Part shown: positions 1 to 64,000 of the stretch, in pieces
Layout: each line of letters opens with the position of its first letter
Numbering within the stretch: the stretch's first letter is position 1
Source of the DNA: Sphagnum magellanicum
Taxonomy: Eukaryota > Streptophyta > Sphagnopsida > Sphagnales > Sphagnaceae
Reading direction: 5' to 3'
NCBI GenBank assembly: GCA_021904315.1
Contig: CM038924.1
Span: 13,070,026 to 13,134,025 of the forward strand
DNA: 64,000 nucleotides
Position numbers and translations under genes: made by a program
Notes under the pieces: model-generated
The model's input: the letters and a program-made list of their open reading frames with translations, nothing else
Databases searched by the model: none
What the model was told of the DNA's origin: nothing

Positions 1-188
1 GCAAAGCATCAGACAGAGCCACAGAGAGAGAGGACAGGGGATTTCAGAAAGAAACTGCAGCAGATTTCGTCCTCTCACAGACAGAGCTAGCAGTAGCAGC
101 AGCAATCTGTGATGCTGCAAAGCAGCTCCCAAGAGATTTCAATAGTTGAGAAGAACTCTAGAACTTCATCATCATCAGCATCATCCTC
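1..188 (+). promoter_or_regulatory. 5' leader of the ATL gene
   Basis: This stretch is purine-rich and CAG/AGC-rich and runs directly into the ATG at 189. It has GAGAGAGAGG near the start and CATCATCATCAGCATCATC just before the start codon. It is probably transcribed 5' UTR. No convincing TATA box is visible, and the promoter may lie outside the window. Confidence 0.45.
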
Positions 189-1679
189 ATGGCCTCTGTG
201 AGGAATTACCCCCCACCATTTGTGTCAATGGGAAACGCATTCTTCAGCAGCAGCTACCAAGAAGGCGACATGATGAGCAACAACAACAACAACCACCATA
301 GTTCGCAGCAGCAGCAGGAGGAATCCAGCCAGCTCGTGAAGAGCAAGATCATGGTGGTGGCAGTTGCAGTGCTGTTTGCAGCAGTGGTGTTCATCATTTG
401 CCTGCACATCTACGCCAAATGGTTCTGGCGTCACCAGGGCGCCGTTCTGGGCATGACCAGGTCAAGCTCCTCCTGGAGAAGAAGAAGAAGACAAGTAGCT
501 TCTCGTCCTCCTCAGAGCATCATTCTCGACCCCCTCGCTGCTGCTGATCACGACCCACAGCAGCAACATCTCTTCCTTCTCCACAGCATGGGTCTGGACA
601 AGACGGTGGTGGAATCCCTGCCCACTTTCGTTTACAAGAAAGCGGTTTTCCCGCAAGAGATTGCAGACATGTCTGAGTCTTTGTCTCAGCTGCAACAGCA
701 GGAGCTGGAGTGTGCTGTTTGTCTAGAGGAGTTCGAGGAGAATGAGATGGTTCGCACTCTCCCCAAGTGTGCTCACTGTTATCATGTGGAGTGCATCGAC
801 ATGTGGCTGTACTCTCATTCCAATTGCCCTCTCTGTCGAGCCTCAGCTCGACCCAATGGCCCAGCAGGAGCAGCCCAGAAACAACGACACTCATCTGCTG
901 CGCTTGGTGCCGCTGTAGAAGACGAAGCAGCTGCTGATCCAGAGAATGCTGCGGTTGCTGCAACACCACAAGGTGATCAGCAGCTTCAAAGCAGCTCAAG
1001 AACCCTGGATCTCAACTTGGGTCTTTCTGGATCATCTCTTGCTAGAGCTTCTTCAACGACTCCTCATGAAGACGAAACCCTTGCAGCTGCTGCTGCTGTT
1101 ACTGCTGCAGGAGGAGGATCCGCACCCACAACAACGGATCCATCAGCAACAACAACAGGGACTGCCAAGTCTTTGCGGAACATCATTCCGTCCAATGTGT
1201 TGCTGCTCTTCTGGGGTAGTGGCATGGTGGATTCGACCACCTCAATGCAGCGGGAAGGTGCAAGCCAGCAGCAATTAGGAGGAGGAGCAGGAGTTGTTGC
1301 AGTTGCTGCAACTGCAAGCGGCAGAAGATCATTATCATCAGCTGCTGCTGCAGCAACAACCACTATCGGAGTGCAAGCTCCTTTCCATGTAGTCATAGAC
1401 ATACCTAGAAGAGGAGGAGGTGGTGGTGGTGGCTCCTCCTCAAGTGCAGAGCCTCCTCTTCTTCCTCCTTCAAGCTCTCCTTTCTCCTCTTCGTCCACTC
1501 CCAAGTCCGCCATGGCTCGCTTCCCCAGCTTGAGACGCCTTCTCAGCCGAGGCAAGACTGTTGCAGCACCACCACCATCACCACCAAGCTCCTCTTCTTC
1601 CTCCCCACCTTCTTCTGATTTCCCTACAGATTTAGAGCAAGCTCCAGCTCCATCTCCATCACCAACTGCACAGTCCTAA
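189..1679 (+). CDS. ATL-family RING-H2 finger E3 ubiquitin ligase, intronless
   Basis: The 496-residue protein has the ATL layout. A low-complexity N-terminus is followed by one transmembrane helix at about residues 53-75, then a basic stretch (WRRRRR, 96-101), the GLD signature ([14 protein letters not shown], about 134-147) and a RING-H2 finger at 175-216. The zinc ligands are Cys175, Cys178, Cys194, His196, His199, Cys202, Cys213 and Cys216. Trp206 is the conserved residue that contacts E2 enzymes in this family. ATL proteins are membrane-anchored E3 ligases, often acting in stress or hormone responses; the substrate here is unknown. The 280-residue tail is rich in Ala, Ser, Gln and Pro, but keeps ordered-looking islands ([23 protein letters not shown]). 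Lack of introns is typical of ATL genes. The start was chosen because it is the first ATG and precedes the helix by a plausible distance. Tail length is above the family norm. Confidence 0.93.
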
Positions 1680-3090
1680 CTTAAACCATAATTTGCAGCA
1701 AGCAAGCAAATTAGGTCAAAGTATGAGGATCATCCTGTTGCAATTCCCTTGGAGCTTCTTCTTGATGGAACACATGAAGAGCCAGATCTAAATCCAGATT
1801 GAATTCATTTGAGGAAGGAAGCCAGGAGGAGTGGGTGCAGTCAGAACTGAGCTCTGGATCATGAGGAGGAGGAAATACGGATCAATAAATGAAGATTGCA
1901 TTCAAGGGGTCTAGCAGCTTTTGCTGGAGGAAGGAGCTTGGTGAATGAATGAATTTTGTTGTGTGCGCTTGCATGCATGATGGTTTCAAGCAAGCTCAAG
2001 TCATGGACAAGAAGGCAGAGCTGTGGTGGGTAAGGACCTGAGTTCATTTGACTGTTTTCCTAGAGAGCCCTCTTGCACTCTTTTTTGTGGAGATTCTATA
2101 ATGACGGAAATGTGCTGAGCAGATCTGAAGGTAGCCAAAGGTGAATGTTGCTCTCGTCCAACAAATGGTTTGCTGTGTCTTTCAGAGGTCAAGCTCAGCT
2201 TAGATTTCTGGAACATGATCAAAGTGGGAGCAGCTAATCAGTCACTAATCAGTGATGATTTTCAGAGTTTCCAAGCTTGACTTTTTGTTTTTTGGAGGTC
2301 CAAATGCTGCTGGGCCTTGTCTGGTGAGAGAGAGAGCACTCTCGATTCTTGATTCAAACAATGGGTTCTTCTGTAGTAAAATTCCAATCTCATGGTGGTC
2401 TGTTTGACACCCGAGTGTTTTGACATTCTAGGGTGAGTCTCTCATCAAACAGGTGGATTCTTCAGCAATGGGAAAAAGGGCGGCAGTCATACAAAACTTT
2501 GTAGAGATCCATGGCTGAACCTCTATTGAAAGAGGTTTAGTGATTCTACAGCTTCTACTAGTTTTCTGTGGTGAAGCATTTTTTTTCCTTGCAAAATCAT
2601 GGATACTCTTTCTTTACGGAATCAATGATTGGCTGAAGTACACAAAATGTACAGGGTTAGATAGATGGATAGAGAATGTACAATAATTCAAATGAGGGCA
2701 GATCATGTGGTGTTGGTAGCCATCCATCATTCTGATGATGGCAAAGCCCAGAATTGTCCACTTGTATGAAATTCTTTTTGGGCTTCAAGGTTTTTTGCAT
2801 CTTCAAAGCAAGAGATGTTTTATTATTCTGTGTCAATGTGCATTTGATGAATGCAACCAAGTAACACAAAATATGAGAAACTAGTAACTACTACTTGCTG
2901 GATCACTTGTGGTGCTGGGTTGCATTGACCCGATACATGTTCCATTTGTATGAATGAAACCTTCTATGAATATCCTTTTTCCAAGATTGCTGGATCCTGG
3001 CATTTCCAAGATGGTTGGATTTCTTGGCTGTGCTAGCTTTGTGTAGAAGGCAAAGGAGTTTGGGTGATGCTATGGATGGCCTTTGAACCA
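1680..3090. other. 3' flank of the ATL gene
   Basis: There is no credible coding sequence here. An AATAAA at about 1884-1889 could be a polyadenylation signal for the ATL transcript. The rest is moderately AT-rich, unique-looking DNA with short GA runs. I see no repeat or RNA gene. Confidence 0.5.
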
Positions 3091-3099
3091 TAGAGTTAG

Positions 3100-4000
3100 T
3101 TGTTCAATTGCCAAAATGTTCCTTGTGTTTTTGTTTCACTTGGAATCCTTCGAGGTTGGAGTATGTGCACCTTTTTGTTCAATTCCCTATTCAAGCATGT
3201 TATTTCATGTCCATGAGATGCATGATTTCCTGATCTGTGAGTAGATAGAACTATGATGGAGTGAATTGTGAATTCCTTTTATGATGGGTATGGATGTCTC
3301 CTGAAAGTCTATGCCTTATTGTTGTTTGAAATTGGGTACCACCCATTTGCCACTAAGTATGTTTTGAGTTCATGATGTTTTCCTTCACAATAGCCCGATA
3401 GATGGTCGGTTGTCATTTTCATCTTGTGTTGAGATAGTCTTTTCTTCATTGAAATTAAAGGCATTTCTTTTGGAAGTTTTGGTTCTAGCCTCAGGTGTTA
3501 GGGTTTTCAAATCCTCAAGTGGATGAGTGATTTGATCTTTGATGAAGTGGTTCCTCTAGAAATTGGACATCTTTGCCGATTATCATTTTCTTGTATGTTA
3601 AGTTCCCTTTTGCTGTCCATCATATAATGCATAGAAGTAGAGAATGAAATGTTTAAAAATCTAGTTTCTTGTTTTGTTCAATAGAATCAACATGGGCAAA
3701 TACATACCTTCCATCCAAAGGCTTTGAAATGGTTGAAGTTGGGCTTCATATGGAGATGTCTGCCTTTTGTGTTTGTTGCATTTGTGAGCAACAACTAATT
3801 TTGCAATGTTAAACTATTGCCTTCAATTATAATTGGGACTTGGTTCTCATGCAAAAAGACTATTTCCTATTTCTATTATTGCTTAGTTGTTTCCTTTTGA
3901 AACTTTGTTTTGTCATGGAGTCCTTGCCTTCATAAGTTGCTCTCTCATGCTTTTCACAAAAGTGTGTCAATGATGAAGACATGATTCTCTTGTTTTGCTT
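3100..4000 (-). pseudogene. Decayed Ty1/copia polyprotein fragment (integrase to post-integrase region)
   Basis: Reading the minus strand across several frames gives ordered copia landmarks. The block around 3845-3900 resembles the integrase segment with 'AIIE' and a small hydrophobic run. The block at 3695-3775 gives QTSPYEA, then after a frameshift KPNFNHFKAFGWK, matching the 'TPYEAW..KP..HLRVFGC' signature. The block at 3551-3594 gives KKMIIGKDVQFLEE, matching the post-integrase 'KKIIISRDVxFDE' signature. Frames change and stops intervene, so this is a long-dead copy. I cannot see LTRs or a convincing reverse transcriptase. Outer limits are approximate. Confidence 0.6.
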
Positions 4001-4009
4001 CTCTTGTTT

Positions 4010-6180
4010 TCCATGGTAGCCTTGAACTTGAAGACTAAGATTTGTCTAGTGTCTATTTCTTTATTTTGAAGAGGAAAGTAGAAACTCTTCTATTGAAGTA
4101 CAAATGAAAAATGAAAAAAAATAGATATTGCCTTTTGCTTGAAGAAGGTTTGGTTGATTTGATATTAGAGCTTCCTCTACCTACTATTGATTCTTCATTA
4201 TGTTGTGGTTTGATTACAATTGTAATTGACATTTACTTGTCCAATGTTGCTATCTTTGTTTTGCTTTCTTATTTGTAGTGTCAAATTAAAAGGAGTGTAT
4301 CAACATTGATGGCCATTTCAACTTTTTTTCTTTTCAGTCAATTCAATCTCCATGTATGTAATGAATGTTAGCCATTCTTAGGTTGATGTCAATTGTGGTT
4401 ACTCTATTAGAGTAATAATAGAGTTTCGTTATCTAGCTACGATTCGTATTTGAATTTCTTTCAATTTTGTGTTTACAAAAGTTTTATCAATTTTGTGAGG
4501 AGGTCTTAAGTCTTAACCATAAATCGTTTGAATAAAAAGTTTCTAGTAGGGTGTGTAAGATTATCAAGATAGGTTTGGATTCTAGGACAACTTCTTAAAC
4601 ATCCTTACCATTGCATAAAGATGCCTTCTTATTTCTTTCACAAAATTTGTGATGGTGGAGTTTTCTTGATCATGAGAGTGTGCGAATTGGGTTTTCAAAT
4701 AAAATTTAAAAATATTGAATAATGTTTTGGTTTCAAATGGTTATTAGAATTTTTTTCAACAAGTTGTGGGTTGCAAATGTCCATGATGAAGGGAACGATT
4801 TTTTAAATTTTGATTTCATTTGCAAATGGTTATTAGAGACTCAATATCCCTTGCAGCAAATCATCACAAATCTGAAAATAAAATCCTTTCAAATTATTAT
4901 TATTATTTTGTAAAACTCATGCACTTCTTAAAAAATTTAAATTGATGCATTTTAGAAAAAAAGGTTCACATCATTTTTTTAAGAATGTGTTTGATGTTGA
5001 ATTTTATGAACATGTACAACAACTTTTGGTTTGGCTGAAATTTAGCCAAAAATCGAAATTTAAATTAAAATTTTGAAAATGAAATGATTCTAAAAGGTTT
5101 CAATTGTTAGAAATGAAAAGAAATCAAGAAGTTTTTGTAATCGTAAATATTTAAAGATTTGTATTTCATATTTAATTTATAGCCAAATTTGGCTAAATCT
5201 TCGTAGGGTTTATTGCCATTTTTTCTACATCTTCCTATGAAAGATCACCATTGAGGCTACATAAAAATTCTTAAAAAAACAATGATGTACAAAATAATGA
5301 TCTATGGTTGTGCCCAAACATAAATGGAAATTTTTTTCTTGGAATTGATGGATTGTCATGAATTTTTTGAAATATTTGATTATCCCAAGGCTTGAAAAAA
5401 ATACAAAGAAAATGGATTTATGCAAATATTATCATTTGCCATTTTTTGGTCCACTCATTCATTCATTCATTCACCCAAATACTTATTTACGTCCTCAAAT
5501 ACGAACCTCTTTCCTTCCCTACTAGGTAGGCCTACATATACATCCTTGAGTCCAAATTAACCTTCAAAAGTTTTGTTTGAAGATCTTGCATGTAAATATT
5601 TAAATAACATGTGTAAAATGCTATGATAGATATTTGCCAAATTTTAATGTAATGACAAAGAAAATCCTTCAACCTAATCAATAGTGCAAACTTCTTAGTG
5701 GAACTTGTAAATGTTGAAAGTATGCATAGAAACTTAATTTTAAAAACTTCTAGTGTTTTTCACATACTAGTCTTAAAAGAACTTTTCATAATTAAACATT
5801 AAGTGTGAACATTGACAACTACTACCTAGGTAGTAGTAGCCCACCATTTTTTTTATCATCCACAATTTTAAGTTCATGGTTTGTGACATTTGTTAAACAT
5901 GGCATGCCATTTTGGGATACCACAATTGATCACATAAACGAAACATAGAAAGCAAATGGTTTGTGATATTGTGAGTTTGCTTTTCAAAGTATTGTTCAAA
6001 TAAGCTTGAATTTAACTATGAAAAGAAGAAGTGATACAATTGATTTGGGACAAGTCTAGGATTACTTAAATGGAGCATTAATTAAATCTTCAATATATGA
6101 TACAATTGTGATATTTGGTCAACTTGATAATATAATAATTTTACTCCAGTTCAATCTTGACTAATTATGATCAATTTCAC
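4010..6180. other. AT-rich intergenic DNA
   Basis: No gene is visible. The stretch is very AT-rich with poly-A and poly-T runs. It includes one member of the dispersed palindrome-core repeat (about 5090-5245), a short ATTC tandem near 5456-5473 and a perfect 20-bp palindrome at 5818-5837. The rest looks like eroded repeat DNA that I cannot classify. Confidence 0.5.
5090..5245 (+). repeat. Dispersed palindrome-core repeat, copy A
   Basis: The perfect 16-bp palindrome TAGCCAAATTTGGCTA lies at 5180-5195. It is preceded by TTTCATATTTAATTTA and followed by AATCTTC and a TTGCCATTTT motif. The same order of motifs recurs near 24.5, 25.1, 29.2, 15.2 (inverted) and 63.1 kb (inverted). Confidence 0.7.
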
Positions 6181-6410
6181 ATCATTTTAATTTTTTGCCA
6201 CTCTTTGGCATTGCACCAAAAACACAAAGGCTGATTTTATTTTTCTATTTTTCATTTTTTGTTTTTCTTGATATTGAAAACTTGACGAAACTGAACCCCA
6301 AAAAAAATTAGCAAAATTAATTGAATTTACACTAGGGAAAAAAAAATCCCATTTCTTTGTCAAAAAATGGCAAAAATTCACCAGCAAAAAAAACACTGCA
6401 TAAGAGATAT

Positions 6411-6560
6411 TTACTTGCAGAATTGTCCTCAAGGCCCTTCTTTGGCTGGAACCCTAGTGACCACTTGCCTGGCAGAATTGGCCTCGGCCTGTCAGGTTCC
6501 ACCTTGTGACTGATTACATAGCAGAATCGGCCACCGGAGGCCAATTTTCTCGTACAACCA
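6411..6560 (-). repeat. Degenerate ~50-bp minisatellite ('GATTCTGC' family), inverted copy
   Basis: About three units each carry a GGCAGAATTGGCC-like motif. On the minus strand they read as GAGAAAATTGGCCTCCGGTGG followed by CCGATTCTGC, which matches the units at 62.78-62.98 kb on the plus strand. The stretch is more GC-rich than its surroundings and keeps an open frame on the minus strand, most likely by chance. Confidence 0.65.
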
Positions 6561-7960
6561 GAGCTTTTAATTTGAGTGCCCGACTAAACATCTAGGGTTT
6601 GTTAATCTAGGGTTTAAAATCTTTGGATTCAAAGCTTTGAACCAGTGTGGGTGGACGGGTATCAACTTTTTTAACATACCCGCCTGGTACTGGTTATAAT
6701 TGGGGTCCAAGAGTGATTTTTGCCTTACATGAGGCAAGCATAAAGTATAAACCTGGAATTAAAATTGATATATAAGTGAGGTATATAAATGGTATAATTA
6801 CCCCATGTCCCGACCTAGCATCCGGGGACCTAGGCAAGCACCACAAGGTCCGTATATACCACCAGTCCATTAACACTGGACTTCACTAATTAATTTACCA
6901 TAGTTGAATAACAGGTCTTGTCAGGTCTCTCCCGAATACTAATTTAATTTTGAAAATTCCAATTTTGACAAATAAAATATTCCCAAATATTCCACAAAAT
7001 GTTTCATTTTCTATAACCCCCAAAAAAAAAAAAAAGTCTTTGTGAAAATTATTGTTTAGGGTTTAGTTCAAACACATGCCTGTAGGGTTTAGGGTTAAGG
7101 GGTGTTTAGGGTTTAGTTCAAATGCTTGCCTGTAAGGGATGCGCTGCACAATTTTTTCCTTATTGCAGCATAAGAAAATACAATTTTTCAATCTTGGGTA
7201 TTCCTCAGAGTTTGACAACGCAATGTATTCCCTTGTTTGCTTGTTGCGTGCTGCAAGAAAGCTCAAGCTCAAATCATGAATCACAAACTAAGGAGTGGAA
7301 CCTGTAACACTATTGGAAGAACTAGACAAGCACATACATGTAGATGCTTGTCCTTAATAGAGAAAACATGAATTGGTAGATCCATGACAAGGTACCTGCA
7401 GCTACAAATGTCGACCAACTGATCAATACTTGATACATGGATTTAAGAACACACTTCAAGGACCAACCATGAACTGGATTTAAGAGCACTCTTTCAATCA
7501 TGTTTGGTTTTGATCAGGCCCAAAAATACACTTGATCAACATCCAAGAATGGAATGAAATGAAATCCGATGTAAATTGTTTTAGACATCAGTACTGAGAA
7601 TGTCAAAACATGATTGGTATACCAACACTAGGAGAAAAGCCATGCATGCAAATCATCAACCTTAATCACCAAAAACATGATAATCAATAAATGATCATCT
7701 ATGATGCTTGTTCAACAAATTTTTACTAAAATGTTGCCAAGTCTAGGTGTACTACTTTTGATGAAACATTTTGTAAGGGGAAGGGTCTAGGTTTAAACCC
7801 TTCCCCTATGTAAAGTGCGTTAACTTTTTCAGACTTTTTCTTTTCTTTTGGCGCTTCTTTATGGTGTAAAGATGTCTTAAAACTTTTTTGCCGCATCTTT
7901 TCCATGTCCTTTAGGTTAAACATAATCTATATAAGGAAGCAGCTTGCCCAATCGAATTCT
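6561..7960. other. Intergenic DNA with telomere-like motifs
   Basis: No gene is visible. The region holds scattered TTTAGGG-type words (about 6593-6617) and the duplicated telomere-like repeat listed separately at 7053-7138. It also has ACCAGT/ACCCG-rich text near 6640-6880 similar to that at 19.6-20.1 and 25.8-26.0 kb. Confidence 0.4.
7053..7138 (+). repeat. Tandem duplication containing TTTAGGG telomere-like motifs
   Basis: A unit beginning TGTTTAGGGTTTAGTTCAAA and ending TGCCTGTA occurs at 7053 and again at 7103, a 50-bp period. Between them is TAGGGTTTAGGGTTAAGG. This is a short interstitial telomere-like patch, not a chromosome end. Confidence 0.8.
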
Positions 7961-8009
7961 TTTCATTGTTTGTTTCTCTCATGGCTCGTTTGTCTTCATT
8001 TCAATTCTT

Positions 8010-8285
8010 GTTTCTTTGCAACAACTTGTCCTTCGCTCACTCCTCTCCATTTTGTTTTTGCAACTTCTCTCACCATTTGGTCACCTTCAATTTTTTTGCA
8101 GCAACTTCTCTCCTCTCTTGGTTGTTTTCATTTTCTCCTCACTCGATCATTTTCATTTTTTTTTGCAGTAGCTTCTTTTCTTGTTCAGTCATCTTTTTTT
8201 TTTTGTAGCAACTTTTCTCCTCGTTCAATCATCTTCATTTTATTTTGCAACAGCTTTTCTACTCGTTCATTTATTTTCAATGCAT
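8010..8285 (+). repeat. CT-rich tandem repeat upstream of the Ty3 fossil
   Basis: About six imperfect units share the pattern TTTTGCAGCAACTTCTCTCC, then TCGTTCAATCATCTTCATTT. Unit length is roughly 40-65 bp. Because the decayed gag-like frame opens at about 8517 on the same strand, this may be the repeated untranslated leader of that element. Confidence 0.6.
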
Positions 8286-9439
8286 ATTTATTGCCATAGC
8301 TATTCTTCTTCTTATCAACTTTGGTAGTTATTTGGGCTTCTCCAAAAAGAATTGTTGCAATTCTTGTGCTTTGGTAGTAATGTTTCTATTTCGGTGCATT
8401 CCAATTATGCATGATTCTATGAACATCTCTTCTCCTTCCACATGTTTTTTATTTGGTTTAATTCCTTTTGTTTATGTGTTAAGTTCTTTTTTGTGTGCGT
8501 TTTTTGAAACATTATAATGGCTAAGGTTTTGGGAAGGGCCAGAAGGGGAAAGGTGTGACCAATAAAAAGGTGGCCACCAAGCCAGCTCAAGGCCAACCTA
8601 ACATCGTTGAAGCTAGGTTTGCATGGTTGGAGGCCCTAGTCACAAGCATGGTGACCCAGGTGAAATCTACTACATTTGGGCCAAGGAAGGCCAAGGATCG
8701 GGAATATGGCTAATCATATGGGTTAGATGCGGATCAAAGATTCTTTTGTGGAGCTGGTTTTTCAAGATTAGTGGCACCAAATGAAACGATGCCATATATG
8801 TCAAGAGATCATGAGTCATGGGCAACAAATGATGGAAACCATGTTATGGTTCCAAATCCTAATGAAATGATTTCCACAATTGCACCAATGACAAGAGCTA
8901 ATGTGTGGTTACCAGAACCATGAGGTGTTGATGAAAGATTGGAAACTCAATGTGGTGAAACTTAACGCCAAATGTGGTTCCCGTAATCATTTGTGTTGAT
9001 AAACACCATTCCCAATCCCATGGGGGCACCAACTTTTGGTGGAGTGTCAAGGAAGGTGCTTAATTATATTCCTAGGTCCAAGGCACCCACAAGTTTGATG
9101 GGGGAGGCCAAAGTAGTGTGTTAGGCACCACTATTTTCTTCTAAAACATTGGCCATTTCAAATATTCAACCAATGGCCGTGTTTTATTTGGTGGCCACCT
9201 TATGGGAGAATGGTGGAACATCAAATGTGATGGTTAAGTTGAAGGACATTTTTGTGCCTGCTGTAGTTCCCCATCCAATTTTTGAGGCCAACTACATGAA
9301 GGTGTCCAAGGTTTAACCTGAATTTTCACATGCGGTTATGGCCAAACTTCATGACCTTCTAACATGGTTAGCCATTGATCGAGCCAGTGTTATTCTTGGG
9401 GTTGTGGTTGTGCACAATGAAGAAGGAGTGTTTCAGTTG

Positions 9440-9790
9440 AGGGGGGCATTGACAAGATGGTATTGACCCTTTAGGGTGTTGTTGGATTCTAGTGGCAAAG
9501 TTCTTGTTAATGGTCTTGGATTCACTGATGCTGAATTTGACCCATACCCATATCACATTTTGACATCCATGGGTGGGTTAAAAAAACATGAAAATTAACC
9601 AAGTAGGAGATTATGATCTAGGTTAATCCCACCAAGCCAACAAATTACATTATTGTGTGGGCTTGAGTAGTGGTCATGCATGTTACATCCTATGATGTGT
9701 TGGTTGGAGGTGTAGTGTTGTACCCCCTAGGGGTTACCATTCATTTTTGGAAAGAAACTACATACTATTGTCTAGGCTAACAAACATGAG
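9440..9790 (+). pseudogene. Retropepsin-like segment of the Ty3 fossil
   Basis: The frame around 9479-9510 gives LLDSSGKVLVNGLGF, a plausible remnant of the D-S/T-G active-site turn. It is followed by DPYPYHILTSMGG and, at about 9622-9790, VNPTKPTNYIIVWA, a stop, then SYDVLVGGVVLYPLGVTIHF. This order (active-site Asp, then a hydrophobic 'DVLVGG' strand and a 'PLGVTIHF' strand) is what I expect of gypsy-type aspartic proteases. Confidence 0.5.
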
Positions 9791-10170
9791 TTAGTCAGAA
9801 GGCTTCATTGCCAGTGAGATTCATTAGGGGGCAAGCAAGAAAATCTAATAAATCAACTATGTTGGCTAGATTTGCAAGCCTCCCACATGGATTTGAATTA
9901 TTGGAAGGTAATGTCCATGATCAAAATGCACTTCCAAATGGTGAATTGGCGATGTTAGGGCCATAGGGGATGTTAATCATTTTAGTTTTTCCATTGGATC
10001 CTAGGCTACCATGGGGCACATTGATTGAACTCCAAGCATTGGCAAGTCATTATATTCATCAAGCTTGGCACATTTTGCCGTCACCAAACCTATAGTCACC
10101 ATTAAACCTTAATAATGGACCTCTAGGTTTAAGCCCATTGGATACTAGGGTTATCCAATGGGATATTCCC

Positions 10171-10460
10171 GAAGATAAAATATGCCTACTTGAACTATTT
10201 GGAGGCATTAGTTTTGGATTAGTTGTAGTTCTATAATTCGGCATCCTAGTTCAGAGATACCATTATGTGGAAAATGATCCACATAATGTGTTGCATGTCA
10301 TGATGTTACAACAAAGGTATCCCCATTTGTTACCAACATTGGCCATACAAGGTTATCATTGTTCCTTACCAAATAACATCACCTTGTTGGGGGCACCAAA
10401 TTTTGTAAGGATTGGGCCAATTGATTTGGTCATTTTTTGATGGTTGTGCTAAGGGATTCT
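10171..10460 (+). pseudogene. C5-cytosine-methyltransferase-like segment of the Ty3 fossil (DNMT3/DRM-like)
   Basis: The frame gives CLLELFGGISFGLVVVL, then a stop and GILVQRYHYVENDP. This resembles motif I of DNMT3-type enzymes (LSLFDGIATGL followed by a G-I-x-V-x-x-Y strand and an acidic residue). About 60 residues later comes GPIDLVI, then a stop and WLC, then a stop. This is where motif IV (GPFDLVIGGSPC) falls in DNMT3. The catalytic Cys codon is still TGC, but the Pro before it is now Leu and the codon after it is a stop. Downstream motifs VI-X are not visible. It cannot make an active enzyme. Confidence 0.6.
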
Positions 10461-10574
10461 AGGCCAATTTTTTTGGCTAGATTCAAGATTGGGACTTATA
10501 ACTACCATGGCTAGATATGGGGTATAGTTTAAGTTGGCAAGTTTTTCTTTCGTTCTTTTTACCATACTTCTTAT

Positions 10575-10925
10575 TTTTTGGCTATGAACCTGAGTTACTA
10601 GCCTCAATTCAATGAGATGTGATGGCAGTAATCAACATGGATGATCCTAATGTGTGGATTTAGACATGTGAGTAGCAAGCCACCTTGTTTTGATGTATTA
10701 TGCCCATGGTTACGGAAAATCTGGCAATTGCCCAACACTGGGATACATTGCATTATGCCACTACACATGGAGGTGGTTATCAACCTTAGATTTGGAGGTT
10801 TGAGCGAGGAGATTATGTTTACCTACAATAGACAACACCAACTACTTTGGATGTGACTACAAGATGTGTTATTTACGTATGTGGAAGGTTTTACCTTTTA
10901 AAGTGTTATTGTTGGAGGGTGGAGA
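10575..10925 (+). pseudogene. Integrase C-terminal segment of the Ty3 fossil
   Basis: In one frame the text gives ENLAIAQHWDTLHYA (around 10718-10762), then FERGDYVYLQ (10799-10828) and TTPTTLDVTTR. This fits the end of gypsy integrases, where a helix is followed by the 'GDxVxL' strand of the SH3-like domain. Several in-frame stops interrupt it. The catalytic core is absent. Confidence 0.5.
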
Positions 10926-11034
10926 TGGTTAAACATGGAAGGACCATGTATGCATTTATTGTGCACCATGTCATCTTCCCAATATGGATGGCCATATGGA
11001 CCCATCTTTAGCCATGGTTCCAGCTAGCTTATGA

Positions 11035-11169
11035 TGTATGTTGTGTGGGCAAGCTTCAAGAGCCACCACTATGTTGATTTGTGATAAGTGTTCCTAAGGT
11101 TGGCATATGGGATGTCTCATGCCACCAATGGAAGCAGTGTTAGTTAGCAAATGGTTTTGCCCTTGGTGC
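11035..11169 (+). pseudogene. PHD finger segment of the Ty3 fossil
   Basis: The frame gives CMLC, then CDKC, then after one stop codon GWHMGCLMPPMEAV, then WFCPWC. All eight C4HC3 zinc ligands and the conserved Trp before the last pair remain, although a TAA interrupts the loop after CDKCS. PHD fingers bind histone H3 tails. In a chromodomain-like position after the integrase it could have guided insertion, which is inference. Confidence 0.65.
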
Positions 11170-11299
11170 ACCCAATAGATGTAGGTTTTTAGGGTCACAT
11201 AGTAGAACTAATTTAAGGTTTTCTTCCATGGTAATTTACATTTGGTTGGGGATTTGAAGGATAGCTATGGCCTACCTTAATGTTTTTGTCTTGGTTCCT

Positions 11300-14200
11300 T
11301 TGTTTCATGTTTTGGATTTTGGCTTAGACTTATCCTTTCATCATTTGTCTTAGTAATTTTTGTGCTTGTGACAACATCCTAAACCATGTATGGTTTTTAA
11401 AATTGAAACTTGACTAAAATTAACCTTTTAATTTTTTAAAGAAATAAGCATGGAACATTATTCCTAGTTTTGTTTGTGTAGAGTTAAAATAAAGACAATT
11501 TTAATTTAATATTTTGAATTGAAATTAAACATTTTTCATAAAAAGAAAAAAAATCACCCAACATTAGTATGGATGAATGTTGATTAACTATTACTTTTTT
11601 TCATGATTAGCTCAGTAAATTTATTTTTTATTTTTTATTTTTTGTTCACACATGGTATCATTTTGAAAAACATTCAATTTTTTTTGAAGGCATGTTATGC
11701 ATAAAGGTTAGTTTTCAAATACCCATTATATTGTTCAAATATGGTAGATTTTAGGGTTTTTTGTTTGTTTGTTTTGGTGCTTTTATTTTTAGGAATAAGG
11801 TTGTTAGTTGATCAGTTAAATCCATGTGAAAAATGTCCATGGTTTTAAATCACCCACCCCACTTCCTAAAAGAATTAACACCAAAAATGAGTCATTCAAT
11901 GTGATTTCTTGAGGTTAACATGAATGATTTTTAAAAAAATTGACTTTTGGTTACATACATTTTATGCTCCATTTCAATTGTTGTTATATATATTCAATGT
12001 TTCCAATGGCTTGGATTTTGATTTCAACTTTCAATAATTATAACATTAATCATGTATTGGAAATGTCTAATAATGTATTATGAGATTGATGATAGAAAAT
12101 TCAAGTTTGGGTGAATGTATGGTTGAATGGCTCATTTTTAAAAAAACAAGTCCACACAAAATCCCTTCTACAATATTAGATTAGTAATTTAATTTGGTAT
12201 AATTGAATAAATCCATGTATCAAATATAATAATGTCCATATTAATAGGAGCCCAAGTAAAGATTCTAAGAATATGCACTTGTGATTTTTTTTTAAAATTA
12301 AGAAAAAAAAACTTTAGTGAGTAATGAAAATATGATTTAAATCTAACCATTCAAAAAGCCTTAGTTAGAATTTGACAACAACTTTTGAGGGAAGAATTTC
12401 ACATAATTTTTAAATTTTTTTTGCTATATTACATACTAAGGTACAATATGGAAGTTGGAATGAAAATGATTATGAATGTTTCAATTTTTTACCATTCTAG
12501 TCAATTAACCTATCCATAATTTTGGACTTCAAAAGTCCACTATTAAAATGTGCATGTATTTTTTCAAAAAAGTTTTACATGTACGTTTTCATAATCGAGT
12601 ATTTAATTTCAAACCAATTTCCAATTGATTTTCTTAAGATTATATGTTTTGCAAAACCAAAAAATGTCATAGATATGTTCATTAATGCATACACCCCTTT
12701 ACATGTGTAAATACAATTGTTATGTTTTCACTATAGATGATGTTATTGAAAGTCGATGCCATTAAATATGCTTGTGCATTTTTAAGGTATTTCATCATGT
12801 TGTTGAAGAGGAATTGGGAAACCTTTGAAAGAGATAATTTGACAAGATTTTAGCCAAGAAATGGGGAAGTAATTAAAGAAATCTCTTAAATAATTGGTTG
12901 GGAAGTGCTAGGAAATGGGAGGGTTAGGATTTTTGGCACTACAAAATTTACTACACAATTTTGACAAGTAAATTAACATTTCAAGAATAATTTGCTTGAT
13001 TGGGAAGTTGTTCATCATGTTACAACATGATTTGAATTTGTGAAATGAATGAGTAGTGTGTGTCTTTTAGAGGTTAAAATATTCAATCATTTGTCTTTGG
13101 CACATGTTCATGAAGCAAACAATTTTTGAAGAAAATTTTATATATGATGATTTGTGCCATATTGGCAAGAACTATTTGTGATGGGATAATATTCCAAAGA
13201 AACAAAACTTCTAGGGTATTTCAAACCCAAAAATAATGTGAAAATATTGCTCTAAATAATCTTTGCAAGCTTCAAAACAAGTACCTTATAATGAAAGTGT
13301 ATTTTTAGTTATGTTCATGTAGATATTAAATACCAAAAATTACCATGTAGGCACATAGGTGTTTGCATGAACAAATTGCATGCTAACCAAGACACAAATG
13401 ATGGTGTAGACATTTGTTATGAGAATTTGAAGGATAAATTGAAAAGAATGAATGCCAAATTGAAAAAAATATTGGGTTGGTTGATTTTTAACTTGTTGAT
13501 AATGTACTCACTCATTATTATTATGTACAAGTTGTAGAAATAAGGAAGACAAAGGGAAGAATGATAATTCTTAAGGGCATGGTGAATGACACAACATATT
13601 CTAGTTTCACACATATGTGTTAAAAGCACATAATTGCAAAGGTCCAATTTGTATTGCACAATGTTGGCACATTACATTGTTAAGCTAGATCTTCACCTTG
13701 CACAAACATAACATTGGTTCAAAATAATCTTCATTTAACATGTGAAGAATGGTTTCACATTAACATTGTTTGCCCTAACAATGATAAAATGACCATTGGA
13801 GCATGGTTGATTTAAAGATGAAAGAGGAGAGTATGATTGCAAAATATTTAAAACAATTCCCAACACCATCAACTTACACATAGATATACATAATGCACAT
13901 TCATAGTCATAGTTACTATCGGTGGTGACTCACATTAAAGTGTACAACATGATAAGTTGAATTGTTGGCTCCAAGATCAATAAAGCAATGGAGAGATGGA
14001 AAATATAGTAAAAGGATATGGGAAAGAGGGGGAGGAAAGAGAGATTAAAGTTAAAGGATGATTTTGATCAATATTCTAGAGATGAGTAAAGACACATATC
14101 TAATTTGGCATGAAGTTGTTGCATTTGAGGTCTTCAAATTGTAAGTGTGAGAAGTGAATATTCTTGCCGAAGTTTGGTGTCCAAAGGCATTTGATGCAAC

Positions 14201-15120
14201 CATTCCACCACCTATTGATTTCAATTCATGTGACTATTTAAGGGCATTTCAATTCCAAATATTTTCATTTTGGTTGAAAACTAATTCACATAAGTTTGTA
14301 TGTTATATTTTATTTCATCAATGGTTACATTTTTGCTAAATTTTTTGCTTTGAAAGGACTTGTATCTTAATAGTCACAATTGTGTAGGTATGACATTCAT
14401 GAGGTTGTGGCCAATGTTGTTTGGGGCGGGGGGTGGGGATGGGGGAAGATTTTTCATTGTGGTGGAAAGAAAAAGCTAATGTGAATTATCAAAAGGTTTT
14501 TTTTGGAAAAAAAATTATGAAAGTCATCATATTTTGAGAAAAAAATTCACATGTCACCATGTTTAGACAATGAGTTCATATAGGTTGCCAAAATTAGGTA
14601 AGGTTCCAAAAAACATTCTACTTTATTGTTTGACCTCGATCCAAATTTGGCTCATTCCCCTTATCAATGATTAATACTCCACCTACCTGACAAAATTGAA
14701 AAAAAAAGCCCTTGTTGTGACCCCGTTTAGGGTCAAAAGAAAACATTATCATCAATTGTGTTTATGTTGGATATGAAAGATTTTTTTTTTTTTTTTTTTC
14801 CTTGGAAATATTTGTGTTTGTTGGATATTGTAGCCTAGGGTTAGTTTCCACATTGACAAAACAAATAATAATTATTTTTCTCAAAAAATGAATTTGATTA
14901 ATTTTTTTGAAATTAAATAATTTTCCATCATCTATTATAATATTGTGATATGAGTAGTGAAATTATTCAGAATGTAGCCTATGATAATTATAATGATTTT
15001 CAACATGTCAACTTCACATTTTCACAAAATTTCATTTCACTATTTTGAGGATTATTTAATGACAAAACTGACCTTAGGGTAAGGTACACAATCTTTAATA
15101 TTCATTCTAAGGGCTTTTTA
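11300..15120. other. AT-rich intergenic DNA
   Basis: No gene and no recognisable element is visible. The region contains poly-A and poly-T runs, a (T)20-type tract near 14780-14800 and GGGGCGGGGGGTGGGG near 14424. Longer weakly open stretches have no family motif. Most of it is probably very old transposon debris. Confidence 0.4.
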
Positions 15121-15330
15121 AAAAAATTGTGATGTAACCATGTTGGTGACCATCCACAAGAGCGATTAGCCAAACTTGGCTATAGGTTAGAGAGAAAAGT
15201 AGAAAATTTTAAGAATCCTACTATATTTTAGTGACTTGTTGGAACCTATTATTGTCTTAAATATGGCAATTTCAGAATTTTGTGACTTTGAAGTCACTCT
15301 AATGGCTTTGGTTCAATTTTTTTCACAAAT
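15120..15330 (-). repeat. Dispersed palindrome-core repeat, copy B (inverted)
   Basis: TAGCCAAACTTGGCTA at 15167-15182 is one base off the perfect palindrome. The sequence after it (TATAGG, GAAAAGTAGAAA, AAGAATCC, TTGGAACCT) follows copy F at 63.06 kb closely for about 90 bp in the same orientation. Confidence 0.7.
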
Positions 15331-17990
15331 CTCCTTGGAATGAGTTGTATTGGATTTTTTTTTGTCACCTAAGCAAATTAAAATGCTGATTGGTTCCCTT
15401 TAATTGGCCATCAATAGTGATGCCCATGTTGATGAGTTCAAGTTGTACAATTAGGAAAATATCCTCTAAGTAAAATATTCTCTAAGTAATGTTTTTGTAT
15501 GGTATGGAAGACCCTAATAAAACACTTGCAAATAGAAATAATCCTATTACCAGAAATATGCAAAATATTTCATTGTGCAACATTTTATTTAATTCACATG
15601 GCAAGAACCACAATATGTTCGTCATGAGGAGATGACAAATCTTGGGAATAGTGGTTGAACTAGTGTGAAACAAATGAAGTTTCATTCATAGTCTGGGGAT
15701 ACATGGAACCTTTTCATTGGTACCTCATGAGCAATGCCTGGTGGACCAACCCTAAATGATGATGAGTAGGGTTTAGGGTCTAAAAGTTTTGTTTCTCTCC
15801 TTTGCAAAACCCACAAATGTTGCAAAGTCTTTCTCTTCAACCAACAACCAACACTTTAGTTAGACTCCCTATTGTTGTTTGTTGTTTCTTTTTCCCCCCC
15901 CAAAGCCCAAAACCCTAGAGAAAAGTTTGGGCATGGAACCCTTTCCCTCCCTCCCATAAAGGAATGCATTGAAGTAATGGGCAAGTAAGTAGCCTTGCTT
16001 CTCGAGCTCAATGATATTACAGGATATTTCAAAGTGCCGTTCAACACATGAATGGCAAGACCAATCATTCGGTGTAAGGTAAAGCTTGAGTGTAAAGACT
16101 TGCCCCGATTTTAAGTTTTTCTTGTGATACCCAGTGGGTATCATCATGGGTATCACAAGAAAAAAGGAGAAATGGGGGGGGGAGGGGATTTTGATGAATG
16201 AATGCTTACTCTGGAGGTTTCAAAAAATGAAATGCTCATTGAGAAAAGAGAGAGAGAAAAAGGAGTTATGTAAAAAAAATGGTTGTAAATAACCCATCAA
16301 GGCAATGAGAACAACCTCCGTAGTACATACCCCCCCTAGGGAGTAGTAGTACATTGGCAACTTTCACACATGTTTGTCGAATAATTAATTAATTAAATTT
16401 GAAATTTCCATTTCAACAAAGAGAATATTCTAAAAAAGATCCAATGCTTTCTTCCTTCACAAATTTTGGTTATTTGAAGAAATTTTTTTTTGGGGTGAAA
16501 AAAAATTCAACATTTCTGTAAATAAAATAAAATAAAATAACATAAACATAATATAATTAGTGTCAAAGCTGCCAAGGTAGTAAGTAGTAAGTAGGGTTGC
16601 CTAGTCTCCGGATAAAGGTCAACACAAACTGTACACTAGGATTTGGTTGGATAAAGGGAAAGTGAATGGTGATCTCATCAATGTTGTAGTTTTCTTTTTC
16701 CTCAAGATCAGCAACCTGGGAAATCGAAAAAAGGAAGATTTTACCTTGGAAACATGCACTCTCTTTTTAGCATCCCTATTATGGTGGTCATTGGATATGG
16801 CTAACCCATCTCTAGAACCATGGTAGATATTATTGAGTGAAGAAGAATGAGGCCAACTTACTTACTTACTTACCTACAATGGGTTTGCTCACCAAACACT
16901 CTATGCTTAAATCCTTTATGGATCTTTGTGTTTTATATCCCCTCCTTCCTTTCCATGCATATGACAACAACAACAACTGACATACATAGTTGCACATTTT
17001 GCCCCTGGGGCTGAGGTGAGTTTTTCATCGGCATGATCAGTTGTTCCTTTTGTCCCTCCACTAGCCTAAGTTATGGAAGAAAGGGGGATGATCAATTGAC
17101 TTTGGAGGCGGAGTTTTGGCCAAACACTAGTAGCTAGCTGATTGCAATCCCCAAAGGACCGTCTCTTCTTATGATTGAACATTATACCACATGGGAGGAG
17201 GGGAGGAGTCATACCATGATGATGATGATTATTATAATTATTATTAGTTCCCCTATGGGGCTCCTCTTTCGAAGTTTTCAATTCTAGATAGACTAGTGGA
17301 TTGTTGGAAGGTATAGAGCAAACTCACACTCAAACTGACTTGTTGAGAGGAATGTTTTTGCATAAGGTAATTGACCCCGTACTCATTCCCCCTTTATTGA
17401 CATACAATTTTTTGTCTCTTTGAGTTTATGGGTGCACAATGAGATTCAAACTCTCTCTCACCTCACAATGAACCTATAATTCCCTCTTTTTTTTTGGTTG
17501 TTATTGGATTTTTTTGTGACATTTTTGAAGATTTGGTTCTAAAGCTATGGTCTCCTCCCCCCCCCCGCCTCTTCACTAGTCAATCTAATGGAAGTTCAAA
17601 AGCAATCAATCATTTGTTACTTGGTTACAATGTGTTGATTGAGAGAGCTTCAAGAAAACAAGGTGGGTGAACAAACAACACATGTGTAGTTCCACAATCT
17701 AGAGTGGGCCATTTAGGGGTCAAGAAAAATCATCCATTCAAAATTTGTCCAAAAGAGAATGTAAAACATCCCATGTCAAATATCCCATTTGCAAAGGTGC
17801 AAAGATGAATGAAATAAGCAATGAAGTGGCCCACAAGCATATGCATTTTCTAGCTAGCTCTAATAATCAGGACATGACACCATGAGCAATGTACCCACCC
17901 CTAGTAGATTGTTTCATTAATGCTATATTTACATCCATTTGAAGGATGTTCAATATCAATGAGTGGTGTAGAAATTAAACACAAATCACA
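15331..17990. other. Intergenic DNA
   Basis: No gene is visible. It contains TAGGGTTTAGGG at about 15766, homopolymer C and G runs, an (AAAAT)n microsatellite near 16521-16545 and a (TTAC)n tract near 16857-16873. The 15856-16156 minus-strand open stretches look like chance frames. Confidence 0.4.
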
Positions 17991-18000
17991 AATGAAGAAA

Positions 18001-18096
18001 TTCTAGCATCATCCAAAATTCTACATTGCCAAAATCCCCCAAATTCTGGCATCCAAAAACCACAATCCAAATTTGGTATTAAGGATGATGCTAGAA
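18001..18096. repeat. Perfect 14-bp inverted repeat
   Basis: TTCTAGCATCATCC at 18001-18014 is matched by its exact complement GGATGATGCTAGAA at 18083-18096. The 68-bp spacer is AT-rich. It could be a very small foldback element. Confidence 0.6.
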
Positions 18097-18099
18097 ATC

Positions 18100-19185
18100 G
18101 ATTCTAGATTTGTAGTTCATGGATGCTAGAATTGTATGGTAAATTGTTTAGTTTAGTCTGTAATGATGTTGGGGTGATATTCAAACTCTTAGGATACCAG
18201 GACTGGCCCCTAAAGAGGTAGACACTAAGCCAGACAAAACTGTATTGTGGGGGTGTGGGGGGAGGTTAGGGTTTAGGGTTTATTCTAAATTCTTCTTCCA
18301 GTGGGGTATAAGTCAAGCATAAATATGCTTCTTTGCTGGAATGGGGCAATGATATATGCCTAGGAACAACAAGTATTGTGTACAATAGCACATGAAAACA
18401 ATATGAAAAACAAGGATCAAAGATGATGAAGCCTTTGAAACCAACCAACCCCCCCCCAACCCCCGCCCCACCCCCACCCCTTCCTTACATGATTTGTCAA
18501 TAGTTGAGCGAGACTGGTATGGGTCCAGGAACATGAAAGTTGTATTTGTGAACTGTATTGCGGCATTAGTGAGTGAGTGAGTGAGTGAGCCCACCTCTTT
18601 GATTTGTGTTCAAATATTGATGACGGTTTGGCTCAACTAGTCAAGTGGAGCCACTTACTTTGCTAGGGGGTTGAGAGCTAGCAAGTGAATAGTTAGTTTT
18701 CTAAGTCCAAAACTGTTGAATAGCAAATCAGGCTTGAGAGCTAGTGAGTGAACAGTTTCTCCAAGTTGAAGAAAACCGTTGAATAGCAAATCAGGCTCTT
18801 GTCCCCATTTGAAGGCAGCTTCAAAGGAGTGCCCTAGAGATTGTGCTTGCCAGAGGACAACAAGGTTGTGACAATTTCTCTTTTCACATGATTCAACCCA
18901 TTTTTGCTTTCGTACTCTTCTCAAATGTTATCTAGTTTTCACTCTCATGACAAAAGTTACCAATCCAGCTACCAAACCCTAAACCCTGAAAGTACACCCA
19001 TTTTAGAAGCTAGTCTCATTTACACATTCTCTTTTATAAATGGGACTAGCTTATAAAAACAATGTGTAAAACAAGAAAAGTGTGTGTGTGTAGTCTATCT
19101 GCTGCAGAGAGGGCTTCTTCTATTTCAACTTTACAAATCTCACTTCAAAATAGTTTCATAAATATAGTATGAAATTGTCAATGAT
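18100..19185. other. Intergenic DNA with a 63-bp tandem duplication
   Basis: No gene is visible. TTAGGGTTTAGGGTTTATTC lies near 18265, a C-rich tract at 18449-18480 and a (GTGA)n tract near 18569-18589. A 63-bp unit starting GAGAGCTAG is duplicated at 18673 and 18736 and ends at 18799. Confidence 0.45.
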
Positions 19186-19189
19186 GGTC

Positions 19190-19366
19190 AATTGTTGATT
19201 GAGTATTTTTGAGTGATACCATTAGAAACATCACACCTTGATTTTATTGGATCCATCCAACCTCTGTCTCCTTCACGATTAATTGTCGATTCAATATTTT
19301 GGAGTGATATCATTAGGAACATCACACCTTGATTTTGCTGGACCCATCCGACCCCTGCCTCCTTCC
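19190..19366 (+). repeat. 91-bp tandem duplication
   Basis: Two units begin AATTGTTGATT (19190) and AATTGTCGATT (19281). Both contain the run ACATCACACCTTGATTTT and CCATCC. Divergence of roughly 15 percent suggests an old duplication. Confidence 0.75.
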
Positions 19367-19599
19367 AGTCTTCAGTCCTTGCTAGTGTGGAGGAAAGGGC
19401 AGGTATTAAAAATTGCATCAAACCCCTTTCGGGTATCAGGTCTGATATCAGAGTTGATTACTCATGGTTATCAAAATATCAAATATTCGATTCTGATGTA
19501 TAACTGTGCTTATCAAAATCAAATTCCTGATTATTATATATCACCATGGTTCTCAAACTTTTGAAAAATCAAATGACTGCCTACAAACTGCCAGATATT

Positions 19600-19830
19600 T
19601 GCCGGTTCTTTCACGAAGCCTGGTGTCTCTTTGAGGTTTTTGAAATACCCAGAACCAGCAGTTCTTTGATTCTGATTATTTTTTCACATACCCGGACTCA
19701 GGTGGTTCTTTGATTCCGAATTGTTTCAAATACCCGCAATCAGTGGTTCTTTGATTTTGATTTTGATTTTTTTCAAATACCTGGAACTGGTAGAGTATTG
19801 AAAAATTCAAACACCCGTCCCACACTGCTC
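19600..19830 (+). repeat. Minisatellite with GGTTCTTTGATT / AAATACCCGG units
   Basis: About four imperfect units of roughly 50-58 bp carry GGTTCTTTGATT followed by TTTTTCAAATACCCGGAC. The flanks to 20080 keep reusing the words TACCAG, TACCGG and GGTATGAG. Similar wording occurs near 6.65, 25.8-26.0 and 28.8-29.1 kb, which suggests a dispersed family. Confidence 0.55.
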
Positions 19831-20084
19831 TGCACCGGTATTGCTCTTGTATATAGATAGGTCTACACCGGGTATCAATATTGGTATGAGTACTGGTAAC
19901 AAGGAACCTACCGGGCTGGGATGGATTGAGGCAACACCAGCCTTATGATACCAGCACCAGCCAGTTAGGGACCTGAAGTAATACCAGTCTTGTATCAGTT
20001 TCACATCATTTTAAATACCCGGGATATACCTGCTTCATACTAGCCAAAAATTTGTCTTGTACCTGGACCAGGCTGGTATGAGTC

Positions 20085-20361
20085 TTTTAAAAAAAAGTAC
20101 CCAATTTTGAAAATTGGTATGAAAATTGGAAAAGCATCCAATACCTGGACACTAGTAATAATAGCAACCCACCTAGACTAAACAAACCGTCTAGCCAATC
20201 AACAGCAGGTGTTAGGCTTCCGCTGTGCCTTGTACCAGCCAGCCTCAGCAAACTATAACAAAAATGTTGGGCCAAAACCATTTTGCTGAGCCAAACTGGC
20301 ATGTTTTGACTTTTTGTTCATCCAATTCACCTTTGCTGGACCACATGCTGAGAGCTTGGTC
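20085..20361 (+). mobile_element. Tourist-like MITE family 1, copy 1
   Basis: The segment with CACCTAGACTAAACAAACCG and CCAATCAACAGCAGGTGTTA shares its core with the elements at 29.9, 34.0 and 38.6 kb. Its right end (CACATGCTGAGAGC..GGTC) is followed by TTA, as at 38.97 kb. The left end is eroded and I could not define it. Confidence 0.55.
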
Positions 20362-20364
20362 TTA

Positions 20365-20970
20365 GTGCAAGACTTTTGCTTAGGGGGCTTGCACAGTTAT
20401 GGGGTAGAAGAAGTGCAGCACCCTAATATCTATCCCCTACCTGCACTACTATGCTGGTTTGAACATATTGAAAATAAATAAAATTCAACAGCATGGTAAT
20501 AAGAGTTGTCAATACCGACCATGCCGGTTGTCTGTTCACATTTGGACTTTGATTTTTATTTTCGTAGCATTTTTTGAACTAGTTTTTTTAAGTATACAGA
20601 TAGGTTCTAAGAACTTCTCATCATTTAATGGTAAATTTCTCTTGGGATGCTAGCCAATGATGCAACATCAGAAAATTGAAAAAAAATTCATTGTTGATAA
20701 TTATTGATGTGAAGATTTAGCCAAATTTCATTATAAACTAAAATATGAAAGGAAACAAGCAACTTATCATGTAATAATGTGTTTGCCCTTTATGACAAGT
20801 TCAAACTTCAAAGTGAAAGCTTCCCTTACTCGGTCTAGAACTTTCATCTTGATGCATGCACTTATATGGAACATGCCCATCCATCATATGCACATGTAAT
20901 CCTCTAGATGTCACTCCGATATTGGGTCAAGTTTGAACCAAAATTTTTTATGCCCAAATCCTACACTAAT
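20365..20970. other. Intergenic DNA
   Basis: Nothing gene-like is visible. A partial palindrome-core motif (TAGCCAAATTTCATTATA) lies at 20718. Confidence 0.4.
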
Positions 20971-20973
20971 TAT

Positions 20974-21180
20974 GGTGCATTCACACTTGATGTCAAGTCA
21001 GTGTTGAATGGAAATCTAGGTGGCATCCTAGGTGGCACCCATTGTTAAATGAGTGATAACTTAATGTTCAGTGAATGTTAGCTTAACATAAAATTTTCAT
21101 AGTAAGTTTAAGTCCTAAATGGCTAGCATGGTGTTAGGGGACTCAACACTAGAGTCCCTAACACCAAGTGTGAATGCACC
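20974..21180. mobile_element. 207-bp MITE with GGTGCATTCACACTTG termini
   Basis: The left end GGTGCATTCACACTTGATGT and the complement of the right end, GGTGCATTCACACTTGGTGT, match at 19 of 20 positions. TTA follows the right end and TTA lies one base before the left end, so a TTA (or TA) target duplication is likely. A subterminal hairpin occupies about 21131-21164. There is no coding capacity. Confidence 0.75.
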
Positions 21181-21189
21181 TTAATACAT

Positions 21190-22056
21190 AGTCTCTTCCT
21201 TATGGGCAAAGGAAAAAAATATTAAGCATCATTTGATAATTTGGTTACTTTTTGGAACCTATTGTAAAAAATTGGTAATTTGGTAATTTTCTTTTTGAAA
21301 TTTGGAAAATTTGGGCCATTTTTTTTTCCATAAAAAAACCTTTGTAAAAGTTTCAAATCAGATTTTTCCAGCTAAAAATTTGATGAAAATTGTCCACCAA
21401 AAAAAAAACCCTTTTGATGTTATTTGACACCTGAAGTTATTTGACATGTTCTTGGGATTTTTGGGGAACAATGGGTTACATATCAGAATTGGTTCTTAGG
21501 TTGTTTGAGAACCATGATTACATATCATAACTGGTTATTTGTTGATTTTTTGATGACCAGGGTTATAATGCTTGGTTATGTTTTGCCATTTCTAATAACC
21601 ATCCAACACTGGTGCTTATGATGAATTTGATGAAACACTAATTTGAACCACATCTTGACTCTGAAAGGCAGCATAGGCTATCAAATCCAATTGTCAAATA
21701 TTGAGCCAAAAAAGGTGTTAACTGGAACACCTCTAGTGATCAATGTTTCATTCATCAACAAATTTTGTCATTTTTCCAACAAGAAAATTGGGAAAATTTG
21801 GAATTTGTTAATAAAAAAATTCTAAATTCTACTAATTTTTTCTAATTTTTTGGGAAAATTTGGAAATTTTCAATGTCAAAAAAATATTGAAAAAAAATAA
21901 AATCAGATCTAGATCTTAATTGGGTTTCTTTTGTTGGTAATTTGATGGGTCACTTTTGTATGCTCGACATTTTAGGGTGGGAGAAGGTTAGACTAGAAAT
22001 GAAAGGAATGAATGAATGAAGAACCTCCAAAGCAACTCATTCCATTCCATTCCATT

Positions 22057-22093
<37 letters not shown>

Positions 22094-23771
22094 TGGGCCC
22101 GTTTGAGGATTTGCAATTTTGGGTGTTGTCTCTTTGAGTGTCGTCTCTTGGTTGGATGTTGGTTCTCTCTTCTTGTTGTTGTTTCCCTTTTTTTTGCATC
22201 TTCTTTGTTTCTTTCGGGTAGGTGCTTTTTAATTTCATAAAGCTCGGTAAGGTTTCATCATTACATCTGAAGTCATGTAAGGATCTACAATGAAATATCA
22301 AAGATGCAGTCTTCCATAGTCAATCAGGGGACACATTATGTGGACACATTAGGAGGTCCCTCTTTCTTTCACCACACTTTTAGTTTTAGAGGGCCTTTTT
22401 GTCATCTAGCACATCTCCACCCACACTCCTTATTTGGGCCTTTTACCAATGTTTTCCACATGCAACATTTTGTGGTGTTCATCAATTATTTCCCCCCATC
22501 TTCATTTATAAACATGAAAAAATGGATAATATGTTTAATTATGCTATGTTCACAGAAAGGTGAGTAATTTTTCAGTGATTTCAATGCAAGTAAGTAAGTT
22601 ACTGAAAAATAAATAAATGAGGGTTTTGCGGTAAAGAAGGAAGGAGAGAAACAGAAATTTTTTTAAATTAAATTTTTTTTCCCCCAGTATTCAGCAAAGT
22701 CAATATAAAATTAAATTTATTCTGAAATATTTCAGACATATCTAAAGAAAAAAAATCCCCAAAAATTTGAACAAAGAGAAAAATTTGAATCAATAATATA
22801 TGTGTTGAATCTGACATCAATGTAGGGGATACCAGACAAACACTGATTTTCCACACTCAACAAAATAGAAATAGAAATAGAATTTTGCTTGAGTGTCTGT
22901 CCACATGCTGTCTTGCTCCTGTGCCTGCTGCTGCTGCTGCTGCCCCAGGCTAGATAGAGCCCCCAATCAACAAGAAGATCTAATAATAAGTTGGGGAAAC
23001 AAACTTGTGAGCTACAAACACACAGAAGGGAAGGGAAGGGAAGGGAAGGGAAGGGAAGGGAGAGGGGAAAGGGTATTCATTCATTCCAGCCACTGATTTG
23101 CAATGCTCTCCATATTGTTTCTTTTGCATGTTTTTGCCTCATTGTGAAAATGATTGCTTGTTTGTTGTGGACCCTTTTGTTGTGACAGTCAGAGTCAGTG
23201 TTGTTTTCACTCATCATCCAATCTTACCAACTGTATGAATCTATGAATGAACAAATGGTCGCCGAGCCAATGAACCAAATCATCTCTGACCTTCCCGTAC
23301 TCAACTGGGATGGTACAGAATTTGGTGGTTCTTTCAAGCCTGCCCCTCCCCCCTTACCTTTTTTTTTAAAGAAAAATTAAATTTATTTATTTAATTTTTT
23401 AAGCCTTAGTTCAACTAAAATTGATTTGTAACCATTCACCGAAAGGAATATATGATGCAGAAGATGGGAACATGTGCATTCCATGTACAACTACTACGGA
23501 AAATCCCTATTCCACCTAGGAACATGATGATTCTGGTAACGTAACATGCCATTCCGTCAGGTGGTAACTGGCTGGTAACAGGTTCTAGCAGAGTCTGTTC
23601 CAGCACATGCTTTCATAGTGCCTAGGCTGGTTAGGCGATAATTAATTTATTTTTAAATTGCCAAAAAATCTGAAAAAAATAGTTTTTTTTGCCATGCCAA
23701 AAAGCTGAATGAAGCTCTCAAGCACAATATAGCCTCCATTATTTGATAGTACAATATTGAATTGTAAAATC

Positions 23772-23803
<32 letters not shown>

Positions 23804-24240
23804 GGCGAACATAGCTGACAAAAAATAATAATTATTAGGAATCTTGCTGTGGAACTAACCTGAGAACCAGCCTAGGTACCACCCCTAGGTCCTAGGTACT
23901 ACCCGTAGTACCTGGGATGGTTTGGTAGCAAAGTGCCTAATACTTATTATTATGTTTTTTTATCATTTACTTTTGCCAGTAAATAATAACAATAATAACA
24001 ATAATAATAATAATAATAATAATAGTGTACAGAATTTAGAGTGCATGATTTTTCACCATCACAAAAAGCACATGAGCACACCATGCCATGTAGTGCAAAC
24101 AAAGCTTATGATGACCCATCTTCTACCATCTTATACCCAAAGATCTCTTCACACTAGGTGGATCATTAAAATACACAAGGTCCATGCCTCTATGCCATAA
24201 TATTTACAATCATTCTATTTGGATTTAGACATAAGTGCAG
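21190..24240. other. Intergenic DNA rich in microsatellites
   Basis: No gene is visible. 21235-21420 resembles the flank of the palindrome-core repeat (TTTTTGGAACCT, GGGCCATTTT). Microsatellites are (CT)n at 22058-22089, (GAAGG)n at about 23025-23062, (ATT)n at 23772-23803 and (AAC/AAT)n at about 23979-24023. The polyasparagine and CT-coded open frames here are microsatellite products. TACC/CTAGG-rich text at 23510-23640 and 23850-23930 may be another decayed repeat. Confidence 0.5.
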
Positions 24241-24439
24241 TGCTTTTAAAATAAAAATAAAAATAAAATATTTATTATTATTATTATTTTGGTGTGAAAT
24301 TTCGAAATATTGAAAAAGAATTCATATTTTTTCATTGCAAATTCAATGATTTTTTGAATTTTTATTGCAAAAAATTCAGATAGAAAATCCCCAAAATCTA
24401 AAAATTCACCAGATTTCAATACATGGTTCAAGTAGGGTA

Positions 24440-24555
24440 GCAAAAAAAAAAAAAAAGGGTATTCAATTTTTCTGTTTCATATTTTTCTTGATAGCCAAAT
24501 TTGGCTAAATTGATTTATGGATGTTTGCCACCCCAACTACATCACACAATTGGAA
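24440..24555 (+). repeat. Dispersed palindrome-core repeat, copy C
   Basis: The perfect palindrome TAGCCAAATTTGGCTA lies at 24492-24507. It is preceded by GTTTCATATTTTTCTTGA and followed by GGATGTTTGCCACC and CTACATCACACAATTGG, an ending shared with copy E. Confidence 0.75.
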
Positions 24556-25034
24556 AAAAAGAAGAAAGAAACAAAAAAAACATGGAATTGCACTTCAGAT
24601 TACTTCGTTTATTTTATACATAACAAATTGTGTTCCATAACATAACATAACAATGTAGTTAAATCAAAATTGCACAAGAGCAAAATAAAATGAAATGTAT
24701 AATAATGGAGTGCCCATAGATCTTTTGCATGAGTTGAATATTAATTAATTTGCCTTCCTTTACCTCCTCCTTCTAAAGTTCTCAGTTCCTAGTAGAGGAA
24801 ATGGTCCATTACAAATTGAGGGAATTAATATTAATTATCCCAATCATCTCGTTATGGCGAATGAGATATAGTAGTGGTAGTGGTACGTCTTAGCCTTTCT
24901 TTTTATTCTTGAAATTTCGCCAAAAATAGAAATATAAATAAAATAAATTGAAAATAAGTGACTTCGGAGGGTTTTAATGGCTGAAAATGAGAATAAATAA
25001 ATAAATCTATATTTTATTTTCAGTGTGTAGTCAA

Positions 25035-25150
25035 AAATATTGAAGGATGACTAAAAGTTTATGTTTCATATTTGATATATAGCCGGATTTGGCTATAGCT
25101 TCCTAAGGATGATTGCTATTTTGGCTACAAACAAAAATTCCTCAAAAAAA
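25035..25150 (+). repeat. Dispersed palindrome-core repeat, copy D
   Basis: TAGCCGGATTTGGCTA at 25080-25095 differs from the perfect palindrome at two positions. The flanks TTTCATATTTGATATA and GGATGATTGCTATTTTGGCT match the family order. Confidence 0.7.
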
Positions 25151-25435
25151 GCTTACAACCATAAACTATATAACGTTTCACTCACAATTGCATCTACAAT
25201 ATCCTAAACAATTGTAGGAGCATGATATTTGGAATGATTGAAATTCTCAAAGATGGAAGGTAACTTGGAATTTGTTGAGTCACCCTCTCGTTCGATAAGG
25301 ATGTCAAAAGCCACAAGGCAATTTTATCTTGTGGTCTCACCTGAAATAAGGAAAGATTGTATGAAAATGTAAAGGATGAGATAATGTTAACTAATCCTTT
25401 TGTTGGCAAGGCAAGGGGGGCCAACCCGGCCAAAT

Positions 25436-25508
25436 TTTAGCTTGACTTGGGGGGGGTGTCAATGGCTTGTCATGTTGGGTTTGCCATTGTGCTTCAAAAG
25501 AAAACAAA
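25436..25508 (+). mobile_element. 3' part of a SINE related to the copy in the CslA intron
   Basis: CTTGACTTGG, AATGGCTTGT, GTTGGGT and TGTGCTTCAAAAGAAA occur in the same order and spacing as in the 3' half of the tRNA-like element at 37.32-37.50 kb. The tRNA-like head is absent or unrecognisable. Confidence 0.6.
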
Positions 25509-25509
25509 G

Positions 25510-28270
25510 AAAACAAAAAAGTTCATTGTTGTTGTTGTTGGCGTCGTCATAGTCCCCACCATTTAGTTATGCTTCAAAGTTCACTTGGTGGTATTATTCC
25601 ATTGCAAATGAAGCACAACAAATAAATAGGTTCCAATCATTAAATTGTTAGAAATTTAACAAAATTGGCACACCCATTGGTGTGCACGGTACAAAAGATG
25701 ACACAATGGGCCATACTACAAATCTCAATACTAAATATATACCAACCTCATATTAACTAACTAATAATTAATCGTATACCCTAATACTAGTACCGAGTTG
25801 GTATGGAACCTTTAAAAAGGATTTGATACCCGGTCTAGGCTGGTAGGTATGAAATGAAAAAAAAGATAAAGATTCATCAACAACAGTACTAGCCAATATG
25901 TTCAATACTAGATACCCGCCCCATGCTAGTCGATACGACCTACCAAAGTTGATGATCTCCTCTCATACATAGTTCAATGGGGAAGGGTATATACTATATA
26001 CCCGTCATGCCTCTCATCACTTGTGTGCACTCTTGGGGGTTTTTTCTCACTTGGCAGAGCCAATAAAAGCTCAATTGGTGAAAAATAATAATTTAATTAA
26101 CCCAATTTTGGACCTCATATTATTGGGTTGTGGCATACCAATGATTTGGAGCAAGTTTGGCTGGGTTAGATCGGGACCCTGGTGTAGTATATCTGTGGTT
26201 AGTACTTTTGGGGATCAATACACAGACTTTTTTCTGCCTTGGCTGAATGAGCCACCTACAATGGTCCAATAGATAGTTTAAGAAAACCCTAAATTGTAAA
26301 AAAAAAACCCTAAATTGTTGTTTTGGGGGGTGGAGGAAGGGGGGGATGATTGTAACTAGGAATATTAGAAATATCCCATCTTCAGAAGTAAAGAGTAAAA
26401 AGACGTGCGGAAATATTTCTGTGTGTTTTTGGAGGCCATGTTCTAACTAGTAAATTCTCCTTTCCTACGGGGTATTGGGGGTTGTTTCACTCTTGAAGTG
26501 GGTTATTTATTTCAGGATGGATGGCGAGTGATCAGGAAACGGTTTTCCGTTTGGTTGCAGTTCCCTAACTAACCATGGTGGTTAGCTCAGTTGCTTTGTT
26601 TACTTCCTATGGACTAGGTAGGTTTAATGAAAACAACCCTTACCTACTAGGTATAAACCCTACAAAATTTGTTACCTATTGGCCTATATAAGGATGGGTT
26701 TAGGGTTTGGGCAGCTTCTAAACATTATAGATATATAAGGTTCTTTCATAGACAAAATCAGGGTCTTGGAGGAGTCCAAATTTCACATTTCCGAGGACAA
26801 ATATGGCCTTTAAGAGGCCTCACTCAAGAAGGTGAAGAAGGTACACACCAGTGGAGGTAGTGTGGTTCTTGCCCTGACCTCACCCTGGCCAACTTTTCTC
26901 GTTGGGGTGTCTGGTTTCAAAAGCTGATTAGTTGCATCAACTGAAACGGAGTGGACTTATTGCTTACACACCTAATAAGGAAGGGGGTGAGGGCCCCCCA
27001 AAAGAAGAGAATAGAAATAAACAAGGGGTGTGTCACACTTTGGCCTTGCCATTTATATTAAAAAGTATCTTAAGCCAAAAGAAGAATTATGGAAACACTC
27101 AAATATATTTCACCATGCAAAAATATAATCTTCAAAAAAAAAAAATCCTCTAAAAGAAACCAAAATCCTTCAAGATATTATTATAACTCTATAATTAATT
27201 TCAAGTTTCAACACAAGCCAAATTATCATCTTTCAAACAATCCTCATATAAAAATAGATAGACCTATTTATTATTATTATTATTACCTAGGGGCCAAAAT
27301 CCGTTAAGCTACTATATATACTCCATAATGAATCTAAACACAATTCCATCCTTGCCTTCTTGGTAGGCAAGGCCAATAGAATGACTGGCTTATAGTAAAT
27401 AAATCTAGCAAAGGCTTGTAGTCCTTGGGCTATGATTTTACAAACAGGCTAATCTTTCAACTAGGTCTCTCTAGACTCTTATAGACCTACTACTTGTATG
27501 ATTTGAGACAATGGGTTGCACAAAAGAAGAGTATAATAACTTGTGACCAAAGGAATAAGCTAGTCAAATCTGACAAGAATTGCACAATCAGATTGTTTGT
27601 TGGTGATTGTCAGAACTCATGCACACATAACACACACACACACTCTCTCTCTCTCTCTCCCTCCCTCTCTTAGGGGGCGCTTCATGATGAAATGATATTT
27701 GTAATGTTTGATAGCCATGTTCTCAAGTGCCACCGACAGCTGCAATTCATGCAGTTCTTATGGAAAAAATCGTGTGAACGCCTTCTTGGAAATTTTTGTA
27801 GTGTAACTGGAGGGCATGTTACAGTGCACAATTATTCCTGCTCTTCGCTTCACTCCACTCCACTCCACTCCACTCCAGGAGTTCTGTTTCCACAATGAGC
27901 TTTACAAAAACAAACGGAGTAAAGTAAAGTAAAGCAAAGCTTCGCTCTCTCTCAAGGTTGCGTTGTTTTTTACAATGCATAAAATGTTTATGGGTGAGAG
28001 CATTATCAAAATAGTGCTTGTGCTCACTCGATTCTCTCACCTCCCTCACCCTTATTTCTACAATTTCCTCACCTTCAGGATTTAGCAACGACTTTGAAGA
28101 AGAAGAAGAAGGATGTCAAAAGTCACAAGAAAAGATATCCTCCTCTCAACATCAACATAAATGAAACGGGTAGTTCATGTAGGGCTTGAAATTGAGACCT
28201 TATCGTCCTTTGAAGGGGTCCTAACCAATGTTGTGCAAGTACGTGATTTTCAATATATCCTTGGGTGAGG
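25510..28270. other. Intergenic DNA
   Basis: No gene is visible. TACCAG/TACCCG-rich text lies at 25760-26000. AAACCCTAAATT repeats lie at about 26284-26320 and GGGTTTAGGGTTTGGG at about 26696. Microsatellites are (TTA)n near 27269, (CA)n(CT)n at about 27628-27670 and (CTCCA)n at about 27850-27878. A GTTAGCTCAGTTG word at 26579 resembles a tRNA A box but has no partner B box. Confidence 0.45.
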
Positions 28271-28277
28271 ATATGCA

Positions 28278-28481
28278 TATTCAATTTATTTCTCCATTGA
28301 GGAAGGGTATATTAGCACTTTGATGTCCAGTTATGACTCAACAAATTTCATCAGGTTAGGGTTTGAGTATATAAAAATTATATTCAATTTATTTACCCAT
28401 TGAGGAAGGGTATATAGCACTTGATGTCCAGTTATGACTCAACAAATTTCATCAGGTTAGGGTTTGAGTATATAAAAATTA
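28278..28481 (+). repeat. ~102-bp tandem duplication
   Basis: Copy 1 (28278-28380) and copy 2 (28381-28481) both start TATTCAATTTATTT and end GAGTATATAAAAATTA. They are nearly identical apart from a few substitutions and small indels, so the duplication is young. Confidence 0.9.
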
Positions 28482-28680
28482 AGGTTTTTAATAGATAGGT
28501 TAGGTTTGATTGTGCACCCATTTTATACCCTTATATGGGGTAAAAAATGGGTGTGCATTTTTGATTTAATTAAATTAAAATGTAAAAAAATTTCCACATT
28601 TTTGAAAATTTCAAAACAATTTTGAAAGGCCAAAATCCAATGTTAGAATACAAGAATCCAAGTGTTTGATTCATCCTTGA

Positions 28681-28741
28681 CTAACATGTGCACTCTTTAG
28701 CATAAGTTAGCAGTCCTAAATGGTAAGAGTGCACATGTTAG
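28681..28741. repeat. 61-bp foldback with perfect 17-bp arms
   Basis: CTAACATGTGCACTCTT (28681-28697) pairs exactly with AAGAGTGCACATGTTAG (28725-28741) across a 27-nt loop. It could be the ends of a tiny MITE, or an RNA hairpin. No similar copy was noticed in the window. Confidence 0.8.
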
Positions 28742-28744
28742 TGC

Positions 28745-29880
28745 CTATTGTCCAAGTGCCTGTTCAAGAAATGTGATTACAAAGAGCAATTCACCAGTGT
28801 TATGTGGGTACCAGGCTATGGTGAGTCAGAACCGCCCGTTCTGGTTACTAAGAGCCAAACTGGAACTAGGTCTCAAAATTTCAAAACTGGAATGAGATTG
28901 AATTTTCTTAAGAATCGGACCCAGAACTGGGCTCTCAGTTCTATTCATATGTGGAACCAGAACTGAAATACATGTCTTTGAGAAGACCAATGTGATTAGA
29001 ACCAGGCTTAACCGGGGTTTAACCGGCAGTTTACCACTGTGTCTTGGAGTCCACTTTAGTTAGTAAGAACCAGACTGGAACCAGGTCTGATTTTCAAAAT
29101 TGGAACTTATCAAAATTGATCTCATTGAAGGATGTTCAAATGCATTTCACTTTCATATCTTGGTTGTAGCCAAATTTTGCCAAATGGTCTTACAAATGAT
29201 TGTCACTCATGCTAGCTACATCACAAAATTGGGAAAATAAATAAATAAATAAATAAATAACATATAAACACTCTACCTCTATCAATCCAAGGATTCAAGC
29301 CTTGAACAATAAATGCTCCTGTTGTCTGTTTTATAGCTGAATAGAAACATGGAAGCTGGAATATGCTGAAACACAATCAAATAAATTCCTCCATACATCC
29401 TCCTCCCATCTCAGCAGGTGTACATAAAACACCCTGGATCTTACATGCTGACACTAGTGCTGTTGTAGTGATTGATTAGGTATATGAATCAATCATGCAG
29501 TTAGCACTCTATTGTCATGGAGTATCCTCTGACCCATTTAGAGCCAGTCTAGTCTCAAAATCACCACACACTCACTAAGACACACACACACACACCAGTT
29601 GTTTGTAGTTGGGATGGATGGTGGTGGGTGGGTGGGTGCTGGTGGTGGACTCAAGACACCAACCAACCTGCATCATTGCTCAAAATGAAGGCCCTTCCTT
29701 CCTTCCTTCACAAAGAGTTATTAAAAAAAAAATCCTTTTTGTTTCTTCTTGTTCCTTTTCTTTTCTGGACATGCAAGAAGAGAAAGAGCCTGACTGACAA
29801 CACCCCATAAATTTTCATCTTGACTACTAAAACTTCCAACAAGTTCAACTGGTTCCAGCAAAAAAGAGAACATATGTCAT
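28745..29880. other. Intergenic DNA including palindrome-core repeat copy E
   Basis: GAACCAG/ACTGG-rich decayed repeat text lies at about 28805-29110. Copy E of the dispersed repeat lies at about 29135-29245 with TAGCCAAATTTTGCCAAA at 29167. Next comes an (AAAT)n tract to about 29262. (AC)n near 29581-29596 and a GTGG-rich patch near 29615-29650 complete it. No gene is visible. Confidence 0.5.
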
Positions 29881-29882
29881 AA

Positions 29883-30200
29883 GAGCAACTCCACCAGTGC
29901 TCTCAGTACCTGACCCTGATAATTAAAAATTAGATAATAAAAAGTCAAAACATGTCGGTTTGGCTCAGCATGATGGTTTTGGCCAGAATTGTTGACTAAG
30001 GGTCGTCTTCCGCACAACAAAGCCTAACACCTGCTGTTGATTGGCTAAATAGTTTGATTGCTCTGCATGGTTTGCTATTAGTAGTCTCCTACCTATTTGC
30101 AGTCCAAGTTTTTAGTTTTATGGGTGGGGTTGGAAAAAAAGTAAATAACTAAACTTGGATGTGAGAAGTGTTTTTGAGCACCCCTGGACAGGGGTTTAGT
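29883..30200 (-). mobile_element. Tourist-like MITE family 1, copy 2 (inverted core)
   Basis: It starts TAA|GAGCAACTCCACCAGTGCTC, close to the left terminus of the 38.6-kb copy. It contains GCCTAACACCTGCTGTTGAT, the complement of the core in copy 1, and ends near GAGCACCCCTGGA. The right boundary is approximate and I see no intact target duplication on the right. Confidence 0.6.
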
Positions 30201-31759
30201 GAGTTTGCCATTAAAAAAGACCCCCTATCTAATACCATCCATGCACTAAGATATCTTAGAATTTTATAAGATGTGCCCAAGTTCACAAAGGATTCTTTTT
30301 AAAATTAAAATATCCATTTTCTCATACCACTATATTGGCAATCATTTTTTAGAATTATTTCACCACTACCTCAATGTATTCTTTCTTCAATATATGTGGG
30401 ATTCAGCTCCCACATCTGCCACCTCTTAATATTTCCATACAAGAACCTCATGCTAATTACTGAGGTTTCACAGGATAAGGAAGGAGAAGTCGAGGCCAAC
30501 AACAACAGAGAACACCCACAGATGTGAACCTCAATAATTGTTTTGTATTTTTGACCTTTCCAACTCTGATATATTTCAGGGCCTCATGACTACAACAAAA
30601 CATGGGCACATTCCGTATTGCTGTTTCACAACATCTTCATTCCAATGAAAATAATAGGATGGACATTTCACATGACAACAGCAACACATTTGTATCGAGG
30701 TACACTGTAGCTCATTTGGTCAATAGCATTGGTCCTACTTCACTCAATTGATCAAGTTGTTGTTCACATATCCAATTGTGGATTCATTGTAATGAATTTC
30801 TATGAAAGTCATTACAAAATGAGTGACATGTTGAGCGAATTGGGCCCATATTTCTTTGTACCTGAGTTGACCGGTGTTGGTTTGGTATCAAATATATTAC
30901 ATATCACTCTTGTCCGGTGGTATATCAATGTTTATACAAGTGATATATTTATACAAGTGAAACACTAGAAAGAAACGCATTCAAAAGAAATATTGTATTT
31001 TATATCACAAATAATCTAAATAACCCATGCATTATGAATTTGATGATGCAATAGATACCAATAGAAGTATGTGTAACACGTATATTGAGCATCTCTACTC
31101 CGAGCACTAAATTGATTTTTTATATTAAGATAAATTAGTGATCAATGTGATCTTGTCCTCACCAATAAACATTTAATGATACAACTTCAAGACTTAGAGA
31201 TTACTTATTAGTTTACACACAGGCCAATCATGAATATTGACAAATTCACATTAGTTATTTGTTTTGAAAGGGTTGGTTTTGATCATTGCATCCTAGCAAA
31301 TTTGGTGCATAATTGAAGCTTTTATGCCACCTTGCTGCCCAATTCATCCATATTTTAAACATGAACATGTTCAAAAAAAATTATATATTACATATAATTA
31401 ATTAGGTAATACTTCCATATTTTGAACATCAGTTGTACATACGGTATATACCATCTGCCATCACTGATGCATCTCAGTCCATCCATCCATCAAGGGAGGT
31501 AAGAATTTTACCCACGAAATCAAAATCATAAGACATCTTTGTAGGAGGAGATGGAGAAGGAGGCAAAAACTGGTACCATGGCAAAATCTAAATTCAGGGT
31601 TGTGAATCTTTAAAATTTGAAGTTTTTGCATGTTGCCAAACAAAGTAGGAATCCTCCAAAACTTTCTAACATCCTTTTGGATGAGAAGCCAAATTTGTTT
31701 AAGTCCTCTTGTGGATGACTATCAATCCACCTTAGACCTGACAAATTGAAAGAAAAAAC

Positions 31760-31803
<44 letters not shown>

Positions 31804-32350
31804 AATAATTATTTACTTAATTAATTTTGAGATTATCATTTTAAAAATTAAATATTCATGAAGATTCAATAAAGTTACTTTCCTTCGCAAAAAATTAATT
31901 CTTTGCAAAAAATCAATGTTTGAAAATTTCAACATTTCTGAAAATAGTACATATATAATTAGTGTTGAAGTTGTGGCCAAAGTACTATAGTAAAACCGGG
32001 CCTGACTCAAGAAGGTGAAGGTACCACCAGGGTGAACCGACACGCACACTAGTACCTTCTTCACCTTCTTAGAAGCTATATTCAACTTGGGGAAATGTTA
32101 ACTTTGAACTTCAAGGACCTGAGTTAATCTAGGGGTCGGATATTAATAATGTTTAGAAGCAACCCAGAAATTTTAAGGGTTTTAACCATGGTACTACTAC
32201 TAATAAATTAGGTGCTAGCTAGTTCACCCAAAGCCTTGGCAAAAAACCAGCACCCACATTGGCAACCATAGTAAAATTCCCAAAATCAAATAAATTTTTT
32301 ATTTCTAAATATTACAAACAAACCTTGGCTCAGACTAAATACCACGTTTT
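30201..32350. other. Intergenic AT-rich DNA
   Basis: No gene is visible. An (AT)n microsatellite of about 38 bp lies at 31762-31799. GAAGGTGAAGGTACCACC at about 32010 and the complementary-looking CTTCTTCACCTTCTTAG at about 32055 form a loose inverted pair. Confidence 0.4.
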
Positions 32351-32355
32351 CCCTT

Positions 32356-32594
32356 GAGGCTAATATGGCAACTAATAAGAGGCTGCACTCACTCATTCAA
32401 AGAGGTGAAGGGACCAACATGGGTGCTGGTTAATTTTCGAGGTTAATACAGCCACTAATAAGAGGCCGCACCCACTCATTCAAAGAGGTGAAGGGACCAA
32501 CATGGGTGCTGGTTAATTTTCGAGGTTAATACGGCCATTTAAAAGAGGCCACACTCACTCATTCAAAGAGGTGAAGGGATCAACATGGGTGCTT
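32356..32594 (+). repeat. 83-bp tandem repeat, about 2.9 units
   Basis: Units start at 32356, 32439 and 32522 with GAGG(C/T)TAATA and contain CACTCATTCAAAGAGGTGAA and ACATGGGTGCT. They are about 90 percent alike. The array sits about 1 kb upstream of the CslA start codon. Confidence 0.9.
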
Positions 32595-32779
32595 CTTTAA
32601 CCCCCCGGTCCCACCAGCATGGGGTTAGCGGGGCGGGTGTAAGTAGTAACTGAAAAAGTGAGAAGGTTGTTGCTGTTGTTGCAGTCTCTAGGGTTAGGTA
32701 GGGTTTTTAGGTAGGGTTTTTTTATTTGGGGGGGGGGAAGGGGTGGGGCGGTAGAGAGAACAAAAAGGCCAAGGCAAAC

Positions 32780-33618
32780 TCACTTATTATATAATTCATT
32801 CCAGCAGCCAGACTACTACTACTACTACAGGCCTATTTCATTCACTCATCATTTAAACTACTGGGACACCGTATTTGGTTTGTAGGCAAAGAGACGAAAG
32901 GCATCATCAAGAGCTCTCTCTCTCTCTTTGTCTCTCCTTGTCTCTCTTTCTCTTTACTCTCTCCAGCCTTGAGAGACATATATCAACTACTAGTATCTTT
33001 CTCTTCTTCTCCACACACACACATTACTTGCAGAGACACGAAGGATTGGGTAGCTAGCAATAGATTTGACACCCACTCAGAGGAAAGACACGAATTGGGT
33101 ACACCTAGATTTGACACACAGTTGCAGAGACACACACATACTCACAAAAAGACACGAATTGGGTAGCTAGATTTGGCACACACTTGCAGAGACACACGAA
33201 CTGGGTAGCGTACAAGATTTTATCACAAGCTGAGCTGAGTTGAGCTGAGCTCATCAGGTCATGTCTCTCTGGCTGGTTGCACAGCTAGATTATTTGTTAG
33301 CGTCCTAGAGGAGGTGCCCTGGATGTGCAGCATACATTTCTAGTTGCCAGCAAGAACAACAACATTGATTGCACATGAAGGTTAATCGAGTGTTGTGATC
33401 ATCCTAGCTAGGAGCTAGCGGTGGGATTTTTAAAAAATAATATACTAGTCGTGTACTGCAATAGCTGCTGAGCTAGATAAGTAAGCGGATGATCAATGAG
33501 GTAGTGTGCTCAGATTGCGGGTGATCAGGAGGAGCTGGAATTAGCCCAGCTGCTTTTGAGGTTCTGCAAGTGGGAAAGCTAAGGAGGCGGAGGAGAATTT
33601 ACCAGCCCAGATTAGATC
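32780..33618 (+). promoter_or_regulatory. Probable CslA promoter and 5' leader
   Basis: ATTATATAATTC near 32786 is a possible TATA element. CTCTCTCTCTCTCTTTGTCTC at about 32910-32950 resembles a plant Y patch and is probably transcribed. From 33030 to 33205 a motif built from CACGAATTGGGTAGC, AGATTTGACACACA and TTGCAGAGACAC repeats about four times. No upstream ATG frame of length was checked. The transcription start is not determinable by eye. Confidence 0.4.
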
Positions 33619-36600
33619 ATGGGTATAGTGTCAGAGGCATTGGTTCAAGATGGGCAGGGATTGTCAGTCGTGGTTGAGCAGCTAGTGCATTTTTGGTTGC
33701 TGGTGCGAGCACCCATAGTGGCACCGTTGCTGCAATTCGCAGTCAATGTGTGCCTGGTGATGGTCACCATGCTGTTCGTGGAGCGCATCTTCATGTGTGG
33801 AGTGCTGGTGGTGGTGAAGCTGCTGGGGAGAACCCCCAAGACCACTTACAAATTTGAGCCCATGAATGACTCCTCCTTGCAGGGAGATGTGGAGCTAGGG
33901 ACCAACTCCTCTGCTTCTTATCCCATGGTGCTCGTCCAAATCCCCATGTACAACGAAAAAGAGGTAAAAAAACTACTTCCTTAGAGCATCTATCTTTCTT
34001 CAGCTGTGCTTGCTCAGTTCAGTATTATGTGAACATTTTTCTCACATCCAAGTTCTGGTTACTTACTTACATTTCTCTTTTTCCTTTTCCAACCTCACCC
34101 ATAAAACTAAAACTGGGACTCTGCAAGCAAACAGGGTAGTGAGAGACTACCAAATAGCAACCCACCTCGACCAATCAAACTATCTAGCCAATCAGAAACA
34201 AGGAGTAGTCAATAAATACGATTTCACTGTATACCGACTACTACTACTGCTGCTGCTGCAATGTCTCCCCCTCTTTTGCATCTCAAGAATTCCCAATTTC
34301 ATAGACTCCTTGGAAGAACAACAGTCCCACCTGCATCATTGGCTGCTGTAGTAGTAGTTGTAGTAGTAATCAAAAGGCAGCCCTTGGCCAAAGGACCCTA
34401 ATTACAACCCACCCGGAGTAGACAATTCTCTGCACCTCTAGAAAGATTATAATTTGGTGGAACACATGGATGGGTTTCTGAAGAATTTTGGCTTTGGATT
34501 GTGTGTGTGTGTGTGTGTGTTTGTGTTTTTCTTTCTTTTTTGCAGGTGTACCAGTTGTCCATACAGGCGGCTTGTGGGTTGCTATGGCCGGCAGACCGCA
34601 TCGTAATTCAAGTGCTAGATGATTCCACAGATCCTTTCATCAAGGTAATAATGTACTGCACTCGGCTCCTCCTCACACAGGCCCTTATTATTCTGGTAAA
34701 GCCTGTGGCCTCCGACTTTACCCTACACTACACTTAAGAAGAGCCTGAAACAATCAGGATGTGTGGGGAGGGGGGGTTTTGGACTTGGCCAAAGATTTTA
34801 CTTTCTCTAAGTTGGTGGCAGACTAATGGAGCTTGTAAAATTTGATCTAAGAACCCTGTGGGTGGCCCCGGGGAAAGCTCTGGATTAATCCAAGGTTATA
34901 TAATGTCAATTCAAAAATTCGATAGTTAAATACAACTCATAAACTTTTTAGAATCTATTCAAATATATTATGATTTCCACTTGCATTGCATTAGCTCCTA
35001 TTTTGGTGAAATAATTTATTTTGAACTGCTACCTATTGTCAATATGTGCAAGGTTTAATTCTTTGGAAATCCAACAATGTGAGGTTAAATTTTTTTTGCC
35101 CCCCTTACTTGCTCTTTAAAGCTCAAATTTTTTTGCTCACCTTACTTGCTCTCTAAAGGTCAAATTTTTTTGCCTCTACTTGCAAGCTAAAGGTTAATTC
35201 CCCAACTCCTCCCCATCCACCCCACTTGCCTTCTGAAAGTCAATTTTTTTCCCCTACTTGTCAACTAAAACTACTAAGTAATGTTGAACATCAGTGCGTA
35301 GGTACTGTATTATGACTAGCTGAAAAGGTGATCTTTGCAATAGTCAATGAAGAGCATGGAAACTTTCAAGAAATAAGTTCCAGTTCTACCATCATATTCT
35401 AGTACTCATGAAGGGCAATTGATGATATTGTTGTGCTTATAATGAGTTGTACAAAATTTCAGGAGCTGGTGCAAATGGAGGTCAAGCGATGGTCGAGCAA
35501 AGGCATCAATATCCGGTATGAGATCCGTAGCAACCGCAATGGTTACAAGGCTGGTGCCTTGAAGCAAGGAATGCGGCATGACTATGTACACGAATGCGAT
35601 TATGTGGCCATCTTTGATGCTGACTTCCAACCAGAGCCAGATTTCCTGCACCGTACTGTTCCATTCCTTGTCCACAACCCCGAACTTGCTTTGGTGCAAG
35701 CACGCTGGAAATTCGGTAACTTAACACCCTTTTCTCAACCCACCCAAGCATTTTCCCTAATCCCCACTTCCCCCATTATAGTTAGAGTTTTGAGGCTAAA
35801 CTTTAATCTTTACTACTATAATTAGCTAAAATAGGTAAGTCCCCAACTTTAGGGGGTAGAGGGGGGAGAAGGAAATTTAATCTTAGTGCTCTTTTTCAAA
35901 CCAAGATCAATGATCCGTTGTATCTCTAATGAATTGTTCCTTTGTCATTTGTTGTGAGTACCTAATAAGTAGGTAACATAGTTAGCCTTGGGACCGGGCC
36001 CAAGAGTGTTCCCACCATTCAGTTATTTTCTTTCCCACCTTAGCTTTTGTGACTATTCTTTAGGCCTTGACTAGAGTTAGGGGTACAGAGGACTTGGCTC
36101 CAAAGGAAAAAAATTCCGGGTCAAATTATACAAATTGGATATTCCCCTCTTCCTCCATCCTAAAATCTCCACCCCAACCCCCAAAAAATAAATAATAATA
36201 ATAATAATAATAAGAGGAGGTAGAACTAGGTCACCTCTCCATTATGGAGAGGAAAGTGTACTCGCCTGGAGTAAGTAGAACTGACAAATTCAGCTTCGAC
36301 TCTCAATAATGGAAGTGGGGTCATCCATAGACGAATTCAACAAGATTGAAATTTGAACATAGAGGGTAAAGCCCATGGGTGGACACATTCCTGAGATAAG
36401 GGGCCTAGGAGGAAGTTGTGAGGCCCCTTACTTAGGGAACGTACCAAACCCATGGGCTTTACCCACAGTACTAAAGCACAAGATGAACATTATCATAAGT
36501 GTAAACATATGTAGATCATAAGGACCGCTAAACCCGTAAGACAACCCAGTATTTTGTGTAGGGTAAAGCCCGAGGGTGAGGACATTACCAAAATAACTGT

Positions 36601-39600
36601 GCGCAAGGTGAGAGTCAAGCACAAGCTTGATTTGGCACCAATGCCCTTGCCCTTGGGTGAGAGTCAAGCACAAGCTTAATTTGGTACCAATGCCCTTGCC
36701 CTTGGGCTTTACATGGAGGCAAAAAATTGATACAATCAATCAATGAAGGGGAAGTGCAAGGGCTTTGTGGTTTTCAAAGGGTGTCACCCTTACTCACCAT
36801 AAAAACAAAGGCTTACTCATAAGATGGAGCTTGAATAATTGCGCACAATAATGTGCCCTCCAGTTAATTAGACTACAAAAAATCCAATGAAGATGTTTTT
36901 CTGTGTTGAAAGACTTTGGTAAATCATTGATTTTTGGGCATGTGTCTTTTGTATGGTTTTTATGCTTGTGATCACAGTGAATGGTGAAGAGTGCCTGATG
37001 ACCAAGATGCAAGAGGTGTCCCTGAACTACCACTTCTCTGTGGAGCAACGTGTTGGGTCAGCTGCCTATGGCTTCTTTGGCTTCAATGGTAAGCAAGCAG
37101 TTTACAAATGGGTCCACTTGTACCACTTGTACTGCAATTGATCTCTCTGCAAAAAAAAATTTCATTGCTTGAAATTGGTTTTTTCTTGCATTTGCATTGC
37201 ATTATTATGGGCTTGCATTGGTTGAAATTACCACAGTATCTACATATATTGTTCTTTTATTGGAAGCTTGTCTTTGTACATTACTATGGCCTCCAGTCCT
37301 CTAAAAATTTCACCAAGTCCCAAGGGTGATGGCTCAGTGGTATAGCCCTTGTCTGGGACCCCTGGGACCTTGAAAAAGGTTCTGTGTTCAAACCCACTGG
37401 TGTGCAGGTGAAAAAAGCCTTGCTATCCATCTGCCTCTGGCTTGACTTGCGGGGTGCCACCAATGGCTTGTGGGTTGGGTCTGCTCTTGTGCTTCAAAGA
37501 AATGAATTACCCAAGTCTTTAAACATGAGCTTGCCTAGTTGGTGAGTGAGCGAGCAAGTGAGTTATTTTGAACTGGCTGTTTACAACATGTATGTATGCA
37601 GGGACTGCTGGAGTGTGGCGGATTCAAGCTATGAATGAAGCTGGAGGATGGAATGACCGAACTACAGTTGAAGATATGGACTTGGCTGTTCGTGCCAGTA
37701 TGCATGGTTGGAAATTTGTTTATCTCCATGACCTTGAGGTAACTTTAAAAACAAACTTAATTGTGCAGCCCAACTTTGCTACATCACAGAAGCATAAATC
37801 AATGTTTAATTTTCTGCTCTTTTCTTACAGCTTTTTCAATGCAGGACCGTTTGTTCTGTCTTTGAATGGAAAATCAGGGAAAGGGCATTTGCACTAAAGG
37901 ATATATAATAACTTTAAAAAGGAGAAACAATTGGATCCAACATGAATCAAATGAATGAACATCTTAGGGCCAATGTAAGTAAATGATAAATTTCTTAAAG
38001 TTTTTCTGTACTGAATCAATCACCCATGCATCATTGTTGCATGGGTTTTTATGGAACAGTGCAAAAATGAGTTGCCAAGCACCTTTAAGGCCTACCGATT
38101 CCAACAGCATCGTTGGTCATGTGGCCCAGCAAGCCTTTTCCGCAAAGTGTTTCCCCAGATTTTGAAAAACCAGGTACGTAAACCTCCTCCTCTTACCCAC
38201 ATAGAAGAAATAAGATACCGAGCTTCGGTTGTCATTTTTTGTCATGTAAACATTGTTCATCATCCACCCATGGTATATAATAATGAAGGCTAGGAAATCT
38301 AATTTCCACTCAACATTTGGATGGGCTGCAGAAAGTGAAGCTGTGGAAAAAATTGCACATGCTATATGCATTCTTCTTTGTTCGCAAGGTACTTGCACAT
38401 GTTGTTACATTCGTGTTCTATTGCGTCGTCATCCCTGCCACAGTCTTGGTGCCAGAAGTGGACCTGCCGCTCTGGGGAGCTGTGTACATCCCATCCATTA
38501 TCACCATCTTGAATGCCATCAGCACTCCCAAGTATGGATAGATCTCTCCCTTGCCTCAACAAGTTTTTTGCTTCTGTAATTGTTGTGATTTTCTCATGGT
38601 TAGTGATATTTAGAGCATCTCCAGAGGTGCTCAGTATGTGACCCTGCAAGACTGTTTCTCATATCCCAGTTCTAGTTATTTACTTTTTTCCAATCCAACC
38701 CATAAAACTAAAACTGGGACTGCAAATAGGTGGGAGACTACTAATAGCAACACACCTGGACCAATCAAACTATTTAGACAATCACAAACCGGAAGTAGTC
38801 AATAAATACAACTTGATTGCATTTAGTACTCTTCCAGGACTCTTGGAGGGCCCTGGAAGATGTGCATTCTTCAGGGTCACATCAGTCTTCCAGAGAACCC
38901 ATTGGATGTAACTGCTGCACCTCATCCAAGCTTTCCAGTGCGGGGCCACATACTGAGCACCGCTGGAAATGCTCTTAGAGATGGGAAATAGGAGGATGCA
39001 CTCAAAAGTACCCATATGTAGTGTAGCTAGCTGTTAACTACAAGATTGGGGTTGCAATCATATTGGTGCAGGTCTTTGCACCTGCTGGTGTTCTGGGTCC
39101 TGTTTGAGAATGTCATGTCACTGCATCGCACCAAGGCCACTTTCATTGGGCTTTTCGACCTTGGTCGTGTCAATGAATGGATTGTCACAGAGAAGCTTGG
39201 AAACCTAATGAAGTACAAGATGTCCTCCAAACTCTCAGGAAAGAGGTCATTGCAACGCCTTGTGAGCAATGTACTTATCAAAGGCTGGAAACTGGGCGAC
39301 AGGTGTGTGTGTGTGTGTGTGTGTTGTTTGATATCCTTCCTCCCCATGCTTCAGTTCTTTGTACATACCAATCCAGTGAACTATAATTTTCCTTTAACAT
39401 GTTGCTAAGATAAAAAATGGCTTTCAAACATCGCTCTTTCTTTCCAGAAGGCCATGGCTTTGGAAATCCTTAAGAAGTGATCCTACGAGTACAAAGAAAG
39501 CAATGGAAGCTGCACTGGTTCTTACAATAACAACTCAAAACTTGTTTCTGTCAGGTTAAACATGTTGGAGCTCTGGACAGCAGCATTCTTGTTCTTCTGT

Positions 39601-39717
39601 GCAATCTACGATTTCCACTATGAAGGGAAAAACCACTTCTTCATCTACCTGTTTTGCCAGGCTGTTGCATTCTTGCTCATGGGTGTGGGATATTGTGGCA
39701 CTTTTGTGCCTTCATAG
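33619..39717 (+). CDS. CSLA: Cellulose-synthase-like A: glucomannan 4-beta-mannosyltransferase (nine exons)
   Basis: Exons: 33619-33963, 34546-34644, 35463-35715, 36978-37088, 37602-37738, 38060-38173, 38332-38531, 39072-39302 and 39555-39717. They join in frame to 550 residues, the usual CslA length. Family 2 glycosyltransferase signatures are Asp140-Asp141 (VLDDSTD), DAD at 200-202 ([11 protein letters not shown]), Glu-Asp 293-294 ([10 protein letters not shown]) and QQHRW at 330-334. One membrane helix lies near 36-60 and four or so near the C-terminus, ending GYCGTFVPS. CslA enzymes polymerise mannose (and glucose) from GDP-sugars into mannan in the Golgi. All introns are GT-AG. They carry MITEs (introns 1 and 7), foldback elements (intron 3) and a SINE (intron 4). 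The exon 8 donor lies inside a GT microsatellite. The end of exon 1 at GAGGTAAAAA and the phases all close, so the model is firm. Confidence 0.95.
33984..34350 (+). mobile_element. Tourist-like MITE family 1, copy 3 (CslA intron 1)
   Basis: TTA (33981-33983) precedes GAGCATCTATC..GTGCTTGCTCAG, similar to the 38.6-kb terminus. The interior (AACCTCACCCATAAAACTAAA, CCAATCAAACTATCTAGCC, GGAGTAGTCAATAAATAC) matches that copy closely. The right end is not clear. Confidence 0.65.
35085..35275 (+). repeat. Tandem repeat in CslA intron 2
   Basis: Four to five imperfect units of about 40-50 bp follow the scheme AAATTTTTTTGC, CTTACTTGC, TCTAAAGGTC. They are strongly biased to pyrimidines on the plus strand. 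Confidence 0.7.
36364..36464. mobile_element. 101-bp foldback element in CslA intron 3
   Basis: GGGTAAAGCCCATGGGT at the left (36364-36380) is repeated inverted at the right (ACCCATGGGCTTTACCC, 36448-36464, allowing for one shifted A). The inner arms (TAAGGGGCC against GGCCCCTTA) also pair, so almost the whole element folds on itself. Confidence 0.7.
36558..36713. mobile_element. Second foldback of the same family with an internal 49-bp duplication
   Basis: The left end GGGTAAAGCCCGAGGGTGAG and the right end CTTGGGCTTTAC are related to the 36364 element. Inside, a 49-bp unit starting GTGAGAGTCAAGCACAAGCT is tandemly duplicated (36608 and 36657). Confidence 0.65.
37318..37505 (+). mobile_element. 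tRNA-derived SINE in CslA intron 4
   Basis: TGGCTCAGTGG at 37330-37340 fits an RNA polymerase III A box. TGTTCAAACCC at about 37385-37395 fits a B box, 45 bp away. The head resembles a tRNA without a clean cloverleaf. The tail (CTTGACTTGC, AATGGCTTGTGGGTTGGGT, GTGCTTCAAAGAAA) is shared with 25.44-25.51 kb. It has the same orientation as the gene. Confidence 0.7.
38613..38974. mobile_element. Tourist-like MITE family 1, best copy (CslA intron 7)
   Basis: The 362-bp element is flanked by TTA on both sides (38610-38612 and 38975-38977). The left end GAGCATCTCCAGAGGTGCTC is matched by the complement of the right end, GAGCATTTCCAGCGGTGCTC, and pairing continues through AGTATGTG. Length, TTA duplication and a GAGCATCTCC terminus fit PIF/Harbinger-type MITEs of plants. 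It has no coding capacity. Confidence 0.88.
39303..39324 (+). repeat. (GT)n microsatellite at the CslA exon 8 donor site
   Basis: The exon ends GGCGACAG and the intron begins directly with about eleven GT units. Any GT in the tract could serve as donor, but only the first keeps the frame into exon 9. Confidence 0.9.
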
Positions 39718-40823
39718 ACTTTTATGTTTGCACAGATGATTCTTTCGCACCCACCCTACCCCTCCGCTCTGCCTCCACCTTACTTGTTCCTTGAGCTATT
39801 TGGTCAAAGGAATGTACTAGTCAAAGCACATTTGCTTTGTAAGAATACTTAGTTTCGGCAAAGTGGTGGGATCTAATCCATTATTATCCCACCCAGCTTC
39901 TGGAAACCTTCATGGCTTAGACCCCAGAAGGCTGATTTCCCCATCAATTTGCTCTATTCCCCCAGCCTGCTAACATTTGATTTAGCAACTATAGATGTAC
40001 CTACCTGTTATATGGTAGACCTCATTCATTCATCAGTCAAAGAGCAACATGGCCCCAAAAATGTCAAAATTCATTCTTGAAGGGTTTTCAAACGCCAGTG
40101 TGGGTGTTTGATCTAAAGACTAGCCAGCATTATGATAAGTTGCTCCTTGCATCTACTAGAACAGATGACTGAGGACCAAAAGAAACGAAGTTTCGAGATA
40201 TAGTTTTACCTATTTTGCATCTTGAGATTCAGGATGAAAGCCTATTGGGCTTAAAGACGGTATATATATTGTATCTATGTTGAGAACCTCCAGTAACTGA
40301 GTGTCAATTTCCATTGTTTTTATCAAGGCCTCTTCTGTCATTTCAACTCTCTCTCTCTCTCACACACACATGCACACGCACACACAAGAATCAAGATTCT
40401 CTAAACAACAACAGATGAAGAGAGAATATGAAGGGAAACCAGAGAAACCAGTTGCCTTAAAATCTACACAAGATTGCATTATGAAAGTTCTTCATTCATG
40501 CACACACTAGCTGGCTCACTGAAGGGTTGAAAATGTACCCAGATTCAAAGAACAAATGTTCAGATTGAAAAGCCTCTGGGCCATTGTGTTACTTATGGCT
40601 ACACCTGGAGTGGCATTGCAGGAACCCAATGCTTCCAAAACTAACATGTTCAACTTCTGATGCAATTGGAGCATTGCATTCCATTGTGAATTCTCAATTT
40701 GCCTTCCCACAGAATTGAATCTCCACAAATTGTAGTATAGGAATGAAAGGAAGAAGGGTCTAAGTTTTGGAATACCAAAAAAGGCTCCAAGTAGAAGTGC
40801 ACAGTGTCCCCCACCACATGGTA
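39718..40823. other. Convergent 3' region between CslA and the APX-related gene
   Basis: This holds the two 3' ends facing each other, about 1.1 kb apart. There is no further gene. (CT)n(CA)n lies at about 40350-40386. No clear AATAAA was found for CslA. Confidence 0.5.
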
Positions 40824-43800
40824 CTACACATAACTTCTTTCCCACTGTGCTCCTGTGTTGACAAGTTTAAGATATGCTGTGGAAAAATCTTCAAAGAATC
40901 GCCCTTGGTCCCCCGCATAAACTCTAATCCACCTGCATTGGTCATATCACCCTCATGAAATCTGCATGTAACGTCATCAGCATTCATTCAAGAAACCCAG
41001 AAAAGATCTACAGAAAGACAACTACCTTCTTTGTCAAACAACTGTTCTAAAAAAGGTCCATAGCAAGTAGAGCATTTTGCACAAGTGGAGGTCAATAATT
41101 ATGAATTGCAAGGTAAGATTCAGGTAGGGGCTGGCTGAGAAATTACTGTATACACTCATCATCATCACTGAGTGCTCTATCTGTTGGTAGTCCAATCATT
41201 GCAGTCATCCCCTCTCCACCATCTGCACATAGGGTGCAAGTAATCTAAGCATGCCATGTAAATTCCTATATCATGCAGGGAAATTCAAATCAACATCCTG
41301 CATGCTTAAATATAAGCACACACTGTGAATCTTGAAACTTGTTATCTGACAGCAGAAGGTTTCAAGCCCTGATGGTGCCACATCTGATAGCTGTGAAGAC
41401 ACCTGGGAACAGCATAAACTCATACCTGGAGCTTTCCAGGGCTTTTGTAGAAGTATCTGGAAGTATGAGTTGTCAAAAAGGTTTGGGTTACCAAAGCCCT
41501 TTGCCCCTAATGTGTGTGCACCTGATAGCACCACTAGTTCCTGCGTCCTACCCATGGCCTCCCCTCCCCTTTTGAGTATTGTGAGCAGAAAAGTCTTCCT
41601 ATCCAGAGCTTTCAAAAAGTTGATGAAACAAGAAACCAGCACTAAAAATGACCCAAACCTTTTTGCTTCTACAATCCAGCAAGTTGAAATAGCTAAACAA
41701 TACATAAACAAAAAAACGTGACCTACGTGAATCCTTTTCCATGAAATGATTGCTTGAGTGCACTTGCACTTAGTGTTTCCTCTGGCATCTCTCCTTCAGG
41801 ATCTGGCCCACTGTTATGACACACAGATCACTTCATCATGCTCATCTCTTTGACTGTATGGACATCAACCTGATTTTGTGTGCAGACAAAACCTGCAAAT
41901 GCAAACAACCTTGACCTTGTGCAAACAGTGCAGAGAATATACTGAGAAAATGAGTCTTACACAGAATCATGGCGCCCAAGTCTGACAGGTATGCGAGGTC
42001 CATCACATTCTGCCACTGCCTCTGCCCCAGCCACAGCTATTAAATCTGCCCAAGACACTGCCAGGCCAGCAGAAGCTTTAGTGTCCATTTGTGTGTGTGT
42101 GTGTGTGGGTGCATGTGGGGGATTACAAAGATACTAGCACTCCCTGTTGCCAAATCTCCCAGATATTTGCCATTGTTATTCTCTGAGGACATTGTGTCAA
42201 ACAAGTGACTGCAACAACTAGTGAAATTGCAAATGACAGGTCCATAGAAAGGGAAGAAACAACCCCATGAGAACACACCAGAAATTACCGGATCCAGCTC
42301 AGCCTTCACTTTTTGCAGCACCTACAATCATCACTATGTCACTCTTACACATGGAAACTACAAAAGAAACTTTGATGGGGAAAATGAAGCTATGCCTATC
42401 CTACAAAGCCCATGTCAGAAAACAGTGAGGCTAGCTCTCTAGCATCAAGTGTAACAATTTGCAATCATACAAACCACAATGAAGAATGTTTAGAAGACCT
42501 TTATTGAGCGTTTGAGTCCTGCATTTTCAGGCCTTTCAAGCTCGTATATGATGGAGCCATTCATACCCCCTGAACCCAAACCATTTCCAAATGTTGCCAG
42601 ATATAAGGATTTGATGCTTCTAATGGAAGAAATAAAAAATGCATAAAAGCCAGTGCATAAATGAGACTCCAATCCCCATTGGACACACTTATGTCTGAAC
42701 TCAACTACTAGCAATTACACAAGAAAAATCTGACATGCAAATAAAACCCCAAAGCCTATAGAAGCTAGCACAGGCATACGCAGACTGTTTCATAAATTCA
42801 AGCTATCACACAATACAATGCCATGCAGAAACAAAACATTGTAGCACATCAAATGCATAACTGTGAATCCTGCATTTTCCCATTACTGATTAAGATGATG
42901 AATTATGTGGAGAGCGGGATATGGAGTAACGACATCTTTCCATTAGGCTGTTGTGGTCACAGATTTTGTGACCACAGCAGCATTCCATTCCATATATTCA
43001 AGTAGCTGTGCTCACAGCTCTACCGATCAAGCATTGACCAATTACAGGAGCTGTGAGAGCTGTGAGTCAAACTGTGACCCACCTTACAATGACATCTGTC
43101 CTTTTATTCATGAGAGCATGTGTTCTCAGAGTTTCGTAACATGTTTAATTACAAATTTTCATAACAGTTGCAGCTCTACAATAGAAAGCAATTGTCCCAG
43201 CGGCAAGTAACAAGGCCCTATGTCAGTGGCTTTCTATTAGGCTGCTGGTCATAGCACAACACTGTGTGTAACTGTGATCACAGAAGCCTGATGGAAAGAG
43301 ACCCTCAGTGCGCAGAGTACCTGATAGTTTGGTGATGTTAAAAGTGCCTGCATCATGAAAAGCAAGGCGCAAGACCCCTGGAGCTTTGCCCTTTGAAATA
43401 ACCTTCCGCAGCTCAGTCTGTATCAATTCAAGTGTTGAGCTCTCATCCCTGTTTCAAGAGGACAAGATAAAACACACGAAGACAATTCTAAACAAATCTG
43501 CTGAAAGTTCAAAAACAATGAAAACAGGGCAGTAGTGACAGGTGGGGGGGAGGCATCAAACCCTATTGGAACAAGAATAGACAGAAAGTTAGAACTGGAG
43601 ATACATAAACTTGAATTCAACAGAAAGGAAAAAAGACCATGGCTTGCTTACAAAGCTGCGAGAGCTTGAAAGCCTGTCTCCTGTGACTGGAATACACTCA
43701 AGTCAGGAAGTGCAGATAGCAGGGGCACTGCAGCTGCTGCCACTGCTACCAATGCTGCTCTTCTCCTTCCCACAGTCGGCATCTTGACACTACCTGATCC

Positions 43801-44119
43801 TCCTCCATCTACCAAAGTGGAACAATGAGAGTCAAACGCTGCTTCTGATCTGATTGACAGAATTCACATGGACTGGACATTGGAAGCGCAAACCCTATGC
43901 AAGAGTAAGCTTGTCAGGGAAGAAAATGCAGTAAATACCATGAGGATCTGGAGACTCAGTCGAGCAGGCACGGATTGTTGTGCAAGCAGACCAGAATCTC
44001 TTTGATTGTCTGCTACTGCTACTAGTAGGCAACAAACATCTCCAAGCTGCTGCAGTAGGAGATTGTAATGAGCAGTAGAGTGAAGCTGAAGTGGAAGCAG
44101 CAGCAGACGAAGAAGCCAT
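40824..44119 (-). CDS. APX6: Ascorbate-peroxidase-related heme peroxidase (APX6/APx-R type), plastid-targeted, ten exons
   Basis: Exons, in transcript order: 43939-44119, 43652-43844, 43321-43448, 42499-42569, 42279-42321, 41961-42057, 41727-41810, 41426-41547, 41147-41222 and 40824-40932. They join in frame to 367 residues. The N-terminus (MASSSAAASTSAS, Ser/Ala/Arg-rich) looks like a chloroplast transit peptide, and RRRAALVAVAAAAVPLLSAL near 91-110 could be a twin-arginine thylakoid signal or an anchor. The peroxidase distal site is Arg152, Phe155 and His156 (LRLAFHDAGTF), with Phe where classical APX has Trp. The proximal ligand is His277 (LSGAHTLG). The loop that carries the ascorbate-binding Arg in APX is shortened (GAKGFGNPNLFDNSYF). 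These traits fit the APX-related clade, thought to be ascorbate-independent. Intron 3 contains a foldback element. The acceptor of exon 2 is the least certain junction. Confidence 0.9.
42936..43298. mobile_element. Foldback/MITE-like element in an APX-related intron
   Basis: CTTTCCATTAGGCTG opens it, and the complement of the right end reads CTTTCCATCAGGCTT. A left-end-like motif recurs inside (CTTTCTATTAGGCTGCTG, about 43230), so the structure may be nested. The left arm also folds locally (GTTGTGGTCACA against TGTGACCACAGCAG). Confidence 0.65.
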
Positions 44120-46560
44120 GGGCACACTTGCTGCTGCCTTGTTCACTCCACAATGAAGCCAAAATTCTTCGGAAGCTTTTCCTCAAATACTAAATACCTA
44201 TTTCTTTAAAGGTCTCGCTCCCTCGTTTAACTTTCTCCACTAAAAAATTCAGAAAAAAAAAATGCTCTTTCCTCAAATGCTGAAAATGCACTTCTTCTCT
44301 GAATCTCTTTTGCTTCCTAGTTTTATTATTTACTTTCTCCACAATAATAAGGTTTTCAGAAAAATGCACTTGTCCTCAAATACTACTTAATGCTTCTTCT
44401 TTGAGCCTCTTGGTTCCTTGTCGTCTTATTACTTTCTCCTCAAATTTTTCAGGGAAAAGATGCACAATTCCATGGATTGCACAGTTCTTCACATGTGTTT
44501 TCTTCCAACAGAAAAACCCACAAAACTTTGGTGCAGCATCTCCGAATCCATAGTTTCAAGTGAGACAACCGACCTCGTAAAAAGCTCTTCGGGTTTAGTA
44601 GTGAATTGTGGCTCAATCCTTCCAAACCCTAAACCCTTTTTCCTCTCAGTTTCAACACGATCCTTGAACAGCGCCAAAAATTGGAGGACGGAAAGGAGTT
44701 GGCCGTGTACGTTTTCTGTCCATGAGGATGAGCGAGAGGTGGATGAAAAATAGCTGCGACATTCATTTGAGATTTGTTGGTAGAATCTTTACTGGACTGC
44801 ATCGTCTTGTTAGAGATAATTATTTTTATTTCGAAAAATGTCGGAAAAATTCCCTAAAAATCACAATATTTTCTCTTTTTGTTTCTGAAAAGAAAAATCG
44901 CCAAGTTGCGAAATTACTGTACATAAGTACATTGTAGCTCAAGAGATTTTGGCCCTTAGGTAGCCTAATAGATCTATTTTCACATGAGGATTCTTGAAAG
45001 ATCATATTTTTATTAGAAACCTGCAAAGGTTTATTAATAAACACATCGTAGATTTTTTAAATGTGTACAAAGGAGTAAGAAAAAGGAAAAGGGAGAAGTT
45101 ACAAGATGTCAAGTTAGTTCAAACTATTTTGACTTGTGTTCAAACTTGAGATTACTTATCGAGTTATGATATTTTGAAGGATTAACTCCAAGTTGTTAGG
45201 CCTTGTAGGAAGAAGAAAGAGTATCATCATCATCTCCCATCCTAACTCTACAAAAGACAACCTCAAAAGTAATGAAGAAAACCAATGGCTTGCTCAACGG
45301 ATCACATAGGCAAATTGTGCACATTTGGGCGTTATAAAGTTTAAGTGGGTCCGGCTATAATAGTGATGGGGAAGTGGTAGGAATAGTAGCGCAATAGCAA
45401 CAACATTCGTACACAGTGGAGAAGAAAAATCATGCTAGCTTAGATTTGGGAACCAATGGTAGCCAGTGGTAGTAGAAGACATATGGTGTTCAAGCTTTCT
45501 AACTATAATAAAGTTGGCTAAGGGAAGTAATATGCTCCAAGCTCCACATGAGTTGCTGAGTAATAAAAGTAAATAAGTATTTGGGATAGGGTTTGAGAGA
45601 GGGGCAACATCAATTAAGAAAACAATAGTGAGTGAAGTTATTAGGGTTTGAAAGTGTAGGAATAGTGGTAGTATTACTAGTAGTATTAGGTTTAGGGCAA
45701 AGCAAGGTTGAACACATAGGGAAATAGGGCAACGCAAACTGAGACAAGAGCAAGGCAAAGCAAGTAAAAGCAATTGAGTAAGGCCCTTGAGCAATAGCAC
45801 ATGAACAATGGTGAATCCGTAACTAGGTCCATTTGCTATTTTCACCCATTCTTTGGGTTTTCATGAATTTACTGCCATGTGTCTTCTTTTTGTTTTTTCG
45901 TGTTATTTGTAAATACACATCTTTTAAAGCAATAGTTTTAGGGTTTGAAGGGGATTAAGGGAGTTTTTGAGGTTTAGGGTCCTAATTTTAGACTAGATAT
46001 GTTAGGTCGGGGATAGGCATGGTAAACCTTGTGGATTTTCCATCTCCGAAGCATCATTGAGCATCCGAGCTATCCCAACAGGCACTCGATGGAGAGCTAG
46101 GTGTTAGTTTTACCCTTATGCCTAAATGTGCTCTAACTTCCATCCATTTGCACATCAGTCCCATCCCTTTTAGTTTACCTTAATTAGTCCCCTCACCCTT
46201 TTTGGGTCCATTAGCCCCCTTTCCATTTCGCTTACCACACCCACTAAGAGCTTTTTTCATATCTATTGTGTAATCCTTTCCTTTGTGGCCTCACATTCTC
46301 TATCCTTCTTGTAGTCATTTATTCAGTGTAAGGGGGGTTTAGCATGGCATTAGCTTTCATGCATCATTCATGGGTAGTCATGTGTTTCAGGGGGAATGTT
46401 ATCCTCAACTTTGCCATGTTCTCCTCCTTTTTTAGCATGGACATGGATTGCATCCATAAACATCATTGATGTTTTCCATTTGGATTTATCATGTCCTTGT
46501 TCTTACCATCATATCCCATATGCGCTTCAAATTAATGTTCAACGGGCTTTACATATCTTT
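44120..46560. other. Upstream region of the APX-related gene and intergenic DNA
   Basis: The APX-related promoter should lie just above 44119, but no TATA box stands out. A 62-codon minus-strand open stretch at 44489-44677 without ATG is moderately GC-rich. It could be an exon of an unrecognised gene, yet has no motif I know. AAACCCTAAACCC lies near 44626. From about 44760 to 46560 I see only eroded DNA, including TAGGTTTAGGG-type words. Confidence 0.35.
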
Positions 46561-46569
46561 TAATCTTCA

Positions 46570-48700
46570 GTAGCATCTAATCCTTGTGATGTTATAGCAT
46601 GGCATGTTTTTTTTGTTATTCCTTTTTTGGTGTTTGTCCTTTCCTTCACGAGGTGGTGAGAAAGGCCACCAAGAAAGTCACACTTGTTTATGTCGATACA
46701 TGGGTGGCAACTAGGAAGCATTATAAAAGGAGCACATGATTAGAACATTTATTCTAATTTCTTGCAAATGTTTAGAATTGCTTTTAAATTCTACTCCATT
46801 TCCATCAGCATGATTACGTTACACATAGGCCTTTGCTCATGTAGGGAAGTACACTCGAATAGTATGTGATTAGCTCCAAGCACACCCTCCAACCCCATCT
46901 AACAAAACCACAAGAGTCCTTCACTTTTTCCACCCACTTATTGAAGTTGATCTCCCCCCTTTTATTGATGATTTCCATCTTGAAACAAAGGTTATTTTAG
47001 ATTAGGATACATTTGTTTCAACCTTGGTTTGTTCACCACATCTTTCTTCCGGTGGTCATTCAAGTATGGTGTATAAACTTTTATGAAATTGTTTTGTCTC
47101 AAATGATTTTACGAGTGGCTTCAATTTTTTTTTGGAAATATGTGGGCACATTGTTCGAGGTCATGTTCAACCTTTAATATCACATTTGTTTTTTACATTT
47201 TGATTCTTAGCATTGGAGAAGTAGTTTCGAAACATACGTCCCATCGCGATCAATGAGGTGACGTATCATTTAGTTGCCCACACTTTAGCTATTTAGTTTA
47301 GGGATACTCTTGTGGAACATTTTAATCCTCATCAATTTGATGTAGCAATTTGTGGTAGGTGTGAAATAGTGGTTCATGATGTTTGAACGATGTTAAATTT
47401 GCACCTAGATTGGGTGGTGCTATAGGTGGATGTCCATAATGCTTTCAATTTGGAATCATGGTTAAATATTTTTCAAGAGTTACAATTTTTATTTGGTTTT
47501 TAAAATTAGTTTTTCCCTTTTGTTGGACGATTTTACGCACACTCATCCCCACTATATTTTCCCCAAGTTTCTTAACATGGGGACTTCATAATCATTTCAT
47601 CAAAATGAGGTACATGACAAGCGATAGGGGGACCCATTGGGAGGAGTGTTGTTTGCTCTAGCTCACTTTCATGTTCTTTGTTTTACAATAGTATTCCACC
47701 TTACTTGTGTTTTCCCTTCCTTGGTGGATGATACACATATAGTAAGTCTCATATCACATGTGGTTCTTGTGTTTTTATGATTTTAGGAAGAATTATCAGC
47801 ATTATATTTTTCATGATTTTAGGAAGAATTATTAGCATTATGTTTTTCATTGCAGTTAACCAATGTGTAGCTTAGTCTCTTCAAGGGTTGGACCATTCTA
47901 TATCACTTCCTCCTGATTTTTCTTATTCCTACTTCAAGTTTTCATATTTTGGGTGCATCGATGGGATCCACATCATTTGTTGAGTCATTTGTGGTTGAGG
48001 TTCTCCATGAGGATCTTGGGACAATATTTAGTCTCCCTATGTTTATAAATCTTTAGGTGGCTTTTGTGATGTTTTAATCGTGTTACATTCAACGCCTGAG
48101 TTATTTGCTTCATACAATGTTCCCATCTTTATGTATTTTGTAGCATTATGTTGAGTTCAATATTTGTACCATAATTATGTTGGAAAAATTACTTAGTGAG
48201 AGATCTTTTGATGGTTATATCGATCACCTAGCATGTCATTAGGCCATTCTTCTTATTTTTTTGGGTGAGTTTGACCTCCCTTTTGTGGTTTGGTTTGCTA
48301 CCCTCGCATTCGTGCGGTGTTGGGCATTGATCGTGCTTGGATTTGTCATTCGTTCCTAGTAGGATGATTGCCCTATTCTTCAAGATGCAATAACACATGT
48401 TGAAATTAACATTTCCCTATTCCAAATGGCACTACGAAATGTTCGAACCATGTTACCCAAAGGCGTCTACTCTCATGTCCCACCCTTTGAGAGTTTAATG
48501 GTTTAGTCTTATCCTTAGTTGTAGGCCTTTTTGGTGGATCACTTACACGAGCAAAAGTTGTTTCCTTTTTAGTAAACATCCATTCAAATATCACACGAAC
48601 ATGTTTCTACTCATGTTCGGGTTTAGGAGTAGGCACTTTGTTATTAGCTCGTCCTACTAGACCATCATTTTGTTTATCATTGGCCCATTTTTTTACAACA
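46570..48700 (+). pseudogene. Decayed reverse transcriptase of a LINE-like (non-LTR) element
   Basis: A single-strand series of broken frames shows ordered polymerase motifs. RPIAINEVTYHLVAHTLAI starts at 47237. VDVHNAFN at 47426-47449 holds the first catalytic Asp of motif A. GDPLGGVLFALAH at 47628-47666 is the fingers/palm 'QGDPLG' block. LVDDTHIVS at 47721-47747 holds the catalytic Asp-Asp pair of motif C. Stops and frameshifts are frequent. The 5' limit rests on a weaker DVIAWHVFF-like stretch near 46594. No endonuclease domain or poly-A tail was recognised. A 33-bp duplication lies near 47778-47843. Confidence 0.62.
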
Positions 48701-48709
48701 CTACATACT

Positions 48710-51700
48710 TGTCTTTGCTTGCCACATCCTTTAGTTGCCCACCTTTGACAGTGTCAATGTGGTCATACCATTGATAATCTAGGTACCCATTTGTTTCAAT
48801 GGTTTAGCGCATAGCCTCAAATCTAGAATGCAAGATCATTTTAAATATTTACATTTCAAGAATTTAATGGTAGAAAGAACATTTGATTTGGATAATGTTC
48901 CCTCGTTGAACTTTCTTGTCAAACAATTAAGAACATGTTTTTTAGGCAACTTAATCCCCTTCTCCTTGGGAAAAATTATTCCTAGGGGGAAAAAGGGGAC
49001 TTCAAAAATTAAACTCTCAACTTTTTTTTTCAACATAACTTTTAAATTGTAACTTCAAATTAGGAATGCAATAATTTTAGATATCTTTGTTTCAAGAGCT
49101 TTCCAATAATATAAAAAATATTTGATTTACACAAAGTTTACCTTTTTATATTGACTTGTCAAACTTTTGGGAAATTGCTTAATCCCTTTCTCTCAAAGAA
49201 GTTGTTCCCCATCTCTTGGGGAACATGGTGGGGATTATCATTTTGTCTTCTCCTTGGGAAACTCTCTTTTGTCTTGAGAACATTTAGCTTGAAGAAGTTG
49301 TTCAATAGTTTTTTTTTCATCCATTTCATTCATGAAAGGAAAAAAAAATTTGAAAAAAAGATCGAAATCTAAACCCTTGGTTGAAAGAGAAGATTCTAAC
49401 CATTAGATCATTTTCTTTCCCTTAGAAATATTGTGTAAGAAAGATATTTAAAATGTTAACCATAGTTTGGGTACAATCAAAAAAATTTGAAAATATTTTT
49501 CTTATTTGGCATTGTCTTGCAATTACATTGAGATTGCTTTCGCATTTAATTTGTTACTCTTGTGTAGTGTCTGATCAGTAGGTCACATGTTTTTGTATAC
49601 AATGGGTTTCAAGGAGTGGTATTTTCTTGATGTGCACACCAGTTTCTCTGCAGGGTTCATGGCCACAAGCTTTCATGTGGGGTGTGGGTTCAAAAGGCAA
49701 CACAATCAAAAGTGTGTAAAAACTCAGTCGTCATAAAGTGTGAAAATTCATTCATTTGTTTACAACAATGATGATATGTACAGAAACAACCAAAGGAGTA
49801 TGTCATCACATCTCTGTCTCACCCTGAACCCATGCAGGGGTTTGTAATTGTCACTAAGAAGAAATTCCACTCCTCACACTAAGCTCCTTAGGGTTCAGGT
49901 CATCAGCTTATTCAAATCCATGCAACTGACAGACTAGACCATCCTGAGGACTAGCAAATAGTCTATGGAGGTTTTAATGATGTGGCATTTGATCTTCTAC
50001 TGCAGATTTGTGTTCTATAGCAGATAAAAATTTGGCTGTGATTTTTGAAAAATGAGGAGTTTTGGGTAGCTGGCAATGTTGCACAGCTTTCTTTCTCTCT
50101 GTGCCACAATGATGACAACTTAGTTAGCCTATACAGCTATACTTTTGTAGAGTGGAAAAAAAATTTCAATGAATTTTAGTTTTTCACATGAGTCTGTGCC
50201 ATGTGCTTCTCAAAGTTTTCATGAATTTGGTGAGTCTTCAAAGGACCTCTGCATAATAATATTAGACTCAATCTGCAGGTGGCTTGCTGCATCACAAGAA
50301 CTGGGTTTGGTGATAATTTCAAAAGTGTAGAAGAATACTGTAGATGTGTGATATCTGAAACCCATCCATCTCTCTAGTAGATGAGCCAATTAAGCTTGTC
50401 TAGATGTCTGAAAGCCCATCTTGACATCTACATATACTTCATTTCAGTATGAAGAAAGGAAATCTAGAGCTGCTTGTAATTAACATTTTGCAGACTGGGG
50501 TCACTCTTTCTTCATCACATCTAGATAGTCTTTGATCTGAGTATGAAGAATTAAGGAAAGAGAGATCTGCTTGTCATAATTTTGACTGGGGCTGTCATTT
50601 TCTTCTTTGTCACAATTACAAGTGGCAAGAAATTGCTGGGTTTTCTTTGAGACACTTGTGTGTTCTTATGAAGTCTTGTCTTGGGACATTGGAAAATCAT
50701 GAGGATTGTGTTTTTCTAATGGGTTACTGCAACAGTTCTTAGATCATCACATAATCAGTTCTGGGTTTTACCAATGGCTGCAGAGCTGGGGTGGCTTGGA
50801 AACATAAGACAACCTTGAAAAGCTTTTGAAAGGTTTTTACTGAGAAATCTCTACTGTTTTTGTGTTCTGGATTTAAATCCTCAAACTGCACATTATCTTT
50901 TCAAGTTGTCATGAGATCCACATCAATCTTCTTACATTTCCATGAGAGCAGATATAACTTTGCAATGCTCTAACAAACCTTCATGTTTTGATTTTCCCGT
51001 TTTTTCTGTATTTCTTGCCACTACTAAGTTCTAATTCACTTGGTTGTTATTCCTAATCTCAAAGCCTGGTGGGTGTTTTCTACTCTGGGGGTAATTTTTC
51101 CAACTAAAAAGAAAGGCATGATGAGGGAGTGGGACAGCACATGGTAATCAGGTCACCTAGTTGATATGCTACAGTTTTAAGGTTAATCTGAGAGGCTGTT
51201 GAGGCAGGGGATGTCTCTTACAAATTTCAGCTGCATGAATTTAGTTTGTGCAACCTCTTCATTAGTTTATCTTTCAGGTATTTTTTATGTGCATGTGTTG
51301 ATCATAGGCTGGAAGGTGATGTTGTGGCCATGGGCATTCATGGTGTTGGGTGTATGTGACCTGTATATTGTTGGTGCAATAGCTTTCAGTTCGGTTCAAT
51401 TCAGAGGTGGGCATTAATTTTGAAGACATTCAGTGTGGTGGTTAGTAAAGAGAGCTTGCAAAAACATATATGGGTTGTCACTACGTGAATAGCAGTAAGA
51501 CATTTTTCTCCACAGCTCAGTTTTTGTGAAGCATATAGCTTGCTGCTGCTTGTGAGTCTTTGATTTGAGCTCAGAGCAATGTGGAACCATGTAGAAGTCT
51601 TGAGCAAATTATTTGTGCAAAGAGACTTTGTGTTCTCTCAGCAATAGTTTTATTGGCTGTGTCTTTGCTCATTTTGGCTGGTACCTGGAATGAGCAGGGG

Positions 51701-52340
51701 CTCAGCAGTATGAGTTGCTTTCGTCAGCTGCACAGCTCTCATGTCTGAATACCATGTCTTATTGCTGGGATTGGAAACAAGAGAACATTGTGTAATGTTA
51801 TTGCACATTCAAATGTGATAGCATAGGGAAGTGGTTCTTGGTTCATAACCAGCTTTTGGGACAGAATTGCTGATGTGTCTCTCCCTGATTGTGCATCCAC
51901 CTCCCAATCTGTTTTTGGATGAAAAGTGATCCATATCCATTCTGTTTATGGATGAAAAGTGGTCCACATCCACCTGCGGAGCAGGTTATGGATCTATAGA
52001 TGCTGGTTATATGTGGTAATCAGCTCAAGGCTGCTGGTTACCAGTAATAGGCTCAGTGCTCTTGCACCTTGGCTATTTTCAGTAACTGGCTGCCTCTTAC
52101 AATGTTGATCCTTGCAATGCTGACCGATTCCAGTAAGTAAGATGCCATGCAAGAACTTTACATTATTGAAGCAAACTAAACTGAATTTGCTCAGGGATTC
52201 CAGAGCAAATTCAGTTTTTTGAGGTTTAAGATAGACATTTGTGTAACATGTACATTGTACCTAATGACAAATTGTCCTGTTAATGTAATATATGCCACAA
52301 TAAAAATCATATATTGTACATTGTAATGGATGGAATCACA
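48710..52340. other. Noncoding block, possibly transcribed
   Basis: No protein-coding signal is convincing. From about 49.6 kb the DNA becomes less AT-rich, lacks transposon motifs and resembles the UTR-like flanks of the ATL gene. It contains local duplications (about 50446-50600 and 51918-51982), a perfect hairpin at 52178-52217 and AATAAA at about 52300. A long noncoding RNA or the 3' UTR of an unseen gene is possible; this is inference. Confidence 0.35.
52178..52217 (+). repeat. Hairpin with perfect 15-bp stem
   Basis: AAACTGAATTTGCTC (52178-52192) pairs exactly with GAGCAAATTCAGTTT (52203-52217) over a 10-nt loop, followed by T residues. Its function is unknown. Pol II genes do not use such terminators, so the terminator look is probably coincidental. 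Confidence 0.8.
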
Positions 52341-52443
52341 AAGTTTATCTCACGTGTTATGAGTCCTGGGTTATGTGTGAGAAAACCCACATTCTCTTGT
52401 TCTGAGAGAAGATATGATAAGAGATATATAACAATGATACATT

Positions 52444-52668
52444 GTATTCATTTGTAATCACATTCCAATGCAATTATGATATGCAATAAAAAAAATAGAG
52501 TGTATTCATTCGTAATCACATTCCAATGCAACTATGATATGCAATAAAAAAATAAATTGTATTCATTCGTAATCACATTCCAATGCAATTATGATATGTA
52601 ATAAAAAAATAGATTATATTCATTCATAATCACATTCCAATGCAACTAATAATATGCAATAAAAAATA
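52444..52668 (+). repeat. 57-bp tandem repeat, four units
   Basis: Units start at 52444, 52501, 52558 and 52615 with T(G/A)TATTCATT. They share AATCACATTCCAATGCAA and an A-run. Unit length is constant at 57 bp and identity is about 90 percent. Confidence 0.92.
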
Positions 52669-52669
52669 A

Positions 52670-53737
52670 TTGGGCAATTTGAATTTGAAGTTACATTTGA
52701 CCTATATTAACAATGTCTGAATTTCAGATTCTAAAATTCATTTTTAGAGAAGTCTATCTCGTATTATTATATTGATGTCCTAACACTATTGCAACAAACA
52801 AAGTCACATACATAAAAACATATATACACAAATCAATAAACAACTAATAAAAAATTAATAATTCTATAGTAACTATGTGAGCAGTTTGCTGCCCCCATTT
52901 TTTGAGGTTCAGGCTTGTCAAACATTGATCAATGAAGTTTTTGGTGATAGGTTTCAATGTTGCACTTAAAAAGGAGCTCAATATTTGTGAATTACAGTAT
53001 GTGGTGATTTCTTTTGGGCTAATTGTGATGTGAGATCTATTTTAAATACTACGCCAAAATATGGGATTCATGACTTAGTCGTTTTCAATTAGGTTAATTG
53101 TTTATGTTATTTTTAATTGAATCAAATTCGTTATTTATGTCATTTTTATTCATTTACGTCGTGCGTAGTTGTATCGGTTTAATCATGAATGTTATGTTTT
53201 GACATACTGAAATAACTTGGTTGGATTGATTGTGAGTTTTGAGTATTTCCTTTAATTACTCTTTTTAGGATGAAAATTGTTCAAGCAATGAGTCACTTAC
53301 AAAACCTACTATAACTACAGGCTAACCACTTACTTTTAAACAAAATTCATTAATCCATGCTTTCTAAAAATTTTAAGAACTATGATGTAAACTAAACCAA
53401 AAAATTCTCACAAATTGAACCAAATCACATGCAAGCTAGCTAGTGATTCATTCTTTCTTCCTCTAAACTAGTGTTGATTCTTGAATCACTCAAGTCAGCT
53501 ATAATTTATAAACACTGTCCATTTTAAACTAAAAATTATCTATTGATCAAAAGGAGCCAACTTTTTTTGGTTGTGAAGTTCAATCAACAATATATATTGT
53601 GCAGCAGCCAGAAGCTAATTGTCTTTTATTTTGCAAATATAAAATTCAAATTAGGTCCCCCACTTACACCAACTGGGTGATTGGTCTAGCTTGGTCTTAG
53701 CTTGGTGTAGCTCTGTACTTATTTGTGACCTACCAGG
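52670..53737. other. Intergenic AT-rich DNA
   Basis: Nothing gene-like is visible. This is the 3' flank of the AP2-like gene on the minus strand. Confidence 0.45.
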
Positions 53738-56700
53738 CTACCACACTTGTAAGGACTTGGTGGGTACTGGTAGATATATGACATTAGGCATCCTGCAGCT
53801 GCTGCTGCTGCTGCTGCAGTAGTAGGTTCTGAAACACACAGCAATTGTAAAGCCAAGCAGAAGCTTCTTCCAACACAAACAGCTTACGCAAACATCTGTC
53901 TGAATGCTGTTCTCTTTTTGAAAGGAATGGTGCTTTGGTCCATCATCGCGAATCTTGACTTCCGTGGAGCAGTGGGAATAATCATGTTCACCTCCAGCTG
54001 CTGCTCCTGGTCTTTCTCCATATCCAAGGAGTTGTCCAACTGCATGACATTGAATCTGCAAAGAAAAAACAAAAGGTCCAAGCAAATTTGAGCTTGTAAA
54101 GTTCATTCACAAAATTGCTAGCAATATTAATCGTATAATAATGGCTGTAGCTAGCTAGTAGATCATATTTGATTCAACAAACAACAATAGTAATTTCATG
54201 AGGAATTATAGCTTAATTATTACCTTTCGCATTCTGAAATTGGAATTGCAGATAGTATTGCACATAGAATTTCAGATGCTACTGCAGTTGCTACAGCATG
54301 ACTCCCTTCTGCTCCAGTTGTTGTTGTACTGCGAGCATTGATTGTCTTCCAGAAAGCTGATTTTCTGGGGCTTCTCTGTTTGCGCACAATGGAGACATGG
54401 TCCAGGAACATGTCTTCCACTGCGTTTGGTGCCAAGCTCGGTGGTGCAGTCTCCATAGACTTTAATGAAGCCTCAATTGCTAAGCCGATTTCATGCTTGC
54501 TTCATTTGAGTTGCAGCAGTTGCCAACCACCAACAGGAAGTTAATAAGACCAATTCTTAGACCAAAGATTTGACACAATTTGGCACTCTGGATTCCATGA
54601 GGAATGGATTGAACTTCTATTACACAAAAAAATTAGTCTAGGATCATGTCCTAGAGCTGGGTAATAAATTACCTCGGTCGCTGTAGCTGCTTGCTGCATA
54701 CTTTCCTAAGTACTTTGGAGCAGCGTGTCTTAGCCCCCCGTGGCTTCTTGCTGCAAACTTTGCTAAGTACTTGGGAGCAGACTCTCTTAGCCCCAATGGG
54801 CTTCTTGCTGCAAACTTTGTGAATTACTTCAGAGCTCCTGGGCTTCTTGCTGCAAACTTTGCGAATTACTTCAGAGCAGAGTGTCTTCGCCCGCCTCTTT
54901 GGCCGTGAGTCTTTTGCAGGTTCCTCAATAGCGGTAGAAGAAGATGCTCTAGAATGCACAACATCAGAAATCCATGATAGTACAGATAAAATGACTTCTA
55001 CTAAACATCCAATTAAGCATCTACAAGCCCATAATTACAAGTTGATCACTTGTAGCTGCAGCTCTACCACATGCATTATAGTGAGTTTAAACTAGTTCTT
55101 AATTACACCTCTGTCACTCATTTGATTATTCTGCAAGTTTCTTCATGTAGTGTCCAAGCTTTTTTTTTTCCTCTCAAAAGAAGAGGAAACCAAGATGGCA
55201 TATAAAACCACACCAGTACATTCTAACTGAGCATTTGCTGCATACCATCAAGTTCTGCTGTTTAGAAAAGGCATTGATTTAAATGTCTATAGCATTCATC
55301 AGCTCATATCAAGGGAAAATAGGACTAGATCTGTACTTGCCCTCAGGAGTCCATTTGGAGAATGATCCCACAAGCACTTGAGTCTCCTCATCTTCACTTG
55401 GAGGCTTGTAGTATGATTGCAGGCCTGCGGGAAAATTAGAGACCAGAGATTAATGATGCATGTAGAGATTAGTCACTGCAGCTCATGCAGCTAAAATCAT
55501 TCACCATCTTCATAATCTGTAAATGTCATTGTGTGTTAAGATGGACGCAAGAGGTTACTAGTCAAGTTCTGGCTCAAAGGGAGGCCTCAAGCACATAGAA
55601 ATTTGGTTGAAGTTCTAGTCAGGTTCTGTTATTAGTTCGAAGGTGTAAAAGAATGACAATCTATGCTATTGATCTGTACGTCCAAAATTGGGAAAAACTA
55701 CCTACATTTTGATGGTTCAGCTGCCAGCTTGTAGTAGTCTCTGCTTTCAGCTCTCAGAAGCTTGACAAAATCAAGATCGTTCATTGTATTTCTCTGCATG
55801 CATGCATGCAGGTGACACAGGAATCATTTAGAATCATTTAGAAGGGAGTGTTCAAGGCTCATATCAATGCAAAGCTTCCGTGTGGCTGATCAATCAAGAT
55901 GCATGATGACCATGCTAACATGAATCCAATTCTTTTACATGGTACTTGAAGCTTACCAGTTCTTCGTCCAAGTCATAGTCACTTTCTTTGAAGTGAAGCT
56001 GTATGTTGGTGTCCAACTTGTACTTCAGGTAAGCCCTATCTTGGGCCCTGATTGACCCCATAAAATAGGCTTCAAATTATACTTGAGCAACCAGATAAGG
56101 TGTAGAAGCTAGGGAAGCACAAGTTGCTAAGTGCTTGCAATGCAACATCACTAAGTTCAATATATACTCTGCAAGTATCTACAGTAAACCAGCTTATTAT
56201 TCATGGGGAGTTTGGGGAGATAAACAACTAATAATTACCTTTTGGAGAGATACATACTCCTGAAGGATCCTGCAAGTGAACAAACAAATGAACAAGTTTC
56301 AGAAACCATTGACCAGATCTACTGGCGTCATCTACATTTGATGAGTACCACAATTACTAATTAAAGGTCAATTTCTATATGCATGCTACTGTAACATAAC
56401 AGATGCTCAACAAATGGTCACATGGTGACTCATGAACGTATATACCTATATAGACCCGCTTCTGTGGGCATCCTTTGTATGGCCTGCAAAACGAACACAA
56501 AATTAAGACTCACTGTTTGAATAGATCATCAAATATATATAAACCTTGTCAAATTTTGAACCCAGGTGCTGTGATATCCAGTTCATGAATGATCAGTATT
56601 TATATGAATAATGACTTGCATATTGTATATTTATGCATTTGATCAGGTTGCAGATTTTAATCCTAACGTTTTGTGTTTCTATTCAAGCAAGACTAGTGAT

Positions 56701-57101
56701 CTAAATATCAGTTGCCATACATCTAGCTGGTGGTACCAAGGAAGGAAGTCGTCAGAGACTCTGATCAGCAACACTGATCACCACAGCTGAACATTTAATG
56801 GTCTTGCATGTAGATCTGGAAAACACTAGTAGCCTTGACTAGTAGATTCTTACCTGGACCAAGTCCCAAATTTGCCAGAATCTTTATAAAAATGTATATG
56901 CCTGTACTTTGTCTTCACAACATTGCCGCTAGCAGCCGCTGCTGGGGCTACTGTGTTTGGTGCGGCAGCTAGCGCTTGTGCTTTTGGTGCTCTCCGTTGT
57001 GGTCCAGACTTGATCGCGAGTACCGTTGGACGTGCAGATAGCTCCATCAGTGCGCTTGTTGCTATCCGTTGGTCTCGAGACATCTTCTTGGACATCTTCA
57101 T
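53738..57101 (-). CDS. Divergent AP2-domain protein with Cys/Lys-rich repeats (multi-exon; 3' part uncertain)
   Basis: Exons from the ATG: 56854-57101, 56446-56483, 56239-56269, 55957-56047, 55706-55793, 55337-55424 and 54673-54948. All are in phase with GT-AG sites. After an Ala-rich N-terminus, residues 65-130 read as a diverged AP2 domain: KYRHIHFYKDSGKF, then KRVYIGSF, then DRAYLKYKLDTNIQLHF. The next part (SDYDLDEELRNTMNDLDFVK, then LLRAES) matches the linker of AP2/AINTEGUMENTA proteins. The RG of the usual YRG motif is RH here. Exon breaks after VYIG also suit the AP2 subfamily. Four repeats of the type (S)EVIRKVCSKKP follow. The seventh exon meets a stop (54669-54671) if unspliced. 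Possible further exons are about 54224-54479, 53888-54055 and 53738-53828, but the first does not join in phase, so a small exon is missing or it is a separate gene. A nuclear DNA-binding role is inferred. Confidence 0.62.
54716..54880 (-). repeat. Coding tandem repeat in the AP2-like gene
   Basis: Units of about 42-58 bp carry GGCTTCTTGCTGCAAACTTT on the plus strand and encode KVCSKKP-type peptides. Unit lengths differ by multiples of three, so the frame is kept, which suggests selection on the protein. Confidence 0.8.
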
Positions 57102-57770
57102 CTTAACTGCATGTGTTTTCCAGCATCAAGTCACATAACTACATGCATTCTTTTGCTTTGTTGTTTGTAGTTATACAAGAGAGAGCTTTGTGCAGAAGGA
57201 TGCACATGCAGGCTTCTGTAATGTAGGAAAGACAGACAGCTAACAGGTATTTGGAGGTTACCTTCCTCTGCAACCTGATACCGAGATGGCTTGACTTTCG
57301 AGACAAGCAAATTCAGCTTCCACCTGCAGGTGAAGCCATAAACAGAGATGAGCGATCCGGGAGGTTAGCACAACTGCGCGCGACTGTCTATACCTCCTCA
57401 CAGTTTTCTTGGAAACAAAACCTTGACAGCTTTGGAGAAACAAGAAATTCTCCAGCGATCAACAAGCTTGTGACTTCAGAAAGTAGTGGTTTACCACTCT
57501 CCATGCGCATATCCGCATCTCAAACAAACCACATACTATCGACTCACTCACTCATGTGCGCAGCATCATCTCCATTCAAGCTAGCTAGTAATTGAATTTT
57601 GGAAAGTGGAGTTAGATACGGATAGATTAAAAAAACAGTGTAGAGACGCGCCATGCTATGACAATGTAGGAGTGGAGAATATCAAGAAATTTATAAGAGC
57701 TAGACAAAAAATATATATATATAAAGGTCGTCAATCTTGTCGTTGCAAATAGAAAGAACGTCACGAAAAT
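57102..57770. other. Upstream intron/leader region of the AP2-like gene
   Basis: A TGCAG at about 57107-57111 on the minus strand, just before the ATG, would act as acceptor of a 5' UTR intron. The plus-strand open frame at 57251-57595 has no known motif. (AT)n lies near 57709-57724. Confidence 0.35.
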
Positions 57771-57774
57771 TCTT

Positions 57775-58380
57775 ATTAATCTAGAAAGCAACTCTCTACA
57801 TTCTACGAAACACGAAAGACTAAAGTTAACACGCCCGCGTGCGCCTCGCTACATGACATGAAACTGAACAAAAGCGTGACAAGGCGCGCTCCACTTCAGA
57901 CCACCACCACGGCGAGAACGTAAAAGTAACAAGGCGCGCGCACTCCACTTCACACCACCACGACGAAGAGAGAGGGAGGGATAGGATAGGAACGAACCTT
58001 AGAACCGGCGCGCGGGGGCGGCCGCTCTACGGATCACCAAGACCTCCTCCTGGCGTGTCCAAAGACGCCAAGACGAAAGTGTATAGAAATGGAGGGAACT
58101 TTGTGGATGGGAGATATGACGACAATGAGAGAGAGATGGTATAGGAGCGAACCTTAGCACCCGCGCGCTCGCGGGCGGCCGCTCCACGGATCACCAGGAG
58201 CTCCTCCTGGTGCGTCCAAAGACGCCAAGACGAGAATGTAGAGAAAGGGAGAGAGCTTTGTGGATGCAAGATGTAAGCTTGAGACAACAAGACGACGACG
58301 ATTGTAGCAGGAAACGAAACAAGGGGAGTGAGAAGAAAACAGAAGAAGAAGAAGAAGAACACAACACTACACTACGGGTT
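57775..58380 (-). promoter_or_regulatory. GC-rich, CpG-rich duplicated region, probable promoter/first exon of the AP2-like gene
   Basis: This is the only CpG-dense stretch of the window. A 155-bp unit starting GAACCTTAG and containing GCGGCCGCTC, ACGGATCACCA and GTCCAAAGACGCCAAGACGA occurs at 57994 and again at 58149. An upstream motif (AACAAGGCGCGC, ACTCCACTTCA) is also doubled at about 57880-57955. Position and composition suit a minus-strand promoter with transcribed leader; the start site is unknown. Confidence 0.45.
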
Positions 58381-58419
58381 TGGTTGTTTTTAGCCAGCCC
58401 CCTAGAGGTGGGCCATGGC

Positions 58420-61400
58420 TAATTTTAGGTACCCGCGCCCCGCCCCCTCCCCCCCCCCCCTCCCTCCTCCCATTTTCCCTTTGGTAAAAATGAATGCGAT
58501 ATGGGGATTAAAGCTTGTTGCACGATGCGCATCATAGTGTGGCATCTCAATTGGACGTGAGAGAAGAAGAGAAGAGGGGACTTGTCTACATCATCGTTTG
58601 GTTGGTTGGTTGGTTTGTTTGTTTGTTGGTTTTTTTAATTTTTATTTTTAACTTTTTTTTTGGCAAAATTTTCATTGATTTTGAAGTTTTGGAGAAAAAC
58701 TTGGAAGCATCTTTTTATTTCAGTGTTTTACCAAAAAAAAAACAATGGAAAAGGTGTTCTTTTACTTAGTGTGAAATTGTAAAAATTCAAAATTGAAACA
58801 CTAGTCTGTTGTAGACTGTAAAATGTTACTCTAGGTATCTTAGATCTATGTACTGTTGTTACCTGTGAACAGCAGGTTCAGCAGGTCTCTACCCAATAAT
58901 TAATTAATTTGAAAAAAAATTAAGGTTCAGCACATGGAAATCTTTTTGAAGAATTTCTGTAATTCAAATTTTGACACTTCTAAAAAAAAGTAATTTTAGC
59001 AAAACCTGCTATACAAGTAGGGTATTCCTTTTTTGAAGATTTTGATTTTGCATTTCAAGTAAGGCCCTAGGGTGGGGCTTTCTTGAAATAAGGATTTGAA
59101 GATTTTGATTTTGTATTTAAATTATCGGCCATATAGTGGGGTATTCTTGAAGTAAGGGCCTTGGATGAGGTGGTTGTTGAGGTGTAGCAGGCCTCTTGTA
59201 ATTGTAAGGGACCTCCTCTCTTTGAGATATTAATGTGCCCTCCAAATGCACTAGGAAATTTATCCCATTGCTTTATGAGCTGAACTTTTAAATTGCTAGC
59301 TTATCTCTTCGAGGTCTCATATTGGATTTAAATTAAAATTGCAACACTTCTGATTCACCAATTAAAGAGATAATTGCTTAGATACCAAAACATCTGGCAA
59401 TTTCTTTCTATGGTCCATGCTTCTAATTTGGTTATGGCAAAATGGAGAAGAAGGATTGTAACCCAACTTCATTCAGAGGCTGAACCCAATTGAAGAAGAA
59501 AACCCACACTTCAAATGGGCACTTTAATTGTGTGAAAGGGGTTAGGGTTTTGGGTTTAAACCCTAAACCCTTGAACTACCCACAAACTACATGTGAATCT
59601 ATTGAAAAATTTGTTACTGTTTTTATATTAGTACTCATGTATTCAGCCTCAAGCGTAAGACATCCATATCAATGCATCATGCCAGACATGGGCATATGCT
59701 TGTTGCATATGGATTGATTGGTTGTGGACATCTAAATGCATCAACCACACAAAGCTTGCAACCAGGCTAGGCTAGGTTTTCCAATTGTCTAAAATTGCAT
59801 TTTAATTAATTATCTTGTGAGCTTTCAATGAAACTACCTCCATGTAGATGGGTTTTTTTCCAATTAAATTCGGGGTATACATGATCAAAAAAAGTCTTAT
59901 CTCCCAGTGCAGCTGTTGATAAGTACTTGATATTGGTTAACTCTCTTTTTCTACTTTGCTTTTGCAATAAATAGTACAGTCTTCAAGATATTATCATCTT
60001 GTGGTAGTCGATTGAAATGTACTGTTCCAAGGCATGCAAAGAGAACTACAATTTGAAACCACTACCAACCCATATTCCAGAAGCCAGAAGAAACACAAGG
60101 ACTATAGACTAGACTATAATGGTCCCCATTCTCAATCAACTATCTCTCTCTCTCTCTCTTGTCTCATTTCAACCCTTCCTAAGGGTCCTTCTCATTTAAT
60201 GACATGTTGTCCCAATGGACGAGCAAATATTAGTTAGTGAATATTAGTTATTGCATTGCGTCCCATGGCTTCCTATCTAGCATGACCAAAAGTAGTTTGA
60301 TGATGTGAATCAACAACCACTTGCAAATTGGGCGCAAGAAACATGGATCCTATCCACTAGGATATTAGCTTAATATGTATTTCGACAATTTATTGGGAAC
60401 TATCTAGTGATTATCCCCATCATGGAGAAATTTTTTTGTGCTTAGAGTTTACGAATGAATTGCCAATAAACCCCTCATTGGTTTCCTTACCGAATTGATT
60501 TTTTAGTTTATTATTATTATTATTATTATTATTTTTCATTTCGGTAAAGACTCAAAATAATCTGCTGAAAATGACACTCATGTGAGTTCAACTTAAGGTT
60601 TAGGGTTTAGGGTCCACACACACGATGGCAACACCCAACCTGAGTGCAGCCTTTTACTGTCTCCATCCGGCATAGCAACATGCCACACATACTACTCCGC
60701 ATACAACTTGGACACTGCAAGATCATAAAGAAAGAAATTCAGGAAGGAATTCCTTTTGTATTTTGAGTTTTGTTATTCTGGTAAACAAGCCTGGGGTTTG
60801 TGAACATGTGTTCCCAGAGTGTGATGTAATGCATTTATTCACCAGGCCTGGCAGATTGGGTGTTCCCAGAGTGTTCCCAGAGTGTACCATGGTTCTGTTT
60901 TGAAAGAGTTTCAAAATTCTTTCTGAAGGGTACTAAGGGACCCACAACATGCAAGCAGGGCCTCAATGGTTCTCACACCTTGCATTTGGGTTACCAGTTA
61001 CTATCACCCTGGTTTAATTTTAGAAAGGGCAAGAAGCATCTCCACCCACACTAGTAAAAAATGGTTTGTACACAATAATTTGGATGAAGTATAGCCTTCA
61101 AGTACTTCAAATAGTGTGAAACCCAGTTTTGACTTGCATAATATTATGGCCATGATACAATGACCTCCAATAGGGCCAATTAATGGAAATGATTGTGTTT
61201 GATTGGTCGACCATAATGATTGGCCCAGGTAGCAGCGAGGAATTGCTTTTTTTCCAATTTTTAGGTTTCAAAATTTCAGCAAAATTTTCCATTTTTTTCA
61301 AATTTACCACTAAAAAAGAAAAAGAAATCCATTTTTTTTTTTGTCACCATAGTGTGAAAAATCTCTTTCAGAAAAAAAAAAAAAAAAAAAAACATTGTTG

Positions 61401-62760
61401 GTGACATTTAAATATTCTCTCACTTTATACTATTTTTTCATTTTTATGGGTGGGATGAGGAAATAAACGACAAAGCATGTTGGATGCAATAAACACTTAA
61501 CACCCATCAATTCCCCAATTGGGGTTGTGGATGTAGATGCTTTTATATGGATGCTTTCCCTTACACATCCATTTCCATGTTGGTAATTGGTTCTCCCAAC
61601 ATGTTCTATCAACTAAATAGAGCACACAATTACAAACTTTTACTTGAGTTCTAACATGGACTACATTATATGTGCCATAAACTACTTGCAGAAAGACATT
61701 GACCCTAAGAAAGCCTAAAAGTCTTGTTTGCTCTTTGTTCCTAAGGTACAACAAGGACAGTAAATGAATAAACCCACCCATGTGCGATGGTTTTCATAGT
61801 CCCCATGATCTAAATTGTTATTAAAGGCATTTCTTAGTTTTTTGTCATGTTGTAAGTTTTGTCATGATGTTTGTACCTTTTCAAAATAACAAAGCAAGTT
61901 GAACTTGCAATTTGAACTTGGTGTTCAATTCTCCTTAGGCCTTCCCAAGGGCATTTCTGCGGGTTTTTCTTTTATCCTAATATACCCACAAGTATATATG
62001 AGAATAAATATCAAACCCTACTTGGTTGGTACAATTTTTTTACTCATTTAATTATTATATCCCACAATTAATAGCTATTTCACACTTATCTTATTTTGAC
62101 ATTCCCTGGCTAGTATGTATTTGAGGTTTATTTTTGACCTAGAAATTGAAGTCCATAGATGGAGGAGGGTATATGCTACATATATCAACATAGTTATATG
62201 ACATATATGCATTTTCATATTTTTTCAATGCAAGTGGTTATGATGGATTTGTTTTAATTAAGGTGACTAACTATTGAATTTATTTTGATATGGGCACTTT
62301 AGTTTTGTCAACTACACTAATCACCTTGAACAATTTCATTAGCATAATATGTTGTTGAAACCCCTTTAGATGTTATGACCATTTGTCATTATAAGAATGT
62401 TTTAGATGTATAATTCCTAAGGGTGTTGCTTGGTTTTTGATTTAATTTTGTTAATCGTTCTATACAAATGTTTTAAATTTCATTTGTTTCATGTTCACAA
62501 TCTTGAACAATTGCACAACTTATTTCTTTCTTTGCTTGGCAATGTGCACATATTTTTTTATTTACCCTAGGTTTATCTACTTATACTCACACGGTAAATA
62601 CAGGGTAAATAAAAAATATTTATTCATACACCTTGTGAACAAGGTAAATGTTGGTCATTTACCCTCTACTTGGATCAATAGCTTTGCAAACTCCATATAC
62701 CCTTACCCAATTAGGTTTTGAATTTTGGATCAATTTTAATTTAATGCCACTTAACCGACA
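58420..62760. other. Intergenic DNA
   Basis: No gene is visible. A C-run lies at 58447-58464 and head-to-head telomere-like motifs at 59542-59570. (TC)n lies near 60142-60159, (TTA)n near 60511-60533 and TTTAGGGTTTAGGG at about 60599-60612. A GTGTTCCCAGAGT word repeats near 60808-60884, and there is a poly-A tract at about 61373-61391. The remainder is AT-rich and featureless. Confidence 0.45.
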
Positions 62761-62774
62761 AAAGGAATTTTAAC

Positions 62775-62980
62775 TCTCTAGAGAATAGGCCCCTGGTAGC
62801 CGATTCTGCTACACACTGCGACTTGAACAAACTCTAGAACAGGTCCTTGGTGGCTGATTCTGCCAGGCAAAACAGCCGTATGAGACCAGAGAACAGGCCC
62901 CTGGTGGCTGATTCCGCCAGAAAAAAAACTTTAACAACCTAGAGAATAGTCCCTTGGTGACTGATTCTACTCAGGCTTTA
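62775..62980 (+). repeat. Degenerate ~55-bp minisatellite ('GATTCTGC' family), direct copy
   Basis: Four units carry AGAGAACAGGCCCCTGGTGG followed by CTGATTCTGCCAG with variation, spaced about 52-56 bp. They are the same family as the inverted array at 6.41-6.56 kb. Confidence 0.75.
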
Positions 62981-63039
62981 AATTCCCCTTATAATGATCT
63001 AGGATTTTTTTAATTTAAAATTTGATGTAGCAAAACTAT

Positions 63040-63300
63040 CAATCATCCATTTACAAGAAGATTTAGCCAAATTTGGCTATAGGAAAATATGAAAGTAGAA
63101 AGAGTTCAAGAATCCTTTTACATTTTGGCTACCTGCTGGAACCTGTTGTAGAATTTTGGCAATTTATAATTTATTTATTTTCTTTGAAAGCTGGTGAATT
63201 AGGGCCATTTTGTTTCAAAAAAAACTCCTTTGTATGTCTCGAAATCATATTTTTTCAATTTTTAAATTTCAACCCCCAAAAAATTTACGGTTATGAACTT
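63040..63300 (-). repeat. Dispersed palindrome-core repeat, copy F (inverted)
   Basis: A perfect TAGCCAAATTTGGCTA lies at 63064-63079. The flank (AATATGAAAGTAGAAAGAG, AAGAATCC, TGCTGGAACC, GGGCCATTTTG) matches copy B and, further out, the 21.24-21.42 kb segment. The family unit is therefore at least about 200 bp. Confidence 0.75.
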
Positions 63301-64000
63301 CTTGAGAATTTGAAGAGGCTAATGCAAAATTCCCCAAAATAAGTCTTGATGGAGAATCATTTTAGCCGGTACTCATCTTCAACACAAAAATTCCCAAACA
63401 CTTGAATGAGAAAATGTTGGTGGATTATTACTTCTACTAGACAATTGTACCGATTTTTTCATGAAGCTTACTTCGAGCTTATCCGATAGTCATTTTTCAA
63501 ATTGGTAAATCAACCCCTCCACCGTAATAAGTTAATTTCATTGGAATGGAGAGAGCTCATGTAACAAGGACACCACTTCGAAAGACCATGACAAAAATCC
63601 TAAAATCCCAAAATCGTCACCGTCAGCAACTAGAGTGTCCTTAACATGACATTGCATTCGTAACACAAGCGACAATTACTAGCGGTTACTACTATACAAT
63701 GTGTTATGATGAGAACTTGCAAAACTTTATTCGAAAAACTTTATTAGCTTTCCAATTGCAAACTACATCTCAAGATACACTTGATCTTCTCTCTCTCTCA
63801 ATCTCTCTCTCTCTCTCAATCCACTCACAGGAACAAGGCACGGACCAATTCTCAAGAGTAAATTGCACTGCATGTCCCAATCCTAATACCAACAAGGTCA
63901 GTGGTTTTTTTTTTTTTTCAATTTTTTTCCAAAAATTTGAAAAATTAGTCATTTTTACAGGAGAAAACCCAAAAAATTCCAAAATTTTCTCAATTTTTTT
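63301..64000. other. Intergenic DNA at the window end
   Basis: No gene is visible. (CT)n with interruptions lies at about 63787-63820 and poly-T near 63907-63920. The minus-strand open frame over the CT tract is a microsatellite artefact. Confidence 0.4.

Follow-up and report, generated by a model that had tools for sequence, protein, structure and literature searches.

The stretch at 8517-11290 can with good probability be regarded as an old, internally deleted copy of a Ty3/gypsy-type retroelement that exists in several subfamilies in a moss, a degree of confidence that applies to the best explanation taken as a whole. It lies in a window of 64,000 nucleotides from Sphagnum magellanicum (contig CM038924.1, 13,070,026-13,134,025), whose numbering is used for all positions below. 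In better-kept relatives from the same genome, the predicted polyprotein is shown to have the order gag (zinc knuckle)-protease-DNMT3-like methyltransferase-RT-RNase H-DDE integrase-PHD and, judging from these relatives, both the methyltransferase and the PHD finger are parts of the element. The anatomy of the original prediction is thus realized in a single open frame of one relative (L009), a Ty3/gypsy-type pol that has a DNMT3-like methyltransferase inside and a PHD finger at its C-terminus. Its description as a "vascular-plant version" has to be abandoned, as the host is a moss.

The window copy was compared with these relatives by tblastn, which recovered the retropepsin, methyltransferase, integrase-end and PHD segments in the predicted order on one strand, the + strand. 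A decayed aspartyl protease is represented by an N-terminal part with an altered active-site region (9401..9577, + strand; 29% identity to the L018 protease piece) and by a C-terminal part (9667..9786, + strand; 48% identity to L018, and 50% to L009 over a shorter stretch); both parts combined reach E = 2e-12 with the L018 piece. They are followed by the N-terminal half of a DNMT3-like C5 methyltransferase, from motif I to the motif IV region (10129..10515, + strand; E = 2e-19 with the L009 piece), of which positions 10135-10455 are 47% identical to L018 (95 bits, against a shuffle maximum of 25.4). The C-terminal part of a DDE integrase, including GDYVYL, comes next (10475..10828, + strand; 53% identity to L018, 133 bits), and then the PHD finger region, with which the polyprotein ends (10927..11175, + strand; 61% identity to L018, E = 3e-29). 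The C4HC3 core of this region (~11035-11169) keeps 8/8 ligands and is readable in one frame. The protease, methyltransferase, integrase end and PHD scores are 51, 95, 133 and 100 bits, respectively, while the best score in 200 shuffles of 8517-11290 was at most 27 bits.

The C-terminal half of the methyltransferase is deleted in this copy. The jump from the methyltransferase to the integrase end falls somewhere around 10455-10515, and, relative to L009, the internal deletion removes ~1,060 residues (from residue ~1084 to 2147), which means that the rest of the methyltransferase, the RT, the RNase H and the integrase core have been lost. The remaining parts are still collinear on the + strand, in a copy broken by stops and frame shifts: no ORF longer than 74 aa is found on either strand of 8517-11290, except for one that ends at 8517. 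The region upstream of the protease (8517..9400, + strand) is a possible but unconfirmed decayed gag: tblastn with the L018 gag finds nothing in it at E ≤ 1, and three pieces within 8525-9316 reach no Pfam family above cut-off. The predicted span of 8517..11290 consequently stands from ~9400 onward and lacks support for 8517-9400. The A and B repeats that should terminate the window copy were looked for and not found, and an Rfam scan of the window gave no matches. The profile search suggested with the original prediction was silent for the window copy itself, none of the four pieces scanned passing the Pfam cut-offs, and successful for the relatives, which give DNA_methylase, PHD, protease and integrase. 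Elsewhere in the window, positions 162-1679 (+ strand) contain a 505-aa ORF whose RING-H2 finger (Pfam zf-RING_2, E = 5e-13) makes it a probable host E3 ligase gene.

The relatives come from an assembly of 31 contigs that total 438,994,042 bases, in which PF00145, searched in six frames, has 124 matches. Some of these are host genes: L020 is a DNMT1/MET1-like gene and L021 and L023 are host loci closest to DRM2. L009 is one stop-free frame of 2379 aa in which Pfam scans of six pieces detect, in order, an aspartyl protease (2e-7), DNA_methylase (2.3e-9), RVT_1 (1.9e-28), RNase H (5.4e-39), integrase H2C2 (6.2e-16), rve (5.3e-12) and PHD (PF00628, 8.7e-12), with a gag zinc knuckle below cut-off. 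L018, in four frames separated by stops, has a zinc knuckle, DNA_methylase, RVT_1, RNase H, integrase and PHD, and its protease was detected by tblastn; the scanned pieces of L010, L013 and L017 show concordant domains. The pol order protease-RT-RNase H-integrase is found in L009, in L018 and in the pieces of L010, L013 and L017, and the best PDB match of the integrase is Ty3 (E = 1.1e-23). Pol order, integrase match and a DDE integration with a short duplication (see below) all point to an element of the Ty3/gypsy type. No chromodomain is listed in the Pfam scans of L009, L018 and the pieces of L010, L013 and L017, and no tyrosine recombinase is listed in the Pfam scans either.

The better-kept copies form two subfamilies, alpha (L009-L016) and beta (L017-L019), which are ~41-42% identical in the methyltransferase, 50% in the RT, 59% in the integrase end and 38% in the PHD. 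Searches with the beta integrase-PHD (the best 150 of 1758 candidates being scored) and with the beta methyltransferase (the best 117 of 1108) gave at least 150 and at least 118 matches, respectively; the moss genome therefore holds at least 118 matches to the methyltransferase of this element. Among the 118 methyltransferase matches listed, 74 have an integrase-PHD 1.8-5.9 kb downstream on the same strand, and within 7 kb no integrase-PHD lies on the wrong strand or at the wrong side of any of them. Conversely, a methyltransferase lies upstream of 89 of the 150 integrase-PHD matches listed, when the PF00145 and beta methyltransferase lists are pooled. Many copies are broken, and 44/118 methyltransferase and 61/150 integrase-PHD matches are partnerless among those listed. 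The window copy alone, with its stops and frame shifts and without any Pfam match, could suggest a chance resemblance, or fragments of separate host genes joined by decay. Yet the contrast between 51-133 bits and the ≤27 bits of the 200 shuffles, the presence of all the domains in one open frame in L009 and the 74/118 pairings listed, with 0 in the wrong direction, leave this reading with practically no likelihood. The relatives carry both parts within the element, not in separate host genes or unrelated elements.

The place of the window copy within this family was studied in a tree of 26 integrase-PHD stretches (20 hand-picked from the 150, the window, two beta and three alpha). L069, L070, L077, L078, L079, L082 and L084 fall together with it, with nucleotide identities of 81-84% and some forks open, and a second old group of nine members stands beside this one. 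The ratio of transitions to transversions is 4.5 and 5.0 to 1 in the two old groups. Three young alpha sequences have 5.7 on 40 changes, so the transition excess is not special to old copies. The observed/expected ratios of the window copy, 0.15 for CpG and 0.29 for CHG, are below the 0.26-0.38 and 0.79-1.22 of four young copies. The neighboring positions 11291-16000 are lower than the window copy itself (CpG 0.10, CHG 0.14, GC ~0.3) and, from this composition, look like old, long-methylated repeat DNA.

The methyltransferase of the element appears to be DNMT3-like, since DNMT3 is its closest relative among solved structures when the beta L018 domain is used as a query: the best PDB match of this domain (METHYLTRANSFERASE) is DNMT3A (E = 2.8e-10), and its motifs are unpermuted. 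In NCBIfam the single match, to a dcm superfamily, stayed below the cut-off, and a scan of IMG/VR with the methyltransferase alignment gave one partial match (L025, 29% identity). Eight aligned copies from alpha and beta show no variation in the catalytic Cys, Glu-Asn or the AHR.R..WWTN stretch, and almost none in motif I, where L010 alone differs at two places. The Pro-Cys of motif IV is kept in 3/3 beta copies and replaced by Glu-Cys in the five aligned alpha copies; because Glu stands there for Pro, the activity of the alpha methyltransferase is uncertain. The same alpha subfamily combines this Glu-Cys with a low dN/dS. Its mean pairwise dN/dS is 0.165 for the methyltransferase (8 copies, 2 with a stop), 0.111 for the PHD (8 copies), 0.241 for the RT (8 copies, 1 with a stop), 0.275 for the protease (7 copies, 1 with a stop) and 0.415 for the integrase end (6 copies). 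In beta, where three copies provide few changes, the values are 0.53 for the methyltransferase, 0.89 for the PHD, 0.31 for the RT and 0.05 for the integrase end. The dS of the alpha PHD stretch is 0.19, three to five times that of the neighboring domains (0.035-0.059), perhaps as a result of recombination between lineages.

These data bear on whether both domains could be functionless passengers, retained merely because they ride in the polyprotein. The replacement of Pro in motif IV of 5/5 aligned alpha copies would agree with such passengers, as would the high dN/dS of beta, few as the changes are. Nevertheless, in alpha the dN/dS of the methyltransferase and PHD is below that of the RT and protease, the catalytic Cys and the other invariant residues have persisted (motif I almost so) despite ~41% identity between alpha and beta, and the PHD ligand pattern is still detectable in 6/9 mostly decayed stretches tried. 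Passengers thus seem unlikely. The substitution patterns of the better-sampled alpha subfamily rather show purifying selection on the methyltransferase and PHD and so support a function, to which the beta figures bring no support.

The PHD finger closes the polyprotein directly behind the integrase C-terminus, which in chromoviruses is the site of the chromodomain. Its PDB relatives include the fingers of CHD4, DPF3, KMT2C/D and PHF21A, several of which bind histone H3 tails. Given this position and this kinship, the tethering of integration is the simplest reading: the PHD would tether the integration complex to histone H3 tails, a ligand guessed from its relatives, and would thereby select the target chromatin. 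The methyltransferase, for its part, may methylate the new DNA of the element itself and so make it resemble ordinary silent chromatin. It is plausible, from the domains encoded, that the element can write and read chromatin marks, as the original prediction had it. A methylation writer and a histone reader are here joined in one mobile polyprotein, which makes self-methylation and chromatin-guided insertion testable in moss.

The termini were studied in 31 copies, corresponding to L009-L019 and 20 end-pairs (L026-L065). The original prediction proposed to look in intact copies for LTRs, RT and the domain order in one open frame; the last two were found in L009, whereas the copies examined do not appear to carry conventional LTRs at both ends. 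Their repeats are either split or absent: 17/31 copies have a long form, A1-internal-B1-GC-A2-B2 (some of them seen from the 3' side only), and 13/31 a unit form, A-internal-B, with no repeat after B. Neither form was found in the L050/L051 end-pair (1/31). Most copies end in TGTC...GACA. Exact 4-bp target duplications flank 17 of the 19 scorable copies (10/10 long and 7/9 unit), counting L028/L029 as duplicated despite altered last bases; 12/31 copies were not scorable, and the duplication fails in L026/L027 and L044/L045. These flanking sequences show that the element integrates with 4-bp target duplications. A short 78% match between window positions 21466-21520 and the DNA past the 3' end of the L015 copy is probably an unrelated dispersed repeat.

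The sequences next to the repeats suggest how the element may be copied. A G run directly precedes B1. The 12 bases that directly follow A1 in alpha can form a duplex of 12 pairs (one of them G-U) with a stretch of A located at the predicted RNA start, its first base 32 nt past a TATA box, and no conventional tRNA primer site was seen by eye after A1; in the shuffle control, 35/2000 shuffles reach 12 pairs somewhere in the A repeat. Self-priming is weak in beta, whose best run is 9 pairs. From the G run and this complementarity, the element would replicate by self-primed reverse transcription and B-GC-A would be its reverse-transcribed LTR, and insertion would occur at the GACA-GC-TGTC junction inside this LTR. 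The cDNA would be closed into circles and the DDE integrase would cut the palindrome GACA-GC-TGTC within the repeat of the circular DNA before insertion. One-repeat circles would then give rise to the repeat-less A-internal-B form and two-repeat circles to the A-internal-B-GC-A-B form. The complete scenario, a land-plant element that writes DNA methylation, reads histone tails and integrates from circles, with the ends of its reverse-transcribed LTR not being those inserted, is conceivable and rather doubtful.

Alternatively, the repeats could be encoded in the template, as in DIRS or Ngaro elements, and the repeat-less copies could come from later recombination between B1 and B2, not from two kinds of circles. 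The chances of this explanation may be put a little short of even. A DIRS-like layout has been described for KnitGypsy-Dnmt3 (PMC5890265), B1/B2 recombination would leave an identical target duplication, and 12 of the 15 A2|B2 joints that are readable among the 17 long copies are flush (L018 judged by eye). Yet later B1/B2 recombination would tend to make the unit form older, and the 13/31 unit copies are not visibly so: the median nearest-neighbor identity is 97.8% for both unit (n = 11) and long (n = 13) forms (p = 0.91, a weak test). The non-flush joints also deserve attention. That of L019 includes ~60 bases of post-A1 sequence, as an end-joined two-repeat circle would leave behind; that of L059 has 5-6 post-A1 bases, which small later changes could explain equally, and that of L065 is 2 bases short. 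Moreover, the presence of a DDE integrase and target duplications, and Pfam scans in which no tyrosine recombinase is listed, speak against template-encoded repeats of this kind. The termini point to a possible use of circles by a Ty3-type integrase, which would be an unusual integration route; if it holds, integration from circles could also account for the DIRS-like repeats of the algal KnitGypsy-Dnmt3.

Several known systems resemble parts of this element. Like chromoviruses, it has a chromatin-binding module fused to the integrase C-terminus, although this module is a PHD and no chromodomain is listed. Tf1-type LTR elements have a self-priming site beside the 5' repeat that is complementary to the RNA 5' end, and the alpha subfamily has such a complementarity, known here from sequence alone. 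DIRS and Ngaro elements have split direct repeats (A1-internal-B1-A2-B2), a tyrosine recombinase and no target duplication; the moss element shares their repeat layout but has a DDE integrase and 4-bp target duplications. The LINEs of the Jockey superfamily are PHD-carrying retroelements too, but their PHD is in ORF1 and not fused to an integrase. Among retroelements with cytosine methyltransferases, those of the dinoflagellate Symbiodinium form distinct classes that, according to the authors, acquired their DNMTs independently (PMC5890265), and retrotransposon DNMTs can methylate CGs de novo (PMC5890265). Streptophytes and dinoflagellates are also mentioned as having DNMT3s in Copia and DIRS elements, in passages that name no moss element (PMC12344493), and a passage of a 2019 paper considers land plants such as tracheophytes to be free of methylase transposons (PMC6338049). 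The titles and abstract beginnings of the literature matches listed contain no moss Ty3/gypsy element carrying a DNMT or PHD. The closest published element found, compared by description only, is KnitGypsy-Dnmt3 from the alga Klebsormidium nitens (de Mendoza et al. 2018, PMC5890265), with a Dnmt3 inside the Pol frame, a Ka/Ks <0.2 and repeats described as "the same as that of a DIRS retrotransposon". By this description, both elements have a Gypsy-type pol, an unrearranged Dnmt3 in the Pol frame, purifying selection and DIRS-like repeats. The moss element differs in that it ends in a PHD, a term with 0 occurrences in the main text of PMC5890265 (its figure lying outside this count), as well as in its moss host, its several subfamilies of differing age, and the anatomy of its ends reported above, with target duplications and two forms of insertion.
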